Shown here: one piece after another, positions 1 to 64,000 of the stretch
How the letters are laid out: each line of letters starts with the position of its first letter
Numbering within the stretch: the stretch's first letter is position 1
Assembly (NCBI GenBank): GCA_028821475.1
Contig: JAPPGB010000054.1
Location: 34,536 to 98,535 of the forward strand
Origin: Spirochaetaceae bacterium
Lineage (GTDB): Bacteria > Spirochaetota > Spirochaetia > SZUA-6 > Bin103
Length of the DNA: 64,000 nt
Direction: 5' to 3'
The notes under the pieces: model-generated
What the model saw: the letters and a program-made list of their open reading frames with translations, nothing else
The model's database searches: none
What the model was told of the DNA's origin: nothing
Translations under genes and position numbers: made by a program

Positions 1-265
1 GGTCGGTCACCAGGTAGCCGCCCACCACGTTGATGGTGGCGAACCCCACGGCGCACGCGCCCAGGATGGTGGTGAGGGTGCTCGGCGACTCGCGTACCTC
101 GAGGGTGATCAAGGCGCCGACCAGCGAGATGCCGGAGATGGCGTTGGAGCCGGACATCAGCGGCGTGTGCAGCTGGGACGGCACCTTGGTGATCAGCTCC
201 AACCCCAGGAACATGGCGAGGATGAAGATGAAAAACAGAAATTCGAACTGTTGCAGGGCTTCCAT
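1..265 (-). CDS. pntAB: NAD(P) transhydrogenase subunit alpha part 2 (PntAB), 3' end outside window
   Basis: This is the small membrane subunit of the split-alpha proton-translocating transhydrogenase, which couples hydride transfer between NADH and NADP+ to proton flow across the inner membrane. The gene starts at an ATG at 265 and runs off the left edge, so about 88 residues are visible. It begins MEALQQFEF, followed by a hydrophobic segment (FLFFIFILAMFLGLELI) and then a stretch (KVPSQLHTPLMSGSNAISG) typical of the family before the next membrane helices. A ribosome-binding site (TAAGGA) sits just upstream. It follows pntAA after 32 bp in the same direction, the usual pntAA-pntAB-pntB order; pntB should lie beyond the edge. 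Confidence 0.9.
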   Translation of the reverse strand, partial: MEALQQFEFLFFIFILAMFLGLELITKVPSQLHTPLMSGSNAISGISLVGALITLEVRESPSTLTTILGACAVGFATINVVGGYLVTD

Positions 266-297
266 GACTATTCCTTACCGATATGGCTGCGGCGCAA

Positions 298-1434
298 TCA
301 GGCGCCGGTAATGCTCTTGACCATCTCGTTCACCATGCCGCCGTCATGCGTGACCAGGCTGCCGGAGATGATCTCGTCGTCGCGGTTCAGGGTGAACGTC
401 TTGCCCTCGGCGTCCCAGAACTCGTCGACGAAGTTGAACAGGTTGTTGGCGTACATCTGGCTGGCGGAGCTGGCGAGGCGGCCCGGAATGTTGCGGTAGC
501 CGATGATGGTGACATCGCTCATCACCACGTCCTTACCGGGCTCGGAGCCCTGCACGTTGCCGCCCGACTCGACCGCGTAGTCGACCACCACGCTGCCCGG
601 TTTCATGCGCTGCACCATGTCGGCGGTCACCACCACCGGCGCCTTGCGGCCGAACAGTTGGGCGGTGGTGATCACGATGTCGGACTGCGCGCAGCGGTCG
701 GCCATCGCCTCGCGCTGCTTGGCGAGTTGCTCCTCGGTGAGCGCCTTGGCGTAGCCCTGGGAGGTCTGGCCGGTCTCGCCGAGGTCCACCTTGACGAAGC
801 GTGCGCCGAGCGACTCCACCTGCTCGGCGGTATCGGGGCGGGTGTCGAATGCCTCCACGCGTGCGCCGAGCCGCTTGGCGGTGGCGATCGCCTGCAGGCC
901 CGCCACGCCGGCGCCGATGATGAACACGCGCGCCGGCTGCAGGGTGCCGGACGGGGTGACCATCATCGGCAGGATGTGCTTGAGCTGGTCGGCCGCCATC
1001 AGCACCATGGCGTAGCCGGCGATGCTGTGCTGCGAGCTGAGCGCGTCCAGCTTCTGGGCGCGGGTGGAGCGTGGCACCAACTCCATGCTGAGCGCGCTGA
1101 CCCCGTGCTCGGCGAGGCTGTCGACCAGCTCGGACTCGTTGAACGGGTCCAGGAAGCTGATGTGGATCGCGCCCTGCTTGAGCAGCGCCACCTCCGCGGC
1201 CGGCGGCTGGCGCACGCGCAACACGATGTCCGCCTCGCCGAGTGCGGCCGCGCGGTCGGCGCGTACCGCGGCGCCCGCCTTCTCGTAGGTCGCATCGGGA
1301 TAGAACGCACCGCCACCGATGCCGCTTTCCACCGCGACGGTGGCGCCGAGCTTGACCAGCCGGGCCGCGGTGTCCGGCGTCACGGCGGCGCGCGGCTCGT
1401 TCGGGTCGGTTTCCTTGGGGGCAAATATGAGCAT
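298..1434 (-). CDS. pntAA: Re/Si-specific NAD(P)(+) transhydrogenase subunit alpha part 1 (PntAA)
   Basis: This is the soluble NAD(H)-binding domain I of the transhydrogenase, 378 residues. It is similar to alanine dehydrogenase/PntA: it opens MLIFAPKETDPNEPRAAVTP, with the K-E-x-x-x-x-E-x-R-x-A-x-T-P pattern of the family, and has a Rossmann GAGVAGLQAIATAKRLG motif in the second half. It ends after the conserved VMSDVTIIGYRNIP region, as split-alpha enzymes do. I chose the ATG at 1434 because the reading frame upstream of it gives a Pro/Ala-rich peptide unlike the family. It heads the pntAA-pntAB operon. The AT-rich stretch upstream (about 1510-1555) probably holds the promoter; a TTGACT is visible there on the minus strand, but no well-spaced -10. 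Confidence 0.93.
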   Translation of the reverse strand: MLIFAPKETDPNEPRAAVTPDTAARLVKLGATVAVESGIGGGAFYPDATYEKAGAAVRADRAAALGEADIVLRVRQPPAAEVALLKQGAIHISFLDPFNESELVDSLAEHGVSALSMELVPRSTRAQKLDALSSQHSIAGYAMVLMAADQLKHILPMMVTPSGTLQPARVFIIGAGVAGLQAIATAKRLGARVEAFDTRPDTAEQVESLGARFVKVDLGETGQTSQGYAKALTEEQLAKQREAMADRCAQSDIVITTAQLFGRKAPVVVTADMVQRMKPGSVVVDYAVESGGNVQGSEPGKDVVMSDVTIIGYRNIPGRLASSASQMYANNLFNFVDEFWDAEGKTFTLNRDDEIISGSLVTHDGGMVNEMVKSITGA

Positions 1435-1679
1435 GCAGGCTCCAGCTACCGCGGGCGCATTGGTGCCTCCCGGCTGGAGAGGGCACGCTGACGGCAAGCG
1501 GGTAGGATGTTCGAGATTAACGCCTAATAGCTGCTAATATTTCGTCCGAAAGTCAACCTCGGCGGCACCCCGGGCCGCGTCGCGGGACCGTCCTGAGGAC
1601 GTGTTTGCGCGGCTTGAGCATCCGCGTTGCAGGGCGGCTTTGTTCTTCGGTACAGTCCTGCCAGGAGCAATCACGAACG

Positions 1680-1931
1680 ATGACGGAAGGCAAAGGAGTC
1701 AAGGGCAAGGTGGCCGAGCCGATGCCCGCGGTGTTGGAACTGGAGCCCGGCAGCTACTGGTGGTGCCGGTGCGGGCAGAGCGAGAACCAGCCCTATTGCG
1801 ATGGATCTCACCAGGGTACCGAGTTCGAGCCGCTTCAGTTCACCATCGACGAGACGCGCAACTATGCGCTCTGTCAGTGCAAGCAGACGGACAACGATCC
1901 ATTCTGCGACGGCACCCACTCTCACCTGTAG
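1680..1931 (+). CDS. Tandem CDGSH iron-sulfur domain protein
   Basis: A small (83 aa) soluble protein with two CDGSH-type [2Fe-2S] motifs: CRCGQSENQPYCDGSH at about residues 27-42, and CQCKQTDNDPFCDGTH near the C-terminus. Both have the C-x-C-x2-(S/T)-x3-P-x-C-D-G-(S/T)-H ligand pattern, three Cys and one His per cluster. The ATG at 1680 is preceded by AGGAG at 1662-1666, which fixes the start. Bacterial two-motif CDGSH proteins are implicated in redox or iron-sulfur handling, but their precise role is not known. It lies 85 bp before bshC in the same direction and could share its transcript. The link to thiol chemistry is only suggestive. Confidence 0.88.
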   Translation: MTEGKGVKGKVAEPMPAVLELEPGSYWWCRCGQSENQPYCDGSHQGTEFEPLQFTIDETRNYALCQCKQTDNDPFCDGTHSHL

Positions 1932-2016
1932 CAGCCCGTGGCGAACTCCGGCAGCATTCGAGGTGCGACGCCGGGTTCCCCCACGGGCCGCTCGCACCTG
2001 ACGGCTGCGCCGCACG

Positions 2017-3603
2017 GTGCCGGTGCGCCAGCCTGACCGCGTGCAACTGATCGAATCGCACCGCGTGGCGATGTCCCAGGTGTACGGCGGCAGCCGTTTC
2101 TACCTGGACTATCTCGCCGGCCGGGCCGACCGCTACTTCACCCACCCGGCCGGCGATGCCGCCGCGGCGCTGCGCAGCCGGCAGGCGGCGGACGGCCCGC
2201 GCGCCGAACTGGCCGCCGTGCTGTGCGACTACCAGCACGCCCTGGGGGCGCCGGAAGCGGCGCAGGCGGCGGCGCGCGCGCTCGGCGAAGCCGGCACGCT
2301 GTGCGTGCACACCGGCCAGCAGGCCGGCTTCATGGGCGGGCCCGCTTACACGCTGTACAAGATCGTTACCGCGATCCGGCTCGCCGCACGCTACCAGGAG
2401 GAGTTCGGGCGGCGCTGCGTGCCCGTGTTCTGGCTCGCCTCCGAGGACCACGATCTCGGCGAGATCGACCATGCCCACTTCCTGGCCGGCGACGGCAACG
2501 TCGGCCGGGTGCGCTTCCAGTGGCGCGACGCGGGCCGGCCGATCAGCGACCTGCCGGTAACGGACGAGGTGCGGGAGGCCGCGCGGCAGTACTTCGATCG
2601 CGTGGGCGATGCACCGTTCGCCGGCTACGCCGCAGGGCTGTTCGCCCCGCGCGGCGGCGGATTCGCGCGCTCGGTGGCGGCAGCCCTGTCGCGCCTGTTC
2701 GGCAACCACGGCCTGGTCGTGCTGGAGCCGCACCTGCTGCGGCCCCTGTTCCCGGAGTTCTTCGCACGGGCAATCGCCGCGTCCGGCGCGGTGCGGCGCA
2801 CACTGCGTGCCGCCGCCGCCGCCCTGACCGAGGACCACTACCCGGTTCCGCTCGATCCGGAGCGTGCCGGGACGCTGTTTCACACCTCCGGCGGCCCGCG
2901 CGAACGGCTCGCGGATGGCGCGCCGGCGCCGCCGGTGAGCCACCTGTCCACCGACGCGGCACTGCGTCCGGTGCTCGCCGACCTGGCGCTGCCGTCGCTG
3001 GCTACCGTGCTCGGCCCCGGCGAGGTGGCCTACCAGGCGATGCTGCGCGGGCTGTACGAGCTGTTCGGCGTGCCGCAGCCGCTGGTTGCCGCGCGCAAGG
3101 GCTACACCCTCGTCGACTCCGCCGCGGCGGCCGCGCTGGAGCACTACGACCTGGTCCCCACGCAGATCGTCGGACCCGAGTTCTCGGTGCGCGCCGCGTT
3201 CAGCGCCGCGGTGCCGGCCAGCGAACGGTCCCGGTTCGCCGCGGTGCGCGACCGCCTGGCCGAGCTGTGGGCGCCGCTGGAGGGCCACGTGGCGGACGTC
3301 GATCCCAATCTGGCGCGCACCTGGCAGCGCAGCCTCGGTCATGCCCGGCTGGCCCTGGACCGCCTGGAGGAGCGCACGGCGCGGGCGTTGATGAGCCGGC
3401 GCGGCGCCGCCCGCCAGGAGCTGCAGGCGTTGCGCGGCCTGGTGTGGCCGCGCGGGCGGCTGCAGGAACGCGTACTGCCGGTTGCGCACTTCGTGAGCCG
3501 CTACGGTGCGGAGCTGCCGGCGGCGCTGCTGGCCGCCTGCGATCCGGGCGAGCCTGACCACGAGATCCTGGTTTTTCGTGCGCCCAACGGTGCCTCCGAC
3601 TGA
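2017..3603 (+). CDS. bshC: Bacillithiol biosynthesis cysteine-adding enzyme BshC
   Basis: Putative cysteine ligase of the last step of bacillithiol synthesis, joining Cys to GlcN-malate; 528 aa, close to the usual 540. Family signatures include LCVHTGQQAGFMGGPAYTLY at about residues 92-111, VFWLASEDHDLGEIDHAHF at about 137-155, and a C-terminal stretch VLPVAHFVSRYG near residues 490-501. The start is a GTG at 2017; another possibility is the Met at 2071, since the family start is variable. bshA follows 35 bp downstream. bshB, the deacetylase, is not in the window. Together bshC and bshA imply that the cell makes bacillithiol rather than glutathione, a cytoplasmic low-molecular-weight thiol. 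Confidence 0.9.
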   Translation: MPVRQPDRVQLIESHRVAMSQVYGGSRFYLDYLAGRADRYFTHPAGDAAAALRSRQAADGPRAELAAVLCDYQHALGAPEAAQAAARALGEAGTLCVHTGQQAGFMGGPAYTLYKIVTAIRLAARYQEEFGRRCVPVFWLASEDHDLGEIDHAHFLAGDGNVGRVRFQWRDAGRPISDLPVTDEVREAARQYFDRVGDAPFAGYAAGLFAPRGGGFARSVAAALSRLFGNHGLVVLEPHLLRPLFPEFFARAIAASGAVRRTLRAAAAALTEDHYPVPLDPERAGTLFHTSGGPRERLADGAPAPPVSHLSTDAALRPVLADLALPSLATVLGPGEVAYQAMLRGLYELFGVPQPLVAARKGYTLVDSAAAAALEHYDLVPTQIVGPEFSVRAAFSAAVPASERSRFAAVRDRLAELWAPLEGHVADVDPNLARTWQRSLGHARLALDRLEERTARALMSRRGAARQELQALRGLVWPRGRLQERVLPVAHFVSRYGAELPAALLAACDPGEPDHEILVFRAPNGASD

Positions 3604-3606
3604 CCT

Positions 3607-3640
3607 GCGCGGCGGACTGACGTGCGCGGCGGACTGACGT
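3607..3640 (+). repeat. 17-bp perfect tandem duplication between bshC and bshA
   Basis: Two adjacent identical 17-bp units (3607-3623 and 3624-3640; GCGCGGCGGACTGACGT) fill the intergenic space and run into the GTG start of bshA. Each unit carries a TGACGTG, so a second in-register GTG was created upstream. It looks like a recent slippage duplication. I see no strong Shine-Dalgarno sequence here. Confidence 0.85.
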
Positions 3641-4790
3641 GCGCATAGGCATTACCTGCTACCCCACCCACGGCGGCAGCGGCGTGTTCGCAACCGAACT
3701 GGGCAAGCAGCTTGCCCTGCGCGGCCACACCGTCTCGTTCATCAGCTACTCGGCACCACTGCGGCTGGTCGACCTGCCGCCGCGGGTCACCTTCCACGAG
3801 GTCGAGGCCGGCGAGTACCCGCTGCTGAAGCAGTATCCCTATACGCTCGCACTGGCCGCCAAGATGGTGGAGGTGGCAACCGCCAACCGCCTGCAGGTGC
3901 TGCACGTGCATTACGCCATTCCGTTCTCGCCGGCCGCGATCCTGGCGCGCCAGATGGCGCCCGAGCTGAGCCTCAGGGTGGTGACCACGCTGCACGGCAC
4001 CGACACGTCGCTGGTAGGCGCCGCGCCCTACTTCCACCCGGTAACGCGCTTCTCGATCGCGCAGTCGGACGCGGTCACCACCGTGTCGGAGTATCTGCGC
4101 AAGGAGACCGAGGAGACGTTTCAGGTCACCCGTCCGATCGAGGTCATCCCCAACTGCGTGGATCTCGATCACTACCACCACGCCGACCGCGACGGCGGCA
4201 AGAAGCTGGTGCTGCACATCTCCAACTTCCGCGAGGTAAAGCGCGCCACCGACGTAATCAGGGTGTTCGCCCGCACCCTCACCCGCGTGGACGCGCGCCT
4301 GGTGCTAGTCGGCGACGGCCCCGACCTGAGCCGCGCGCTGGCGCTGGCCCGTGAGCTCGGGGTGGCGGACGACGTTGCCACCGTCGGCGTGGTGGACGAC
4401 GTGGCGCCGTTTCTGCAGGCGGCGGACCTGTTGCTGTTGCCGAGCGCGTCGGAGAGTTTCGGGCTGGTCGCCCTGGAGGCGATGGCCAGCGGCGTACCGG
4501 TGGTGGCGAGCCACGCCGGCGGTCTGCCGGAGGTGGTGCCGGACGGCGAAGCCGGTTACCTGCTGCCGCCGGGGGATGTCGAAGCCATGGCCGAGCGGGT
4601 CGTGCAACTGCTCTCGGATGAGGGCCGCCATGCCCGTTTCGCCGCCGCCGGCCGCCGCCGGGCGGTGCAGTTCGGGTGCGACGAGGTGGTGCCGCGCTTC
4701 GAGGCGCTCTACGAGCGCGTACTGCGCCAGCCGCCGGCCCCGCCGGTGATGGATCCGGACGCGGGGGCGCACGCCGGAGCGCGGGGATGA
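3639..4790 (+). CDS. bshA: N-acetyl-alpha-D-glucosaminyl L-malate synthase BshA
   Basis: A GT4-family glycosyltransferase, 383 aa, that makes GlcNAc-malate from UDP-GlcNAc and L-malate, the first step of bacillithiol synthesis. The N-terminus MRIGITCYPTHGGSGVFATE is characteristic of BshA, as is LHGTDTSLVG at about residues 127-136. The C-terminal Rossmann domain has VLVGDGPD and then the sugar-nucleotide pocket SASESFGLVALEAMASGVPV at about residues 268-287, with the EX7E-like pair. The start is a GTG at 3639. Its stop overlaps the ATG of hemC (ATGA), which suggests translational coupling. The order bshC-bshA matches a shared bacillithiol unit. Confidence 0.93.
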   Translation: MRIGITCYPTHGGSGVFATELGKQLALRGHTVSFISYSAPLRLVDLPPRVTFHEVEAGEYPLLKQYPYTLALAAKMVEVATANRLQVLHVHYAIPFSPAAILARQMAPELSLRVVTTLHGTDTSLVGAAPYFHPVTRFSIAQSDAVTTVSEYLRKETEETFQVTRPIEVIPNCVDLDHYHHADRDGGKKLVLHISNFREVKRATDVIRVFARTLTRVDARLVLVGDGPDLSRALALARELGVADDVATVGVVDDVAPFLQAADLLLLPSASESFGLVALEAMASGVPVVASHAGGLPEVVPDGEAGYLLPPGDVEAMAERVVQLLSDEGRHARFAAAGRRRAVQFGCDEVVPRFEALYERVLRQPPAPPVMDPDAGAHAGARG

Positions 4791-6163
4791 ACCGCCCCCG
4801 CCCCCGCCCCCGCCCCCGCCGCCGCCGTTCGTCCGGCGGACGGCCCGGATCCGAACTGGCAGGCACCTGCGGCGCGGCGGAAGCGGCGCCTCCGCGGCAG
4901 CGCGCCGAACTGGTGCTGGCGAGCCGCGGCAGCGACCTGGCGTTGGCGCAGACGCGGCTGGTCGGCGAAGCGCTGGCCGCGGCCCATCCCGGCGTCGGCT
5001 GGCGGATCCTGACCATCACTACCCGCGGCGACCGTAGCGCGGGCGCCGGCCGCGGCGCCCCGCCACGGTCCGGCCCGGACACGATGCCGGGCGGTCCCCG
5101 GAAGATGCCGGCCACGGCAGGGGAAGAGCGGCTGCCGCGAGCTGCCGGCGGTTCGGCCCGGACCACCGGCACCGCGGGAAGCGCGCCGTCCGCCGCCGGC
5201 CGGGTTGCCGGTTCGAGTCCGGCCGCGCGTCGAAGTGCGGGGTCGGGGCCGGCCCTGTCGTCGGTAGGACTGTCGTCGGTAGGACAGTCGTCGGTAGGAC
5301 AGTCGCCGGCCGGTGAGCAGGCGGTCGCCGGAACCGGTCTGGCGGCGCTGGCACGCGTCAGCCCCGGGGTATTCACTTCCGAGGTGGCGGCGGCGGTGAT
5401 GCGCGGCGATGCGGCCGCGGCCGTGCACTCCCTCAAGGACCTGCCGCTGGACAACCGGGGCGGCCTGTACGTGGCCGCCATCCCGCCGCGCGCGGCGCCC
5501 GGTGACGCGCTGGTTGCGGCAGACCGGTGGGTCGATGCTTCCGCTCCCCTGGGGCTGCGCGGCGGCGCCGCGGTCGGCACCAGTTCGCCGCGGCGGGCGG
5601 CCCTGCTGCGCACCTTTGCCCCGCAGGCTCGCGTGGTTGAGGCGCGCGGCAACGTGCCGACCCGGCTGCGGCGCTGCCGCGACGGGGAGCTGGGCGCGGT
5701 GGTGCTGGCGCGGGCGGGCCTGGAACGGCTGGACGCGCCGCTCGCCGGTCTGCGCCTGCTGGCGTTGCCGCCGGAACACTGGCAGCCGGCGCCGGGCCAG
5801 GGGGCGCTGGCGGTGCAGGCACGCCGCGGTGACGCCGCCGCGGACCTGCTGGCCGCGCTCGACCATGCGTCCACGCGCACCGCGGTGGAGTTGGAGCGCG
5901 CCGTTCTGCGCGCCCTCGGAGGCGGCTGCGCGGCGCCGTGCGGGGCTTGGGCCCGGCGCAACGGCGGTGGTGACTGGGAGCTGCACTACGGCATCGCCGC
6001 CGCGGACGGTCGCGGCTGGCGGTCGTACCGCCTGCGCGGCACCGCCGCCGGCTGCCGGCGCGCACTCGAGGCGTGGGCTGCCGGTGGACCGCCGCCGGGC
6101 GACGAGGTGCCGGCGGAGGCGGCGCAAGCCGGGATCGGAGCAGTACTATTCGGTACGACATGA
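4787..6163 (+). CDS. hemC: Hydroxymethylbilane synthase (porphobilinogen deaminase) with a large internal insertion
   Basis: Condenses four porphobilinogen units to hydroxymethylbilane on a dipyrromethane cofactor. It is 458 aa against about 310 for the family. The core is recognisable: LASRGSDLALAQT, then TTRGD (about 79-82), HSLKDLP with the catalytic Asp (about 214-220), GTSSPRR, RGNVPTRLRR, and the cofactor cysteine in LGGGCAAPCG. Between TTRGD and SPGVFTSE there are about 108 residues instead of about 14. This Gly/Ala/Ser/Pro-rich insertion sits in the mobile active-site loop. An Arg/Pro-rich N-terminal tail of about 38 residues is also extra. The start at 4787 overlaps the bshA stop (ATGA), and its own stop overlaps the hemL ATG the same way. 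The catalytic residues are intact, so I infer an active enzyme. Confidence 0.9.
   Translation: MNRPRPRPRPRRRRSSGGRPGSELAGTCGAAEAAPPRQRAELVLASRGSDLALAQTRLVGEALAAAHPGVGWRILTITTRGDRSAGAGRGAPPRSGPDTMPGGPRKMPATAGEERLPRAAGGSARTTGTAGSAPSAAGRVAGSSPAARRSAGSGPALSSVGLSSVGQSSVGQSPAGEQAVAGTGLAALARVSPGVFTSEVAAAVMRGDAAAAVHSLKDLPLDNRGGLYVAAIPPRAAPGDALVAADRWVDASAPLGLRGGAAVGTSSPRRAALLRTFAPQARVVEARGNVPTRLRRCRDGELGAVVLARAGLERLDAPLAGLRLLALPPEHWQPAPGQGALAVQARRGDAAADLLAALDHASTRTAVELERAVLRALGGGCAAPCGAWARRNGGGDWELHYGIAAADGRGWRSYRLRGTAAGCRRALEAWAAGGPPPGDEVPAEAAQAGIGAVLFGTT
4794..4817 (+). repeat. Hexanucleotide repeat at the start of hemC
   Basis: Four copies of GCCCCC (4794-4817), followed directly by GCC triplets, encode an RPRPRPRP-RRRR N-terminal tail right after the hemC start. 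The period is six, so copy-number change keeps the frame and would only lengthen or shorten the tail. Confidence 0.85.
5257..5301 (+). repeat. Three tandem 15-bp repeats inside the hemC insertion
   Basis: Three copies of a 15-bp unit (GTCGTCGGTAGGACT, then two with A as last base) encode SSVGL-SSVGQ-SSVGQ in the low-complexity insertion of HemC. The unit is a multiple of three, so the array can expand or contract without breaking the enzyme. Confidence 0.92.
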
Positions 6164-7446
6164 ATACGGAATCTGATCGAACACGGCCGCATTCGGAGCG
6201 GCTCTACGCGCGTGCCCGGGAGCTGATGCCGGGCGGCGTCAACAGCCCGGTGCGGGCGTTCGGGGCGGTCGGCGGCACGCCGGTGTTCTTCGCCTCGGCG
6301 CGCGGCAGCAAGGTGCGCGACGCGGACGGCCGCGAGTACGTCGACTTCTGCCAGTCGTGGGGCCCGCTGATCCTCGGCCACGCCGAGCCGGCGGTGGTCG
6401 GCGCCGTGCAGCGCGCGGCGGAGCGGGGCCTGTCGTTCGGCGCCTGTCACGCCGCCGAGGCCGACCTCGCGGCGCTGATCGTGGACGGCTACGAGGGCGC
6501 TGAGCGGGTGCGGCTGGTCAGTTCCGGCACCGAGGCAGTAATGACCGCCATGCGCATCGCCCGCGGCGCCACCGGGCGGCCGCTCATCGTCAAGTTCGAA
6601 GGCGGCTACCACGGCCATCACGACAGCCTGCTGGTGAAGGCGGGGTCGGGCCTCGCCACCACCGGGCTGGCCAGCTCGGCCGGGGTGCCGGACGCGATCG
6701 CGGGAGCCACGGTGGTGGCCCGCCTGGACGACGAAGAGTCGGTGAACGCCGTGTTTGCCGCCCACGGCGATGCGATCGCCGCGGTCATCGTGGAGCCGGT
6801 GCCGGCCAACAACGGGCTCCTGCTGCAGCGCGGCGCGTTCCTGGATCACCTGGCCGCGGAGACCCGCCGCGCAGGTGCGTTGCTGATCGCCGACGAGGTG
6901 ATCGCCGGGTTCCGCCTGCGCTACGGCGCGTCGCCCGCCGCCGCCCGGCTGCAGCCCGACCTGGTGACGCTCGGCAAGATCATCGGCGGGGGCATGCCGA
7001 TCGGCGCGATCGCCGGGCGTGCCGGGCTGCTGGAGCAACTCGCCCCGGTCGGCGCGGTGTACCAGGCGGGCACCCTGAGCGGCAACCCGCTGTCGGTGGC
7101 GGCCGGCGTCGCCACGCTGGAGGCCCTGACCGACCGCGCGCGCTACGCCGAGCTGGAGCGCCTGGGCGCCGCCGTCGAGGAGGCGCTGGGCGCCGCCGCC
7201 GCGCCCGGCGTGCAGTTGATCCGCAGCGGGTCGATGCTGTGGCCCTACTACGGAACCGGCCGCCCGCGCGCCGCGCATCAGGTCGCCGCCGCCGCGATCG
7301 AGCGTTTCAACCGCGCCTACGGCGGCTTCCTGGAGCGCGGCCTGTACCTGCCGCCGTCCGGCTACGAGGTGGGTTTTCTGTCCACCGCGCACACGGTGTC
7401 GGAGTGCCGGATGCTGGCCGACGCGCTGGTGGCGGCCGCCGCGTAG
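6160..7446 (+). CDS. hemL: Glutamate-1-semialdehyde 2,1-aminomutase
   Basis: PLP enzyme (428 aa) that converts glutamate-1-semialdehyde to 5-aminolevulinate in the C5 route to haem. The class-III aminotransferase fold is evident: the N-terminal LMPGGVNSPVRAFGAVGG, the SSGTEAVMTAMRIARG motif at about residues 122-137, FEGGYHGHHD, the IADEVIAGFRL aspartate, and TLGKIIGGGMPIGA with the PLP lysine. The start ATG at 6160 overlaps the stop of hemC, so hemC and hemL are coupled. With HemC this gives two steps of tetrapyrrole synthesis. hemA, hemB and hemD are not in the window. Confidence 0.96.
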   Translation: MNTESDRTRPHSERLYARARELMPGGVNSPVRAFGAVGGTPVFFASARGSKVRDADGREYVDFCQSWGPLILGHAEPAVVGAVQRAAERGLSFGACHAAEADLAALIVDGYEGAERVRLVSSGTEAVMTAMRIARGATGRPLIVKFEGGYHGHHDSLLVKAGSGLATTGLASSAGVPDAIAGATVVARLDDEESVNAVFAAHGDAIAAVIVEPVPANNGLLLQRGAFLDHLAAETRRAGALLIADEVIAGFRLRYGASPAAARLQPDLVTLGKIIGGGMPIGAIAGRAGLLEQLAPVGAVYQAGTLSGNPLSVAAGVATLEALTDRARYAELERLGAAVEEALGAAAAPGVQLIRSGSMLWPYYGTGRPRAAHQVAAAAIERFNRAYGGFLERGLYLPPSGYEVGFLSTAHTVSECRMLADALVAAAA

Positions 7447-7458
7447 ACCCGCCGCGCG

Positions 7459-7478
7459 CCGGCGGCGTCTGCCGCCGG
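7459..7478. terminator. GC-rich hairpin between convergent hemL and proB
   Basis: A perfect 8-bp stem (CCGGCGGC / GCCGCCGG) with a GTCT loop lies in the 101-bp gap between the convergent stops of hemL and proB. No T-run follows on either strand, so it is only a candidate bidirectional terminator. Confidence 0.45.
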
Positions 7479-7547
7479 TCCGACCGTGTGCCATGTCCCG
7501 GCCGCCGGCGCGGGACGGGTTCGTCGGCGGAGGGCGCGCCGACCCGG

Positions 7548-8378
7548 CTACCGGGCGGTGGCGGGGGCTCCCGACGCGGCCGCCGGCCCGGCATGTTGGG
7601 CGGTTGGACGCGCCGGGAACACCGTGCGCCGGTCCGGATCGTGGATCAGCGTGGACAGCGGCAGGCGGCCGTTGCCGACGATCACCTCGATGCCGCGTGC
7701 GGTCATGCGTTCGGCGGCCACGACCTTGGAGTACATGCCGCCGAGCCCGACCGGCGACGGGCCGCCCCAGGCCAACGCCTTCACGTCGTCGGTGACCGCC
7801 TCCACGAGGCGCACCAGGGTGTCCGCGTGGCCGCCGTTGCCGTCGTCGCGGCGGTGCATCAGTCCGTCCACGTTGGTCAGCAGCAGCGCCTGGTCGACGT
7901 GCAGCCGCTCGGCGACCAGGGCGGCGAGAATGTCGTTGTCGGTGAAGTGGCCGCGGTGTTCCAACTCCTCCTTGTTGACCACGTCGTTCTCGTTGATGAT
8001 CGGTACGATGCCGCGCTCCAGGTACGCCTCCAGCAGCCGGCTCACCGTGCGCTCCTCGCCCGGCGAGGCGAAGTTGTGGTGGGTCAGCAGAAGCTGCGCG
8101 GTCTGCCGCCCGTAGTAGCCCAGGTAGTCGCGGTAGTACTTCATGAGCCGGGTCTGGCCGATGCCGGCGAGCAGTTGCAGTTCCAGCGTCTCGCTCGGCC
8201 GCTGGTGGTGCTCGGTGACCTCCATGCCGGCGGCCACCGCCCCGGAGCTGACCAGCACGATGCGGTCGCCGGCCTCCATCAGCGCGGCGATCTCCGTGCA
8301 CTTGGAAACCAGGAACACGTGATCGAGCCGCCCGGAGGGGCTGATCAGGGCGCTGCCGATCTTGATGAGCCGGGTCAC
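7548..8378 (-). CDS. proB: Glutamate 5-kinase, short form without PUA domain
   Basis: Phosphorylates glutamate to gamma-glutamyl phosphate, the first step of proline synthesis. It is 276 aa; the amino-acid-kinase domain is complete and the C-terminal PUA domain of longer ProB proteins is absent. Visible motifs are LIKIGSALI near the N-terminus, IVLVSSGAVAAGM, PIINENDVV, FTDNDILAALVA, LLLTNVDGL, and GGMYSKVVAAERMTARGI with the phosphate-binding Lys. I chose the GTG at 8378, which gives the usual short lead before the first strand. Earlier in-frame codons run into proA sequence. The order proC-proA-proB is a complete set of proline genes on one strand. Confidence 0.9.
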   Translation of the reverse strand: MTRLIKIGSALISPSGRLDHVFLVSKCTEIAALMEAGDRIVLVSSGAVAAGMEVTEHHQRPSETLELQLLAGIGQTRLMKYYRDYLGYYGRQTAQLLLTHHNFASPGEERTVSRLLEAYLERGIVPIINENDVVNKEELEHRGHFTDNDILAALVAERLHVDQALLLTNVDGLMHRRDDGNGGHADTLVRLVEAVTDDVKALAWGGPSPVGLGGMYSKVVAAERMTARGIEVIVGNGRLPLSTLIHDPDRRTVFPARPTAQHAGPAAASGAPATAR

Positions 8379-8463
8379 GAGCGTGGTGTCCCGCGGCGCT
8401 CCGGCGTCGACAGCGGCGCCGCTGGGGTTCGTTCCCGGGTAGGGGAGTTTCCGGGACACCACA

Positions 8464-9741
8464 CTAGCGCAACTCCTCGTAGTGGTAGGAGCGTGCGCCG
8501 CTCTCGTAGTCGGCCACCACCTGGCCCGACCCCCGCACCTGGTACTTGTAGGTGACCAGCCCGTCCAGCCCCACCGGGCCGCGGGCGTGCACGCGGTTGG
8601 TGGAGATGCCCACCTCGGCGCCCATGCCGAAACGAAAGCCGTCCGCAAAGCGGGTGGAAGCATTCCACAGCACGGTGGCCGAATCGACCCGGGCCAGAAA
8701 GCCCTCGGCCGCCGTCGCGTCGCCGGTGACGATGGTGTCGGTGTGGTGGCTGCCGTGCGCGTTGATGAACTCGACCGCCTCGCCCAGGCCGGCGACCACC
8801 TTGATGGCCAGCACCAGGTCCAGGTACTCGGTATCCCAGTCGGCGTCGCTGCACGGCGCCGCGTCGATGAGCGCACGCGCGGCCGCGTCGCCGCGCAACT
8901 CCACGCCGGCATCCCGCAACGCGGCCGCCGCCGCCGGCAGGAAGCGCGGCGCGATCGCCTCGTGCACGAGCAGCGTCTCGGCCGCGTTGCACACCGCCGG
9001 ATACTGCGTCTTGGCGTCGCGGATGATGCGCACGGCCATCGCCACGTCGGCGCCGGCGTCGACGTACACGTGGCAGATGCCGTCGGCGTGACCCATCACC
9101 GGGATACGCGTGGCGTCCTTGATGTCGCGCACCAGCTCGTTGCTGCCGCGCGGGATGATCAGGTCGACCAGGTCGTCGAGGGCGAGCAGCGACTGGATCT
9201 CGGCGCGCGTCTCGGCCAGGTGCAGGGCGCCGGCCAGCGCCGGATCCTCGCGCAGCGCCGCGTCGATGGCGTCGAACAGCGCGGCGTTGGTGCGGCTCGC
9301 CTCCGAGCCACCCTTGAGAATGGCGGCGTTGCCCGACTTCAGGCACAGCGTGGCGATCTGTACCAGTGCATCGGGGCGCGATTCGAACACGATGCCCAGA
9401 ACGCCGATCGGCACCGCGATCCGGGTCAGCACGAAGTCGTCGTCCAGGCGCCGCCGCCACTGGATCTCACCGGCCGGATCGGGCAGCGCGATCAGTTGCC
9501 GCACCCCCTCCACCACGCCGCCGTACTTCTTCTCCAGGCCCAGCCGCTGGATCAGCGGCGCCGCCACGCCGGCGCCGGCCGCATGCTCCAGGTCTTCCCG
9601 GTTGGCGGCCAGGATCGTCTCGCGGCGCGCCTCCAGACTGGCGGCGATGCGCTCCAGGGCGGCGTTCTTGGCCGCCGTCGAGGCGGTGGCCAACCGCCGG
9701 CTGGCGATGCGGGCCGCCGCGGCCATCTCGCGTACCGTCAT
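8464..9741 (-). CDS. proA: Glutamate-5-semialdehyde dehydrogenase (gamma-glutamyl phosphate reductase)
   Basis: NADPH-dependent reduction of gamma-glutamyl phosphate, the second step of proline synthesis; 425 aa. An aldehyde-dehydrogenase fold with PIGVLGIVFESRPDA, CLKSGNAAILKGGSEA, IPRGSNELVRDI, and the catalytic cysteine in AVCNAAETLLVH. It ends with an RGPVGLDGLVTYKYQVRG-type segment, as in other ProA proteins. The ATG at 9741 is the conventional start. A GTG five codons earlier (9756) overlaps the proC stop as GTGA and would couple the two genes, so it is a real alternative. proB follows 85 bp downstream. Confidence 0.95.
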   Translation of the reverse strand: MTVREMAAAARIASRRLATASTAAKNAALERIAASLEARRETILAANREDLEHAAGAGVAAPLIQRLGLEKKYGGVVEGVRQLIALPDPAGEIQWRRRLDDDFVLTRIAVPIGVLGIVFESRPDALVQIATLCLKSGNAAILKGGSEASRTNAALFDAIDAALREDPALAGALHLAETRAEIQSLLALDDLVDLIIPRGSNELVRDIKDATRIPVMGHADGICHVYVDAGADVAMAVRIIRDAKTQYPAVCNAAETLLVHEAIAPRFLPAAAAALRDAGVELRGDAAARALIDAAPCSDADWDTEYLDLVLAIKVVAGLGEAVEFINAHGSHHTDTIVTGDATAAEGFLARVDSATVLWNASTRFADGFRFGMGAEVGISTNRVHARGPVGLDGLVTYKYQVRGSGQVVADYESGARSYHYEELR

Positions 9742-9752
9742 ACTGCTCGTTT

Positions 9753-10541
9753 TCACTCCCCCAGCTCGCGGCTGCGCGCGGTCGCCGCGGCAACCGTGCG
9801 CTCCAGCGCCGTCCGCACCGCGCCCGCCTCCAGTTCGCGGCGTCCGGCGACGGTGGTGCCGCCCGGCGAACTGACCATGTCGACCAGGGCGGCGGGTGCC
9901 ATCCCCTGCCGCTGCATGAGTAGCGCGGTGCCGAGCGCGGTCTGCACGGACAGTGCCGCCGCCACTTCCGGGGCGAGTCCCTGCTGCACCCCGGCGTCGC
10001 TCAGCCACTCAACGAAGCGAGCGAAGTAGGCGGGCCCCGACCCGCTCAGGCCGGTAACCGCGTCGAGCTGCTCCTCCGGTACCTCGATCGCCACACCGGC
10101 GGCGGCCAGCAGGCGGGTCACCAGGGCCCGGTCGTCGTTGCCGACGCCGTCGGCGACGGTGAACCCCGCCGCCATGGCGCCGACCAGGCAGGGCGTGTTC
10201 GGCATCACCCGCACCAGCCGCGCGCGCGGCAGCCGGGCGCCGAGCGCGGCCAGCGAGACGCCGGCCAGGATCGAGATGATCAGCGCGCCGCTGTCCTCCA
10301 GGCCGGCGGTGGCGGCCTGCACGTCCTGCGGCTTGACCGCCAGGAAGGTGGCGTCGGCGGCACCGCTCACGGCGCCTGCTTCGCCGGCGACGGTGACCCC
10401 GTCGAACTCGCTCCGGAACAGCTCGCAGCGCTCGGCCAGCTTGTCGTACACGCAGATCCGCGTCGCCAGGCCGGCGCGCTGCAGGCTCCCGGCCAGTGCG
10501 AACCCCATGTTGCCGGCCCCTATGAATCCGATGGTGCTCAC
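9753..10541 (-). CDS. proC: Pyrroline-5-carboxylate reductase
   Basis: NAD(P)H reduction of pyrroline-5-carboxylate to proline, the last pathway step; 262 aa. The N-terminal Rossmann motif is IGFIGAGNMGFALAGSL. VRVMPNTPCLVG lies near residue 116, and the C-terminal ProC signature region GLSGSGPAYFARFVEWL runs on to MVSSPGGTTVAGRRELE. The start is a GTG at 10541 giving MSTIGFIG. It is first in the proC-proA-proB operon, and a good sigma-70-like promoter lies just upstream. Confidence 0.95.
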   Translation of the reverse strand: MSTIGFIGAGNMGFALAGSLQRAGLATRICVYDKLAERCELFRSEFDGVTVAGEAGAVSGAADATFLAVKPQDVQAATAGLEDSGALIISILAGVSLAALGARLPRARLVRVMPNTPCLVGAMAAGFTVADGVGNDDRALVTRLLAAAGVAIEVPEEQLDAVTGLSGSGPAYFARFVEWLSDAGVQQGLAPEVAAALSVQTALGTALLMQRQGMAPAALVDMVSSPGGTTVAGRRELEAGAVRTALERTVAAATARSRELGE

Positions 10542-10552
10542 CGTCGGGAGAA

Positions 10553-10580
10553 CTTATAGCAGGCCGATGCCGCAAGGCAA
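10553..10580 (-). promoter_or_regulatory. Promoter of proCAB
   Basis: On the minus strand a TTGCCT (10580-10575) and a TATAAG (10558-10553) are separated by 16 bp, ending 11 bp before the proC start. The short distance implies a very short leader. Confidence 0.5.
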
Positions 10581-10739
10581 CGCACCCGCGGGCGAGGCGG
10601 GGCGAGGCGGGCCGAGGCGAGGGCGCGGCGCCGCAAGGGGCGGCTCACCGCCGGTGCCGAGTCCGGCCCGCGCCGGGTCAGCGGTCAACCGGTCAGCTTG
10701 ACAGGCCGGCGAGCATGCAATCATCTTACGCGAGGTCCG

Positions 10740-11054
10740 ATGGAGTACCGGCACACCCTCAGCGAAGCGGAACTTGAGGTCACCGCGCAGATGGCGCGGC
10801 TGCGCCTGAGCAGCTCGGAACGCGACCGGCTTCGCGCCGGCGTGCAGCAGATCCTGGCGTACTTCGATGTCATGGCGGCGGCCGACGTCGGCGACGTGGA
10901 GCCGACCACGCATGCGCTCGTGCCGCGCAACCGGCTGCGTCCCGATGCCGTGGTGGCGTCCGAGCAGCGCTGGGCCGCGGCTTCGCCGGAGCGGCTCCTG
11001 GAGACGGCAACGGAGAGCGAGGACGATCACTTCACGGTACCCAACGTGCTATAA
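10740..11054 (+). CDS. gatC: Asp-tRNA(Asn)/Glu-tRNA(Gln) amidotransferase subunit GatC
   Basis: A small (104 aa) stabilising subunit of the GatCAB amidotransferase. It has the typical N-terminal helix pattern (VTAQMARLRLSSSERDRLRAG), the central ILAYFDVMAAADVGDVEPT, and an ending DHFTVPNVL, the conserved (F/V)xVPxV tail that wraps GatA. The ATG at 10740 follows a weak purine stretch (CGAGG). A TTGACA at 10698-10703 could be its -35 element, but I see no convincing -10. gatA begins 29 bp later, then gatB and aspS. Confidence 0.93.
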   Translation: MEYRHTLSEAELEVTAQMARLRLSSSERDRLRAGVQQILAYFDVMAAADVGDVEPTTHALVPRNRLRPDAVVASEQRWAAASPERLLETATESEDDHFTVPNVL

Positions 11055-11083
11055 GTGCCCGAGAGTCCGGGATTCAGACGTAC

Positions 11084-12610
11084 ATGTTGACTGGTATGAT
11101 CGATAAAGGGCGGCCGGCAGCCGCCGCGGCATGGTCTGCCGTGATGAGCAGCGCTGGCGGCGCGCGGCGCTGGCAGCAGGCGGCGCTGGCGGCCGACGAG
11201 GCGATCAACGGGTTCGTCGAAGTGGACGCGGCGCGCGGCGTATCCGCCGCTGGCGGTGCGGCCGGCAGCAACGGCGCAGGCGGCTCGCAGGCGGCCGCCG
11301 CCGACGGCGCCACCGCGGCTCCGGTGCTGGCCGGAGTGCCGTTCGCGGTCAAGGACAACATCGCGGTGGAGGGATTCTCGCTGTCCTGCGGCTCGGCGCT
11401 GCTGCGTGGCCTCGCGGCACCCTATACCGCCACCGCGGTGGCCAGGCTGCAGCGCGCCGGGGCGCGGGTGGTGGGCAAGACCAATCTCGACGAGTTCGGA
11501 ATGGGCTCGTCGAGCGAGCACTCCTGCTTCGGTCCGGTACGCAATCCCTGGAACCCGGCGGTGGTGGCGGGCGGTTCGAGCGGCGGCTCGGCGGCGGTGG
11601 TGGCAGCCGGCCTGGTGCCGTTCGCGCTCGGCTCCGACACCGGCGGCTCGGTGCGGCAGCCGGCGTCGTTCTGCGGCGTGTACGGCCTCAAGCCCACCTA
11701 CGGCGCGGTGTCGCGGTTCGGGCTGGTGGCGTATGCCTCCTCCCTGGACGTGATCGGCGTAACCGCCTCCGACCCGGCCACCGCGCGGGTGGTGTTCGAG
11801 ACCATGCGCGGCGTCGATCAGCTTGATCAGTCGTCCGCGGACTATCCGATGCCGCCGCCGGATCGGGTGCCCGGCGGCCTCGCGGTGGGCGTCCCGAACG
11901 GCATCCTGGAGGGGGTGGATCCGGCCGTGCGCCGAGCGCTGGAAGCGTGCCGCGAGCGGCTGCGCGAAGCGGGCGTCCGCTGTGTGCCGGTGGAGCTCGG
12001 CTCGTTGGAATACGTGGTCCCCGCCTATTACGTCATCGCCACCGCCGAGGCGAGTGCCAACCTGGCCCGCTACGACGGCGTGCGCTACGGGGCGCGCGAC
12101 GGGTACGGCGCGGCCGACGCCGAGGAGATGACCATCGCGGCGCGCAGCGCCGGTTTCGGGGCCGAGGTGAAGCTGCGTATCCTGGTTGGCACCTACGTGC
12201 TGCGCTCCGGCTTCCAGGAGCAGTACTACCAGCGCGCCCAGCGTATTCGCACCCTCATCCGCCGGTCGTTCGAGCGTGCCTTCGGCGAGGTGGACCTGCT
12301 GCTCATGCCCACCTTTCCGGTGCCGCCGTTTGCGCACGGCGACGCCGGCCTCGACGCCTTCCGCCAGAAGCAGGGCGACCTGTTCACCTGCGCCGCCAAC
12401 CTGACCGGCCACCCGGCGCTGGCGGTACCGGGCATCATCGACGGCGGGCTGCCGGTCGGCGTGCAGTTCATGGCGCCCTACTTCCGCGAGGATCTGCTGT
12501 TTCGCGTTGCCGAGCCGCTGGCGGCGCAGTTCGAGACGCCGCGCCCGCCCCGCTACCTCGGCCCCGGCGCTGTGCCGGGCGCCAGCGCCGCCTCCGGGGA
12601 GGATGGCTGA
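11084..12610 (+). CDS. gatA: Asp-tRNA(Asn)/Glu-tRNA(Gln) amidotransferase subunit GatA
   Basis: Amidase-signature subunit that frees ammonia from Gln for transfer to Asp-tRNA(Asn) or Glu-tRNA(Gln); 508 aa. The Ser-cisSer-Lys triad is visible: Lys in VPFAVKDNIAVEG (about residue 90), cis-Ser in GGSSGGSAAVVAAG, and the nucleophilic Ser in GSDTGGSVRQPASFCG. A Gly/Ala/Ser-rich stretch (about residues 47-82) before the catalytic Lys is longer than usual. The start is the ATG at 11084. gatB starts inside the last codons of this gene (8-bp overlap). Confidence 0.95.
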   Translation: MLTGMIDKGRPAAAAAWSAVMSSAGGARRWQQAALAADEAINGFVEVDAARGVSAAGGAAGSNGAGGSQAAAADGATAAPVLAGVPFAVKDNIAVEGFSLSCGSALLRGLAAPYTATAVARLQRAGARVVGKTNLDEFGMGSSSEHSCFGPVRNPWNPAVVAGGSSGGSAAVVAAGLVPFALGSDTGGSVRQPASFCGVYGLKPTYGAVSRFGLVAYASSLDVIGVTASDPATARVVFETMRGVDQLDQSSADYPMPPPDRVPGGLAVGVPNGILEGVDPAVRRALEACRERLREAGVRCVPVELGSLEYVVPAYYVIATAEASANLARYDGVRYGARDGYGAADAEEMTIAARSAGFGAEVKLRILVGTYVLRSGFQEQYYQRAQRIRTLIRRSFERAFGEVDLLLMPTFPVPPFAHGDAGLDAFRQKQGDLFTCAANLTGHPALAVPGIIDGGLPVGVQFMAPYFREDLLFRVAEPLAAQFETPRPPRYLGPGAVPGASAASGEDG

Positions 12611-14090
12611 CGTGACCGCGAAGGCCTCGACCGGCGCCGCCGCCTACCAGCCCCACATCGGGCTGGAGATCCACGTGCAACTGATCACCGACTCGAAGGT
12701 GTTCTGCCAATGCCGCAACGCGTTCGGCGACCGCCCGAACGAGAACGTGTGCCCGGTCTGCCTCGGCTACCCCGGCATCCTGCCGGCGCTGAACCGCGAG
12801 GCGGTGCTCGGCGCGTACGTGCTCGCGCGCACGCTCGGCTGCACCCTGAGCACGCGCACGGTGTTCGAGCGCAAGAACTACTTCTACCCCGACCTGCCCA
12901 AGAACTACCAGATTTCGCAATTCGGAGCGCCGGTCGGACGGGACGGGGCGTTCACCGCCGAAGTCGACGGCAACCCCACGTCGGTCGGCATTCGCGAGGT
13001 ACACCTGGAAGAGGACGCCGGCAAGATGATTCACGCCGGCGACATCTCGCTGCTCGACTACAACCGCACCGGAACGCCCCTGGTGGAGGTGGTCACGCAG
13101 CCCGAGCTCACTGGCGCCACCGCCGCCGAGCAGTTCCTGGAGGAGTTCCGCCGCATGGTGCGGTTCCTGGGCGTGTGCGACGGCAACATGGAGCAGGGGT
13201 CGTTGCGCTGCGACGCCAACGTGTCGGTGAACCGCGCCGGCGCCGGCCTCGGCAGCAAGGTGGAGATCAAGAATCTCAACTCGTTCAAGTTCGTGCGCAA
13301 CGCGCTTGCGTTCGAGATCGGGCGCCAGACCGCGGTGCTGGCCGCCGGCGGTGCGGTGCGTGTTGAGACGCGGCTGTGGAACGAGAACCGCGACTGCACC
13401 GAGCCGATGCGGGTCAAGGAGAGCGAAGACGACTACCGCTACTTCCCGGAGCCGGACCTGCCGCCGTTCTGTCCCGACGAAGCCTTCTTCGCCGCGGTCG
13501 AGGAGCGCCAGGTGGAGCTGCCGCTGGCGCGCCGCGACCGGATGCGGGAGCAGCACGCGGTGACCGCGCAGCAAGCCGCGTTCCTGACCGCCGAGCCCGA
13601 CACCGCCGACTTCTTCGAGCGCACGGTGGCTGCGGGCGCAGACGCGTCACTGGCCGCCCGCTGGCTGGGCGCCGACATCCGGGGGCACCTCAACCAGCGC
13701 CGCGAGACGCTGGCCGCCAGCCACCTGACGCCGGAGCGCCTGGCCGCACTCCTGGCCATGCTCGTGAGGGGCGAAGTGAACGGCAAGATCGCCAAGCAGG
13801 TGTTGGCCAAGGTGATCGTCGAGGACCGCGACCCGGAAGCCGTGGTGGAGCAGGACGGACTGCGCCAGATCACCGATTCCGGCGAGTTGCGCCCCATCCT
13901 GGAGCGCATCGTGGCCGGCAACCCGCGCGTCGCGGCGCAGATCGCCGCCGGCGAACGCAAGCCGGCCGGGTTCCTGGTGGGACAGGTGATGCGCCATACG
14001 GCCGGCCGCGCACACCCCGACCAGGTGCATGCGCTGATCGAGGCGCTGTACGAACCGGCGCGCACCGGGGAATCGCGCGACGATGGCTAG
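12603..14090 (+). CDS. gatB: Asp-tRNA(Asn)/Glu-tRNA(Gln) amidotransferase subunit GatB
   Basis: Subunit that binds the misacylated tRNA, phosphorylates the acyl side chain and amidates it; 495 aa. The cradle domain begins HIGLEIHVQL, with zinc-ligand-like cysteines in CQCRNAF and CPVCLGYPG, then RKNYFYPDLPKNYQISQF, HLEEDAGKMIH, and VDYNRTGTPLVE-like DYNRTGTPLVEVV. The tail is the helical YqeY/GatB domain, ending in PDQVHALIEALY. The ATG at 12603 overlaps gatA by 8 bp, and the stop overlaps aspS by 8 bp, so the genes are tightly coupled. Confidence 0.96.
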   Translation: MADVTAKASTGAAAYQPHIGLEIHVQLITDSKVFCQCRNAFGDRPNENVCPVCLGYPGILPALNREAVLGAYVLARTLGCTLSTRTVFERKNYFYPDLPKNYQISQFGAPVGRDGAFTAEVDGNPTSVGIREVHLEEDAGKMIHAGDISLLDYNRTGTPLVEVVTQPELTGATAAEQFLEEFRRMVRFLGVCDGNMEQGSLRCDANVSVNRAGAGLGSKVEIKNLNSFKFVRNALAFEIGRQTAVLAAGGAVRVETRLWNENRDCTEPMRVKESEDDYRYFPEPDLPPFCPDEAFFAAVEERQVELPLARRDRMREQHAVTAQQAAFLTAEPDTADFFERTVAAGADASLAARWLGADIRGHLNQRRETLAASHLTPERLAALLAMLVRGEVNGKIAKQVLAKVIVEDRDPEAVVEQDGLRQITDSGELRPILERIVAGNPRVAAQIAAGERKPAGFLVGQVMRHTAGRAHPDQVHALIEALYEPARTGESRDDG

Positions 14091-15399
14091 CGCAACGCCG
14101 GGGAAGGAGCGCATCCTGGCGCGCGAGCTGGCCGGGCACACCGGCGCCGCGGTGCTGCTGCGCGGCTGGGTGCACCGCCAGCGCGACCTCGGCGGCGTCT
14201 GCTTCGTGCTGCTGCGCGACCGCTCCGGCATCTGCCAGGTGGTGTTCGACAGCGCACCCACCGACGGCGCCGGCGCCCCGGTCACCCTGGAGTCGGTGGT
14301 GGAGATTGGCGGTGTGGTGGCCGCCAACGGCAAGGCGCCGGGCGGCTACGAGGTGAAGGCGCAGCGGCTGCAGGTCATCTCCGCGGCGGCCGGGGAGTTG
14401 CCTCTGGCGGTGAACCAGGACCCGTCGCAGCTCAGTCTCGACGCCATGCTCGAGCACCGCATGGTGAGCCTGCGCAACCCCAAGACGCTGGCCATCTTCC
14501 GGCTGCAGGCCGCCATCGTGCACCACTTCGCCGAGCACCTGCGCGGCGAGGGGTTCACGGAGATCAAGTCGTCCAAGCTGATCGGCAGCGGCACCGAGGG
14601 CGGCACCGGGCTGTTTGCCGTGGAGTACTTCGACCGCACCGTGTACCTGGCGCAATCGCCGCAGCTCTACAAGCAGGCGATGGTGGCGGCCGGGCTGGAG
14701 CAGGTGTTCGAGATCGGCATGGCCTACCGGGCGGAGAAGCACGATACGCCGCGCCACATCAATGAGTACGTGTCGCTGGACGTGGAGACGGCGTTCATCG
14801 ATTCGGAGCACGACCTGATGGACCTGGAGCAGCGCCTGCTCGCGGGCATGTTCGCCGGCCTGGCGCGCGACTGCGCCGACGTGCTCGAGGCGTGGCAGGC
14901 CACGCTGCCGACCCCCGCCGAGGTGGCCGCGATCCCGCGGTTCAGCCACGACGAGGCGCGCGCCGCCGTCGCCGAGGCGACCGGACGGCGGGTGTACGAC
15001 ATCAATCCCGAGGGCGAGCGCGTGCTGTGCGACCAGGCTGCCGCCGAGCACGGCATCGGCGCGGCGTTCGTGTACGGCTACCCGCGCCGCAAGCGCCCCT
15101 TCTACACGTATCCCTCCGGCGGCAACCGGACCATGTCGTTCGACCTGCTGTTCCGCGGCCAGGAGATCACCTCCGGCGGGCGGCGCATCAGCGATTACGC
15201 CACCCTGGTGGACAGCATGCGGCGCTTCGGCCTCGACCCGGAGGCGATGAGCGACTACCTGTCCGTGTTCCGCTACGGCTGCCCGCCGCACGGCGGCTTC
15301 GCGATCGGCCTCGAGCGGCTCACGCAGACCATTCTCGGGCTGGCCAGCGTCAAGCAGGCCTCCCTGTTTCCACGCGACCGCAAGCGCGTGCGCCCGTAG
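14083..15399 (+). CDS. aspS: Archaeal-type aspartyl-tRNA synthetase, probably non-discriminating
   Basis: Class II synthetase, 438 aa. This is the short archaeal/eukaryotic-type enzyme, not the 590-aa bacterial AspRS, since it has no GAD insertion domain. The anticodon-binding OB domain reads LLRGWVHRQRDLGGVCFVLL. The catalytic domain has FTEIKSSKLIGSGTEGG, AQSPQLYKQ, a motif-2 region FEIGMAYRAEKHDT, and motif 3 GFAIGLERLTQ. After GWV the residue is His; discriminating archaeal enzymes have Trp there, and relaxed enzymes His. This fits a non-discriminating AspRS that also makes Asp-tRNA(Asn) for the GatCAB encoded directly upstream. The specificity call is an inference from one residue plus context. 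Confidence 0.92.
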   Translation: MASATPGKERILARELAGHTGAAVLLRGWVHRQRDLGGVCFVLLRDRSGICQVVFDSAPTDGAGAPVTLESVVEIGGVVAANGKAPGGYEVKAQRLQVISAAAGELPLAVNQDPSQLSLDAMLEHRMVSLRNPKTLAIFRLQAAIVHHFAEHLRGEGFTEIKSSKLIGSGTEGGTGLFAVEYFDRTVYLAQSPQLYKQAMVAAGLEQVFEIGMAYRAEKHDTPRHINEYVSLDVETAFIDSEHDLMDLEQRLLAGMFAGLARDCADVLEAWQATLPTPAEVAAIPRFSHDEARAAVAEATGRRVYDINPEGERVLCDQAAAEHGIGAAFVYGYPRRKRPFYTYPSGGNRTMSFDLLFRGQEITSGGRRISDYATLVDSMRRFGLDPEAMSDYLSVFRYGCPPHGGFAIGLERLTQTILGLASVKQASLFPRDRKRVRP

Positions 15400-15436
15400 C
15401 CGGGCAGCAGCTCGCGTCAACGCCGCAGGGAGCGCT

Positions 15437-16123
15437 TCAGGAGGCGAGGTAGGCGCGCACCGCGCTTGGATGGGGTGCCAGGCGGGCGGCGCCGGCCGCC
15501 AGCAGCGCGCGCGGACTGCGATAGCCCCAGGTGGCGCCCGCCGGCCAGGCGCCGGCGCGGCGGGCGGCGAGCATGTCGGTGTCGCCGTCACCCACCACGA
15601 GCACGCGCCAGGGGGCGACGCGCAGCGCCCGGCACAGTTCCAGGATGCCGGCCGGGTCCGGCTTGGCGGGGCGCGGCGGCTGCAGCCCCAGGATCGCCCG
15701 GAACGGCACACCCGGAAACGCGCCCCGCACCACGTGCACGGTCTCCGGGTGCAGCTTGTTGGACAGCACCGCCATCGGGACGCGCCGGCGGGTCAGGTCG
15801 GCGAGGAGTGCGCGCACGCCGGGGTAGGGCCGCGTGGTGCGCAGCGCGTTGCGGCGATAGTGGGCGCGCATCATGGCGCCGGCGGTCGCCACCAGGCGCT
15901 CACTGCGGCGGTCGGGATCGATGGCGCCGGCCACCATCACCTCCACGCCGCCGCCGATCAGCGGCAGGTAGAACGGCAGCGGGTGGACCGGCTCGCCGAG
16001 CGCGCGCAGGGTGGCGTTCATGGCGGCTGCCAAGTCGGGCAGCGAATCGACCAGCGTGCCGTCCAGGTCGAAGATGGCGGCGGCGAAGCGGGAAGCGCGG
16101 CTGCGGTGCAAGACGCCGCGCAT
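15437..16123 (-). CDS. HAD-family hydrolase, phosphoglycolate-phosphatase-like
   Basis: A 228-aa haloacid-dehalogenase-superfamily phosphatase. Motif I is FDLDGTLVDS (about residues 19-28), motif II is VLSNK (about 121-125), and motifs III/IV are KPDPAG and VVGDGDTDMLAARRAG. The cap between motifs I and II is helical, as in Gph/PGMB-type enzymes. The substrate could be 2-phosphoglycolate, but the sequence does not decide this. The ATG at 16123 is the only good start. It converges on aspS with only 37 bp between the stops and has no obvious partner gene. Confidence 0.85.
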   Translation of the reverse strand: MRGVLHRSRASRFAAAIFDLDGTLVDSLPDLAAAMNATLRALGEPVHPLPFYLPLIGGGVEVMVAGAIDPDRRSERLVATAGAMMRAHYRRNALRTTRPYPGVRALLADLTRRRVPMAVLSNKLHPETVHVVRGAFPGVPFRAILGLQPPRPAKPDPAGILELCRALRVAPWRVLVVGDGDTDMLAARRAGAWPAGATWGYRSPRALLAAGAARLAPHPSAVRAYLAS

Positions 16124-16252
16124 CTTACGCGGCCGGGATTGCCTGTGCCAGAGCGGCGCCGCCGGAGCGCGGGGACCGGCGCGGCCGGTCAGGATAAGGT
16201 ATTCGCCGCGGGTCGCCGGACGGCGTCGTCGCCGACACGCACGGCGTTCGGG

Positions 16253-17074
16253 TCAGGGCGCAAAGGCGTCCGCCACGGGCGTGATCAGTACGGTCCCGTC
16301 GTCGCCGACCTGCACGGCTTGCGCGGCGCCGCTGTCGTGAATCAGCAGGTGATAGCCGGCCGGCAACTGTATCGTGAAGGCGGTTTGGCCATCGCTGTGC
16401 AGCGGGGCCGCCCAAGGATCCCACCACGCCCAGCGCCCGGCCGGCAGCGTCAGGCGGACCGTGTGCTTCGGGCGCGGGCGAATTGCCGAGACGCTCATCT
16501 CGCCGGCCTGCAGCGCGGCCAGGATGGCGCTGCGATCAAGTGCCCACGGGTCGGCGCCGGCGCGCACGCCCAGTTCCCGATCCAGGCGTTCGATGTTGAG
16601 CAGCCACGGGTTCGCTCCGCCGCGCCACAGGTCCAGGATCAGCGTAGCCAGCACGCCGCCCTCCCAGGTGACCCGCAACTCGCCGCCGGCGTCGACGTGG
16701 AGCGGTACGACGCCGCCGGCGGGCCGCAGCCGCAGTGCGGGAGGTAGCACACTGCGGCCGCTGGCGCCCGCCGGCCCTACTACCACCGGTTCGGCGACAA
16801 CCACGGTGGCGGTGTGGCGGCCGACCGGGAGCACGGCGACGGATCCCGGAAGCGCGTCGGGCAGCCGCTGCTCGGCGCCGTCGCGGGCGTCCACGGCGGT
16901 GAGCCGCAGGATGATCGCGAAGTGCCGCCACCCCGCGGGCAGTTCGGGGAGGTAAACTTCCCGCGGTCCGGGGAACAGGTTGCAGCCGCACAGCGACATC
17001 AGGGCCATCGCCGCGGTAGCGCCGGCAGCCGCGCGTCGCCACGCGCAGGATCCGGGTGTCCGCCATCGTGTCAC
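16253..17074 (-). CDS. Predicted lipoprotein of unknown function
   Basis: 273 aa. The N-terminus has basic residues, a short hydrophobic run (ATAAMALMSL) and a lipobox-like LCGC (about residues 28-31), so it is probably exported and lipid-anchored. The rest is rich in beta-strand-like segments (for example HFAIILRLTAVDA and HTATVVVAEPVVV) and contains WRGGANPWLLNIERLDRELG. I recognise no catalytic motif and no family. It lies between the HAD phosphatase and the fused aromatic-synthesis gene, all on the minus strand with 100-130 bp gaps. Confidence 0.7.
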   Translation of the reverse strand: MTRWRTPGSCAWRRAAAGATAAMALMSLCGCNLFPGPREVYLPELPAGWRHFAIILRLTAVDARDGAEQRLPDALPGSVAVLPVGRHTATVVVAEPVVVGPAGASGRSVLPPALRLRPAGGVVPLHVDAGGELRVTWEGGVLATLILDLWRGGANPWLLNIERLDRELGVRAGADPWALDRSAILAALQAGEMSVSAIRPRPKHTVRLTLPAGRWAWWDPWAAPLHSDGQTAFTIQLPAGYHLLIHDSGAAQAVQVGDDGTVLITPVADAFAP

Positions 17075-17173
17075 GCCAGGTACAATGGCCTGCGCTCCGT
17101 GGCGCTTCCCGCGGCGCCCGGACCGCCGGCCGACAAGGCGCGCGGGGTGCCGGCGGGATGGTTGCGACTTGGC

Positions 17174-19075
17174 TCAGCGGCCCTTGTTGGAGTGATACAG
17201 GCCGAGGAGCCGGTAGCTGGCGGCGGCCGCCTGGACCTGCTCCATGGCGCGGTCGAACAAGGCGCGTTCGGCGGGCACGTCCAGGTCGACGTAGAACATG
17301 TACTCCCAGGGGCTGCCGGGAATGGGCCGCGACTCCAGCTTCTTCATGTTGAGGTTGTTGTCCGCGAGCACCTGCAGGACCTGGAACAGGCTGCCGGGCT
17401 CGTCGCGTGCCGAGAACACGATCGACGCGCGCGTGGGATCGGGAACCTCCGCCTGACCGGCGCGCGCCAGGGCCACGAACCGGGTGTAGTTCCGGATGTT
17501 GGTCTCCACGCCTTCGGCCAGGATCTCCATACCGTGCTCGCGCGCCGCGGCGGCGCCGGCAAGCGCCGCCTGCGTAACGTCGCCGCCCCGCGCCACCTCC
17601 GCCACCGCGCCCGCGGTGTCGTAGAACGGCACTTCCTCCCACTCCGGGAACCCGGCCAGGAACCGGGCGCACTGCGCCAGTCCCTGCGGATGAGACAGCA
17701 CGCGCCGGATGCGCGCGGTGGAGGAACCGGGCGGCGCGATCAGGCACCACCGGATGCGGATGGTGATCTCGCCGACGATGTGCACGTCGGGGTACTGCAT
17801 CAGCAGGTCATAGTTCTGGTGGATCGAGCCGGTCAGGGAGTTTTCCACCGGCAGCACGCCGAAGTCGACCGAGCCGTCGAGCACCATCCGGAACACGTCC
17901 TGGAACTCGCGGCCCGGTACCGGGCGCGGGTCGGAGAAGTACTGGTAGATCGCGTTCTCGCTGTGCGCGCCGCGCTCGCCCTGGAATGCCACGCTGACCG
18001 CGTCCGTCTCCGTGTCCGGCGCGGACACCGCGCGCTGCCGCGGCCGGTCGGTGCGCGGCAACCGCAGCACCTCCTTGCCGAGTACCGGCGCCAGCCGCTC
18101 GATGTCGCGCATCAGCTTTTCGAACTGGCCGGGGTAGAGCGACTGCGGGCCGTCGGAGCGCGCCGTGTCGGGATCCGGGTGCACTTCCACCAGGATGCCG
18201 TCGGCGCCGGCCGCCACGCCGGCGAGTGCCATCGGCTGCACCTGGTCGCGGCGCCCGGTGCCGTGGCTCGGATCGACCAGCATCGGCAGGTGGCTGAGCT
18301 TCTTGACCACCGGGATGGCGGACAGGTCGAGGGTGTTGCGGGTGTAGGTCTCGAACGTACGGATGCCGCGTTCGCACAGGATCACCGAGTCGGTGCCGTG
18401 CGCCATCAGGTACTCCGCCGACATCAGCAGGTCCTCGATGGTGGCGGCGAGACCGCGCTTCAGCAGCACCGGCTTGCCGAGTGCGCCGACCCGCTTGAGC
18501 AGTTCGAAGTTCTGCATGTTGCGCGCGCCGACCTGCAGCACGTCCACGCAATCGGCGAGCATGGGCAGGTACTCCGCCGCAACCACCTCGGAAAAGATCG
18601 GCATGCCGTAGCGCTCGCCCGCTTCCTTGAGCAACTCGACGCCGGGCTTGCCGAGGCCTTGGAACGAGTACGGCGAGGTGCGCGGCTTGAAGGCGCCGCC
18701 GCGCAGCGCAACGGCGCCCGACTCCCTGAGCTGTGCCGCGACCTCGAAGATCTGCTCGCGCGACTCCACCGCGCACGGGCCGGCGACCACGGCCAGGCGC
18801 CCGCCGCCGATCTTGATCGGACCGACGGCAATTTCGGTTTCGGTGCCCTTGAATTCGCGCGACGCCAGCTTGTAGGGCTGATTGAGGGGGATCACCTGCG
18901 CCACGCCCGGCAACCCTTCAATCCGGCGCTGGTCGAGTGGGTCGCCGCCAACCGCCCCGAGGATCGGCTCTCCGTCCTGAAGCAGCTCGCGGATTTGGTA
19001 CCGGTGCCCGGTGAGGAACTCGCGCACCGCCCGCTTGTGCTGCGCGCTGATGCCGCGATCGAGAACGACGACCAT
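17174..19075 (-). CDS. Fused DAHP synthase (class I-beta) and prephenate dehydratase with ACT domain
   Basis: 633 aa. Residues about 1-75 are the ferredoxin-like regulatory domain found before I-beta DAHP synthases ([17 protein letters not shown]). Residues about 80-335 are the DAHP synthase barrel, with [48 protein letters not shown] and [13 protein letters not shown]. From about residue 365 a prephenate dehydratase begins ([19 protein letters not shown]), with the catalytic NYTRF motif. It ends with an ACT domain containing EPGSLF and ESRP, the Phe-binding signature. One polypeptide would thus carry the first enzyme of the shikimate pathway and a terminal enzyme of the Phe branch. No chorismate mutase domain is visible. 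The start is the ATG at 19075. Confidence 0.93.
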
Positions 19076-19117
19076 GGCAGACACTATGGAGACCGCTTTT
19101 CCCGTGTCAAGACGCCC

Positions 19118-19149
19118 GCCGGAGTGCCGGAGTGCCGGGGTGCCGGAGT
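19118..19149 (+). repeat. Four tandem 8-bp repeats
   Basis: GCCGGAGT occurs four times in tandem (the third copy is GCCGGGGT) in the 155-bp divergent gap between the fused aromatic gene and the HD gene. It is a microsatellite in a promoter-containing interval; a period of eight would alter spacing if it slips. Confidence 0.8.
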
Positions 19150-19230
19150 GCCCCTGCGCCGTGCAGGCGGTGGTGCGCGAAAGCGGCGCCGCCGATGCGT
19201 TCAGGCGCGGATCGCGGTACACTTGGTGGC

Positions 19231-19779
19231 GTGCGCAAGCTGATTGTTCAATATGTCAAGGATCTGACCGCGGGGCGGCTGGCGTCCGGTTTCGAGCACT
19301 CCTACCGGGTGTACCACCTGGCGCGCGAGATCGGCGAGGGAGAGCGGTACGACGACGACGTGCTGCACGCGGCGTGTTTTCTGCACAACGTCGAGATCCC
19401 CGCCCGGCGGCTGGCCGAGGCCGCCGAGAAGGCGGAGTTGATCTTGTCCGAGACCGGGTTCCCGCCGGACCGCACCCAGTTGGTGATTCAGGCGATTCGC
19501 CAGCACCGCCCAGGCAGCCGGCCCACCACCGTCGAAGGCAAGCTTCTGTACGATGCCAATCTGCTCGACACCACCGGCGCCATCGGGTTCGCGCGGCTCG
19601 CCATCGGCGCCTTCTTCTGGCACCACTACAAGACCATGCAGGAGGTGCTGGATCTGCTGCGCGAGCGGCTCGGCCACGCCGACAGCTTCCACTTCGAACG
19701 TGCGCGCCGGATGGCGGCGCCCAAGGTGGCGTTCATGCGCGAGGCGATTGCCCAACTGGAGGCGGAGTTGGACCTGTAG
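19231..19779 (+). CDS. HD-domain protein with altered HD dyad
   Basis: 182 aa, starting at a GTG (19231). It resembles the HD superfamily of small metal-dependent phosphohydrolases: the first His is in EHSYRVYHLA (H23), the helix before the dyad is VLHAACFLHN, and a later Asp is in LLYDANLLDTTGA. The key dyad reads His-Asn (H52-N53) instead of His-Asp, which should weaken or abolish metal binding in the canonical site. A basic segment (ERARRMAAPKV) and an acidic C-terminus follow. The substrate is unknown. It is divergent from the aromatic gene and convergent with radC. Confidence 0.75.
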   Translation: MRKLIVQYVKDLTAGRLASGFEHSYRVYHLAREIGEGERYDDDVLHAACFLHNVEIPARRLAEAAEKAELILSETGFPPDRTQLVIQAIRQHRPGSRPTTVEGKLLYDANLLDTTGAIGFARLAIGAFFWHHYKTMQEVLDLLRERLGHADSFHFERARRMAAPKVAFMREAIAQLEAELDL

Positions 19780-19800
19780 CGCGCGGCCGCCGGGTGCCGG

Positions 19801-20655
19801 TCAATTCGGCAGGTCCGGGTCGAAGCCGAGGCCGCGGCGTTTCATGCTCACGAAGCCGGCGGCGGCGATCACCACGTGGTCGTGCAGGCAAATGTCCATC
19901 GTTTCGGCACTGCGCGCCAGTCGGCGGGTGACGCGGATGTCATCGGCGCTGGGACAGGGATCGCCGGAGGGATGGTTGTGTGCCACGACGATGTTGGGGC
20001 AATTGTCCTTGATCGCCGGCCGGAGCACTTCGGCAATCCGCACCGACGCCGAATTGACCGTGCCTTGGTACACCTCGTGCACGCGCAGCAGCTCCTGCTT
20101 GGTGTTGAGCAGCAGTACGTACAGTTTCTCCTGCGCCAGCGGCGCGAGATCGGCGCGCAGCAGAAGGTCGACATCTTCGGGCGTGCTGATCAGCGGCCGG
20201 TCCGCGGGTCCGAGCGAGGCTGAGCGCCGCCCCAGCTCCAGCGCGGCCAGAATCTGGCACGCCTTGGTCTCGCTGATCCCGCGCAGCGAGCACAGCTCCG
20301 CCACCGAAGCGTGCGCCAGGCCGCGCAGGCCGCCAAAATCGGCGAGCAACCGTGCCGACAGCTGCAGCACGTTGGCGCCCGCCGATCCGGAACGCAGCAG
20401 GACCGCGATCAACTCGGCGTTGGACAGAATTCGCGCACCGGCCGCCAGCAGCCGTTCACGCGGGCGTTCGGCAGGCGGCAGGTCGCGCACGTCCGCGTGG
20501 TAGTTGACCTCCCGGTAACGGATCGACTCGCCCGGTTCTGTTTCGCGGCGCACCGGTACGGCGCCGGGCAAGGATGGCGGCGCCTGCGGTGCGATGACTG
20601 GTGCGGGGTGCGGCACGCGAATGCGTGGCAGGCCATTGCTGGTTGAGGTATCCAT
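19801..20655 (-). CDS. radC: RadC-family JAB/MPN-domain protein
   Basis: 284 aa. The N-terminal helix-hairpin-helix region is RLLAAGARILSNAELIAVLLRSG and the stretch after it. The C-terminal JAMM metalloprotease-like domain contains the EV-glutamate region (VHEVYQGTVNSASV) and the metal motif AHNHPSGDPCPSADD. Members are called RadC, although a role in DNA repair is not established and the domain is often carried by mobile or accessory DNA. I chose the ATG at 20655, which leaves about 60 disordered residues rich in Pro before the conserved region. Upstream in-frame sequence is low-complexity. Confidence 0.9.
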   Translation of the reverse strand: MDTSTSNGLPRIRVPHPAPVIAPQAPPSLPGAVPVRRETEPGESIRYREVNYHADVRDLPPAERPRERLLAAGARILSNAELIAVLLRSGSAGANVLQLSARLLADFGGLRGLAHASVAELCSLRGISETKACQILAALELGRRSASLGPADRPLISTPEDVDLLLRADLAPLAQEKLYVLLLNTKQELLRVHEVYQGTVNSASVRIAEVLRPAIKDNCPNIVVAHNHPSGDPCPSADDIRVTRRLARSAETMDICLHDHVVIAAAGFVSMKRRGLGFDPDLPN

Positions 20656-20841
20656 GTCACTGACAATGGCGCGCCGTGGCCTGGCGCTTTTGCGCGCCGC
20701 GTCCGGCGCGCGCGGCGTTCGTGGGCGCTTGACATCGACTGGCACCCTCTTGCCACTATCGGGCCACCCCGCCCGGCTGCACCGGGGCGGCCATGCCGCC
20801 TTTCGGTTGCCGCCACGCCGGCAAGGAGACCAAGCGCCGCT

Positions 20842-21897
20842 ATGGAAGCATGGCTGACCGGACTGGCTCAGCAACTACCGCTCCCCGCCCTGTTTGCGAT
20901 CATCGCGGGATCGATCCTGGTGCTGGTCAAGGGCGCGGACCTGCTGGTCGACCAGGCGGTGGCGCTGTCGCTGCGCTGGGGGGTACCCACCATGCTGATC
21001 GGCGCCACCATCGTCAGCATCGGCACCACCCTGCCGGAGGCTTCGGTCAGCGTGTTCGCGGCGCTGCAGGGCGCCCCCGGCCTGGCGCTCGGCAACGCGG
21101 TCGGCTCCATTATCGCCGACACCGGGCTGATCCTCGGTCTGGCCATCCTGATCGGGCGGGTGCCGGTCGAACGGCGGCTGGTGAGCCGGCAGAGCTGGAT
21201 CCAGGTGGCGAGCGCGCTGTTGCTGGTGGCGGCGTGCGTACCCTACCTTGCGTTGCGCGCCACCTTCAGCGCCGGCGGACGGCTGCCGCAACTGGTCGGG
21301 GTCGCCTTCCTGGTGCTGCTTGCGCTCTACCTGTGGCGCTCCATCGCCTGGTCGAAGGACGCACCGGCGCCCGGCGCGGAGGAGGCCGAGGCGCATGCCG
21401 GCGGCGCCAACGAGAACACGCTGCCGGCGCTGCTGAAGCTGGCGGCGGGCCTGGCGATGGTGGTGGTCGGGTCGCGCCTGCTGATTCCGGCCGTGGAGGA
21501 GACCGCGCTGCGCCTGCACATACCGGACGCCATCATCGCCGCCACGCTGGTCGCGTTCGGCACCTCGCTGCCGGAGCTGGTCACCTCGGTCACGGCGGTG
21601 CGCAAGGGGCACGGCGCCCTGGCGATCGGCAACGTGCTCGGCGCCGACGTGCTGAACGTGCTGTTCGTGAGCGGCGCCGCCGCTGCCGCCACCCGCGGCG
21701 GGCTGGAGGTGCCGCCGCAGTTCTTCTTCCTGTTCTTCCCGTCGATGCTGTTCGTGGTGCTGGTGCTGCGCGTCGGGGTGAGCCGCGCCGAGGGCGAGTT
21801 CAGCAAGGGCTTCGGGGTCGTGCTGCTGGCCGCCTACCTGATCACCGTAGTGCTCGGCTACGTGGTCCCCGGCGCCCCCCGCGACCCACACGGCTGA
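20842..21897 (+). CDS. CaCA-family sodium/calcium exchanger
   Basis: 351 aa, about ten predicted membrane helices. The two inverted alpha-repeats are clear: GATIVSIGTTLPEASVSVFA with GNAVGSIIADT at about residues 51-95, and ATLVAFGTSLPELVTSVTA with GNVLGADVLNV at about 233-280. They contain the ion-coordinating Glu-Ser/Thr pairs. A hydrophilic, acidic loop (about residues 173-190) separates the halves. It probably exports Ca2+ (or takes up Na+) across the inner membrane, like YrbG. The ATG at 20842 follows a good GGAGAC site. It is a single gene. Confidence 0.93.
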   Translation: MEAWLTGLAQQLPLPALFAIIAGSILVLVKGADLLVDQAVALSLRWGVPTMLIGATIVSIGTTLPEASVSVFAALQGAPGLALGNAVGSIIADTGLILGLAILIGRVPVERRLVSRQSWIQVASALLLVAACVPYLALRATFSAGGRLPQLVGVAFLVLLALYLWRSIAWSKDAPAPGAEEAEAHAGGANENTLPALLKLAAGLAMVVVGSRLLIPAVEETALRLHIPDAIIAATLVAFGTSLPELVTSVTAVRKGHGALAIGNVLGADVLNVLFVSGAAAAATRGGLEVPPQFFFLFFPSMLFVVLVLRVGVSRAEGEFSKGFGVVLLAAYLITVVLGYVVPGAPRDPHG

Positions 21898-22025
21898 TCA
21901 CCGCCGCAGGTGTTGCGGGAGATCTGGCGACCCATCAGAACATTCGTCGGTGGGGTACTTGCATGCCGGCGACACATATAGTAGACTTCGACCAGTTACC
22001 CGCCGGCAGCGTGCTGTCGGCTCAG

Positions 22026-22047
22026 GGGTCGCTCTTCGGAGCGACCC
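22026..22047 (+). promoter_or_regulatory. Hairpin with UUCG tetraloop upstream of the NYN gene
   Basis: A perfect 9-bp stem (GGGTCGCTC / GAGCGACCC) closes a TTCG loop, which is exceptionally stable as RNA. It ends 21 bp before the presumed TTG start of the NYN gene and 150 bp after the exchanger stop. No T-run follows, so it is not a standard terminator. A 5'-leader or mRNA-stability structure is possible. Confidence 0.6.
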
Positions 22048-22068
22048 TTGCTATTTCGGGGAGTAGCC

Positions 22069-22857
22069 TTGCAAGTCAGAGTCTACGTCTACGTCTACGT
22101 CTACGTCTACGGCTTCAATCTGTACTACGGCGCCGTCAAGCGTACGCCGTACAAGTGGCTTGATCTTGTCGGGTTGGCCCGTCAGTTGGTACCTGCGGGT
22201 TTTGTCGTGGACAAGCTGAAGTACTTCACGGCGCGCGTCTCTGGAGTATCGAACAAGAGAGCGCCGGCCCGTCAACAAGCTTTCTTGAGCGCACTTCAGA
22301 CGTTACCAGAGGTAGAGATACACATGGGTAGCTTTCTGGCCAAAACGATTTGGCGTCCGCTCACTAACCTGCCGGTCGCCGGCAGAGCAATCCACGCACC
22401 GACGGTTGCTACCTTGCCCGCCGGGGACCACAGAGTCGTAGGTCGGCCTCGTCCACAGACGTTGCCGGTGAAGAGCTATCGGCAATCGAGTACGGGAAAG
22501 AAGAAACGTCGGATCACGCCGCCGCTTCCTGATGCAGTGATCGCCGAAGTCCACTCGATGGAAGAAAAGGGCTCTGACGTTAACCTGGCGGTACATCTGT
22601 TGAACGACGCTTGGAAGGGACTGTTCGACTACGCGGTAGTGATGTCGAACGACACCGACTTGGTTGAGCCAATTCGCATGGTTACGGTGGAACAACGCAA
22701 ACCAGTCATGGTGGTGTGCCCGGGACGTTGGCCCATGGCGCCAAAGCTGAGGAACGTCGCCAGTCATGTCCGTCACATCCGCGCAACAATGTTGAAGGCG
22801 GCACAGCTTCCCGCTCTCATTCCGGGAACCACCATCTCGAAGCCTCAAGGGTGGTAG
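22069..22857 (+). CDS. NYN-domain (PIN-like) protein with repeat expansion at the active site
   Basis: 262 aa from a TTG at 22069, which is preceded by CGGGGAG. The NYN/LabA-like nuclease fold is supported by GFNLYYGAVK near the N-terminus, EEKGSDVNLAVHLLNDA (about residues 164-180) and VVMSNDTDLVEPIRMV (about 190-205), which carry the later acidic residues. The first catalytic acid normally sits in (Y/V)-D-G-F-N. Here the residue is Tyr14, because five copies of the hexamer GTCTAC encode (VY)5 up to the GFN. The gene is less G+C-rich than its neighbours and stands alone, which suggests acquisition. With Asp lost it may be inactive, or a phase variant. An RNA target is typical of the family but unproven. 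Confidence 0.8.
   Translation: MQVRVYVYVYVYVYGFNLYYGAVKRTPYKWLDLVGLARQLVPAGFVVDKLKYFTARVSGVSNKRAPARQQAFLSALQTLPEVEIHMGSFLAKTIWRPLTNLPVAGRAIHAPTVATLPAGDHRVVGRPRPQTLPVKSYRQSSTGKKKRRITPPLPDAVIAEVHSMEEKGSDVNLAVHLLNDAWKGLFDYAVVMSNDTDLVEPIRMVTVEQRKPVMVVCPGRWPMAPKLRNVASHVRHIRATMLKAAQLPALIPGTTISKPQGW
22081..22110 (+). repeat. Five tandem GTCTAC hexamers within the NYN gene
   Basis: Thirty bases are exactly five copies of GTCTAC, coding Val-Tyr repeats directly before the Gly-Phe-Asn of the NYN motif. Slippage would add or remove Val-Tyr pairs without a frameshift. Confidence 0.97.
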
Positions 22858-23041
22858 AGCGTCGATATCGCAGAGTCGCAGCATCAGAACGACGTGCAGG
22901 TGGTACCTCGGTTGGTTGAGAGTTCCGTATAGCGCCGGTTGATTCTCCGCTCGCGCACGTCGACGTAAGCGATGGGTGGTTGTGGTAGCACTCGACAACC
23001 GCTGCGCCGCTGACGTAACTTGAACCTACCGAGCCACAGTC

Positions 23042-24577
23042 ATGAACGCCGTAGAACAGTTACATCCGCTGGAAATCCGTACCCTGCGCGCGGTCGCCGG
23101 GGATGCGCCGTTCACGGGTGCCGACGTGATAGCGGCGGCCGGGATGATTCTGGGACAGTGCAACCAAGCCTTCAGTTGGCTGCTGGACAAGGGGCTGATC
23201 GCGGAGCGCGAGCGGGTCCGGGAGGTGCGCTACGAGCTGACCGAACTGGGCGAGCAGTACCGCCGCGACGGGTTGCCGGAGGAGCGCATGGTGGCCCTGC
23301 TGCGCGACACCGGGCCGTTGCCGATGCCGGAGATTGCCGCCCGGCTGGGGCTGCAGCAGCGCGATGTCGGATCGGCCTACGGCGCCCTGGCGCGGGAAGG
23401 CGTGCTGGCTATGGACGGTGGCCGGCAGGTGAGCGCGGCCGGCGGCGACAGCGCGCGTGTGGCCACCGTACGCGGGCTTCTGGAGCGGCTGGGCGGCGGC
23501 GTGGCGGCCGACGCGCTGAGCGAAGCGGAGCGCGCGCAGGCGGCGGCACTGAGCCGCAAGCGGGGGGCGGCGCGCGGCGTGTTTCGCGCCACCGAGACCG
23601 AGACGGTGAGCTATGTGCTGACCGCGGCTGGAGAAGAGATGCGGCGCGCGGCGGCGGAAGCCGGCCTCAGCGGCGTGGAGGTGGGGGCGCTGACGCAGGA
23701 CATGCTGGCCGACGGCTCGTGGCGCGAGGTGCAGTTCCGCCGCTACAATGTCAACTCGCCGCCGGGCCGGGTGCTGCTCGGGCGGCGCAACCCGTACACC
23801 GCCTACCTTGACCGGGTGCGCGACCAGCTCACCGCGCTCGGCTTCGAGGAGTTCGACGGGCCGCTGGTGGAGACCAACTTCTGGTGCTGCGACGCGCTGT
23901 TCATGCCGCAGTTCCACGCCGCCCGCGACGAGCACGACGTGTACTTCATCAAGGAGCCGCGCCACGCCAGCGGCCTGCCGGAGCCCTACCTGCAGCGGGT
24001 CGCGGCCACCCACGCCGACGGCTGGCAGACCGGCAGCCGCGGCTGGGGCTACCGGTTCGACCCCGACTTCGCGCGCCGCACCATCCTGCGCAGCCACGGC
24101 ACCGTGGTGTCCGCCAAGACCCTTACCCGCGCCAAGGTGCCGGGCAAGTACTTCGGCATCATGCGCTGCTTCCGGCCCGACGACGTGGACGCCTCGCACC
24201 TGGCCGACTTCTACCAGACCGAGGGTATCGTCCTCGGCGAGCAGGTCAACCTGAAAACCCTGCTCGGGTTGCTCAAGCTGTTCGCCGAGGAGGTGGCCGG
24301 CGCGGCCAGCGCCGACGTGCGCTACGAGCCCGCCTACTTTCCGTTCACGGAGCCGTCGGTGGAGGTGTTCATCCGCCACCCCACGGTGGGCTGGATCGAA
24401 CTCGGCGGGTCGGGAATTTTTCGCCCCGAGGTGACCCGCCCGCTCGGAGTAGACGTGCCGGTGCTGGCGTGGGGCCTGGGCATCGACCGCATGGCGATGA
24501 TGTCGCTGGGCATCGATGACATCCGCGACCTGTTCTCGCCCGACCTGGACCAGGTGCGTCGGCGCGTGGCGCACTGA
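23042..24577 (+). CDS. pheS: Phenylalanyl-tRNA synthetase alpha subunit, archaeal/eukaryotic type
   Basis: 511 aa. Residues about 1-170 contain winged-helix-like repeats (IRTLRAVAGDAPFTGADV, LLDKGLIAERERVREV), as in archaeal PheS, instead of the bacterial coiled-coil arm. The class II catalytic domain starts near residue 235, with NPYTAYLDRVRDQLTALGFEE, then motif 2 GKYFGIMRCFRPDDVDASHL, EPSVEVFIRHP, and motif 3 LAWGLGIDRMAM. The ATG at 23042 is the start. pheT follows after 96 bp that hold a duplicated copy of its own beginning. Archaeal-type PheRS is a known oddity of spirochaetes among bacteria and is the best phylogenetic hint here. Confidence 0.95.
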   Translation: MNAVEQLHPLEIRTLRAVAGDAPFTGADVIAAAGMILGQCNQAFSWLLDKGLIAERERVREVRYELTELGEQYRRDGLPEERMVALLRDTGPLPMPEIAARLGLQQRDVGSAYGALAREGVLAMDGGRQVSAAGGDSARVATVRGLLERLGGGVAADALSEAERAQAAALSRKRGAARGVFRATETETVSYVLTAAGEEMRRAAAEAGLSGVEVGALTQDMLADGSWREVQFRRYNVNSPPGRVLLGRRNPYTAYLDRVRDQLTALGFEEFDGPLVETNFWCCDALFMPQFHAARDEHDVYFIKEPRHASGLPEPYLQRVAATHADGWQTGSRGWGYRFDPDFARRTILRSHGTVVSAKTLTRAKVPGKYFGIMRCFRPDDVDASHLADFYQTEGIVLGEQVNLKTLLGLLKLFAEEVAGAASADVRYEPAYFPFTEPSVEVFIRHPTVGWIELGGSGIFRPEVTRPLGVDVPVLAWGLGIDRMAMMSLGIDDIRDLFSPDLDQVRRRVAH

Positions 24578-24588
24578 GCGGGAGAACC

Positions 24589-24687
24589 ATGCCGACCGTT
24601 GACGGACGAGACGAGTTGCTCGCCGGGCTGTTGGGCGCCGCGGTGCCGGGTGGCACGCAGAGCGAGAGGATCGATGCCGACTATTGA
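24589..24687 (+). pseudogene. Duplicated 5' end of pheT
   Basis: The first 61 bases of this stretch (24589-24649) closely resemble the first 61 of pheT (24674-24734), with eight differences by eye. The copy begins at an ATG, reads MPTVDGRDELLAGLLGAAVP, then leaves the homology and stops at 24687 after 32 codons. It overlaps the true pheT start in another frame. It has a GGGAGAACC in front, so it could be translated. It encodes no Phe, so it is not a classical attenuator leader. The offset between copies is 85 bp, so the copy is not in frame with pheT. Confidence 0.8.
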
Positions 24688-26428
24688 CGTACGGGACGAG
24701 TTGCTCGCCAGCCTGCTAGGCGCCGCGGTGCCGGCGGACGATGAGCTGGAGCGGCTGCTGTCCACCGCCAAGGCGGAGGTGGAGGGCTACGATCCGGCTA
24801 CCGGCGTGCGCCGGGTCGAACTCAAGGACACCAGCCGGCCCGACCTGTGGACCACCCCCGGGCTGGCCCGCCACCTGCGCTGCTACCGCGGCGACGCGCT
24901 GCCCGACTACCCGTTCGTATCCACCGGCGCGGCGCCGCCGGACACCGGTGAACGGGTGGTGGAGGTAGACCCGGCGCTGGAGACGATCCGGCCCTGCATC
25001 GCCGCGTTCACGGCCGCCGGGCCGCCGGTCGGCGAGGCGCTGCTGCTGGAGCTGATCCAGTCGCAGGAGAAGCTGTCCGACAGCTACGGCCAGCGCCGCC
25101 GCGCCATCGCCATGGGCCTGTACCGCGCCGCCGCCATCGAGTGGCCGGTGCGCTACCGCGCCGCGTCGCCGGACACCACCCGCTTCGTGCCGCTCGGCTT
25201 CGAGCACGAGTTGTCGCTGACCGAGATACTCGACCACCACCCCAAGGGGAAGGAATATGGTCACATCGTGCGCGGGCAGCCGGCGTTCCCCTACCTGGAG
25301 GACGCCGCCGGCGCCACGCTGTCGTTCCCGCCGGTGATCAACAGCGCCGGTCTCGGCAGCGTCGAAGTGGGCGACGACTACTTCTTTGTCGAATTGACGG
25401 GGCCGCACCTGGACACACTGCTGCTGGTGGCCTCGATCGCCGCCTGCGATCTGGCCGACGCCGGCTACGCCATCAAGCCGGTGCTGGTCCGCTACCCCTA
25501 CCACACCGCCCACGGCCGCGACGTGGTGACGCCGCGCTACTTCCAGGCGGAGACCCGCATCGAGTTGGCGGCCGCCGAACGCCTGCTCGGCGAGACGATC
25601 GCCCCCGAGGAGGGGCGCCGGCTGGTGCAGCGCATGGGCAGCCGAGCGCGCGTGGAAGGATCTTCGGTGGTGGTGACCCCGCCGCCCTACCGCAACGACT
25701 TCATGCACGCCGTCGACGTGGTGGAGGAAATCGCCATCGGGCGCGGGCTCGGCAGCTTCGAGCCGGAGCTGCCGGACGAGTTCACGCCCGGCCACCTGAC
25801 CGAGCAGACCCGCTTCGGGCGCGCGGCACGCGACGTGCTGGTGGGGCTCGGCTACCAGGAGATGATCTTCAACTACCTCGGCGCGCGCCGCGACTACACC
25901 GAGCGCATGAACGCGCCCGACCGGGTGCTGGTGGAGGTGGCCAACCCGATGACCGAGAACTACGCCGTGGTGCGCGACTCGATCATCCCCTGCCTGCTCG
26001 CCGCCGAGATGAGCTCCCAGAACGCCGCCTACCCGCACCACATGTTCGAGGTCGGCAAGGTGGCGCTGCCCGACGACGCCGACCCCACCGGCTCGCGCAC
26101 CGTCGACGCCTGTACGCTGCTGGTGGCGGACCGCGCCGCCGGCTTCAACGACGCCAGCGCCCACCTCGCCGCGCTGCTGTTCTACCTCGGCGCCGAGCAC
26201 CGCCTCATCGAGCTGGACGACCCCCGCTTCATCCCCGGCCGCGCCGCCCGCGTCGAGGCCGCCTCCCCGGCCGCCTCCGCCGCGGAAGGCGGCGAGCGCA
26301 CCTGGACCCCGATCGGCGTGCTCGGCGAACTGCACCCCGCCGTGCTGGAGCACTGGTCGATCGGCATGCCCTGCGCCACCGTCGAGCTCCACCTCGACCC
26401 CCTGCGCACCACCCTGCACGGCACCTGA
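24674..26428 (+). CDS. pheT: Phenylalanyl-tRNA synthetase beta subunit, archaeal/eukaryotic type
   Basis: 584 aa, against about 800 for bacterial PheT. It lacks the N-terminal EMAP/OB domain and the C-terminal anticodon-binding domain, as archaeal-type beta subunits do. Signatures: VELKDTSRPDLWTTPGLARH (about residues 46-65), the B3/B4 editing region with PFVSTGAAPP and HPKGKEYGHI, FPPVINSAGLGSVEVG, the B5 domain with PPPYRNDFMHAVDVVEEIAI, and the catalytic-like core EMIFNYLGARRDY. The ATG at 24674 gives MPTIDVRDELL; sequence before it is the duplicated copy. It forms the alpha2-beta2 synthetase with pheS. Confidence 0.95.
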   Translation: MPTIDVRDELLASLLGAAVPADDELERLLSTAKAEVEGYDPATGVRRVELKDTSRPDLWTTPGLARHLRCYRGDALPDYPFVSTGAAPPDTGERVVEVDPALETIRPCIAAFTAAGPPVGEALLLELIQSQEKLSDSYGQRRRAIAMGLYRAAAIEWPVRYRAASPDTTRFVPLGFEHELSLTEILDHHPKGKEYGHIVRGQPAFPYLEDAAGATLSFPPVINSAGLGSVEVGDDYFFVELTGPHLDTLLLVASIAACDLADAGYAIKPVLVRYPYHTAHGRDVVTPRYFQAETRIELAAAERLLGETIAPEEGRRLVQRMGSRARVEGSSVVVTPPPYRNDFMHAVDVVEEIAIGRGLGSFEPELPDEFTPGHLTEQTRFGRAARDVLVGLGYQEMIFNYLGARRDYTERMNAPDRVLVEVANPMTENYAVVRDSIIPCLLAAEMSSQNAAYPHHMFEVGKVALPDDADPTGSRTVDACTLLVADRAAGFNDASAHLAALLFYLGAEHRLIELDDPRFIPGRAARVEAASPAASAAEGGERTWTPIGVLGELHPAVLEHWSIGMPCATVELHLDPLRTTLHGT

Positions 26429-26455
26429 GCCGACGCCCGTTGCGCCCTGTCCTTG

Positions 26456-26477
26456 GAGATATATCTCATGGTATACT
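26456..26477 (+). promoter_or_regulatory. Promoter and palindromic operator of vapBC
   Basis: A perfect 12-bp palindrome GAGATATATCTC (26456-26467) is followed by TATACT (26472-26477), a likely -10 element, ten bases before the antitoxin ATG. VapB-type antitoxins bind such palindromes and repress their own operon; its position between the promoter elements fits. Confidence 0.6.
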
Positions 26478-26486
26478 GCTCCGAGG

Positions 26487-26738
26487 ATGGAATTCGTGGG
26501 GAAGACGGGTAGCTATCGAGGCATCGCCAAGGTGTTCTGGAGCGGGAGAAGTCAGGCGGTCAGGTTACCGGCGGCGTGTCGGTTCGAGACCTCCGAGGTC
26601 GAGGTGATCAAGGAGGGAGACCAGGTCACCCTGCGTCCACGCGGGAAGAACTGGCGTGCCTACTTCGACCGGGACACGCGCGGGTCACTGCCGGCAAGGC
26701 AGCAGCCGCCGCTTGAAGAGCGGGACCAGCTTCGTTGA
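26487..26738 (+). CDS. vapB: VapB-type antitoxin (AbrB/MazE-like swapped-hairpin fold)
   Basis: 83 aa. The core AKVFWSGRSQAVRLPAACRF (about residues 13-32), followed by EVEVIKEGDQVTLRPR, is the family DNA-binding domain, close to VapB proteins that pair with PIN toxins. The C-terminal part (WRAYFDRDTRGSLPARQQ) should be the toxin-binding tail. The ATG at 26487 is used here; a GTG at 26496 is an alternative with little effect. Its stop overlaps the TTG of vapC. It should neutralise VapC and repress the operon through the palindrome upstream. Confidence 0.88.
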   Translation: MEFVGKTGSYRGIAKVFWSGRSQAVRLPAACRFETSEVEVIKEGDQVTLRPRGKNWRAYFDRDTRGSLPARQQPPLEERDQLR

Positions 26739-27130
26739 GATACATGCTCGATACCAATATCTGTATCTACGTCATCAACGAGCGCGATCACGGTGTCCGG
26801 GAACGGTTCGAGGAACACTCCGCCCGGATATGCATCTCGTCAATCACGTACGCGGAGCTGTGCTACGGGGTCGTGAATTCGGCTCACATCGAGCGCAACA
26901 CACGGGAGCTGGACGCGTTTCGGCTCGACCTGGAGATCCAGCCGTTCGGGGCGGAGGCGGGGATGCACTACGCGGAAATCCGGCGTGCCTTGCGGCAGCG
27001 CGGCACCGCGATCGGCGCCAACGCCCTCCTCCTTGCAGCCCATGCCCGCAGCCTGGGCGCTGTCCTGGTCACCAACAACCGCAACGAGTTCGACCGGGTG
27101 CCGGAACTGAACGTCGAGAACTGGGTATGA
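26735..27130 (+). CDS. vapC: PIN-domain toxin VapC, one catalytic acid missing
   Basis: 131 aa PIN ribonuclease of the VapC type, which in active members cuts tRNA or rRNA. The start is a TTG at 26735 overlapping the vapB stop; an ATG at 26744 is possible. It reads MRYMLDTNICIYVIN with the first Asp (D6), SSITYAELCYG with the Glu (E41), and ends TNNRNEFDRVPELNVENWV. The third acid, the Asp in the family motif I-G-x-x-D-x-x-I-A, is Ala97 here (IGANALLLAAHA). This would probably impair metal binding. The pair may therefore be decaying, or the toxin may have been tamed. Confidence 0.88.
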   Translation: MRYMLDTNICIYVINERDHGVRERFEEHSARICISSITYAELCYGVVNSAHIERNTRELDAFRLDLEIQPFGAEAGMHYAEIRRALRQRGTAIGANALLLAAHARSLGAVLVTNNRNEFDRVPELNVENWV

Positions 27131-27601
27131 AGATCATACCTGGACGGCCCGTTCGCCCGTTGGCGAGTGCTTTGGAGACGTCATGCTGACCCGCATCGAG
27201 CTGCAGTCCTATCTGCTGCCACCGGAGGATGCCCAGCTCAGGTTCCCGGACGAATTCTGGCCGGAGCAGCGGCAGGAGTACGGTGACAGTCCGGTTCCTG
27301 CTGATCTGTGAGGCGCAGACCCGAAGCAGAGGTTGCGGGAGGTGCTGCTGAGCGCGGGAGGGCAGCGCGGCGTCCGGCGCAGAAAGAGATTCATCGCAGG
27401 GTTCGGCGGGCTCCGCAGGCAGCTCACGGAGAATCTGCCGCTCGGCGGACCCTTGGAGCAGGTGCCGCATGGGTGCGATTCCGCAACGATGTTTTCGGGG
27501 TGGTGAGAACCCGACTGGGCGGTTGATGCTGCCGGCGTCGGAGCGGGGGTGCGGAGCGTCGTCTCCGTTGGCGGCGGTGGGCGGAGCGCGTATGATGGGC
27601 C
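27131..27601. other. 471-bp stretch with one short ORF only
   Basis: No gene that I recognise. A 42-codon ORF on the plus strand (27183-27311) begins MLTRIELQSYLLPPEDAQ after a GGAG seven bases upstream and ends at TGA. It has a plausible start but resembles nothing that I know, and may be a gene remnant left in this toxin-antitoxin cluster. The remaining 290 bp are G+C-rich without a clear coding pattern, up to the HEPN promoter. Confidence 0.4.
27568..27596 (+). promoter_or_regulatory. Promoter of the HEPN-MNT pair, apparently leaderless
   Basis: TTGGCG (27568-27573) and TATGAT (27591-27596) are 17 bp apart. The ATG of the HEPN gene is at 27602, five bases after the -10, so transcription should start at or next to the start codon. 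Confidence 0.55.
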
Positions 27602-28045
27602 ATGGCAGAGAGAAGCGGCGACTGGTTTCGGCAGGCGCGGCGCGATCTCGACAGTGCCCGAGCACAGCGGGCGGCGGAGTTCTTCGAATGGGCGTGTTTC
27701 ATTTCCCAGCAGGCGAGCGAGAAGGCGCTGAAGGCGGCGTTGCAGAAGCTCGGCGGCGAGGCCTGGGGCCACTCGATTGCCGATCTGCTCAGAACGCTGA
27801 AGGAACGGGTGGAGGTGCCCGCCGACCTGCACGTCTCGGCCGTCAACCTGGACCGTTACTATATTCCCTCCCGCTACCCCAACGGCTGGGCGGGCGGCAG
27901 TCCCGCCGACTACTTCACGGATGAGGACGCAGATGGCGCGATCGGTCATTCAGAAGCAATCCTGCGGTTCTGTGAAGGTGTTCTGGCTGGACCGGGACCT
28001 GCTGAAGTGCCGGATCAGGAAGGCGGCGAGGAACCTGAGTCGTGA
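27602..28045 (+). CDS. HEPN-domain protein (toxin-like partner of MNT)
   Basis: 147 aa. The helical HEPN domain (PF05168 type) is visible from SGDWFRQARRDLDSARAQ through EWACFISQQASEKALKAAL and WGHSIADLL to DRYYIPSRYPNG, the conserved YIPxRYP segment. Such proteins pair with minimal nucleotidyltransferases as toxin-antitoxin modules. The last 25 or so residues (GPGPAEVPDQEGGEEPES) are low-complexity and overlap the MNT gene by 74 bp, so the stop codon may have moved. The start ATG at 27602 has no ribosome site and sits at the presumed transcription start. Confidence 0.85.
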   Translation: MAERSGDWFRQARRDLDSARAQRAAEFFEWACFISQQASEKALKAALQKLGGEAWGHSIADLLRTLKERVEVPADLHVSAVNLDRYYIPSRYPNGWAGGSPADYFTDEDADGAIGHSEAILRFCEGVLAGPGPAEVPDQEGGEEPES

Positions 28046-28325
28046 CCATGAAGCGGTCGTCCGGGTTGTCCTGTTCGGTTCGGTGGCTTCCGGCCGCGCC
28101 CTTCCGTCAAGCGATGCAGACATCCTCATCGTCGTGCGAGCCTCCGACGTCCCGCTCATCGATCGCGCCGCCGGGTTTCGTGAATACTTCGCCGACATCG
28201 GAGTAGGCGCAGATCTGTTCGTATACACCGAGCAGGAGGTGGCCGCCGGAACCATCCCCCTGGCCGCCACCGCGCTGCGAACGGGAATCGATCTCGTTTT
28301 GTCCAAGCTCTCCCGAGCGCCGTAA
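27972..28325 (+). CDS. MNT-type nucleotidyltransferase-domain protein
   Basis: 117 aa from a GTG at 27972, giving MKVFWLDRDLL, which matches how such proteins begin. An in-frame ATG at 27933 would add 13 residues. The nucleotidyltransferase signature is VVLFGSVASGRALPSSDADILIVV (G-S-x9-10-D-x-D). A later Asp (GADLFVYTEQE) may be the third carboxylate. In HEPN-MNT modules this protein is the antitoxin that AMPylates the HEPN partner. It overlaps the HEPN gene and ends 81 bp before the convergent sulfatase. Confidence 0.83.
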   Translation: MKVFWLDRDLLKCRIRKAARNLSRDHEAVVRVVLFGSVASGRALPSSDADILIVVRASDVPLIDRAAGFREYFADIGVGADLFVYTEQEVAAGTIPLAATALRTGIDLVLSKLSRAP

Positions 28326-28406
28326 TCGCGCCACGAATCAGGTGGTCCGTTCCCGTGCGCCACGGCAAGCGCAGCTAGCTGAGTAAATGCTCAATAGCCG
28401 TTCCGA

Positions 28407-29819
28407 TCATAGGGCGGCGAGGTAGGCGGCGCCGGCCTGGTCGGCGTGGTGGCGGGTCCAGTCGGCGAGCAGGGTGCGGTGCTGCTGGAGCATGGCCTGG
28501 TGCGGCGGCGATGCGGCGAGGTTCACGGTTTCCAGGGGGTCGTCGTGCAGGTCGCACAGCAGCTCCTCCGAGACGCCGGCGTGGTGGTAGACGCAGTACT
28601 TGTAGCGGGCGCTGCGCAGCATCCGCCCGGACACCGTTTCGCTGACGGTGAACACCGGCCACTCCGGCGCCGGCTCGGCCTGCGCGAGACCCATGAAGCT
28701 GCGGCCGGGCAGGCCGGCGGGGGGAGCGACGCCGGCCAGGTCGCACAGGGTGGGCAGCAGGTCGATGCCGTTGTTGACCAGGTGGCTGTCGTCGATCCGG
28801 CCTGCAGGCACGCGGTCCGGCCAGCGCACCAGCAGCGGCACGTGCGCGGCCGCCTCGTAGAAGGAGCGCTTCATGGTGAGGCGGTGCTCGCCGTCGTGGT
28901 CGCCGTGGTCGCTGGTGAAGATCACTACCGTGTCGCGCTCCAGGCCCGACTCCCGCAGCGCGTCGAGCACGATGCCGATCTGCCGGTCCACGTCGGCCAT
29001 GCAGTGACGGTAGAAACCGCGGTACAGGCGCCATTGCCGGTCGCTCCAGGAGTGCGCGCTGCGGCCGAAGCGGCGGTTCAGGCCCAGCTCCAGGGTCGCC
29101 TCGTCGCCGAGCGTGCCGTCGCGGAATTCGCTGATCCAGCGCGGCTCGGCGCGTGTCGGTGCGAGGTTCTCCGGCAGCGGCGGGGACGCGTCGAGCGTTG
29201 CCGGCGCGAAGGAAGGGTGATCGGCGCCGCGCGGCAGCACGTGGCAGATGTCGTGCGGATTGATGAACGAGGCCCACAGGAAGAACGGCTGCGATGAACG
29301 CGCCGGCTCGCTCCCGCGCCGCAGGAGGAATTCGCGGCTGCGCAGCGCCAGCTCCTCGCGCGAGTCGCCGGTCAGGCTGCGGAAGCCGAACCGTCCCTCC
29401 ACCTCGGGCGTGAACGCCGGGACGCCCTCGACGTGCAGCTTGCCGCCGTAGACGGTGTCGTAACCGGCCGTGCGCAGACACTGGCCCAACTGCGGCGTCG
29501 ACAGCCAGTCGGCGATGGCGGGCAGCGGCGTGCCGTTGCTCTGCCGGTTGGTCTCCAGGCCGCCGAAACGGTGCGGGAAGTATCCGGTGAGGAGGCTGTA
29601 GCGCGACGGCACGCACACCGGGTTGGCGGCGTAGGTCAGCTCGAAGCGGGTGCCCTCGCGCGCCAGCCGATCAAGCGCCGGCGTGCGCACGTACCGGTCG
29701 CCGGCGTATCCCGCCAGCCGATGGTGCTGCTGATCGGTGGTGATCAGCAGGATGTTGGGCCGCGCGGACGGCGCCGCGCCGCCGGAGGAACCGGATGCAG
29801 CGGTACGCGGGCGCGGCAT
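28407..29819 (-). CDS. Sulfatase (type I, formylglycine-dependent)
   Basis: 470 aa, alkaline-phosphatase superfamily. The metal-binding N-terminus is PNILLITTDQQH. The active-site Cys that becomes formylglycine is C69 in NPVCVPSRYSLLTG (C-x-P-S-R-x-x-x-x-T-G). GGKLH, FTSDHGDHDGEH and MKRSFYEAAAHVPLLVRWP are typical later motifs. No signal peptide is seen; the Ser/Gly-rich lead suggests a cytoplasmic location or a mis-set start. A separate maturase would be needed and is not in the window. The substrate, a carbohydrate or aryl sulfate ester, is unknown. Its ATG overlaps by one base the stop of the upstream lipocalin-like gene. Confidence 0.92.
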   Translation of the reverse strand: MPRPRTAASGSSGGAAPSARPNILLITTDQQHHRLAGYAGDRYVRTPALDRLAREGTRFELTYAANPVCVPSRYSLLTGYFPHRFGGLETNRQSNGTPLPAIADWLSTPQLGQCLRTAGYDTVYGGKLHVEGVPAFTPEVEGRFGFRSLTGDSREELALRSREFLLRRGSEPARSSQPFFLWASFINPHDICHVLPRGADHPSFAPATLDASPPLPENLAPTRAEPRWISEFRDGTLGDEATLELGLNRRFGRSAHSWSDRQWRLYRGFYRHCMADVDRQIGIVLDALRESGLERDTVVIFTSDHGDHDGEHRLTMKRSFYEAAAHVPLLVRWPDRVPAGRIDDSHLVNNGIDLLPTLCDLAGVAPPAGLPGRSFMGLAQAEPAPEWPVFTVSETVSGRMLRSARYKYCVYHHAGVSEELLCDLHDDPLETVNLAASPPHQAMLQQHRTLLADWTRHHADQAGAAYLAAL

Positions 29820-30280
29820 TACTCGACACGTTCCCAGGCCACGCGGCTGCCGGTGCCGGGTTCGGTCGCCGCGGGCGGGGTCAGGTGCAGGGTGAGCCGG
29901 GAGCCGTCGAGTTCGATCCAGCGGGTCAGGTCAGTGCCCACCGCGGCGGGCAGGAGAGCGCATTCGATGCGATGCGTTACCGTGCCGGCGGCGGAGTCCA
30001 CCTGGTAGCTGCCGGCGTAGGCGAGGTAGCCGCCGAGCACGTCCCGCAACTGGTCTGCGGAAGCCGCCACGACACCGTCATCGGTCAGCTCGCCGCGGTT
30101 GCGGCGCATCACCTGCACGAACACCCGCCCGCCGCGGTTGTACGACAGATAGCCGAGGGCGTCGGGGCCCATGGGATGGCTGACGCCGTCAGCGGAGACA
30201 ATCTCCCAGGACACCAGGCGCCAGGTTCCCACGAGGTCAGCGGCAACGACGGCATCGAAATGACTGCGCAGGGATTGCAC
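29819..30280 (-). CDS. Lipocalin-like domain protein with a ParD-derived N-terminus
   Basis: 153 aa from a GTG at 30280. From about residue 16 the protein is a lipocalin-like beta-barrel (LVGTWRLVSWEIVSADG, then MGPDALGYLSYNRGGRVFVQ and IELDGSRLTLHLTPP). Residues 1-15 (MQSLRSHFDAVVAAD) do not belong to that domain. They continue in frame the C-terminal region of a ParD antitoxin whose first part lies upstream behind a TGA. There is no ATG, GTG or TTG between that TGA and 30280. The gene therefore looks like a fusion product, expressed perhaps through the parD signals. The sulfatase follows with a one-base overlap. Confidence 0.75.
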   Translation of the reverse strand: MQSLRSHFDAVVAADLVGTWRLVSWEIVSADGVSHPMGPDALGYLSYNRGGRVFVQVMRRNRGELTDDGVVAASADQLRDVLGGYLAYAGSYQVDSAAGTVTHRIECALLPAAVGTDLTRWIELDGSRLTLHLTPPAATEPGTGSRVAWERVE

Positions 30281-30340
30281 CGAGTCGAACGCCCGAAAGT
30301 TCCCTGCGTCAATGTCTGCGATTCCGGCGCTGGCGGCGTA

Positions 30341-30502
30341 TCACAGGGCCTCGAGACGCGCTGCGGCTTCTGCCTCCCGGTGCTCCATCAGGCGGAGGCC
30401 CTCTCGCAGCACTTCACTCGCGTTCTGGTAACGGCCGGACCCGACCATGCGGTTGACGAACCGGGTCTGATGATCGGTAAGGACGACGTTGCGCGTAGGC
30501 AC
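30341..30502 (-). pseudogene. ParD-type antitoxin, interrupted by TGA
   Basis: From a GTG at 30502 the minus strand reads MPTRNVVLTDHQTRFVNRMV, then GSGRYQNASEVLREGLRLME, a clear ribbon-helix-helix ParD sequence. It stops at TGA (30343-30341) after 53 codons. The same frame beyond the stop continues ParD-like (AGIADIDAGNFRAF, then DSVQSLRSHFDAVV) straight into the lipocalin-like domain. No ParE toxin is found nearby. A deletion that joined parD to a lipocalin gene, with a nonsense mutation, explains this best. Confidence 0.75.
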
Positions 30503-30591
30503 TTCTGTATCGCTCTATGGCGTATTATGCCAATGGAGCACTACCGGTGGCAAGGGAGCGGCGGCGAAGGAGGGCGAATGAGATCAAGGGC

Positions 30592-31305
30592 TCAGGTGCG
30601 GGCGAACAGGTAGGCGCGGTTGCGGCGGCCTACCAGCTCGATGGCGCCCATACGGCGCAGCGTGTAGGTCGTCATGCCGGCCAGCGACGCAGGCATGGTG
30701 CCGGCCGCGGCCAGCGTGCGGTTGGTGAACGGCTCCTCCAGGTGCGGCGGCAGCAGGCGGGCGAAGTCGGCGGGGGATTGGAAGCGGCGCCGCTCGCACA
30801 CTTCCAGCAGCCGGGTGTCGAGGATGCTGACGCCGCGGCGCCGCCAACTGCCGCGCCCGTCCGCACAGCGCAGTTCCTCCACCTCGACGATCAGCACTTC
30901 GAGGGAGAAGTTGGGGTGTCCGACCAGGTGCGGGATGCGCACCAGCTCGGCAAACAGGTCGCGGTAGGCGCCCCGCTTCGGCGACGCGCGGCGGCGCAGC
31001 ACGCTGCCGTCCGGCGCGGTGGTGACAATCCACTTGCGCCGCGCGATGGGGTACACCAGCCGCACGCGGTAGCCGCGCACTAGCCGGGTCAGCTTGCGCG
31101 CCAGCTTGGCGAAGCTGCCGGTCTGGATCTCGATCAGGGTGCCGCGCCGCACCAGGTCGATGACGCAGCCCTCCAGCGGCACCTCGGCGCGGTCGCCGGG
31201 CAGCGCGTACCAGCGCTTGAGTTGGGCGTGCAGCGACCGCTCGCGCAACTCTCCTATGGAATGCGCGGCAGGGGCGGCTGAAACTGCGACAACCTGATCA
31301 GCCAT
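30592..31305 (-). CDS. Uncharacterised protein with a nuclease-like core
   Basis: 237 aa; I cannot assign a family with confidence. The region CVIDLVRRGTLIEIQTGSF (about residues 47-65), followed by AKLARKLTRLVRGYRVRLVYPIA, has an Asp...Glu-x-Gln pattern on strands like the PD-(D/E)XK nuclease fold. The C-terminal third (ILDTRLLEVCERRRFQSPADF and TTYTLRRMGAIELVGRRNRAY) looks like a winged-helix domain. It stands alone, divergent from the methylase region, in an accessory stretch. The nuclease idea is an inference from residue pattern only. The start is the ATG at 31305. Confidence 0.6.
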   Translation of the reverse strand: MADQVVAVSAAPAAHSIGELRERSLHAQLKRWYALPGDRAEVPLEGCVIDLVRRGTLIEIQTGSFAKLARKLTRLVRGYRVRLVYPIARRKWIVTTAPDGSVLRRRASPKRGAYRDLFAELVRIPHLVGHPNFSLEVLIVEVEELRCADGRGSWRRRGVSILDTRLLEVCERRRFQSPADFARLLPPHLEEPFTNRTLAAAGTMPASLAGMTTYTLRRMGAIELVGRRNRAYLFART

Positions 31306-31601
31306 CGTTCCTCACACCTATTATTGTCGGATGCCGGTGAGACGTGCCAACAACGAAACGGCCTGGCTGAAGCGCCATGCGGTACATGCGGGTACATGCG
31401 AGGGTGAGTTGCCGAGCGTGCCCGAAACGCTTAGCATGGAGAGCGACGTTCAGGAGCGTCGCGATGCCCGACGACATCGTACAGAGAACACGCGGGGCCG
31501 ACGAAATACGACATGATGAGTTCGAAAGAGCGCAGCGAAACGGTCATTGCCGACCGACTGGTCGGGGCGTGGCCCCGTGTCATGGCCTTGGCGAGACAGG
31601 C
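31306..31601. other. 296-bp intergenic stretch upstream of the methylase
   Basis: Less G+C-rich than the core genome. A 29-codon ORF (31516-31605; begins MSSKERSETVIADRL) ends in an ATGA overlap with the methylase ATG, so it could be a small coupled cistron. I do not recognise it. Nothing else is supported. Confidence 0.35.
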
Positions 31602-32240
31602 ATGAGCGATCCGGGCCGCGACCTGTCGTCTTGCCTCGGCGCTCAAACATTCAGCACCGTCATGGCCGATCCGCCTTGGCGGTTCTTGAACCGGACGGGA
31701 AAGGTCGCTCCAGAGCATCGGCGGCTGTCACGCTACACGACGCTGACGGTCGAAGAGATATGCTCGCTTCCCGTGGCCCAGCACCTCCGTGATACAGCTC
31801 ATTGCTACTTGTGGGTGCCGAATGCGTTACTGCCGGACGGTTTGCAGGTGCTTGAGGCTTGGGGGTTCCAGTACAAGACCAATTTGATCTGGCACAAGGT
31901 GAGAAAGGATGGCGGGTCGGATGGACGAGGAGTCGGCTTCTATTTCCGCAATGTGACGGAGATGCTGCTGTTTGGAATACGGGGAAAGGGTGCCCGCACG
32001 CTGGCCCCGGGACGTCGCCAGGTCAATCTGTTTGCTTCGCGCAAGCGGGAGCACTCTCGCAAACCGGACGAACAGTACGCGATCATCGAGAGCTGTAGCC
32101 CCGGGCCATACTTGGAGCTGTTTGGACGCGGCTGTCGGGCCGATTGGACGGTCTGGGGAAATGAAGCGGAAGCTGGTTATTCACCGACCTGGCCGACGTA
32201 CCGTTACAACTCGTCGTCTACACGGCCCGTAACGGCGTGA
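31602..32240 (+). CDS. MT-A70-family adenine-N6 DNA methyltransferase
   Basis: 212 aa. The catalytic motif DPPW is at residues 23-26 (VMADPPWRF). The AdoMet-related segments follow as YLWVPNALLPDGLQVLEAWGF, NLIWHK and EMLLFGIRGKG, and the ending has CSPGPYLELFGRG and WTVWGNEAE. This is the MT-A70 class found in phages, mobile DNA and some type II systems, which methylates adenine. I chose the ATG at 31602 because upstream in-frame residues do not fit the family and the smaller ORF before it ends there. A degraded ORF that could be the partner overlaps its 3' end. Lower G+C suggests transfer. Confidence 0.88.
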   Translation: MSDPGRDLSSCLGAQTFSTVMADPPWRFLNRTGKVAPEHRRLSRYTTLTVEEICSLPVAQHLRDTAHCYLWVPNALLPDGLQVLEAWGFQYKTNLIWHKVRKDGGSDGRGVGFYFRNVTEMLLFGIRGKGARTLAPGRRQVNLFASRKREHSRKPDEQYAIIESCSPGPYLELFGRGCRADWTVWGNEAEAGYSPTWPTYRYNSSSTRPVTA

Positions 32241-32552
32241 ATCTTGACGACCTGCGTCGCATTGGGTTTGACGTAAGGACACGGAATCATGCCCGTGCAG
32301 TGCTCACAGCGGATTTCCCTGCTCAGTTGGCGGAATTGTGTCATGTTCTTGGCACGACAGCGAGGTATTGTTGAACGCTCCAACAAGGACTTTGTCACCG
32401 CTTGGTCTCACCAGTTCACCAGTGACAAGTTCGGCACCGCAACCACACACTGGGATAAACTACAGCAGCGGATCGACCGAGGCGTTGGCAACCCGTGCCC
32501 GTTGTTGTTGCTTGGAGTTCCCGATAGCGTGGTCTTCCAAGGGCCTAATTGA
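32165..32552 (+). pseudogene. Frameshifted remnant downstream of the MT-A70 methylase
   Basis: One frame (32165-32374) reads protein-like sequence with no start codon (LADVPLQLVVYTARNGVNL, then DDLRRIGFDVRTRNHARAV and LAELCHVLG). Where it stops, a second frame continues with SNKDFVTAWSHQFTSDKFGT, then HWDKLQQRIDRGVGNPCP and LLLLGVPDSVVFQGPN, ending at 32552. Both halves look like real protein, so I read one gene broken by a frameshift, whose 5' end is missing or overlaps the methylase. Its position makes a restriction-type partner possible, but I cannot identify a family. Confidence 0.4.
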
Positions 32553-32727
32553 CGTACTTGAACCTGGATAAGAGAGACCTCGCGTGCCACGAAGAGGCAG
32601 GTGAATCGCGCCACCGTGGCGCGAGCAACTGAAATGGAAGCCGAGCAGACAGTTCCACCCACCGGATTGCGATCCGCTCCCGGGTGCACTACTGTGAATG
32701 CGGTGAACAGAGGAAGGGGGCCGACAA

Positions 32728-33228
32728 GTGGGAGATATGCCGACGTATGTGCTGGAGCGGGTGTTCGATGCGCCGCGCGAACTGGTGTGGAGGGCCTGGA
32801 CTGAGCCGGAACTGCTGGCGCGGTGGTACGGGCCGAACGTGGAGACAGTGATTCCACGCTTCGAGCTGAAACCGGGCGGGGTGTGGCTGTGCGAGATGCG
32901 GTTCGGCGGCAATTCCCACTACCAGCGCGGCGAGTTCACCGAGGTGGCGGCGCCGGAGCGGCTGGTTTGGCTGCACTCGAATACAGATGCGGAGTGGAAC
33001 GTGGCGCCGTCGCCGATGATGCCGAACTGGCCGGTTCTGCTCACCACGGTCACGTTTGCCGAGGAGGGCGGCGGCACGGCGTTGCGCCTGACCTGGGTGC
33101 CGCACGAGGCGAGCGAGGCGGAAGTGGCGGCGTTCGGGTCTGCCCTCGGCGGCCTGGACCGGGGCTGGGGCGCCGGCATGGCGCTCCTCGAGGAGTTGCT
33201 GGCCGAGCTGCAGGCGCCGGCCGCGTAG
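32728..33228 (+). CDS. SRPBCC (AHSA1-like) domain protein
   Basis: 166 aa. The AHSA1/START-like fold is evident: YVLERVFDAPRELVWRAWTE with the D-A-P-x-x-x-V-W-x-A-(F/W) signature, ELLARWYGPN, GGVWLCEMRFGG, GEFTEVAAPERLVW, and the C-terminal helix GWGAGMALLEELLAEL. Such proteins bind hydrophobic ligands and often appear with small regulators, but none is near. The start is the GTG at 32728; the Met at 32737 is an alternative. It is followed by the GH-like gene after 12 bp on the same strand, so they may be cotranscribed. Confidence 0.87.
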   Translation: MGDMPTYVLERVFDAPRELVWRAWTEPELLARWYGPNVETVIPRFELKPGGVWLCEMRFGGNSHYQRGEFTEVAAPERLVWLHSNTDAEWNVAPSPMMPNWPVLLTTVTFAEEGGGTALRLTWVPHEASEAEVAAFGSALGGLDRGWGAGMALLEELLAELQAPAA

Positions 33229-33240
33229 CGGTCGGTTCCG

Positions 33241-34383
33241 ATGGCGCACGCGCACACCGGAGTCGCGATCGACGGGGAGGCGTGGCTGATCAACGGTGAG
33301 CCCACGTATCGCGGGCGGGAGTACCGTGGCTGGCCGGTCGAGGGCCTGTTGCTGAACAGCCGGATGGCGAACGCGATCTTCGACGATGCCAATCCGGCAA
33401 CCCGCTTCCTGTGGTGTTACCCGGACACCGGGCGCTGGGACGCGGACCGCAACACGGACGAACTCGTGCGCTGCCTGGCGGACTACCGCGAGCACGGCCT
33501 GGCCGCGGTCACCGTCAACCTGCAGGGCGGATCGCCGTTCGGCTACTACCGCGAGGATCGGTTCCGGGAGCTGCTCACCGAGCGGCAGGTTGACTACACC
33601 GATGCCGAGCTGTGGCGCGGGTTGCCCGGCCCCGCCTCGCAGCCGTGGCACAATTCGCCGTTCGCGGCCGACGGTGCGCTGTCGCTCGAGCCCGGCGGCC
33701 ACCTCGCCAGGCTGAGCCGGATCCTGCGGCGCACCGAGGAGTTGGGCATGGTGGTGGTGCTCGGCATCTTCTACTTCGGCCAGGACGAGCGGCTGCGCGA
33801 CGAGGCCGCGGTGTGCCGGGCGGTGGAGGAGACCTGCGCCTGGGTGCTGCAGGAGGGCTGGCGCAACGTGGTGATCGAGATCAACAACGAGTGCGACGTG
33901 CCGCGCTACGAGCACGAGATCCTGCAGCCGCACCGCGTGCACGAACTGATCGCCCTTGCCCGGCGCGTCACCCACGGAGGCGATCGGCTGTTGGCGGGCA
34001 CCAGCTACGGCGGCGGAAGCATACCCGGCGACGCGGTGTGCGCCGCATCCGACTTCATCCTGCTGCACGGCAACGGCGTCGGCGAGCCGGGGCGGATCGC
34101 CGCCATGGTGGACCGCACGCGAGCACTGCCCGCCTACGCCGGCGAGCCGATTGCGTTCACCGAGGACGACCACTTCGCGTTCGATCGGCCGGACAACAAC
34201 TTCACGGCGGCGCTGTCGCGGCGTGCGGGGTGGGGGTACTTCGATCCGGGTACCGGCGCCGGTGGCGGACTGTCGCCGGGCAACTACGCCGACGGCTACC
34301 AGAACGTGCCGGTGAACTGGTCAATCAACACGCCGCGCAAGCGCGCCTTCTTCAACCTGCTGCGCGAGGTAACGGGCGCCTGA
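33241..34383 (+). CDS. Glycoside-hydrolase-like TIM-barrel protein
   Basis: 380 aa, no signal peptide. The sequence fits a clan-A glycoside hydrolase barrel: FLWCYPDTGRW, GLAAVTVNLQGGSPFGYY, GMVVVLGIFYFGQ, the acid/base-like NNECD in NVVIEINNECDVPRYEH (about residues 215-231), and a possible nucleophile in EPIAFTEDDHFAF (about 302-314). Similar proteins are usually annotated only as hypothetical. The substrate is unknown, and activity is an inference from the two Glu. The sugar ABC transporter lies next door but on the opposite strand. Confidence 0.65.
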   Translation: MAHAHTGVAIDGEAWLINGEPTYRGREYRGWPVEGLLLNSRMANAIFDDANPATRFLWCYPDTGRWDADRNTDELVRCLADYREHGLAAVTVNLQGGSPFGYYREDRFRELLTERQVDYTDAELWRGLPGPASQPWHNSPFAADGALSLEPGGHLARLSRILRRTEELGMVVVLGIFYFGQDERLRDEAAVCRAVEETCAWVLQEGWRNVVIEINNECDVPRYEHEILQPHRVHELIALARRVTHGGDRLLAGTSYGGGSIPGDAVCAASDFILLHGNGVGEPGRIAAMVDRTRALPAYAGEPIAFTEDDHFAFDRPDNNFTAALSRRAGWGYFDPGTGAGGGLSPGNYADGYQNVPVNWSINTPRKRAFFNLLREVTGA

Positions 34384-34411
34384 GGGGGTCGCCCGCCACG
34401 GCCCCGGTCGG

Positions 34412-35194
34412 TCAGGTAACGGCGGCGAGTTCTTCCTCGAGGTCGGCCATCTGGGCGCCGCCGGCCATGAGCTGGCGGATGTCGCCGCCGGCGAGGTTGT
34501 CGGCGACGCCCTCTCCGATCACCTGGCCGAGGCTGAGGAACGTGTAGCGGTCGGCCACCAACTGCGCGTGGATCTCGTTGTGGGTGATGAGGATCACCGC
34601 GATGTCCCCGCGCTTTTGCACGCGCTTGATGGTCTTGAGCACCTCGAGCTGCTGCTTCTGGCCGAGCGCGGAGGTGGGCTCGTCGAGAATCAGCACGCGC
34701 GCCCCGAAGTGGATGGCGCGGGCGATGGCGAGTGCCTGGCGCTGACCGCCGGACATCGTTCCGACCGCCTGCTCGGGGTCGGCGATGTTGATGCCGATCT
34801 TGGCCATCTCCTGCCGGGTGATGGTGTTCATCTTCGCGGTCTGCAGGATCCCGAAGGGCCGGGGACCGCGGGTGATCTCCCGCCCCACGAAGAAATTGCG
34901 GGTCACCGAGGTGAGCGAGTTGAGGGCCAGGTCCTGGTACACGGTGCCGATCCCGGCATCGGACGCCGCCAGCGGGGTGCGAAACGCGACGGGCTGGCCG
35001 TCGAGGTGGATCGTTCCCGCGGTCGGCTGGTGCACCCCGGCGAGAATCTTGATCAGGGTGGACTTGCCGGCCCCGTTGTCGCCGAGCAGCGCGTGCACCT
35101 CGCCGGCGTGGACATCCATCGAGACCCCGTTCAGCGCCGTGAAGTTGCCGAACCGCTTGACGATGTTCTGGAGCCTGATCAGCGGGTCTGCCAC
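34412..35194 (-). CDS. Sugar ABC transporter, ATP-binding protein
   Basis: 260 aa, one nucleotide-binding domain: Walker A GDNGAGKSTL (about residues 38-47), Q-loop region TVYQDLALN, signature MSGGQRQALAIARA, Walker B VLILDEPTSAL, H-loop ITHN. It is close to the FrcA type of single-domain ATPases that serve CUT2-like sugar importers, not the duplicated RbsA type. The start is the GTG at 35194, one base after the permease stop. It is the third gene of a binding protein-permease-ATPase operon on the minus strand. Confidence 0.93.
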   Translation of the reverse strand: MADPLIRLQNIVKRFGNFTALNGVSMDVHAGEVHALLGDNGAGKSTLIKILAGVHQPTAGTIHLDGQPVAFRTPLAASDAGIGTVYQDLALNSLTSVTRNFFVGREITRGPRPFGILQTAKMNTITRQEMAKIGINIADPEQAVGTMSGGQRQALAIARAIHFGARVLILDEPTSALGQKQQLEVLKTIKRVQKRGDIAVILITHNEIHAQLVADRYTFLSLGQVIGEGVADNLAGGDIRQLMAGGAQMADLEEELAAVT

Positions 35195-35195
35195 G

Positions 35196-36326
35196 TCATA
35201 TCCCCCCGGTGATTCGTTTGCGGATGGTCTCGTTGCTGAACGCCGCAACGAGCAGCACGGTACCGAGGAACATCCGGTAGTACGACCCGTCGATCCACGA
35301 AATGTAGAACACCGAGTTCTGCACCAGTCCGAAGATGACCGCCCCGAACACCACTCCGACGATCGAGCCGAAGCCGCCGGACAGGATCACCCCGCCCACC
35401 ACGGCCGCGGCGATCGCCTCCAGCTCCTTGAGGTTCCCCTTCGCCGCGTCCGCGGTGTTGGTGTCGAACACCTGGGTGGCGGCGAAGATGGTGGCGCAGA
35501 AGGCGGTGAACATGAACAGCGAGACCTTCACCTTGTCGGTGGGCACGCCGTTGGCGCGCGCCGCCTCCTCGTTGCCGCCGGTGGCGTAGATCCAGTTGCC
35601 CACCTGCGTGCGCGACAGCACGAACCAGGCGGCGACCGAGATCACCAGCCACCACGCCACCTTGGCGTCGAAGCCGGTTACCCACTGGTCGCCGGCCCGG
35701 TTGTAGTTGAGGCCGAGCCAGAACAGCAGGTCGTAGAACCACTGGAAGGTCTCGCCGCCGAGCAGGGAGGCGAAGAAATCGGTCTGCTTGAAGTCGGGCA
35801 GGCCGGAAACCTGGGTGGAGCCCTCGTTGAAGGTGCGGAAGCTGACCTCGGTCGCGCCGCGCAGGATGAACAGGAACGACAGCGAAACGATGAACGAGGA
35901 CAGCCGGGTGCGCACGACGATGGTGCCGATCAGCCAGCCGATGGCCAGGGTGAGGCACAGGGTGACCAGAAACGCCGACAGTGGGGTCGCGGGGCCGATG
36001 CCGAACGGCAGGCCCCACTTGAGCATGATCGCCATCGACATGCCGGCAAAGCCGATCATCGACCCGATCGACAGGTCGAACTCGCCGGCGATCATGAGCA
36101 TGCACGCGCCGGTCGCGATGATGCCGAGCTGGGCGATGATCGCGAGGTTGTTCTTGATCCCGAGCGGGTTGTAGACGACGTCCCCGGCCGCGATGGCCAG
36201 GAGCACCAGGATGACGCTCATGCCCGAGAACGCACCGATCTCGGGACGATGGATCAGGCGGGAGAACCACCCGGCCTCTCGCAGGCGATCGGCCTCCGAC
36301 TGGAGGTCTGCCGTTGTTTGCCTCAT
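35196..36326 (-). CDS. Sugar ABC transporter, permease
   Basis: 376 aa, about ten membrane helices, of the RbsC/FrcC family of CUT2 importers. Typical stretches are MLMIAGEFDLSIGSMIGFAG (the xGxxDLSVG motif, about residues 76-95), IGWLIGTIVVRTRLSSFIVSLS, and near the C-terminus AAVVGGVILSGGFGSIVGV. A long loop (about 165-210) lies between helices. The ATG at 36326 begins MRQTTADLQ. It is separated from the binding-protein gene by 104 bp and directly abuts the ATPase gene. Confidence 0.93.
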   Translation of the reverse strand: MRQTTADLQSEADRLREAGWFSRLIHRPEIGAFSGMSVILVLLAIAAGDVVYNPLGIKNNLAIIAQLGIIATGACMLMIAGEFDLSIGSMIGFAGMSMAIMLKWGLPFGIGPATPLSAFLVTLCLTLAIGWLIGTIVVRTRLSSFIVSLSFLFILRGATEVSFRTFNEGSTQVSGLPDFKQTDFFASLLGGETFQWFYDLLFWLGLNYNRAGDQWVTGFDAKVAWWLVISVAAWFVLSRTQVGNWIYATGGNEEAARANGVPTDKVKVSLFMFTAFCATIFAATQVFDTNTADAAKGNLKELEAIAAAVVGGVILSGGFGSIVGVVFGAVIFGLVQNSVFYISWIDGSYYRMFLGTVLLVAAFSNETIRKRITGGI

Positions 36327-36430
36327 CTCAACCGACTATAGCGGATGAGCTTGCTATCGTCGGCCGCCGGCTCGCCCCCGTCGTGCGGAAGCAAGCCGGC
36401 CGCCAACAACTCGTCAGCCGGGAAGCGCGG

Positions 36431-37354
36431 CTAGCGGTTTACGCCTGCCTGGGCGGCGACGCCGGCCGCGTTCGAGGCATCGACGAAGCCGGGCCCGGAG
36501 GGGATGTTCGCACCCGGGAGCAGTCCCGCGTTCTGGTTGTAGAGGTGCAGCACGATGATCGGCATGTACCCCTGCAGGCGCTGCTGCTGATCGATGGTGA
36601 AGGCGACCTCGCCGCCCTGGATCAGGTTGATCACTTCCGGCGACAGGTCGAAGCAGGCCAGGTGCACGTCCGCACCGACCTCGCGCACCGCGTCGGCCGC
36701 CGCCACGCACACATGCGGGCCAACGGCGAGCACGGCGTCGATGTCACGGTCCGCCTGCAGGGCGGCGGCGGTGCGGGTCTTGATCTGGGCGACGTCGTTG
36801 GACACGTCGATCATGTTGAGATCCTTGCCCATCGAGTCGAAGTAGCCGGCGCAGCGGTCGACGAGCGCGGTGTTGAACGACTCCTGGTTGAGGCAGATGG
36901 CGTGGGTGGCACCCTCGGCCCTGGCGCGCTCGCCCGCCTTTTCACCGGCCAGCCGCTCCGGCTGCCCGACGTGCATGAGCGCTCCCACCGCGGCGGATGA
37001 CTCGAGCCCGGAGTTCATGGTGATGACCGGGATGCCGGATGCGACCGCGGCCCTGATGGCGCCGCCGAGCGCGTCCGCGTCCGGCAGGGACACGACAATG
37101 CCGTCCGGCTGGGTGGCCGTCGCCGCCTCGATGAGCCGCGCCATGTCGGCCATGTCACCGGAGGGGGCGAAGTTGTACTCGAAGTCCGCCCCGACGGCGC
37201 GCGCGGCATCCTCGCCGCCCTTCTGCACGACGGGCCAGAACGGATCGGTGCCCTGGGTGTGCGTGATCATGACGAAGCGCTCGGCGGTTGCGGTGCCCGC
37301 GACGAGCAGGATCGCCATCACGGCGAGCAGGGACGAATAGACAGCTTTCTTCAT
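36431..37354 (-). CDS. Sugar ABC transporter, periplasmic substrate-binding protein
   Basis: 307 aa. The signal peptide MKKAVYSSLLAVMAILLVAG ends at TATA-E, with a signal-peptidase I site near residue 24. The rest is a periplasmic-binding-protein I fold: ITHTQGTDPFWPVVQKGGED, the A-T-A-x-x-P-D-G-I-V pattern, IPVITMNSG, and the C-terminal GGEVAFTIDQQQRLQGYM. It resembles FrcB-type proteins; ribose, fructose or inositol are all possible. An ideal AGGAGG lies at 37361-37366, six bases before the ATG. First gene of the operon. Confidence 0.93.
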   Translation of the reverse strand: MKKAVYSSLLAVMAILLVAGTATAERFVMITHTQGTDPFWPVVQKGGEDAARAVGADFEYNFAPSGDMADMARLIEAATATQPDGIVVSLPDADALGGAIRAAVASGIPVITMNSGLESSAAVGALMHVGQPERLAGEKAGERARAEGATHAICLNQESFNTALVDRCAGYFDSMGKDLNMIDVSNDVAQIKTRTAAALQADRDIDAVLAVGPHVCVAAADAVREVGADVHLACFDLSPEVINLIQGGEVAFTIDQQQRLQGYMPIIVLHLYNQNAGLLPGANIPSGPGFVDASNAAGVAAQAGVNR

Positions 37355-37382
37355 GGAAAACCTCCTGTTTGTGTCTGCGAAA

Positions 37383-37461
37383 CGAACGGTTCGATTCGCC
37401 GCGTCACTGTGTCACGGCTCCTCGTTTCTTTTCAAGTTTCTTTGCGAGGTTCTTTTCAAAC
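37383..37461 (-). promoter_or_regulatory. Palindrome and 12-bp repeats upstream of the sugar transporter
   Basis: Upstream of the binding-protein gene an 11-bp palindrome CGAAC-G-GTTCG (37383-37393; imperfect arms extend further) is followed by three imperfect 12-bp tandem units starting at 37426, 37438 and 37450 (TTCTTTTCAAGT type). The palindrome has the look of a LacI/ROK-family operator. The regulator is not in the window. Confidence 0.45.
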
Positions 37462-37483
37462 ACTGGCGGGCGGCGCCGGGCGG

Positions 37484-37504
37484 CGCGCGGCGGCTCGCCG
37501 CGCG
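37484..37504 (-). terminator. GC-rich hairpin after the Drr-type operon
   Basis: A perfect 9-bp stem (CGCGCGGCG / CGCCGCGCG) with a 3-base loop lies directly downstream of the exporter permease stop. No U-tract follows, so it is a weak terminator candidate. Confidence 0.4.
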
Positions 37505-37505
37505 T

Positions 37506-38345
37506 TCAGCTCACGGCGCGGCGGTACAGGCGTACGGCCAGGGGCGCGGCCAGCACCAGGATGCCGAGCGACCACAGGACGGCGGCGGTGACCTCGCCGG
37601 CAATGGTCTGCGACGGCGCCAGCGCGCCTTCGCCGAGGATCAGGCTGCGCACGGCGTTGGCGGTGCGGGTAACCGGCTGATGGTCGGCGAACACGCGCAG
37701 CCAGCCGGGCAGCGTCTCGGTCGGCACGAATATGGAGCTCGCGAACACCAGCGGAAAGGTCGGAATCATAGCCGCCGGCTGCGCCGCCTCGGAGTTCTTG
37801 ACGGCCAGCCCGATGCAAGCCATGACCCACGACAGGGCGAAGGCGAACATCATCGCCACCAGCACCCCCCCGACCAGCGGCACGAACGAGGTCTGCGGAC
37901 GGAAGCCGAGCACGTAGCCGAGCGCGAGCACCAGGGCAAGCACGAACAGGTTGCGGACCAGGTCGGCGACCGTGCGTCCGGCGAGCACTGCGGACCGCGC
38001 CATCGGCAGCGACCGGAAACGGTCGATCACGCCGTTGTTCAGGTCTTCGATGAGCCCCATCGCGGTCTGGAGGGCGCCGAACGCGACCATCTGCAGCAGC
38101 ACGCCCGGCACCAGCCAGTTGAGGTACTCGCCGCCTGCCGCGGCCGGAACCGCGCGGCCCACCGCGCCGCCGAATACGTAGTTGAACAGGATCAGGAACA
38201 TCACCGGCTGCACGGTGGCGAACGCCAGGAGCTGCGGCATGCGCACGATGCGCAACAGGTTGCGCCGCGCGATGACCGCCGTGTCCTTGAGGGCATGGAC
38301 GGGCGAGACGTGGGCGCGCCGCCGCGGTCGCACGTGTTCACTCAT
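37506..38345 (-). CDS. ABC-2 type exporter permease (DrrB-like)
   Basis: 279 aa, six predicted helices. The ABC-2 fold is seen in RIVRMPQLLAFATVQPVMFL, FNYVFGGAVG, LVPGVLLQMVAFGALQTAMG and DRFRSLPMARSAVLAGRTVAD, the conserved D-R-F-R-(S/A)-(L/M)-P motif of DrrB proteins. SSIFVPTETLPGWLRVFADHQPV is also typical. It forms a drug- or lipid-type efflux pump with the ATPase gene just upstream, whose stop it overlaps by 4 bp. The substrate is unknown. Confidence 0.92.
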   Translation of the reverse strand: MSEHVRPRRRAHVSPVHALKDTAVIARRNLLRIVRMPQLLAFATVQPVMFLILFNYVFGGAVGRAVPAAAGGEYLNWLVPGVLLQMVAFGALQTAMGLIEDLNNGVIDRFRSLPMARSAVLAGRTVADLVRNLFVLALVLALGYVLGFRPQTSFVPLVGGVLVAMMFAFALSWVMACIGLAVKNSEAAQPAAMIPTFPLVFASSIFVPTETLPGWLRVFADHQPVTRTANAVRSLILGEGALAPSQTIAGEVTAAVLWSLGILVLAAPLAVRLYRRAVS

Positions 38346-39340
38346 GGCCGTCGTCCCGGGCGCCGGCGGCGGCCGCGTCTGCCCCGCCGCCGGCCGTTGC
38401 CGGGCTCGGTGGGGGTGGTGGCGTGCCCGGTGAGCGCGACGAACACGTCGTCGAGCGTGGGACGGCGCAGGCCGACGTCGGTGGGGGTGATGCCGGCCGC
38501 GTCGAGGGTGCGCACCGCGGCTACCAGGGAGCCGGGGCCGTCGGGGGCCGGCACGGTGATGGGACCGGACAGGCCGGGTTCCGCGCCCGGCCCGGCGCCG
38601 AGCGCGGTGCGCGTCGCCTCGCGCGCCTCGTCAGGCACCTCGACGTGGATCACCGCCCCGCCGAGGCGGTCCTTCAGCTCGTTGCCGGTGCCCTCGCTGA
38701 TCAGCTTGCCCTCGTTGATCACCCCGATGCGATGGGCGAGCTGGTCCGCTTCGTCGAGGTACTGTGTGGTGAGCAGCACGGTGGTGCCGGAGCCGACCAG
38801 GTCGCGGATCAGCGCCCACACTTCCAGGCGGCTGCGCGGATCGATGCCGGTGGTCGGCTCGTCCAGGAACAGCACGTCGGGCCGCCCGACCAGAGACGCG
38901 GCCAGGTCCAGCCGCCGCTTCATGCCGCCGGAGTAGGTGCGCACCAGGCGGTCGGCGTCGTCCGCGAGCGAGAACCGCTCCAGCACCTCGGCGGCGCGCT
39001 CGCGGGCGGTGCGCGCGTTCAGGTTGTACAGCCGGCCCACCATCTCCACCGCCTCGCGCCCGGTCAGGTACTCGTCGACGGCGGCGAACTGGCCGGCCAG
39101 CCCGATGCGGTTGCGCACCGCCACCGGGTCGTGCGCCACGTCGATGCCTGCCACCGTCGCAGTGCCGCCGTCCGGCCGCAACAGCGTGGCCAGCACCCGG
39201 ATCAGCGTGGTCTTGCCGGCGCCGTTCGGCCCCAACAGGGCGTAGATGATGCCGGCCTCGATCTCCAGGCTGACCCCGGCCAGGGCACGGATGGTGCCGA
39301 ACCGCTTCTCGACCTGCTCGGCGCGTACGATTGGTTGCAT
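38342..39340 (-). CDS. ABC exporter ATP-binding protein (DrrA-like)
   Basis: 332 aa. Walker A GPNGAGKTTLIRVLATLLRP, Q-loop AGQFAAVDEYLTG, signature YSGGMKRRLDLAASLVGRP, Walker B VLFLDEPTTGIDP, and the switch region TTQYLDEAD place it in the DrrA (daunorubicin resistance) subfamily. The C-terminal regulatory segment ends RRPTLDDVFVALTG, the usual DrrA ending, and is followed by an Arg/Gly-rich tail of about 25 residues that is unusual. The ATG at 39340 is the start. The stop overlaps the permease ATG (ATGA). Confidence 0.93.
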   Translation of the reverse strand: MQPIVRAEQVEKRFGTIRALAGVSLEIEAGIIYALLGPNGAGKTTLIRVLATLLRPDGGTATVAGIDVAHDPVAVRNRIGLAGQFAAVDEYLTGREAVEMVGRLYNLNARTARERAAEVLERFSLADDADRLVRTYSGGMKRRLDLAASLVGRPDVLFLDEPTTGIDPRSRLEVWALIRDLVGSGTTVLLTTQYLDEADQLAHRIGVINEGKLISEGTGNELKDRLGGAVIHVEVPDEAREATRTALGAGPGAEPGLSGPITVPAPDGPGSLVAAVRTLDAAGITPTDVGLRRPTLDDVFVALTGHATTPTEPGNGRRRGRRGRRRRPGRRP

Positions 39341-39490
39341 CGGTCAGTCCCGCGGCCAAGTTACGCACACGGCCTATGCCGCGGCGATGAACGCTCCGTA
39401 AACGACCCCGCGGTGCCGGGCAGCCGCGCCCGTTGCTGGTCCGGTTGTTCCGTTGAGGTTGCAAGCCGCTCGGCCCGGCGGCGCGGGCCG

Positions 39491-40339
39491 CTACACGGCC
39501 GCGGGTTGTTCGTACGGGTTCATCCAGCTCACTCCGGCCTGCTTCCGGCGTTCACCCGCCGCGTTCTCGGCGGCTATCCAATCGAGCCACTCTTCGGTCG
39601 CGACGATCTCGTGCAGCGTTGCCCGTTTGCGGTGCGGGGAATAGTTGCCGATATGCCACAGGCAGTTGCGGTACAGCATGAAGTCTCCGGCATGCAGAAT
39701 GGCCTGCACGGCTCCCGGCATGCTCTTGCAGTACTGTAGATTCTGCCTCTCCAATTCGGCGTCCGTCATCTGTTCGGTGGCCACCGGCATCGGCACCGGC
39801 CGGGTGGGAAACAGGTTCCGCTCGCGCGGCAGATCCGGTCTGCCATGGCTGCCCGGAACTACCCAGGTGCTGATGTCGTCGTACAGCGCACAGTTGTACT
39901 GATTCCACATCAGCGGATCGGTCATCGTCCTGGCCCAAGCGTGCACGTCGGCCGCGTAGATGTTGTCGCGCCAGTCACGATGCCAACGGGTCGAAAAGGG
40001 CCTTTGCACCGGCTGATAGAAGATGCCGAGCGCGCGCGGCTGGTTGTTGCCGGCATCGGTGTCGCCGTAGGTGTGGTGCTCCGACAGAATAGTGGTGACG
40101 GCATTGCGCAGGGACGGCAACTCGGCGAAATCCTGAAACGGCTTGAGGTCCAGGTCGTATGCGTACACCGGTTGCAGCCGCTGCGCCTGCGGGCCGTTCA
40201 CCTGCAGACAAATCTCCCGGCCTCGTTCCGCACTGACCCGCAGGTCATGCAACAGCGAAGGCGGCAGGATCTCCCGAAAGATGGTAAACCCGTCACGCGC
40301 GTGCTGTTCGATGTGTTCATCGGTCAATGCAAACGCCAT
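39491..40339 (-). CDS. Phytanoyl-CoA dioxygenase (PhyH) family protein
   Basis: 282 aa Fe(II)/2-oxoglutarate-dependent oxygenase. The metal ligands are visible as H-x-D in STRWHRDWRDN (H120, D122) and the distal His in LWHIGNYSPHRKR, whose Arg would bind 2-oxoglutarate. MNYC-type segments (WNQYNCALYDDISTWVVPGS) agree. PhyH proteins hydroxylate lipids or small secondary metabolites; the substrate cannot be read. I chose the ATG at 40339, which has AGGAGG ten bases upstream; the nine-codon longer start lacks a site. It is divergent from the SDR gene, with which it may form a catabolic pair. Confidence 0.9.
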   Translation of the reverse strand: MAFALTDEHIEQHARDGFTIFREILPPSLLHDLRVSAERGREICLQVNGPQAQRLQPVYAYDLDLKPFQDFAELPSLRNAVTTILSEHHTYGDTDAGNNQPRALGIFYQPVQRPFSTRWHRDWRDNIYAADVHAWARTMTDPLMWNQYNCALYDDISTWVVPGSHGRPDLPRERNLFPTRPVPMPVATEQMTDAELERQNLQYCKSMPGAVQAILHAGDFMLYRNCLWHIGNYSPHRKRATLHEIVATEEWLDWIAAENAAGERRKQAGVSWMNPYEQPAAV

Positions 40340-40490
40340 CCGTGTTGTCCTCCTGTCAGCTACCAAGGGAGCGCAAACCAGTGCACGCCTCGACTACCAT
40401 ACCGGTATCCGTCGCCCGGCGATACAACCGTGGCACCCGTGGTATGGTCACAGCGGCTCGTCGGCGTGACGCGAGCCACGGGGAGGGACG

Positions 40491-41333
40491 ATGGGCGGCA
40501 GGCTGGAAGGGAAGGTGGCGATCGTCACCGGCGGGACGAGCGGCATCGGCCGCAGGACCGCGGAGATGTACGTGGAGCAGGGCGCGCGGGTGCTGATCGC
40601 GGCGCGCCGGGAGGAGGTGGGGCGGGCGCTGGCCGAGCGGCTCGGCGCCGGCGCCTGTTTCGTGCGCACCGACGTCACCCGCGAGGACGACGTGCAGGCG
40701 ATGGTCGCGGCCGCCGTGCAGCGGTGGGGACGGGTCGACTGCCTGTTCAACAACGCCAGCTCCGGCACCAGCGACGCGCCGGTGGAGGAGATGCCGTACG
40801 CGGACTTCAAGGCGGCGCTGGAATTGCAGGTCGGCTCGGTGTTCCTGGGCATCAAGCACGTGGTGCCGGTCATGAAGCGGCAGGGCGGCGGCGCCATCAT
40901 CAACAACGCGTCGATCGCCGGCCTGGGCGTCGGCTACGGCTCGATGACCTACTCCACCGGCAAGGCGGGCGTGATCCACATGACCCGCTGCCTGGCGATC
41001 TCCCTCGGCGAGCACCGCATCCGGCTGAACTGCATCTCGCCGGGCGGGATCATGACCCCGATCTTCCTCGGCGGCCGGCAGCACGAGATGTCGGAGCAGG
41101 AGGTCGCCGGTGCGGTGGCCGGCCTGAGTGCGCTGTACGACGAGAAGATCCCGCTGCGCCGGGCCGGCACGCCCGATGACATCGCCCACGCCGCGGTGTA
41201 CCTGGCGTCCGACGAGAGCCGCCACGTGACCGGCGAGAACCTGGTGGTGGACGCCGGCACCTGGCTCGGCCGCAGCGCCCAGTACCAGGCCCAGTGGGCG
41301 GGGTGGCGGCGCGCCGCGATGTTCGGCGAGTAG
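40491..41333 (+). CDS. Short-chain dehydrogenase/reductase
   Basis: 280 aa classical SDR. The nucleotide-binding motif TGGTSGIG is at about residues 13-20, the NNAS motif (FNNASSG) near 85, the catalytic Ser in INNASIAG and Tyr-Lys in YSTGKAG, followed by the usual LNCISPGGIMTPIF. The C-terminus has RRAGTPDDIAHAAVYLASDE and ENLVVDAG. The Arg after the Gly motif and the basic ARRE suggest NADP. The substrate is unknown. It is divergent from the PhyH gene. The ATG at 40491 has GGGAGGGACG in front. Confidence 0.92.
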   Translation: MGGRLEGKVAIVTGGTSGIGRRTAEMYVEQGARVLIAARREEVGRALAERLGAGACFVRTDVTREDDVQAMVAAAVQRWGRVDCLFNNASSGTSDAPVEEMPYADFKAALELQVGSVFLGIKHVVPVMKRQGGGAIINNASIAGLGVGYGSMTYSTGKAGVIHMTRCLAISLGEHRIRLNCISPGGIMTPIFLGGRQHEMSEQEVAGAVAGLSALYDEKIPLRRAGTPDDIAHAAVYLASDESRHVTGENLVVDAGTWLGRSAQYQAQWAGWRRAAMFGE

Positions 41334-41506
41334 CGGCCCGGGAGGCCGGGTGTGTGAAGGTGGGGGCGGGTACGGTACCGCCTTCCGACGTGGCCGGATT
41401 CGTGCCGGATGCTGGCGATGCCGATTCGACTGCGGTCGCTCCGGTCGCACGGTCGGGTCACCGTTGACGAATACGGCTGCCCGGCGTAGCGTGATCGCTG
41501 CCCGCC

Positions 41507-42199
41507 GTGGACGTGACCCATGCCATAAGTCGCCGCCGTAGCGCACCTGGAGCACACCGCTCACCGGCGGTGCTCACTGCCGCGCCTCCGGTAGAAAGCG
41601 AGTTGCGCTCCTTCACTTACCGCGATCTGCTGGAGATGGAACATACCGGCATCATCGGCGAGGATGAGCGCGTCGAGCTGCTCGGCGGGCGGATCTACCG
41701 GATGACAATCAAGCCGCCTCACGCGTGGGCCGTTGCAGCCCTTACTCGAAGTCTGTTTGTTGCCTTCGACGATCGTGCGACCGTCGTGGCGCAGCACCCG
41801 TTGCGGCTGTCCGACGATCTGGACGACACCGAACTCCCACAGCCTGACGTAATGCTGTTGCGGGAGGAACGCTACCTCGATCATCCGCGGCCGCACCACG
41901 TGCTGCTGCTGGTGGAGGTCTCGGACAGCACGCTGCGCAAGGATACCGCGATCAAGCTGCCGCTGTACGCACAGGTCGGCATCCCCGAGCTGTGGATCGT
42001 CAACCTGGTGCAGCGCCGGCTCGAGGTCTACACCGATCCGGAGGGCAGCGATTACCGGTACCGCGCATTTCACGAGCTCACCGCCACGCTCGCTGTGCGG
42101 GCGTTCGCGGACACCGCCCGGCAGTGGTTGCCCGACACTCTGAGCGCCTTGCTGGACCGCCATGACGTGAGCGGCTCCGAGCCCACCACGCAGGCTTAG
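41507..42199 (+). CDS. Uma2-family (DUF820) putative endonuclease
   Basis: 230 aa. The PD-(D/E)XK-type core of Uma2 proteins is present: FTYRDLLEMEHTGIIGEDER, VELLGGRIYRM, LPQPDVMLL, LLLVEVSDSTLRKDTAIKLP with the catalytic Glu and Lys, and LYAQVGIPELWIVNL. These proteins are abundant in some phyla and their role is not known. The GTG at 41507 is used; the first 35 residues are not conserved and a later start is possible. No partner gene is nearby. Confidence 0.9.
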   Translation: MDVTHAISRRRSAPGAHRSPAVLTAAPPVESELRSFTYRDLLEMEHTGIIGEDERVELLGGRIYRMTIKPPHAWAVAALTRSLFVAFDDRATVVAQHPLRLSDDLDDTELPQPDVMLLREERYLDHPRPHHVLLLVEVSDSTLRKDTAIKLPLYAQVGIPELWIVNLVQRRLEVYTDPEGSDYRYRAFHELTATLAVRAFADTARQWLPDTLSALLDRHDVSGSEPTTQA

Positions 42200-42380
42200 C
42201 CCGCGGGCCGGAACAACAGGCTGGCAGCAGCCTGTGGCGAAACACCGGCTGCATCGATGCGACGATGCACCCCGATAGTTGCACTTCCTCGCTCACCTGA
42301 GCCGACATGCTCGTTCGTCGTCGCCTTGCCGGTCGGGCGCCGCTGCGCTGCCGGTGCGCGACCGGGTCCCGCGTGGGCTG

Positions 42381-42941
42381 CTATCCGCCGCCGTCCGCGG
42401 TGGCGACGCGCACCTCGTCGAGCAGCACGCCCCAGGTCTTGCCGGGATGGTCGCGCAGGTCGTGCACCACCAGGTCGAAAGTCAGTTGCGTCACCGTGTC
42501 GGGGCGCACCTCGACGTCGACCCGCGCCGGAGAGATCTCCAGAGGCACTTCGACGGTGTCGCCGGCGAGCACCACGCCGCGGGCGCTGCCGGCCAGCAGG
42601 AGGTCGGCGGCGTCGTAGCGTGCCGCCGGGGCCGGCGCACGCAGCAACTCGAACGTGGCGCCGTCCTGGAAACGGGTCAGGTCGACCTCGCTGCGCGCCG
42701 CTTCGAGCACCACCCAGCCTTCCTCCGGCACCCGTCCGCGCCGATGCAGCCGGGCGCCGTCTATCGTCACCACCAGCGACGAGAAGTCGTCGATCGCCTC
42801 GCGATGGTCGGTAACCAGCACTACCACCTCACCGGTGGCCGCCTCCGCCTCCGCGCCGCCGCTCGCCGCCGCGGCCGCCGCGCACCACAGCAGCGCTGCC
42901 GCCACCGCCAAGCCGCGCGTGCGGCGCGTTCGATCGCTCAT
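42381..42941 (-). CDS. Exported DUF4382-like protein
   Basis: 186 aa with a signal peptide (RTRRTRGLAVAAALLWCAAAA). The mature part begins VVVLVTDHREAIDDFSSLVV, then TIDGARLHRRG, as in DUF4382 proteins, followed by a beta-rich segment (DLLLAGSARGVVLAGDTVEV, VTQLTFDLVVHDL). A role in the envelope is likely but unknown. The ATG at 42941 has a strong GGGAGGTGAC site. It is divergent from the rrf2-suf operon; a 147-bp gap carries the rrf2 promoter. Confidence 0.78.
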   Translation of the reverse strand: MSDRTRRTRGLAVAAALLWCAAAAAASGGAEAEAATGEVVVLVTDHREAIDDFSSLVVTIDGARLHRRGRVPEEGWVVLEAARSEVDLTRFQDGATFELLRAPAPAARYDAADLLLAGSARGVVLAGDTVEVPLEISPARVDVEVRPDTVTQLTFDLVVHDLRDHPGKTWGVLLDEVRVATADGGG

Positions 42942-43017
42942 GTCACCTCCCTGTTGCGGCCCAAGATCACCGTGCCGCGCCACCGCGGTCAACGTGCGCA
43001 CCCTTCTTGGATTGAGA

Positions 43018-43075
43018 TTGACGCGGTGCCGGCGGCGAGCGTATATTCTTAAATACGACTAGAAAAGTCGTATTT
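43018..43075 (+). promoter_or_regulatory. rrf2-suf promoter with a 10-bp inverted repeat at the transcription start
   Basis: TTGACG (43018-43023) and TATATT (43042-43047), 18 bp apart, form a good sigma-70-type promoter. Immediately downstream, AAATACGACT (43051-43060) and AGTCGTATTT (43066-43075) are a perfect inverted repeat around AGAAA, covering the expected start of transcription. The placement fits an autoregulatory operator for the Rrf2 protein encoded 14 bp later. Confidence 0.8.
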
Positions 43076-43088
43076 GGGAGCACGCGGG

Positions 43089-43618
43089 ATGGTCAAGATC
43101 AGTCGCAAGGTCGAGTACGCACTGATGGCGCTGCAGCACGTACACCGGCAGCCGCCGGAGCAGGTGGTGTCGGCCAGGGACCTGTGCGCCGCCTACCGGG
43201 TCGCGTTTCCGGTGCTGTCCAAGGTGTTGCAGAATCTCGCCGCGGCCGGGGTGCTGCGCTCCGCGCAGGGCGCCCATGGCGGCTATCAGCTTGCCCGTCC
43301 CCTGTCGGAGGTTACCTTCGGGGAGTTGAGCGAGGCGGTGGTCGGACCGATGCAGTTCTCGTATTGTCTGCACCGCGACCGGGTGCGTTGCCAGCTCGCC
43401 GAGTGCTGCAACGTGATCTCTCCCATCATCCGGCTGAGTGATCGCATCGAGGAGTTGTTTTACAGCATGAGCTTGGAAGAGTTGTTGCACGCCCACGAGC
43501 CGCGCGAAGTGGAGATCCGTGCCCGCCACCGCGTGGCTGCGCGGCTCCGTGTGGCAGACCGCGACGCCGAACCGGCGGCTCGCGAACGTGGCTGCGCGGT
43601 GCCCGAGGAGCAACTGGT

Positions 43619-43628
<10 letters not shown>
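43089..43628 (+). CDS. Rrf2-family transcriptional regulator, likely Fe-S sensing
   Basis: 179 aa. The winged-helix domain reads [49 protein letters not shown], the standard Rrf2 pattern. A cysteine cluster follows ([18 protein letters not shown], about residues 92-110), which can hold a [2Fe-2S] cluster, as in IscR or SufR. The last 40 residues are an Arg/Ala-rich tail that overlaps sufB by ten bases. The ATG at 43089 is the start. As the first gene of the suf operon with a palindrome at its promoter, it probably represses the operon when clusters are plentiful. Confidence 0.92.
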
Positions 43629-45120
<1,492 letters not shown>

Positions 45121-45121
<1 letters not shown>

Positions 45122-45933
45122 TGATCAGGATCAGCAACCTGAGCGCCGCCGTGGTGGCGGAAGGCGGCAGCCGCATCCCGATCCTGCGCGGCATCGACCT
45201 GGAAGTGCAGGCGGGCGAGGTGCACGCCATCATGGGACCCAACGGGTCCGGCAAGAGCACCCTGGCGCGGGTGATCGGCGGCCATCCGTCGTACGAGGTG
45301 ACCGGCGGCGGCGTGACCTACGAATTGAACCTGCGCCCGCGCGACCTGCTGGCGATGGATCCCGACGAGCGCGCCAAGAACGGCGTGTTCATCAGCTTTC
45401 AGTACCCGGTGGAGATTCCCGGCGTCAGCAACTCCATCTTCCTGCGCGCCGCCTACAACGAGATCGCGGTGTCGCAGGGGCTGCCGGAGCTGGACCCGAT
45501 CGACTTCGAGGAGCTGCTGCTGGAGAAGCTGCGGCTGTTGGGGATGGCGGAGGATTTCGCCGCGCGCGAGGTGAACGTCGACTTCTCCGGCGGCGAGAAG
45601 AAGCGCAATGAGATCCTGCAGCTCGCTTTGCTGTCGCCGCGGTTGGCGATCCTGGACGAGACCGATTCGGGGCTCGACATCGACTCGCTGAAGGCGGTGG
45701 CGACCGGCATCGAGCGGCTGCGTCACGCCGAGAACGCGTTCGTGCTCATCACTCACTACCAGCGCATGCTGAACTACGTCACGCCGGACCGCGTGCACGT
45801 GATCCTCGACGGCCGCATCGTGCGCAGCGGCGACCGCGAGTTGGCCCTGGAGATCGAGGAGCGCGGCTACGACTGGCTGGTAACCGAACCGAAGGAACCG
45901 GTGGAGTCGGCGGCGCCGGGGGCCGGCCACTGA
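45121..45933 (+). CDS. sufC: Fe-S assembly ATPase SufC
   Basis: 270 aa ABC-type ATPase: Walker A GPNGSGKSTLARVIGG (about residues 40-55), the SufC-specific VFISFQYPVEIPGVSNSIFL, signature DFSGGEKKRNEILQLALLSP, and Walker B LAILDETDSGLDIDSLKAV. It powers SufB-SufD rearrangement during cluster assembly. The ATG at 45121 lies in the TGATG overlap with sufB. Its own stop is a TGATG that opens a 46-codon ORF before sufD. Confidence 0.97.
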
Positions 45934-46073
45934 TGCGGCGCACGCTGATGCCGCGTCTATCGATGCAGCCGCGGTTGGCGGCGCATGCCGAGCCCGCCGG
46001 CGCGCGAGCCGAGGCAGTGCGCGCAGTGGCGCAGGCCGCGACCGGTGCGGCGCCGCCGGGAGCGGCAGCCTGA
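45933..46073 (+). CDS. 46-codon ORF coupled between sufC and sufD
   Basis: The sufC stop (TGATG at 45931) opens this frame and its own stop (TGATG at 46071) opens sufD, so it fits the 140-bp gap exactly, with overlaps at both ends. It encodes an Ala/Arg-rich peptide beginning MRRTLMPRLSMQPRLAAHAE, with no known motif and no membrane segment. The ribosome could use it to pass from sufC to sufD without stopping. It is also possible that sufD simply acquired a new start and this is untranslated sequence. I do not recognise a homologue. Confidence 0.5.
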   Translation: MRRTLMPRLSMQPRLAAHAEPAGARAEAVRAVAQAATGAAPPGAAA

Positions 46074-47602
46074 TGGCTGTAGCCGTGACCGAAGCCGCGC
46101 CGGCCGCGGCCGGGGCGCCCGCGGCGGCACCCCACATGGAGCAGTTCCGGCGCCTGTTCGAGGCGCGTGCCGCGGGCAGGGCCGCCTCGCTGGACGAGGA
46201 GTTGCGCGCCGCCGCGCTCGCCGAGCTGCTGGCGGCCGGCTTCCCGCTGCGCCGCGACGAGGAGTGGATCCACACCCCGCTGCGTGCAGTGGCGGGGGCG
46301 CGTTACCGGCTGGGTAGCGCCGTCCCGGCGTTCGCCGCCGCCGGTTGGGGCAGCGAACTGGCGCATGAACTGATCGCCGGCGAGCCGGTGGCGCTGTTGA
46401 CCTGCAACGGCGTGATCGCCGGACCGCGGGTGAGCGCCGCGGCAGGTCCGAGCGGCGGAGGCGGCGTGGACGCCGGCCGAGGACTTCGCCAACCCGACAT
46501 TCCCGGCGTACGGGATGCGCGCGGGGACCTCTGGCCGCGTTGCCGCGAAGCATTCATGCGCCCGCTGACAACCGCCTTCACTCGCTTGGCACGCGCGTTC
46601 GGCGACCACGCCTTCCTGAACTGCGACGCGGCGACGAGTGAGGCGCCGTTGCACCTCGTCCATCTCGTCGAAGCGGGCGTACTGGCGGCGCCGCGGGTGA
46701 CGATCCGCATTGCAGACGGCGCGCGGGTGACGCTGGTGGAGAGCTGCGTGGCGGCGGAGGCGGGCGGGGCGTCGGGCGCGGGTGTCGACAGCCGTGCCGC
46801 CGCCAACGGATCCGCCGCCGATGGCTGGCCGACGGGGAGCGCGCCGGCGGCCAGCGCTGCAGCGCCGAACGGCGCGCCGCGGGACGGCGGGCGGCCGGGG
46901 AGGGCCCCGTCGCTGAGCTGCGCCGAAACCGAGATCCGGCTCGGCGCCGGTGCGTCGCTTACCTACGTGCGGGTGCAGGCGGTCGGTGCGGAGGCGTTCG
47001 ACTTCGGCACCACCACCGTGGTGCAGGAGCGGGACAGCGAGTTGCACGCCCTGAGCGTGGCGCTCGGCGGCCGAATCGCCCGCCACTCCTGCAACGTGCT
47101 GGCCGCGGCGCCGGGCACGGACAGCCGGCTCGGCGGCGCCACCGTGGCGGCGGGTGGCCAGGTGCTCGACCACCACACCTACCTGGAGCACGCGGCGCCG
47201 GGCTGTGCGAGCCGCCAGTTGTACAAGACGGTGCTCGGCCGTGGCGGTCACGGCGTGTTCTCGGGACGCATCCTGGTGCGCCCGCTGGCGCAGCAGACCG
47301 ACGCCTTCCAGCTCAACCAGAACCTGTTGCTCGACGACGCGCGCGTGGACACCAAGCCGCAGCTCGAGATCGGCGCCGATGACGTGCGCTGCACGCACGG
47401 CGCCACCACCGGACGGCTCAACGAGGACCAGTTGTTCTACCTGCAGGCGCGCGCCATTGAGCGCAGTCAGGCGGTGCGCATGCTGGCGCGCGGCTTCCTG
47501 GACGAGGTGGTGGGCGAGTTGCCGGCCGCGGCGCTGCGCCCGCGCCTCCTGAAGCTGCTGCACCGGCGCCTCGATAGTCTCGAAGAGGGCGCGCAGTCGT
47601 GA
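46073..47602 (+). CDS. sufD: Fe-S cluster assembly subunit SufD
   Basis: 509 aa, longer than the usual 420. The N-terminal helical domain (HMEQFRRLFEARAAGR) precedes the beta-helix core: THLVESCV-like VTLVESCV, YVRVQAVGAEAFDFG, HTYLEHAAPGCASRQLYKTV, DDARVDTKPQLEIGADDVRC with the cluster-related Cys and the following His. Two low-complexity Gly/Ala/Pro stretches (about residues 120-145 and 225-285) account for the extra length. It partners SufB and SufC. The ATG at 46073 sits in a TGATG overlap with the small ORF. sufS follows 157 bp downstream. Confidence 0.94.
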   Translation: MAVAVTEAAPAAAGAPAAAPHMEQFRRLFEARAAGRAASLDEELRAAALAELLAAGFPLRRDEEWIHTPLRAVAGARYRLGSAVPAFAAAGWGSELAHELIAGEPVALLTCNGVIAGPRVSAAAGPSGGGGVDAGRGLRQPDIPGVRDARGDLWPRCREAFMRPLTTAFTRLARAFGDHAFLNCDAATSEAPLHLVHLVEAGVLAAPRVTIRIADGARVTLVESCVAAEAGGASGAGVDSRAAANGSAADGWPTGSAPAASAAAPNGAPRDGGRPGRAPSLSCAETEIRLGAGASLTYVRVQAVGAEAFDFGTTTVVQERDSELHALSVALGGRIARHSCNVLAAAPGTDSRLGGATVAAGGQVLDHHTYLEHAAPGCASRQLYKTVLGRGGHGVFSGRILVRPLAQQTDAFQLNQNLLLDDARVDTKPQLEIGADDVRCTHGATTGRLNEDQLFYLQARAIERSQAVRMLARGFLDEVVGELPAAALRPRLLKLLHRRLDSLEEGAQS

Positions 47603-47759
47603 GCCGCGCCGTTGAAGCCGCGATGTTCGCGCGCGTCCGTCGCGTCTGTCGCGTCCCGCGCGACCCGGCTACCACTGCCGCGCCGGGGGCGACGCCACGC
47701 GTCCGCGACCGGAACCTTCCGTGTCGGCTCCGCGCCACCGCGGAAAGGAGTACCCGTAC

Positions 47760-49007
47760 ATGAGCAGTGTCGTATCTCCGGCCACCCCGGCATTGGACGT
47801 GGCGTCGATCCGGGAGCAGTTTCCGATTCTCGCCACGCGCGTGCATGGCCACCGGCTGGTGTACCTCGACAATGCGGCCACCACCCTGAAGCCGCGCGCG
47901 GTGATCGACCGCCTGCACCGCCACTACGCCGCGGAGACCGCCAACATCCACCGCGGCGTGCACTACCTGAGCGAGCAGGCCACCGCCGCCTACGAGCAGG
48001 TCCGCGAGCGCGTGCAGCAGTTCCTCGGTGCTGCCCTACCCGAAGAGATCATCTTCACCAGCGGCACCACCGACTCGATCAACATGGTCGCCCAGGGCTG
48101 GGCAACCGCCAACCTCGGCAGCGGCGACGAGGTGGTGATTACCCACATGGAGCACCACTCCAACATCGTGCCGTGGCAGATGCTGGCCGAGCGCACCGGC
48201 GCCGTACTGCGCGTGGCGCCGATCAACGACCGCGGCGAACTGGAGTGGGACCGCTTCCTGGACCTGCTCGGGCCGCGCACGCGGCTGGTGGCGGCCACCC
48301 ACGTGTGCAACTCGCTTGGCACCGTCGTCCCGGCGGCCGAGCTGATCGACGCCGCGCACGCCGCGGGCGCCCGCGTGCTGCTCGACGGCGCGCAGGCGGC
48401 GGCCCACCTGCCGGTCGACGTCGCGGCGCTGGACGCCGACTTCTACTGCTGCTCGGGGCACAAGCTGTTCGGCCCCACCGGCACCGGCGTCCTGTACGGC
48501 AAGCGGGAGCTGCTGGAGGAGATGCCGCCGGTGCGCGGCGGCGGCGACATGATCAAGTCGGTGACCTTCGCGCGGACCACCTACGCCGACCTGCCCAACA
48601 AGCTGGAGGCGGGCACCCCGCACATTGCCGGCGTGATCGGGCTGGGCGCGGCGCTGGAGTGGATCGAAGGGGTCGGCCTGGAGGCGATCGGGCGCCACGA
48701 GGAGCGGCTGCTGGAGACCGCCAGCGCCGCGCTTGGCGCCATCGACGGGGTGCGCCTGATCGGCACCGCCGCACACAAGTCGGCGATCCTGTCGTTCACG
48801 GTGGGCGACATTCACCCGCACGACGTGGGCACCATCGCCGACCAGGAGGGGGTGGCGCTGCGCACCGGCCACCACTGCACGCAGCCGGTCATGGAGCGGT
48901 TCCGGGTGCCGGCCACTGCGCGCGCGTCGTTCTCGGTGTACAACGACGACGATGACGTCGCCGCCCTGGTGCGTGCCATCGGCGAGGCGCAGGAACTGTT
49001 CGGGTGA
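47760..49007 (+). CDS. sufS: Cysteine desulfurase SufS
   Basis: 415 aa class II PLP cysteine desulfurase. LVYLDNAATTLKPRAVIDRL opens the fold; HRGVHYLSEQATAAYE, FTSGTTDSINMVAQGW, EHHSNIVPWQ, CSGHKLFGPTGTGVLYGK with the PLP Lys, and RTGHHCTQPVMERF with the catalytic Cys follow. It supplies persulfide to SufU for cluster assembly. The ATG at 47760 has a GAAAGGAG site ten bases upstream, which decides the start. The stop overlaps sufU by 4 bp (GTGA). Confidence 0.97.
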   Translation: MSSVVSPATPALDVASIREQFPILATRVHGHRLVYLDNAATTLKPRAVIDRLHRHYAAETANIHRGVHYLSEQATAAYEQVRERVQQFLGAALPEEIIFTSGTTDSINMVAQGWATANLGSGDEVVITHMEHHSNIVPWQMLAERTGAVLRVAPINDRGELEWDRFLDLLGPRTRLVAATHVCNSLGTVVPAAELIDAAHAAGARVLLDGAQAAAHLPVDVAALDADFYCCSGHKLFGPTGTGVLYGKRELLEEMPPVRGGGDMIKSVTFARTTYADLPNKLEAGTPHIAGVIGLGAALEWIEGVGLEAIGRHEERLLETASAALGAIDGVRLIGTAAHKSAILSFTVGDIHPHDVGTIADQEGVALRTGHHCTQPVMERFRVPATARASFSVYNDDDDVAALVRAIGEAQELFG

Positions 49008-49489
49008 GCGCGACAAGCTCGGCGGCGCGCGAGCTGTACCAGCAGGTGATCCTCGATCACAACCGTACGCCGCGCAACTGGGGCGCGCTGGACCCGCACA
49101 CCCACCATGCCGAGGGCCACAACCCGCTGTGCGGCGACCGCTACGAGGTGGCGCTCGTGCTCGCCCCCGACGGCAGCATTGCCGATATTCGCTTTCAGGG
49201 CTCCGGCTGCGCCATCTCCAAGGCCTCCGCGAGCATGATGACCGAGGCGGTCAAGGGCATGCCGCGCGCAGCGGTGGAGCGGCTGGTGGAGCAGTTCCGC
49301 AGTCTGGCGGCGGGCGAGCTCGACCCAGCGCGCGACCGGCATGACCTCGGCAAGCTGCGCGTGTTCAGCGGCATCTGGGAGTTCCCGGCGCGGGTGAAGT
49401 GCGCCACGCTGCCGTGGCACACCCTGCACAGCGCCCTCGACGGCTGCGGACGCGCCACCACCGAGGCGCCGGCCGGCGCAAAGGAGTAA
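49004..49489 (+). CDS. sufU: SufU-type sulfur transfer/scaffold protein
   Basis: 161 aa. The three conserved Cys are in NPLCGDRYEVAL, GSGCAISKASASMMTEAVKG and VKCATLPWHTLHSAL. The 18-21-residue insertion between Cys 2 and 3 that separates SufU from IscU is present. SufU binds Zn and takes the persulfide from SufS. The GTG start at 49004 overlaps sufS, a strong sign of partnership. The absence of sufE fits the SufS-SufU type of pathway. Confidence 0.94.
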   Translation: MSATSSAARELYQQVILDHNRTPRNWGALDPHTHHAEGHNPLCGDRYEVALVLAPDGSIADIRFQGSGCAISKASASMMTEAVKGMPRAAVERLVEQFRSLAAGELDPARDRHDLGKLRVFSGIWEFPARVKCATLPWHTLHSALDGCGRATTEAPAGAKE

Positions 49490-49494
49490 CAGGC

Positions 49495-50070
49495 ATGGCG
49501 GTAGCGATTCTGACCCAGTTCACGCCCAACCCCAACGCGATGAAGTTCATCCTCAACCGTGACGTGAAATCGACCGGCAAGGTGACCTTCCGCAGCGCCG
49601 AAGAGGCGAACGGCATTGCGCTGGTGGAGGCGCTGTTCGCGCTGGTGGTGGTGGAGCAGGTGCACCTGTTCGAGAACGTGGTCACGGTGACCAAGATCGA
49701 CCAGGCGCCGTGGGAGGACGTGGCCGACTGGGTAAAGCAGGTGCTCACCAACCACGCCGAGGAGCACGACCCCGGCTTCGAGCTGGCCGATGCCGGCAGC
49801 GGCGGGCCGGTGAGCCACGTGCGCGACGACCAGCCGCCCGAAGTGCAGCGCATCGAGGAGGTGCTCGACCGCACCGTGCGCCCCTACCTGCAGGGCGACG
49901 GCGGCGACCTGGACGTGCTCGCCTACGAGAACAACCGCGTGCTGGTGAGCTACGCCGGCGCCTGCGGCACCTGCCCCTCCGCGGTGGCCGGCACCCTGCA
50001 GGCGATCCAGAGCGTACTGCGCGACGAGGTCAACCCCGAAATCGAGGTAATCTCCGCCGAATCCGGCTGA
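49495..50070 (+). CDS. Nfu-type Fe-S carrier protein
   Basis: 191 aa with the Nfu N-terminal domain (TPNPNAMKFILNRDV, residues 9-23; FRSAEEANG) and a C-terminal NifU domain with the CxxC motif in YAGACGTCPSAVAGTLQAI (about residues 155-173). It carries or delivers [4Fe-4S] clusters. The start ATG at 49495 follows AAAGGAG. It is the last gene of the suf operon; the next gene is on the other strand 135 bp away. The N-terminal Nfu_N domain is typical of mitochondria and alphaproteobacteria but also occurs elsewhere. Confidence 0.93.
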   Translation: MAVAILTQFTPNPNAMKFILNRDVKSTGKVTFRSAEEANGIALVEALFALVVVEQVHLFENVVTVTKIDQAPWEDVADWVKQVLTNHAEEHDPGFELADAGSGGPVSHVRDDQPPEVQRIEEVLDRTVRPYLQGDGGDLDVLAYENNRVLVSYAGACGTCPSAVAGTLQAIQSVLRDEVNPEIEVISAESG

Positions 50071-50204
50071 CCCGGCAGCGCGCCTGCTTCCGCTACTTGC
50101 GGGACACCTTCACCAACCCCGACGTATCGAGGTCCACCGCGGCGGCGTCGCCGAGCAGGGGATGTTGCCGGCGCCGCGGAGAGTCGCCGGCGATCGATTC
50201 GTGC

Positions 50205-50600
50205 TCAGCGGTCACCTCCTTCTTGCGCGTTCGTCGACCGGCGGCGGGCGCGGTAGTGGGGTTCCAGGTCGCTCAGCTCCAGGCCGAGCAGATCCATGGT
50301 CCGGAACAGTTGCGGCAAGTCGCGGTCGACGAAGCTGCGCTGCTTGAGCTCGCGCGCCTGCCGGTACGCGCGGTCGGCCACGAAGTAGCCGGTGCCGCGC
50401 CGGTTGTAGATGATGCCCCGGTCCTGCAGGTAGGCGTAGGTGCGGGCTACAGTGTTGGGGTTCACCTGCACGTCGACCGCCAGCTCCCGGATCGACGGAA
50501 TGCGGTCCCCGCCCCGCCACCGGCGCCGCAGGATGTTGTCGCAGAGGTAGTCGCCGATCTGCAGGTAGATCGCCTGCGGCTGGGTGAACTCCACGGTCAC
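50205..50600 (-). CDS. GntR-family regulator, YtrA subfamily
   Basis: 131 aa. The short YtrA form: a winged helix (IYLQIGDYLCDNILRRRWRG, RIPSIRELAVDVQVNPNTVA, RTYAYLQDRGIIYNRRGTGY) and only about 50 helical residues as effector/dimer domain. This group usually represses the ABC transporter genes in its own operon. It does lie behind two such genes, its ATG overlapping the permease stop. A palindrome (52293-52312) near the start of the operon is the likely operator. Confidence 0.9.
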   Translation of the reverse strand: MTVEFTQPQAIYLQIGDYLCDNILRRRWRGGDRIPSIRELAVDVQVNPNTVARTYAYLQDRGIIYNRRGTGYFVADRAYRQARELKQRSFVDRDLPQLFRTMDLLGLELSDLEPHYRARRRSTNAQEGGDR

Positions 50601-51349
50601 ACTTCCGCGTCGCGCAGGCGAAGGTAGGTCAGGAACCAGAACAGCGGCCCCATCACGGCCCAGAAGAAGATCCTCCCGCCCAGCTCGATCGCCTCGGTGA
50701 GGCCGGGCGCGATCTCCTCCATATCCACATCCTGGCCGAGCATGGCGATCAGTTCGGGGACCAGGAGCCAGGCCAGGCCGGCGGCGAGTAGGACCGCCGC
50801 CAATGCCAACCCGGCCGTTGCCAGGACCACCTTGAACGCGTGCCAGCGGCGGAAGTAGACCGCCCCGAACAGGAACAGCGAACTGGTCACGAGGTACCCG
50901 AGCACGCCACGCCAGGTGTCGGCGCCGGGTGCAAAGACGCCGTGCGAGCGGCCCCAGACGAGTTCGCTGATGCCGGCGCCCAGCAGGGTCACCAGGAAGA
51001 AGCCGGCCAGCGCCGCGGCGGCGTAGCCGACGGTGGACAGCAGCAGCCGCACCGTCCAGCGTTCCAGGGTCGAAACCGGCAGCGTCAGGTAGGCGTGGGC
51101 GCGCGGCTTGTCGTGCAGATCCGTGAACAGCGTACTGGTGAACAGAAAACCTCCGGCCATGGCCAGCGGAAAGAGCGCCGCGTGAAAGCCGGCGCCGGGC
51201 GCCGCGCCGCGCGCGGTAAGTACGTTCAGGGCCAGGATCAGCGCCGCCGCCGCGCCCGCCCCGGTCAGAACCGCCCGGCTCTGCTGCACCAGGTCGGCGC
51301 GCAGCGCGTACCAGGCGCGCGTCGGCGAGAAGATCGTGTCGGTGTGCAT
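50597..51349 (-). CDS. ABC-type membrane protein encoded with a YtrA regulator
   Basis: 250 aa, six predicted helices (for example VLTGAGAAAALILALNVLTA, AALFPLAMAGGFLFTSTLFT, GYAAAALAGFFLVTLLGAG). There is no strong sequence family, but it looks like the permease-type ORFs found in ytr-like operons. I chose the ATG at 51349, two bases after the ATPase stop. The sequence ahead in the same frame is not conserved. It probably forms an exporter with the adjacent ATPase. The substrate is unknown. Confidence 0.8.
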   Translation of the reverse strand: MHTDTIFSPTRAWYALRADLVQQSRAVLTGAGAAAALILALNVLTARGAAPGAGFHAALFPLAMAGGFLFTSTLFTDLHDKPRAHAYLTLPVSTLERWTVRLLLSTVGYAAAALAGFFLVTLLGAGISELVWGRSHGVFAPGADTWRGVLGYLVTSSLFLFGAVYFRRWHAFKVVLATAGLALAAVLLAAGLAWLLVPELIAMLGQDVDMEEIAPGLTEAIELGGRIFFWAVMGPLFWFLTYLRLRDAEV

Positions 51350-51350
51350 C

Positions 51351-52250
51351 CTATGCCTCCTGATTCGCGGCCCGGCTGGCGGCGCCGCCGGCGAACGCCG
51401 CCTGCACGCGCCCGTGATCGGCAACTACGGAGTTGAACAGCAACTCCAGGTCCACGGCCGCCTCGGCCAGCGGCTCCCCGCCGGCGGCGGCCACCTGGGC
51501 GCGGCCGGCGGCGGCGCCTCCGATGCCGGCGCCGGGCTCGACGTAGATGGCGGTGTCGTCGTCCGGCGGCCCCAGGGCGGCGGCATCGCGCACCGCCAGG
51601 GCGCCCGAGATCTCTTCCACCGAGTGCTGAAACACGATCCGCCCCTGCTCCAGAATCACGATCGGATCGATCAGGTGCTCCAGGTCGCGCACCTGGTGGG
51701 TGGATACGACAATCACCCGGTCGTCCGCCGCTGCGCCCGCGAGCAGGCGGCGGAACTGGCCCTTGGCGGGGATGTCGAGACCGTTGGTGGGCTCGTCCAG
51801 AACAAGCAGCCGGCAGCGCGTGGCCACGGCGAAGGCGAGCAGCACCTTCTTCTTCTGGCCGTAGGACATCGCGGTCATGCTGCGTTCCGCATCCACCTCC
51901 AGGTCGGCCAGGTAGCCCGCCATGGCGGCATGGTCGAAGCGGGGATAGAACACGCCGTACAGGCGGGACAGCGCCAGCGGCGACAGCGCCGGCGTGTGAA
52001 ACTCCTCCGGCACGAAGTACAGTTCGCGCAGGAACGACGGCGTGCGGCGCCGTACCTCTTCGCCCGCCACGCGGGCGCTGCCCTCCTTCGGGAACAGCAG
52101 CCCCGCCATCAGCCGCAGCAGCGTGGTCTTGCCGGCACCGTTGCGGCCGAGCAGCCCGTAGACGTTGCCGGGCGTGAGCGCAAGGTCGAGCCGGTGGAAC
52201 AACCGCTCCCCCCTGCGGTATCCGAACGTGATTCGTTGCAGATCTACCAT
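51351..52250 (-). CDS. ABC transporter ATP-binding protein (YtrB-like)
   Basis: 299 aa: Walker A GRNGAGKTTLLRLMAGLLFP (about residues 32-51), signature MSYGQKKKVLLAFAVATRCR, Walker B LLVLDEPTNGLDIPAKGQ, H-loop VSTHQVRDLEHLID. The signature is MSYGQ rather than LSGGQ, as in the ytr/bcr type. The C-terminal 60 residues are Gly/Ala-rich. First gene of the ATPase-permease-GntR operon. The ATG at 52250 has a GAGGAGAAAG ribosome site. Confidence 0.92.
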   Translation of the reverse strand: MVDLQRITFGYRRGERLFHRLDLALTPGNVYGLLGRNGAGKTTLLRLMAGLLFPKEGSARVAGEEVRRRTPSFLRELYFVPEEFHTPALSPLALSRLYGVFYPRFDHAAMAGYLADLEVDAERSMTAMSYGQKKKVLLAFAVATRCRLLVLDEPTNGLDIPAKGQFRRLLAGAAADDRVIVVSTHQVRDLEHLIDPIVILEQGRIVFQHSVEEISGALAVRDAAALGPPDDDTAIYVEPGAGIGGAAAGRAQVAAAGGEPLAEAAVDLELLFNSVVADHGRVQAAFAGGAASRAANQEA

Positions 52251-52292
52251 CTTTCTCCTCCTCGTCGTTGTTGGCCGTGTCCTCTGTCGTAG

Positions 52293-52312
52293 TGTACTAC
52301 TGCAATAGTACA
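52293..52312. promoter_or_regulatory. Putative YtrA-type operator
   Basis: TGTACT (52293-52298) and AGTACA (52307-52312) form a perfect inverted repeat around eight bases, 42 bp upstream of the ATPase gene. GntR/YtrA regulators bind operators of the GTACTA...TAGTAC type, so this fits autoregulation by the gene at 50205-50600. Confidence 0.6.
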
Positions 52313-52490
52313 GTGGCAAGTGGGAAATGAGTGTGGCTGCCGATGCCGGCACCCGGCGCCAACGCGGCGCCTACGCGGCGCCGGACAGGGCTGGCCGGGG
52401 ACGCCGGAATCGGCGATAATGGCTGCGAGGGCCCGGCTGCGCCACACCTGCACGGCGCCCTCGCAGGCGAGGGACAAGGAGCAGGCAGGC

Positions 52491-53681
52491 ATGGCAGTTG
52501 CGAATCCCGTCCGGTCGACGACCGATCCTGCGCCTCGTCCCGCGCCAACCGCCACGGACCGCGGTGCTGCCGTCGCGCCATTCGATGACGCCGGGATCGC
52601 CGCCCGGCTCATCAGCTATTCCGCGCTCGACCGCTACTTCCGGCAGCCCGCCGCGGGCGGCGAGGCGGTACGGTACGTGGCCGCCGACGCCACGGTGGTG
52701 GAGATCGCGCCGCTGTTCGACGAGCTGCAGTTCGGCAGCGAACCGATGTCCGACGCGGTCGCCGTGCATGGCGGGGTGCGGCTCTGCATCCGCTGCAGCG
52801 ACGGCGCCGACACCAGGGGTTTTCCGTTCTCGGTGCAGCAGCTTGGCTTCGATGCGCAGCGCGGCGTGTTCCTGGACCCGTCCGCGGTCTACTACGACCT
52901 GCGCAAGCCGGCGCTGGTCGGCCGCGCAACCGACCTGGAGTGGTGGCAGGTTGTCGCCGAGGCCGCCCAGCTCGTCTCCCGCTACCACTACACCTTCGAG
53001 CCGGATGCGGATTGGATCGATGCGCCGGTGCCGCCGGCGCCCGCCCCCTACCAGCGCCACCTGCTGGTGCGCATCCTCACCAGCCGCGCGCCGGCCAACG
53101 GGCTGCGCCTGCTGCACGACGCCGGCATCGTGGCAAGCTGGTGGCCGGAACTGGCGGCGATGGCGCGGGTGGACCACGCCAAGGACCATCACCCGGAGGG
53201 GGGCGTGTGGGAGCACACCCTGGCCACCTTCGCGCACCGCAAGTCACCCGACCTGGTGCTGTCGCTCGGGCTGCTGCTGCACGACATCGGCAAGCCGCGG
53301 GCCACGCCGCGGGACGGCAAGCGGTTCTACGCCCATGCCGACATCGGCGCCCGCGTGGCGCGGCGCTTCCTCGGCCGTCTCGGCTTCGCGCCGAAGCTGA
53401 TCGACGCGGTGGCGTTCCTGTCGCGCAACCACATGATGCCGGCCGCCCTCGGACGCGTGCGCCCCGAGCACGCCGAGGAACTGATGAGCTCGCACCTGTT
53501 CCCGCACCTGCTGGAGCTGTACCGCGCCGACATGATGTCCAGCTTCGCCAGCCCCGAGCCCTACTACCACGCCTGCCGCCTCTACCAGCGCCACCTGCGC
53601 GGCCGCCCCCTGCCGCAGCGCACCGCCACCCCCGGCCGCCGCCGCGGCCCCCGCCCCCGCGCCCGCCGCTTCAAGGGCTGA
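52491..53681 (+). CDS. HD-domain protein related to the HD half of tRNA nucleotidyltransferases
   Basis: 396 aa. Residues about 25-170 resemble the polymerase head-like fold without its catalytic Asp pair (LIRC-type sequences such as GGVRLCIRCSDGAD). The HD domain follows, with HHPEGGVWEHTLATFAHR, LLLHDIGKPRATPRDGKRFY, AHADIGARVARRFL and LSRNHMM, the HD dyad being in LLHDIGKP (about residue 264). A basic, Pro-rich tail ends the protein. It could be a phosphohydrolase. The substrate is unknown. The start is the ATG at 52491. Confidence 0.78.
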   Translation: MAVANPVRSTTDPAPRPAPTATDRGAAVAPFDDAGIAARLISYSALDRYFRQPAAGGEAVRYVAADATVVEIAPLFDELQFGSEPMSDAVAVHGGVRLCIRCSDGADTRGFPFSVQQLGFDAQRGVFLDPSAVYYDLRKPALVGRATDLEWWQVVAEAAQLVSRYHYTFEPDADWIDAPVPPAPAPYQRHLLVRILTSRAPANGLRLLHDAGIVASWWPELAAMARVDHAKDHHPEGGVWEHTLATFAHRKSPDLVLSLGLLLHDIGKPRATPRDGKRFYAHADIGARVARRFLGRLGFAPKLIDAVAFLSRNHMMPAALGRVRPEHAEELMSSHLFPHLLELYRADMMSSFASPEPYYHACRLYQRHLRGRPLPQRTATPGRRRGPRPRARRFKG

Positions 53682-53768
53682 ACCTTGACGGTTGGCCGTC
53701 GCGCGCGGCCGCCCGGATCAGCGAGCCAAGCAGCGATTGATAGCGGTTGATACTATTCCATCAAGAAC

Positions 53769-53889
53769 TATCAGTTTTTCGGGAATTGATACGTGCAGGC
53801 GTGAGGGTGTTCGTCATCATCAATATTTTGAATATTGATATGTTCCGCCAAGGTATTGTCAAATATTATCAGTTTTCTCTAAATTGATA
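53769..53889. promoter_or_regulatory. Three operator-like palindromes upstream of the Fic gene
   Basis: This AT-rich stretch contains two 23-bp copies of a palindrome TATCAGTTTT...AATTGATA (53769-53791 and 53867-53889). Between them lies a perfect 9-bp inverted repeat ATCAATATT-TTG-AATATTGAT (53819-53839). TTGATA boxes also occur at about 53737 and 53747. The last copy ends 4 bp before the Fic ATG. A winged-helix Fic protein could bind them to control its own expression. Confidence 0.75.
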
Positions 53890-53892
53890 GCT

Positions 53893-55254
53893 ATGAAGCT
53901 GCCTCGTACGCCGAAGCCGCTGGCCGAGCTGTTTGTCGACCACCGTGACCGGCTCGACAAGGTGTTCAGCCAGCGGTTGGGTCCCACGGTTGATGGCCGT
54001 TACCTGCACTGGGACAAACTGCGGCACCTCGCCGTCCCCGCCGGCATGCAGAGCCCCGAAGAGTGGTGGCTGGCGCTCAAGCTTGCCCGCACGGGGCTGT
54101 ATCGCGAGCTTCCCCTGCGGGATACCGGCGGGCGCCCGTTCGTCTACCTGTTGTCCGACGGCGTTCACGAGGCGCTGCATCGTATCGACAGCCAAAGCCA
54201 TGGCTGGATCGGCGCGGCGGCGCACGGCGTGGCCAACACCGACACGCGCAATCAGTTCATCGTCAACTCCCTGATCGAGGAGGCGATCGCCTCCAGCCAA
54301 CTGGAAGGCGCGTCGACCACGCGTGCGGTGGCGGCGGAAATGATCCGCGCCGGACGGCGGCCGCGGGATCGAAGCGAACAGATGATTCTCAACAACTACC
54401 TGGCGATGGATGCGATCCGCCGACTGCGGGACAAATCCCTGACGGACGACGCAGTGATGGATCTCCATACCATGATCACCACCGACACGCTCGACGACCC
54501 CGACGATGCCGGGCGCGTGCAGCGCCCCGCCGACCAGCGAGTACTGGTATGGGACACCCGCGATCAGACTGTGCTTCATTCCCCGCCACCCGCCGAGGAT
54601 CTGGCCGGCCGGATGCGGGAGATGGTCAGGTTCGCCAACCGTGGCCCGGTCGACGGTTCGTTCCTGCACCCCGTCCTCCACGCCATCGTCCTGCACTTCT
54701 GGCTTGCTCATGATCACCCGTTCGCCGACGGCAACGGACGCACCGCGCGCGCGCTGTTCTACTGGGCGATGCTGCATCACAAGTACTGGATGTTCGAATT
54801 TGCCTCGATCAGCAACGTGCTCACCAAAGCCCCGGGCCAATACGCGAGATCGTTCCTGCACACTGAGACCGACGACAACGATCTCACCTACTTCATCGAG
54901 CACCAGCTCGGTGTAATCCTGCGCGCGATTGCCGACGTGGAGTCGTACATCACCAGGAAGACCGAGCAGGTGCGACAGGTCGAAGAGACTCTGAAGAGGT
55001 CGACCAACCTCAACCATCGCCAACTGGCGCTGCTTGCTCATGCGATCCGGCACCCCAACGCCGAATACACGATTCGGTCGCACATGACCAGTCACACCGT
55101 GGCCTACGCTACCGCTCGCGCAGACCTGTTCCGGCTCGCCGACCTCGGTTTGCTCGAACGCCGCCGCGTCGGGCGGCGCAGCTACTTGTTCTGGCCACCC
55201 CCGGACCTGGCCGACCGAATACGTTCCGCTCCGTCCGAGAAGACGGCGTCTTGA
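53893..55254 (+). CDS. Fic-domain protein (AMP- or phosphate-transferase type) with winged-helix tail
   Basis: 453 aa. The Fic motif is HPFADGNGRTAR at about residues 275-286 (H-P-F-x-x-G-N-G-R-x-x-R). The autoinhibitory motif (S/T)-x-x-x-E-G is SSQLEG at about 134-139, N-terminal to the Fic motif (class II). The C-terminal 100 residues contain a winged-helix-like segment (NLNHRQLALLAHAIRHP, YTIRSHMTSHTVAYATARAD), then an ending RRSYLFWPPPDLADR. The ATG at 53893 was chosen because the earlier in-frame TTG is inside the operator. Its target protein is unknown. It overlaps the AAA ATPase gene by 4 bp, so the two are likely one unit. Confidence 0.92.
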   Translation: MKLPRTPKPLAELFVDHRDRLDKVFSQRLGPTVDGRYLHWDKLRHLAVPAGMQSPEEWWLALKLARTGLYRELPLRDTGGRPFVYLLSDGVHEALHRIDSQSHGWIGAAAHGVANTDTRNQFIVNSLIEEAIASSQLEGASTTRAVAAEMIRAGRRPRDRSEQMILNNYLAMDAIRRLRDKSLTDDAVMDLHTMITTDTLDDPDDAGRVQRPADQRVLVWDTRDQTVLHSPPPAEDLAGRMREMVRFANRGPVDGSFLHPVLHAIVLHFWLAHDHPFADGNGRTARALFYWAMLHHKYWMFEFASISNVLTKAPGQYARSFLHTETDDNDLTYFIEHQLGVILRAIADVESYITRKTEQVRQVEETLKRSTNLNHRQLALLAHAIRHPNAEYTIRSHMTSHTVAYATARADLFRLADLGLLERRRVGRRSYLFWPPPDLADRIRSAPSEKTAS

Positions 55255-56213
55255 TTCGGTCGGTCCGCATCCGCGGTTTCAAGTGCTTTCGCGACGCAGA
55301 ATTCCGTTTCCCCGGACACGCCGTGCTGACCGGCTCGAACGACGCCGGCAAGACCACGCTGCTGCAGGCGATCGCGTCCTGGGCGCTCGCCTTGCGGCGC
55401 TGGCGCGAGCTTGGCGACTTCGGGCGCCGCAACGGCTACCGGCGGGCGCCGATCGCCCGGCAGGCGCTCGTCACGGTGCCGCTGCGCAGCTTCGACCTGC
55501 TGTGGCACGACCGCGGTTACCGTGGAGCGATCGAGGTCGAGCTGTGCCACGATAGCGGCTGGTCGGTGGCCATGGAGTTCATCCCCGACACGACGGAGCA
55601 GATCTACGTCCGCCCCCGGCGTGACGCACCCGCCGACACGTTGCGAGAAGTCGATCTGGACGCGGTCTTCATTCCACCGATGACCGGAGTTGGACTGGCG
55701 GAACCGTTGCTGATGCCGCCAAAGGTCGAGCAATCTCTCGGCCTTGGCCGGCCGGGAGAAGTGCTACGCAACCTGCTCGCCGACACTTGCTTAAACGAGC
55801 CCGCATGGGGCGCCCTGCAGGCGACCATCGGTACGCTGTTCGGCTATCGGCTGCTGCGCCCGGAAACCGACATCGCGGACATTGTCGCGGACTACGTGAG
55901 AGATGGGTCGCAAGTGCGGCTGGACATCACGGGCGCGGGCGGCGGCTTCCAACAGGTGCTCCTGCTGCTGGCGTTGCTCAACACCCGCCCCGGCGCCGTG
56001 CTGTTGCTGGACAACCCGGACACCCACCTGCATCCAACCCTGCAGGTTGCCACCTACCGCGAACTGAGAAGCGCGGCGGACCGTTACGGCTCGCAGATCA
56101 TCGCCACCACCCACTCCGAAGCACTCATCAACGCCACCGAGCCACACGAACGGATTGCGATGAAGGACTTCCGGCGGCGGCCGATGGGATCAGATCCGCT
56201 TCGGGGGACGTAA
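55251..56213 (+). CDS. AAA family ATPase (ABC/OLD-like), apparently truncated at the C-terminus
   Basis: 320 aa from a TTG that overlaps the Fic stop. Walker A is GSNDAGKTTLLQAI (about residues 28-41), the ABC-type signature GAGGGFQQVLLLLALL (about 225-240), Walker B VLLLDNPDTHLHP, and the switch THSEAL. The fold is the SMC/OLD-like ATPase. After ERIAMKDF the sequence stops resembling anything and ends in the 3' end of cas6e (24-bp overlap on the other strand), so the usual C-terminal part is missing. It looks like a junction created when the CRISPR locus was inserted. With Fic it may be a defence pair. Confidence 0.82.
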   Translation: MIRSVRIRGFKCFRDAEFRFPGHAVLTGSNDAGKTTLLQAIASWALALRRWRELGDFGRRNGYRRAPIARQALVTVPLRSFDLLWHDRGYRGAIEVELCHDSGWSVAMEFIPDTTEQIYVRPRRDAPADTLREVDLDAVFIPPMTGVGLAEPLLMPPKVEQSLGLGRPGEVLRNLLADTCLNEPAWGALQATIGTLFGYRLLRPETDIADIVADYVRDGSQVRLDITGAGGGFQQVLLLLALLNTRPGAVLLLDNPDTHLHPTLQVATYRELRSAADRYGSQIIATTHSEALINATEPHERIAMKDFRRRPMGSDPLRGT

Positions 56214-56957
56214 CAGGAGCATGCCGTAACCGTAAGCTCGATGCCGGCCCACGCCTCCTCTCAGCCGCCTCGAAAGAACCTCCGGCCTGTCCACTGAGAA
56301 AACGCCCTGCAAGGTCGCGTCAGGGCCCTCCGGACCCGGGCCATCGCCGCGTACCGTACGGCTGCGGATGAATGAAGAAAGGCGGCACTCTTCCAGGGTT
56401 GCGGCGCCTTCCAGCCGCTCCGCCAGCCATGCGGTGTAGACTGCCTCGCGGCGCATGCCATTCTGATTGGCGTGCGCCCTGTGCGCGCGCCAGCCGTCAG
56501 GGAAACGCTGCAGTATGGCCAGCCGGAATGCGTCAACTTCTCGTCCTTGCGCTATGACGCGGCCGTTCTGGGTGTCGTGTAGATCGTGCCTCAACCGACG
56601 TACTGGGCGTACGCGGAGATCGAACCCGAGCCGGCGCCCGGAGTCGAAGAGAGTTGGCATCGGCTTCGAACGCAACCCGATTGGATTGAGCGGTGCAAGG
56701 CAGTCAGGGGGAGCCACCGCTGCGGCCACTTTCAGCAGTTCTCCTCGGTCGACATCAGCGTACGCATAAAGCGATGCGGCCCGCCGCCGCTCGGACCAGA
56801 ACAAGCGGAACGGTTGGAGCGCGCGTTTACCGAACATTGCCGCCAGTAAGATGTGCAGCGCAAAGTCCGGATCGAACGATCCGCGTCGGAGCAGGCCACG
56901 CTCGCCAGCCCAGCGATTGAATTCGCGCATGTCTATTGGAGCGTGGATCAGATACAC
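56190..56957 (-). CDS. cas6e: Type I-E CRISPR RNA endonuclease Cas6e (CasE)
   Basis: 255 aa from a GTG at 56957 (MYLIHAPIDMREFNRWAGER). It contains the glycine-rich RAMP ending GRHRAYGYGMLLLRPP, as in CasE, and the typical ALQPFRLFW and LYAYADVDRG segments. Cas6e cuts the pre-crRNA at the base of each repeat hairpin and stays bound in Cascade. It is the last gene of the operon: cas1 and cas2, which usually follow, are absent. Its 3' end overlaps the convergent ATPase gene. Confidence 0.9.
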   Translation of the reverse strand: MYLIHAPIDMREFNRWAGERGLLRRGSFDPDFALHILLAAMFGKRALQPFRLFWSERRRAASLYAYADVDRGELLKVAAAVAPPDCLAPLNPIGLRSKPMPTLFDSGRRLGFDLRVRPVRRLRHDLHDTQNGRVIAQGREVDAFRLAILQRFPDGWRAHRAHANQNGMRREAVYTAWLAERLEGAATLEECRLSSFIRSRTVRGDGPGPEGPDATLQGVFSVDRPEVLSRRLRGGVGRHRAYGYGMLLLRPPKRI

Positions 56958-56961
56958 CGGA

Positions 56962-57675
56962 TCAACCGTCCGTTGGCGCTGTGACGACGCGGCCTTCACA
57001 CACCGCGCGAGCACCGCCGTGCAGGCCGGTCAACCAGTTGCGCTCGTCGGTCTGGTAGAATGTCCGATCGGCATCGAACGTTCCCTCCGTCGCCGGCCAG
57101 AGTGCGCGGAGCGTCCCGGACGTATTGGCAGCGACTGCGGCTAGTGCGGCGCGCGCGTTCGCCGCATCAACGCAACCTTGAAAGATTGGGGTGGCGGGCA
57201 AACACGACTTACGACCGAGGAACAATGGCCGAGCCGGGCGCACGAACGCGGCCTCCAAATCGGCGAGCGTGGGTTGCTCTTCCACTCGATCAAGTCGGAG
57301 CACCACGGACATGCGCAGGTCTGCGTGATAGTCGCGCCACCGCTGGTGCGCCCCGATATAGGTGCCAGGTCCACCGTCTCGTTGTGCCGGTACCCCACCC
57401 GTGGTCCAAACACGGTCGTCCTTTGCCAGTTGGGCCGTTTGGTAGTCCGTTGTGCGTCCGAGTACCGGTTCCGTCTCACGAATCGCGGCGTACACGATGC
57501 GGCTCTGCAAGTGCTGATGCTGTTCCCGCAACCTGCGGTGCCATCCGAGCGCGTTCGCGATCAGTCCCGTCAGCATGGATTGGCTTGGAAAGTCGCGAGT
57601 GATGCCGTGTGCGTCGATCGCCTCGCCTCCGAACGAGGCGAGTGGCGCACGCAGCCGCAGGTGTATCCAGCGCAC
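56962..57675 (-). CDS. cas5e: Type I-E Cascade subunit Cas5e (CasD)
   Basis: 237 aa RAMP protein. MRWIHLRLRAPLASFGGEAI at the N-terminus, the DFPSQSMLTGLIANALGW region, and RTTDYQTAQL are standard CasD features; the last third has RKSCLPATPIFQG and RTFYQTDERNW. It binds the 5' handle of the crRNA and caps the Cas7 backbone. The start at 57675 overlaps the cas7 stop by one base, and the stop is 4 bp before the cas6e start. Confidence 0.94.
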   Translation of the reverse strand: MRWIHLRLRAPLASFGGEAIDAHGITRDFPSQSMLTGLIANALGWHRRLREQHQHLQSRIVYAAIRETEPVLGRTTDYQTAQLAKDDRVWTTGGVPAQRDGGPGTYIGAHQRWRDYHADLRMSVVLRLDRVEEQPTLADLEAAFVRPARPLFLGRKSCLPATPIFQGCVDAANARAALAAVAANTSGTLRALWPATEGTFDADRTFYQTDERNWLTGLHGGARAVCEGRVVTAPTDG

Positions 57676-58802
57676 TACGCGGTCCCGGTACTAATTGCAG
57701 TACCGGCCCACTGAGATAGTTCCGGGAGCGCAAGGAGTTCTGCTCCCGGCATGGAGGATCCGCTCAAACTCATCACGCGCCGAGACTCACCGGTCGCATA
57801 CGCAGCATCGAGTTGGGCCAAGTGTGCGCACGCCCGTTGTTGCGCCGCCTCGACGGATGGCGGGCACGGATCGCGGAACGCCTCGGCGAGACTTCGAGGC
57901 TGACAGTTACCGGCTTCGATCAAAACCCAACTTGCATAGGCATACGGTGCGGTCGAGCCTAGCTTCGCCCCCGGAGAGACGGTAGCGATGAGGTGTACCA
58001 AGTGTTCGGCAACCGTACCTGCCATCCGGTCGTCGCCGCCAACGTTGTCGAGCAGCATCTTCCGGTCGAGCACAACGTAGCCGTAGAAGAGGCCGGACGT
58101 CAGCTCGGTTTCGCCGATGTGGTCAGCGCCCGGTTCGTCCTCTCCCCGCTGCAGGTCATCAACAACCGTGAAGTAGTCGCTTTCGCTCTCTTCACCATGG
58201 ACGGTGAATGCATGGGCCACGTGCACCGGCGCGTCGAGGTTGGCTTCGACATCGGACGTCACCATGCGACCGAACAGCGCGGCGGCTATGCCACCGGGAA
58301 GCCTGCAATTCTCGCGCAACGCCTTCATGTTCGCTCGTGCAGCCTTTTCCCACTCCTTGGCGGCCTTCTCGGTCGCTTTGGCATCGCTACCGGAAGCGTC
58401 GGCGATTTCTCTGGCCTTGTTCGCCAGGAATCGGATCTCCGGCTCACCAAGCAAGAGCGGCTGCCGGCTGGTTTCCCCTTTCTCCCCGTACACCGCCCTT
58501 TGAAACGCGGCTTCAATCGCTTCGACGGCTTTCGTATCGTAACCCGCCTCAGCGAGGGGACCGATAACTCGTCGCGTGACCGTTTCACGCGACCGCACCC
58601 CGGCGGTAGCACCGTCGATTGCGTGGAGCGAGTGCGGCCCCCCTGCTATTCGCCAATGGCGCTTGAGACACTGCGACGAGATGCGCGTTCGGATCGCTCC
58701 CCCGTAGGTCATGCGCTTGGCGAGCCCGGAGTCGTCGCGATTCAACAACGCGGCTGAGTAGCCATGCAGGCTGTGGATCTGCAGAAAGTTGACGTCTGGC
58801 AT
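57675..58802 (-). CDS. cas7e: Type I-E Cascade backbone Cas7e (CasC)
   Basis: 375 aa. FLQIHSLHGYSAALLNRDDS and AKRMTYGGAIRTRISSQCLK at the N-terminus are diagnostic for CasC, as are ALFGRMVTSDVEANLDAPVH with the thumb-like region and SDYFTVVDDL. Six copies form the crRNA-bound filament of Cascade. An ideal GGAG site precedes the ATG at 58802. It is followed by cas5e with a one-base overlap. Confidence 0.96.
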   Translation of the reverse strand: MPDVNFLQIHSLHGYSAALLNRDDSGLAKRMTYGGAIRTRISSQCLKRHWRIAGGPHSLHAIDGATAGVRSRETVTRRVIGPLAEAGYDTKAVEAIEAAFQRAVYGEKGETSRQPLLLGEPEIRFLANKAREIADASGSDAKATEKAAKEWEKAARANMKALRENCRLPGGIAAALFGRMVTSDVEANLDAPVHVAHAFTVHGEESESDYFTVVDDLQRGEDEPGADHIGETELTSGLFYGYVVLDRKMLLDNVGGDDRMAGTVAEHLVHLIATVSPGAKLGSTAPYAYASWVLIEAGNCQPRSLAEAFRDPCPPSVEAAQQRACAHLAQLDAAYATGESRRVMSLSGSSMPGAELLALPELSQWAGTAISTGTA

Positions 58803-58806
58803 CAGA

Positions 58807-59382
58807 TCAGTTCTCCTGAGTATTCAGTTGGCGCCCGGCTAGAGCCTGGGCGCGGTAGTATTCCTTAGCGATTCTGCGGCCAGCAAAGTCGTCGCCGGAC
58901 AGAACGAAGTTCGCGAGTGTCTTCAGGTCGAAGCGGCGCTGCTCCGCCGCAGCAAGCCGCCGGCACAGACGCACGCTGAGCGTGCGGCGCATCTTCTGGG
59001 GAGCTGTCAACAGACGGGCGAGACGTACCTCGGACACTCCCGCGTCGTGCGCCGCGGCTCCCATGGGAGTGTGCGGATCGTGTACCGACAGGTTGTGATC
59101 GCCTTCGATGCGCCTGCCTTTCGGCGTGAGGATCGCGATTGCCTGGATCAGCATGGCCCAGCCTTCCTCTCGATTCCCCTCCATTTCGAAAGTCGAACCG
59201 TATGTAGCGAGCAACTTCCAGAATGCCGCCGCCCCCGCGCCGTTCCGCGGCCCGCGGCGTAGGGCTGCGGCAGATCCCGGATCAAGTACTGCAATCTCCC
59301 GCGCAAGTCGCGCCACGATCTGACCTAGAGTTAGACTTCCGTCCACATCGGCAGTCGGCCCGTGGTCTCCGTCATGCGTCAT
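58807..59382 (-). CDS. cse2: Type I-E Cascade small subunit Cse2 (CasB, Cas11)
   Basis: 191 aa, helical. Typical patterns are DPGSAAALRRGPRNGAGAAA, FWKLLATYG, and the C-terminal DLKTLANFVLSGDD. It lines the belly of Cascade and holds the non-target strand. The ATG at 59382 has GAGGCAG in front and overlaps the cse1 3' end by 11 bp; an ATG at 59403 is possible but has no ribosome site. Confidence 0.93.
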   Translation of the reverse strand: MTHDGDHGPTADVDGSLTLGQIVARLAREIAVLDPGSAAALRRGPRNGAGAAAFWKLLATYGSTFEMEGNREEGWAMLIQAIAILTPKGRRIEGDHNLSVHDPHTPMGAAAHDAGVSEVRLARLLTAPQKMRRTLSVRLCRRLAAAEQRRFDLKTLANFVLSGDDFAGRRIAKEYYRAQALAGRQLNTQEN

Positions 59383-60967
59383 GGTCTGCCTCGGCGGCAT
59401 CAAAAATCTCTGGTTGGTCGCTGAATACGCTCCGGGATCCGCGCAGCCGCCCCCAGAACGCGCTTACGGCCCGCGCTCGCGCTCGTGGACGCTGGATCGA
59501 AGGACACGGTACCGTTTCGATTGCTTCGTCGAGTAGGCGTTCGGCAACGCGAATCAAGGACCGCACGAATGAAGCGCGGCAACCTCGAACCGCGGCTGGA
59601 TCGTCAGAAGACATAGAGGCTGAATGACGATCCTCCAGAGCGGAGAAGAAGCGTGCGTCCGCTTCAGCGTCGAGACGTCGCGCATACGGGCCGGCATGGA
59701 TCCGGTGCGCCCTTGTCAGTTCGTTGGCATCCCTGCCGCCTCCGGCGGCTACTGCTATTCCGAAACGTAGCGCCTTCATCACGTCCTCCACTTCTTCCAA
59801 TTGCGCCTGAGCGGCTTTTGCGAGCGTGTTGCTTTCACCTGTCCTGCCTAGCGCACTGACGGTTGATGGGGCGAAAGCGATGTCGGTCCGCTCGTGGTAG
59901 CCGTCGGTCTTGCCTTGGCCGGCAGCCACTCCGCGAGCGATCAACCGCCACCGCTCGTCTCTCTTCGAGTCCACATGCATAGCCGGAGGGAGGTGGAATG
60001 TAGTGCGATCGAACGCGATCTTGGCTAGCCGATCATACCGGAAGCCAGAAGAGGACAGAGACAGCCCCTTGTTGTCTGAGGTACGGACCGGTGTCCAGAA
60101 ATCGCCAATGTCCCCGCCCGCCATCTTTGCGTAAACACGCGGTGCGCGCGACGGCGCTGTCCGTGCCACCAAGCTCCCACGGTTCGACGAGAGCCGAATG
60201 CGACGGCAGATTTCAATGAAGTACGGGTCAAGGACGCGGAGAGCCAGTGAGTCGGTCCCATCCCATGGCTCCAGCCATGTGAGCGCTACGCCGGCATTGG
60301 GCCGAAAGTAGTCGGGATAGTTGTCCAGTAGTGCATCGCGTCCGGCGAGCATCCGCTTGATATCGAAGCAGATATGCGCACCGAGCCCGCCGACGGCGGG
60401 CGCCAAGCCCACACACGGACGCGAGGAGTACCCTCCGTTCATCCGTGCGATCGGATAGTTCCCGGCGCCCAGATACCCGCCCATAGTTTGCAGATCGATC
60501 AACGCGAACAGCCAGTCTTCCGGCGCGGCTTGCAAAGCGGTCGTCTGCTTGATGTCGTGATTCTTCGCACTCACCAGGAGGTCGAGGTCATCCGGTGAGC
60601 GCTTCCAGCCGCGATAGTGTTGGAGCCCCTGTGGTGCCGGGCATTGCATGAATGCCGGCTCGCCGGGTTCGTCGACGACAAGGCTCCACGGTTGATCATC
60701 CGCGAACCCCGGTGTGGTTCCTCGCAGCAGGCTCCGCCATTCGTCGGCTGACTCCACAGGATCCCGCCAACCTGCCCGGTGGAGCGCGATCGCACCCGAC
60801 TGGCACAGGAACGCGTGAAGAGCGTGGCGTTGATGAGGGCGCAGGGCCGGGAACGCAGCAACTCGGTCCGCGGTCAACGCGGAGTAGACGTCTGGGAGGG
60901 ACAGGTGCGCGGCGCTCCCATCCGCGAGTTGCACTCGGATCAGCGGATCGACGAGGAGGTTATACAC
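59372..60967 (-). CDS. cse1: Type I-E Cascade large subunit Cse1 (CasA, Cas8e)
   Basis: 531 aa from GTG at 60967 (MYNLLVDPLIRVQLADG, the typical Cse1 opening). Conserved stretches include RPHQRHALHAFLCQ, FMQCPAPQGLQ, NHDIKQTTALQAAPEDW, the segment GGYLGAGNYPIARMNGGYSS, and the C-terminal four-helix bundle. It recognises the PAM and recruits Cas3. A longer start at 60991 is possible; it would lie inside the CRISPR-repeat-like hairpin. The 319-bp gap to the cas3 stop holds its own promoter and the crRNA-like element. Confidence 0.94.
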   Translation of the reverse strand: MYNLLVDPLIRVQLADGSAAHLSLPDVYSALTADRVAAFPALRPHQRHALHAFLCQSGAIALHRAGWRDPVESADEWRSLLRGTTPGFADDQPWSLVVDEPGEPAFMQCPAPQGLQHYRGWKRSPDDLDLLVSAKNHDIKQTTALQAAPEDWLFALIDLQTMGGYLGAGNYPIARMNGGYSSRPCVGLAPAVGGLGAHICFDIKRMLAGRDALLDNYPDYFRPNAGVALTWLEPWDGTDSLALRVLDPYFIEICRRIRLSSNRGSLVARTAPSRAPRVYAKMAGGDIGDFWTPVRTSDNKGLSLSSSGFRYDRLAKIAFDRTTFHLPPAMHVDSKRDERWRLIARGVAAGQGKTDGYHERTDIAFAPSTVSALGRTGESNTLAKAAQAQLEEVEDVMKALRFGIAVAAGGGRDANELTRAHRIHAGPYARRLDAEADARFFSALEDRHSASMSSDDPAAVRGCRASFVRSLIRVAERLLDEAIETVPCPSIQRPRARARAVSAFWGRLRGSRSVFSDQPEIFDAAEADHDA

Positions 60968-61223
60968 CCCGCATCTCTGTTCTGTCCCCACGAAGGCGGG
61001 GAGTCGTACGTCGAATCTTGTCTATCTGCCCTCCACAAGGGTCAATCTCCGAGTCAGTCGGAGGATCGCTGAGTGTTCCGGTCTCGAATCGAATCTCGGT
61101 ATAACTACGGCATTCGGATGACCTGCGCTCCGCACGGCGGACCACATGGTTGCCGATGATCGTTTCTTCGTCGACGAAACTCTCGGTCCGATGTGACTTG
61201 ATCCCTGTTAGTACTCTCTTCAT
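60960..61223 (-). CDS. Dubious 87-aa ORF across the crRNA-like element
   Basis: An ATG at 61223 with AGCAGG upstream begins MKRVLTGIKSHRTESFVDEE and runs through both repeat-like hairpins to a TAA that overlaps the cse1 GTG (GTGTATAA). No family is recognised. Translation through it would couple to cse1 and would compete with folding of the hairpins, so a regulatory leader is conceivable. More likely it is a fortuitous frame. Confidence 0.3.
   Translation of the reverse strand: MKRVLTGIKSHRTESFVDEETIIGNHVVRRAERRSSECRSYTEIRFETGTLSDPPTDSEIDPCGGQIDKIRRTTPRLRGDRTEMRGV
60977..61067 (-). ncRNA. crRNA-like element: two CRISPR-repeat-like hairpins around a 33-nt spacer
   Basis: Read on the minus strand: repeat-like 1 (61067-61039) has a hairpin CTCCGA/TCGGAG and a 3' end GATTGACCC; a 33-nt interval (61038-61006) follows; repeat-like 2 (61005-60977) has a hairpin CCCCGC-CTTC-GTGGGG. 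Repeat-like 2 has the classical type I-E form (T-CCCCGC-loop-G-x-GGGGA), and repeat-like 1 keeps the typical 3' handle. I set the 29-nt frame of repeat 1 by aligning the hairpin left arms; 29 nt and 33 nt are the standard I-E repeat and spacer lengths. The element lies in the leader of cse1-cse2-cas7-cas5-cas6e. Its spacer matches the promoter at 61231-61263. Confidence 0.7.
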
Positions 61224-61230
61224 CCTGCTC

Positions 61231-61263
61231 TCTTGATCGCCCCTATCTATCAGACCTACACAA
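61231..61263 (-). promoter_or_regulatory. Predicted target site of the crRNA-like guide
   Basis: On the minus strand this site starts just after AAC (61266-61264), a possible PAM, and shares 17 of its first 22 bases with the 33-nt spacer of the element 170 bp downstream. Mismatches are at positions 6, 10, 12, 19 and 21; beyond 22 there is no similarity. Positions 6 and 12 are flipped out and not read in type I-E guides. Its 5' bases overlap the presumed -10. Confidence 0.65.
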
Positions 61264-61290
61264 GTTATGGTCTATTGGATCCAGAGTCAA
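61262..61290 (-). promoter_or_regulatory. Presumed promoter of cse1-cas6e
   Basis: TTGACT (61290-61285), overlapping the cas3 stop, and TAACTT (61267-61262) are 17 bp apart. The -35 is good, the -10 weak. The resulting leader to cse1 would be about 290 nt. Confidence 0.5.
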
Positions 61291-63917
61291 GCCGCGGGCT
61301 CATCTGCTTCGTGCACTCCGCATCGGTCATATTCGAACACGCGGCCGGCGACCTTCAGGACCAGCCCTTTCGATGTACGATCGACGTAGACAGCCTCGAT
61401 CTCTTCTTTGGTCGGCAACCCGCCGCCGTGCCGCAGAAAGAAATGCGCGGGAAGATTGAACGTACGGACGGCCTCTCCAAACGGCCCTGGTTCAGGCCTA
61501 GCAAGCTCAATGCGCGGCCCATCATCGCCGAGTCGCGTACGTACCTTTTCGTCGAGGTCCGGAAACACGAGGGCTTCGTCGAATGGGGTGTTCCGATCAA
61601 GGAGGTGCCTCCGGGCCATACCGCGCTCGGCGGCGGCGAAGCCGACAGTCTGTTGTTCGTGTTCCACCCATGGCCCGCCGAGTTCGGCGGCCAAGGCGCG
61701 CAACGCCTCCTCATGGGTGGCCTGCTCCACCAGCATGCGGTTCATGGCCGGTACCTCCCACATCGGGTGTTCAGCGACTAGGCGGTGAGCCGCCTCAAGT
61801 CCGAGCAGGTCGCGATAGATCCCTCCGCCATCGCTGGCAGCCCCGAGCCCGTAACGCAAGAGCTCGCCGGCGAGGCCAGCAACCAAGCCTTCCTCTGGCA
61901 TCAGCACGGTGCAGCGCGGCGTAGTGAACGCTGCGGCGCGCTGCGCTTCGCGGTGGCGGTGCAGGCGTCCGATGCGTTGCAGGAGTACGTCCACCGGGCA
62001 GATGTCGGAGATGAGCACGTCGGCATCGATGTCGAGCGACTGCTCCAGAGTCTGCGTACCGATCACGACCACTCCACCGTCGGCGCGTCCCTTCCCGAGC
62101 GCTCGTTCGACGGCACTATCCAGGAGGAGCCGATCCTCCGCCGCAAAGCGACTGTGATGGAGCGCTGGCCCGTCGGCTGCCTGGAGCGTCAACGCGCTAC
62201 CGCCCTGGTTCTCGACGGCGTGGAACACCGCCTGAGCCTCCCTGACGGTGTTGCGAACCACGAGCACCTTGCCCCCCTTCCGTCCAGACGCGAGAGCGAG
62301 TTCGGCGATCCGGTCGGCGTCGCTGATGCATGGTTCAGTGCACATCTCAACCGCCTTGGAATGGCCGCTGTCCGAGAGGCCAAGCGTCTCCGCCGCCCCG
62401 TGCCCAGCCAGCGTTAGCGCTGGATAGGGAATCGCTTCCATGATGGCCAGTGGTGGAAGTTCGGTCCGTTCGGTCCGGGGGCGATGATCGGTCAATGCTG
62501 CCCGAGCGGCCGACCCAAGCGTTGCCGACATCAACAAGGCATGGCCGCCCACTGCCAAGTGGTCGCGTAGGAGCGCTCCCACCAACTCCATCATGTACGC
62601 GTCGCTGGCATGCGCCTCATCGACTACAAGCAGACTGCGTGAGAGCGCACTACCCCGCAAGTGCGCCCACTTCACCTTGAGCGCGGCAAGCAGGACTTGA
62701 TCAACCGTCCCCACTGCGGCAGCGGAATTCAAGAAACGACGAGAGCTCTCCGCGGACCAGCGGGCGCGCCGAGTCGATTCGTCCCTTGGCTCGTCCTCCC
62801 ACTCGACCTCGAACTTCCCGACCCGGCGGGCAGTGACGGTTCCGGCCTTGAGATAACCTGGGATGGCGAGCACGGTTTCTGCGCGAGTTTCAGGCGCGAA
62901 CAATCGGCGTAGTGACGCGTCCAGTCGGCGCTGCAATTGCTTAGCTGCCGCGCGCGTCGGAACCGCGAAGTAGAGTCCGTCTACGAGTCCGGCACGCCAC
63001 AGCGTACTAAACCGCAATGCGGCGGCTTCGGTCTTTCCCGATCCGGTCTCACTTTCCAGCACCAGCAACGGCCAAGAAAGCGGGGCGTCGGCCACCGCCG
63101 TCTGCAGTGGACGCGGCGCGGGATGATCGAACAGGTCGGCGAAGGTGACGGCTGGTGATTGCCGGCGCCAATCTCGCCGGCGCAACAGGCGCGCCTCGAT
63201 CGCGCTCTTGGCAAGTCGATGTGCTTGCTCGATGTAGTTGGGGTCCGGCTCCGGAACAAAGTGGAACTGTTCCTCGTCCGAACCGATCTGATCCGCAAGC
63301 GCCACGGCTCCGGCCAAGAGGTGAGCCAGCGCCGGCGACTCAGGCAACGGGGGTCCGTCGGCGAAGGAGTCAGGAAACCAGAGCCGAATTCGATCGCCGA
63401 ACCGCTTCGCTGCCGCAAGGGGGTCGTAGCCGGCGTACGGCTTCCAAAGCGCTGGCGGGCCGGTGCCGGACCGATGGCGTGTCTTTGCCGGACGACCGTG
63501 GTGAGCCAGACTTGCACGAAGTAGCGGTAGGAACCCGTCGCCCCACGTGTCGTACATTGCGTGAAGCCCGATCGCTTCGCACATATCCTCTTGCTGACAA
63601 CACAGTAGCGCTTGCTCGACGTGACCGGCACGGGGCGGCGGTCCCGGCGGCAGTTCGGCCCGGTCGAACACCTTGAATTGAAATCCGGCGTTGAGCTTGC
63701 CGAAGTCGTGCAGGAATGCCAGAACGGCCAGCCTTGCAGCAGACACCTGATCGATGCGGTGCTGTCCGGCCGCCCGTTCGAACCGAGCCCGAACGACGGG
63801 ATCAGCCAGCAACGCCTGGAAGCACGCCGCCACGTCGGCGCAATGGTGCTCCAGACAGTGAAAGCACGCCGGTGACTCAAACTTCCCCCAAGGGTGATGG
63901 GTGCTGCTATAATTCAC
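61287..63917 (-). CDS. cas3: Type I-E CRISPR nuclease-helicase Cas3
   Basis: 876 aa. N-terminal HD nuclease: LEHHCADVA (first His), AFLHDFGKLNAGFQ with the dyad at H70-D71, and SLAHHGRP. SF2 helicase: Walker A ETGSGKTEAA (about residue 290), VPTRAAAKQL, motif II VVDEAHASD, LMSATLG, and the C-terminal RecA domain with GTQTLEQSLDIDADVLISD and LLQRIGRLHRH. It ends with a Cas3 C-terminal domain. Cas3 is recruited by Cascade to degrade target DNA. The GTG at 63917 is the start; no clear ribosome site is seen. The 83 bp upstream to the window edge hold neither a repeat nor a gene I can read. Confidence 0.95.
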   Translation of the reverse strand: MNYSSTHHPWGKFESPACFHCLEHHCADVAACFQALLADPVVRARFERAAGQHRIDQVSAARLAVLAFLHDFGKLNAGFQFKVFDRAELPPGPPPRAGHVEQALLCCQQEDMCEAIGLHAMYDTWGDGFLPLLRASLAHHGRPAKTRHRSGTGPPALWKPYAGYDPLAAAKRFGDRIRLWFPDSFADGPPLPESPALAHLLAGAVALADQIGSDEEQFHFVPEPDPNYIEQAHRLAKSAIEARLLRRRDWRRQSPAVTFADLFDHPAPRPLQTAVADAPLSWPLLVLESETGSGKTEAAALRFSTLWRAGLVDGLYFAVPTRAAAKQLQRRLDASLRRLFAPETRAETVLAIPGYLKAGTVTARRVGKFEVEWEDEPRDESTRRARWSAESSRRFLNSAAAVGTVDQVLLAALKVKWAHLRGSALSRSLLVVDEAHASDAYMMELVGALLRDHLAVGGHALLMSATLGSAARAALTDHRPRTERTELPPLAIMEAIPYPALTLAGHGAAETLGLSDSGHSKAVEMCTEPCISDADRIAELALASGRKGGKVLVVRNTVREAQAVFHAVENQGGSALTLQAADGPALHHSRFAAEDRLLLDSAVERALGKGRADGGVVVIGTQTLEQSLDIDADVLISDICPVDVLLQRIGRLHRHREAQRAAAFTTPRCTVLMPEEGLVAGLAGELLRYGLGAASDGGGIYRDLLGLEAAHRLVAEHPMWEVPAMNRMLVEQATHEEALRALAAELGGPWVEHEQQTVGFAAAERGMARRHLLDRNTPFDEALVFPDLDEKVRTRLGDDGPRIELARPEPGPFGEAVRTFNLPAHFFLRHGGGLPTKEEIEAVYVDRTSKGLVLKVAGRVFEYDRCGVHEADEPAA

Positions 63918-64000
63918 GCCAATCGGTTGCTCACGTCGTCGATGAGCCCTGATCCTCGCCTAGTGCGGCGCGTGGTGTGAAGGAAAATTCGTCGGAATAT

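Follow-up and report, generated by a model that had tools for sequence, protein, structure and literature searches.

A putative CreR-like self-guide nested in a leader reading frame between cas3 and cse1 of a Spirochaetaceae type I-E locus

The gap between cas3 and cse1 of a Spirochaetaceae type I-E locus probably harbors a CreR-like self-guide, in which two derivatives of the host's own CRISPR repeat flank a guide that Cas6e would cut from the leader of the cse1-cas6e transcript, and with which Cascade would repress the promoter of that same transcript. The parts of this picture directly visible in the DNA are the likeness of the flanking repeats to the host's array, the 61-nt spacing, the match between guide and target next to a PAM, the joint change of guide and target among related loci, and the nesting of the unit in an open reading frame (ORF). 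Such a self-guide had been put forward in the original prediction, and the agreement with the host's own array together with the joint change of guide and target supports that reading at the level of sequence comparison. Throughout, the window is the whole stretch of DNA that was analyzed (64 kb), and positions are counted from its first base.

The guide unit and its target in the window

The end of the window is the end of contig C54 (98,535 bases), and its final 8 kb carry, on the minus strand, cas3, a 319-nt gap, cse1, a cse2-sized gene, cas7, cas5 and cas6e; all window features described below are on this strand. The cas3 gene (61287..63917; HD nuclease and helicase) scores above the cut-offs of the NCBIfam models cas3_core and cas3_HD. 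For cse1/casA (59372..60967, start GTG at 60967) the TIGR02547 score is 68.6 bits, just below the cut-off of 70.05, and its homologues carry PF09481. The gene at 58807..59403 is called cse2 by position and size only: it has no NCBIfam match, and PF09485 has no match anywhere in the genome; the small subunit encoded there is very divergent or different. The genes cas7/casC (57675..58802; TIGR01869) and cas5/casD (56962..57675; TIGR01868) follow, and cas6e/casE (56190..57014), the expected processing nuclease, was assigned from its operon position and a TIGR01907 score of 33.4 bits, which is below the cut-off of 45.2. The genes cas1 and cas2e and a CRISPR array (36 repeat-core matches) are found near the end of another contig, C69 (18,577 bases). 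Both cas3 and cas1 start about 200 nt or less from the end of their contig (window 63917-64000 for cas3); C54 and C69 may adjoin there, and cas1, cas2 and the array would then be divergent from cas3.

The array on C69 provides the reference for the unit. Its repeat ends in CCCCGTACACGCGGGGATAGACC and reads in crRNA direction as GGTTTCCCCGTACACGCGGGGATAGACC plus a 29th base; among 35 exact copies this base is C 27 times, T 5 times and G 3 times. The period is 61 nt with two exceptions (62 and 55). In type I-E systems the last repeat base derives from the PAM, and the preponderance of C and T at the 29th base therefore suggests AAC or AAT as the PAM.

When the cas3-cse1 gap was compared with this array, we found a degenerate repeat, psi-repeat 1 (61039..61067), with a degenerate hairpin (61063-61047) and the 5' handle ATTGACCC (61046-61039), followed by a 32-nt guide or psi-spacer (61007..61038) that matches its own gap, and by psi-repeat 2 (60978..61006), whose hairpin (61001-60986) is the predicted 3' end of the guide RNA and whose handle is degenerate. 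The handle of psi-repeat 1 agrees with the array handle ATAGACCC in 6 of 7 positions, the 16-nt hairpin of psi-repeat 2, CCCCGCCTTCGTGGGG, has the length of the array hairpin CCCCGTACACGCGGGG, and the distance from handle to handle is 61 nt, the usual period of the array. The comparison of both hairpins with the genomic array, which had been proposed as a check, thus came out in favor of the unit. The two repeat-like hairpins predicted around an interval in this gap are indeed present, while the predicted interval length of 33 nt is corrected to 32 nt. Folded singly, both psi-repeats are more stable than shuffled sequences (z -2.9 and -2.6); the 104-nt unit as a whole folds no better than shuffles (z -0.05), and the whole-unit fold was dropped as support. 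With two divergent repeats and a guide against its own gap, rather than identical repeats and foreign spacers, the unit is not an ordinary type I-E array; like CreR, it is a repeat-spacer-repeat-like unit outside the array, derived from the host's own CRISPR repeat.

The target (61242..61266) is located 203 nt upstream of the guide and consists of the PAM AAC (61266-61264) and the seed side of the protospacer (61263-61242). We reproduced the predicted match of 17 out of the first 22 guide positions, with mismatches at 6, 10, 12, 19 and 21; similarity ends near position 22. Without positions 6, 12 and 18 the guide scores 16/19, a value reached by none of 4000 dinucleotide-shuffled guides (five reached 15), and the next best match in the 64-kb window scores 13. 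The 15-base core of the match, searched with at most one mismatch, occurs in the 5.73-Mb assembly only at the guide and the target; with two mismatches, two more places appear. The target overlaps the -10-like box of a promoter-like site, TTGACT-N17-TAACTT (61262..61290), predicted to serve the leader and cse1. A stricter consensus promoter scan found no promoter in this region of the window, and the site comes from a looser, simple weight score applied afterwards, which is weaker evidence: it is the top of the region at 10.2 (next promoter-like site, 6.5), a score matched by 2 of 100 shuffles. The cas3 stop codon TGA (ending at 61287) falls within its -35-like hexamer. The guide thus has, as in CreR, partial seed-side complementarity to a cas promoter beside a PAM, the promoter being one predicted by weight score.

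Units and targets in related type I-E loci

Among the host's near relatives, Cse1 was found in 1 of 392 and 1 of 118 genomes, each time the host itself, so that close relatives are visible as proteins only. A Cse1 alignment search of 84,980 species genomes gave 80 loci (best 80 of 81). Together with the window this makes 81, and in 77 of them the distance from cse1 to the upstream gene could be measured: it is at least 200 bp in 34 and less in 43, while the remaining four are without upstream sequence or without a plus-strand gene there. (In L060 the upstream gene was not recognized as cas3, and the gap was taken as 700 bp.) In the 34 long gaps all 77 handles of the form ATnnnCCn were taken as candidates, with the next 32 nt as the guide and its best match in the same gap as the target. 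A unit was called when such a handle scored at least 13 of 19 scored positions next to AAC, AAT, AGT, AAG or AAA. By this criterion, which including its PAM list was set up after a first look at the loci, 19 of the 34 long-gap loci (gap of at least 200 bp; best 80 of 81 plus the window) contain a unit, one per locus, with AAC in 12, AAT in 6 and AGT in 1. A score of at least 13 as such was reached by 36 of the 77 sense handles and by 19 of 75 antisense handles; only one of the latter had a listed PAM, and it belongs to a genuine unit in reverse orientation, in L048. Shuffling all gaps three times (64, 92 and 54 handles) gave 1, 2 and 0 units by the criterion. Short-gap loci served as controls: in the 16 of 43 that were tested there were three hairpin-handle candidates, none with an AAC or AAT match. 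The reversed unit of L048 lies about 430-560 nt before cse1, on the opposite strand to it, and its guide has a strong target match beside AAT.

The guides of the 19 loci are all different. On their own gap they score 13-18 (median 15), and on foreign gaps 9-15, with 13 or more in 62 of 627 comparisons, which indicates that each guide changes in step with its target. Searches at family and order level, centered on two other carriers (121 and 347 genomes, with a match in 5 and 8), contributed eight further loci. Five have a long gap (at least 200 bp), and among these five L117, L120 and L121 (PAM AAT, AAC and AAT) carry a unit by the same criterion. In L125 a unit is present with no target found in the gap, and in L128 no unit was found. 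The expectation that spacer and promoter site would vary together in related loci is thus borne out in 19 of 34 and 3 of 5 loci. Seven of the 19 loci score 13-14, which by score alone is within shuffle range (13 in 20 and 14 in 3 of 210 shuffled handles; region-wide pairs reach up to 16), so in those seven the handle, hairpins and PAM carry the case. Of the 15 long-gap loci below the criterion, L048, L063 and L065 carry a unit on inspection: L063 scores 12 with AAC, and L065, with the handle GTAGTCCC and coordinates that are approximate (a few to 16 nt off), scores 16 with AAT. The records of the long-gap loci are labelled Acidobacteria/Thermoanaerobaculia, Gemmatimonadetes, and Alpha- and Gammaproteobacteria; among the carriers of this layout are Rhodoblastus acidophilus DSM 142 (L057) and Azospirillum picis (L054).

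The mismatches are not evenly spread. Position 6 is mismatched in 18, position 12 in 14 and position 18 in 14 of the 19 loci, and positions 1-5 and 7-11 together show 13 mismatches out of 190. Positions 6, 12 and 18 were unscored in this first count. In a recount that scored all positions and applied no PAM filter, position 6 had a mismatch in 26 of 42 rows, its neighbors 5 and 7 in only 9 and 8, and the excess at position 12 persisted (18 against 6 and 7). Pairing at positions 1-5 and 7-11 is described for H. hubeiense CreA in the available parts of PMC8501985. The two psi-repeats have been kept unequally. Identity to the locus's own array, in 16 loci, is 89% for the psi-repeat 1 handle and 59% for its hairpin, 40% for the psi-repeat 2 handle and 76% for its hairpin, the last figure being lowered by the psi-repeats 2 of L034 and L035, which were aligned out of register; that of L089 was also set out of register. 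The better-kept halves are the parts that a mature crRNA needs, and the same asymmetry is reported for creA (PMC8501985, in the portions available). A testable rule follows from this survey: guide and promoter site should covary, while positions 6, 12 and 18 are free to differ.

Guides of 20 nt instead of 32 were observed upstream of cse1 in L034, L035, L063 and L120. The 12 missing nt equal two 6-nt steps of the Cas7 ladder and preserve the frame of the ORF described below, and these guides offer natural cases of a shortened Cascade. In L035, three consecutive psi-repeats and two guides occupy the region about 80-215 nt before cse1; guide 1 has a target in the gap (17/19, AAT) and the best match of guide 2 scores 11.

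A CreR-like unit was also noticed in the cas3-casA gap of E. coli K-12, antisense to casA (L114:3987-4063; NC_000913.3, about 2884486-2884562). It consists of a hairpin, the handle ATAAACCG, which we take to be the exact E. coli CRISPR handle, a guide-like stretch, and a second hairpin that runs into the end of cas3. Over its first seven scored positions the guide agrees with a site next to AAG within this gap; the score of 13 by itself is not above chance, being reached by 708 of 2000 shuffles, and by 62 of 2000 when a usable PAM must also be adjacent. Of 5426 E. coli genomes, 1123 carry the stretch over at least 80% of its length. Strain P276M retains the seed in both guide and site, with a difference at guide position 12 and greater divergence in the DNA that surrounds the site.

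The leader reading frame and the source of the guide

In 16 of the 19 unit loci, and in the three later ones (L117, L120 and L121), the unit is on the strand of cse1 and nearer to that gene than the target, which is upstream. The order is reversed in L089, L090 and L104, where the unit is upstream of its own target, and the leader form is therefore not universal. In L090, 134-211 nt before cse1, the two hairpins are undegenerated and equal those of its own array, and this unit is possibly a young CreR. In 18 of 19 loci the top-scoring promoter-like site is no more than 60 nt from the target, compared with 6.3 loci expected from shuffles and 10 of 19 in an antisense control. This position, together with the short distance from psi-repeat 2 to cse1 given below, is in keeping with the prediction that the unit sits in the leader of the transcript it would regulate. 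The further claim that placement in the leader is a new arrangement cannot be upheld, since it is the common form in these loci.

The leader of the window contains an 87-codon ORF (60960..61223) that was absent from the earlier reading. It starts 40 nt past the first base of the target, contains the whole guide unit, and its stop overlaps the cse1 start. The leader loci show the same plan: an open frame starts past the target, crosses both repeats and the guide, and ends at the start of cse1. With a Shine-Dalgarno-like start and at least 60 codons required, such an ORF is present in 13 of 16 leader loci with room for it (0.65 expected from shuffles), a count that leaves out L060 and L066, which have no room, and includes L063 and L065 (the ORF of L065 is unaffected by its approximate coordinates). 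With the three later loci included, it is found in 16 of 19 in sense (66-99 codons) and in 0 of 19 in antisense direction. When no Shine-Dalgarno match is required the number rises to 18 of 19, the exception being L064; the window ORF has a weak Shine-Dalgarno match and for this reason does not count among the 16.

The peptide of the window ORF has six relatives (P0123-P0128) with 65-87% identity over 98-100% of the query, which keep most of the N-terminal 48 residues and of the repeat-coded stretches. The residues coded by guide positions 1-4 and 8-10 are constant in them, whereas positions 5-7 encode G, A or E, and positions 11-13 encode Q, R, L or S; except for the S, each of these could be explained by a change at position 6 or 12 alone, as read from amino acids and not DNA. 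Later guide-coded residues also vary (I/M, and two in P0125), and four of the six (P0124, P0126, P0127 and P0128) have four residues fewer in the guide-coded part, corresponding to a 20-nt guide. The modelled window peptide has four strands in its N-terminal 48 residues (pLDDT 72-78 in the first 40, mean 62); a fold search found no PDB match at E<=0.001, and the ORF has no NCBIfam match. Beyond the relatives, a search of the L057 leader ORF against a 5.8-billion set gave no homologue, and in pairwise tests of the peptides only the pair L039-L040 stands out (z 6.9). Two suggested likenesses were rejected: a motif seen by eye that linked the window peptide to peptides of other phyla was unsupported by hmmsearch, and the likeness among the L056, L057 and L062 peptides (z 4.5-6.1) fell to 7-12 residues after the guide-coded parts were removed. 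Since the peptides of different clades are not clearly homologous, it may be translation, rather than the peptide, that counts.

The ORF also bears on the first of three rival explanations, an addiction arrangement of CreTA or CrePA type, in which the repressed promoter would mainly serve the leader ORF, with a product toxic without Cascade, and the cas genes would follow. Of the 18 leader loci with an ORF, 16 have its start 36-120 nt past the first base of the target (the other two are L034, at 7 nt, and L035, at 224 nt), which would suit such a gene, as would the six relatives of the window peptide, and a known creTA in a cas intergenic region has a strong promoter for the downstream cas genes, according to the portion of PMC9458426 at hand. 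In CreTA the target promoter drives a small toxic RNA or a mini-ORF with rare codons; in the leaders, listed for Shine-Dalgarno-started ORFs only, the common find was the 66-99-codon ORF. Against a toxin gene, however, this ORF crosses the guide up to the cse1 start, an odd location for a toxin, and has no clear homology between clades; L060 and L066, with only 13-14 nt from target to psi-repeat 1, have no space for a toxin gene, and they and L064 have no such ORF. We consider an addiction function unlikely.

Less probable still is that the guide RNA has its own promoter between target and unit, in which case cse1 would still be repressed, the leader would not be the source of the guide, and the loop would not be self-contained. 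There is room for a promoter in the leader loci except L060 and L066 (117-357 nt from target to unit), and the units of L089, L090, L104 and L048 lie outside the repressed leader. However, in 13 of the 14 leader-type loci measured in register the end of psi-repeat 2 and the start of cse1 are separated by 11-34 nt (54 nt in L064; in L035 the last hairpin is about 83 nt before cse1), which leaves little space for a separate terminator, and a promoter of the unit would then drive cse1 too. In addition, the target adjoins the unit in L060 and L066, and the window's next promoter-like site scores far below the one at the target (6.5 against 10.2). A functionless decayed mini-array or chance likeness is very improbable: both repeats are degenerate, the whole-unit fold is unremarkable and loci at 13-14 are not above shuffles by score alone, but the kept halves are those of a mature crRNA, guide and target change jointly in 19 of 34 and 3 of 5 loci, and none of the 4000 shuffled guides equals that of the window.

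Proposed feedback loop and known systems

Under the preferred reading, a CreR-like self-guide cut from the leader, transcription would start at the target site, pass through the leader with the guide and go on into cse1-cas6e. Cas6e cleavage in both repeats would free the guide RNA, and Cascade would load it, bind its own promoter and repress it. Binding by Cascade to a short match without cutting is established for type I-E and for CreA, and because similarity ends near position 22, Cascade would be expected to bind here without cutting by Cas3. The promoter would reopen when array crRNAs or anti-CRISPR proteins take Cascade away. Ribosomes on the leader ORF would cross the guide and hand over to cse1, so that each transcript would have one of two fates, cleavage into a guide or use as a coupled messenger. 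A tentative extension, to which we give somewhat less than an even chance, is that ribosome and Cas6e compete for the one RNA: translation would shield the guide and feed cse1, and a win for Cas6e would free the CreR, destroy the leader ORF and cut the messenger about 20 nt before cse1. If this is true, one transcript gives either Cascade or its repressor, in a loop with two layers, promoter and messenger, and any attack by which translation is stalled would trigger a response as well. The nested ORF points to control of Cascade expression at both of these levels, and it would explain how cse1 is still translated from a leader that Cas6e cuts. RNA-guided self-control of CRISPR is likely common in type I-E loci with a long cas3-cse1 gap.

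The primary CreR (cas-regulating RNA) paper reportedly appeared in Cell Host Microbe in 2023. CreR has been reported for types I-B, I-E and V-A in the parts available of PMC13131331, PMC12737573 and PMC12948488; since type I-E is already covered there (PMC13131331), the mechanism as such is not new. The crRNA-like unit, the partial match to a cas promoter and the repression by the system's own effector, which is predicted here, are shared with CreR as it is described in these excerpts, and the review among them states that the promoter opens again when array crRNAs or anti-CRISPR proteins occupy Cascade (PMC12737573). Unlike CreR as described there, the window unit is embedded in an ORF that opens downstream of the promoter predicted to be repressed and extends to the start of cse1. 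In the excerpts consulted, neither an ORF enclosing a CreR unit nor a position in the leader is mentioned. CreA of CreTA is alike in its two divergent repeats, with the handle kept in repeat 1 and the 3' part in repeat 2 (PMC8501985, in part); the CreA target precedes an RNA toxin, whereas the window target precedes the leader ORF and cse1, and the CreTA mini-ORF contrasts with the 66-99-codon ORF here. In CrePA, where CreA represses a protein toxin, a protein-coding ORF likewise follows directly behind the repressed promoter (available part of PMC12737573), but the leader ORF here also contains the guide and overlaps or adjoins cse1. As far as the sequences tell, it is this nesting of the guide in an ORF that would set the present case apart from known CreR. 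We know of no coupled leader ORF that holds a CRISPR guide; the proposed translational coupling has a counterpart in the iraD leader ORF of E. coli, a short upstream ORF coupled to the next gene, as described in the portion of PMC5574718 that was available.
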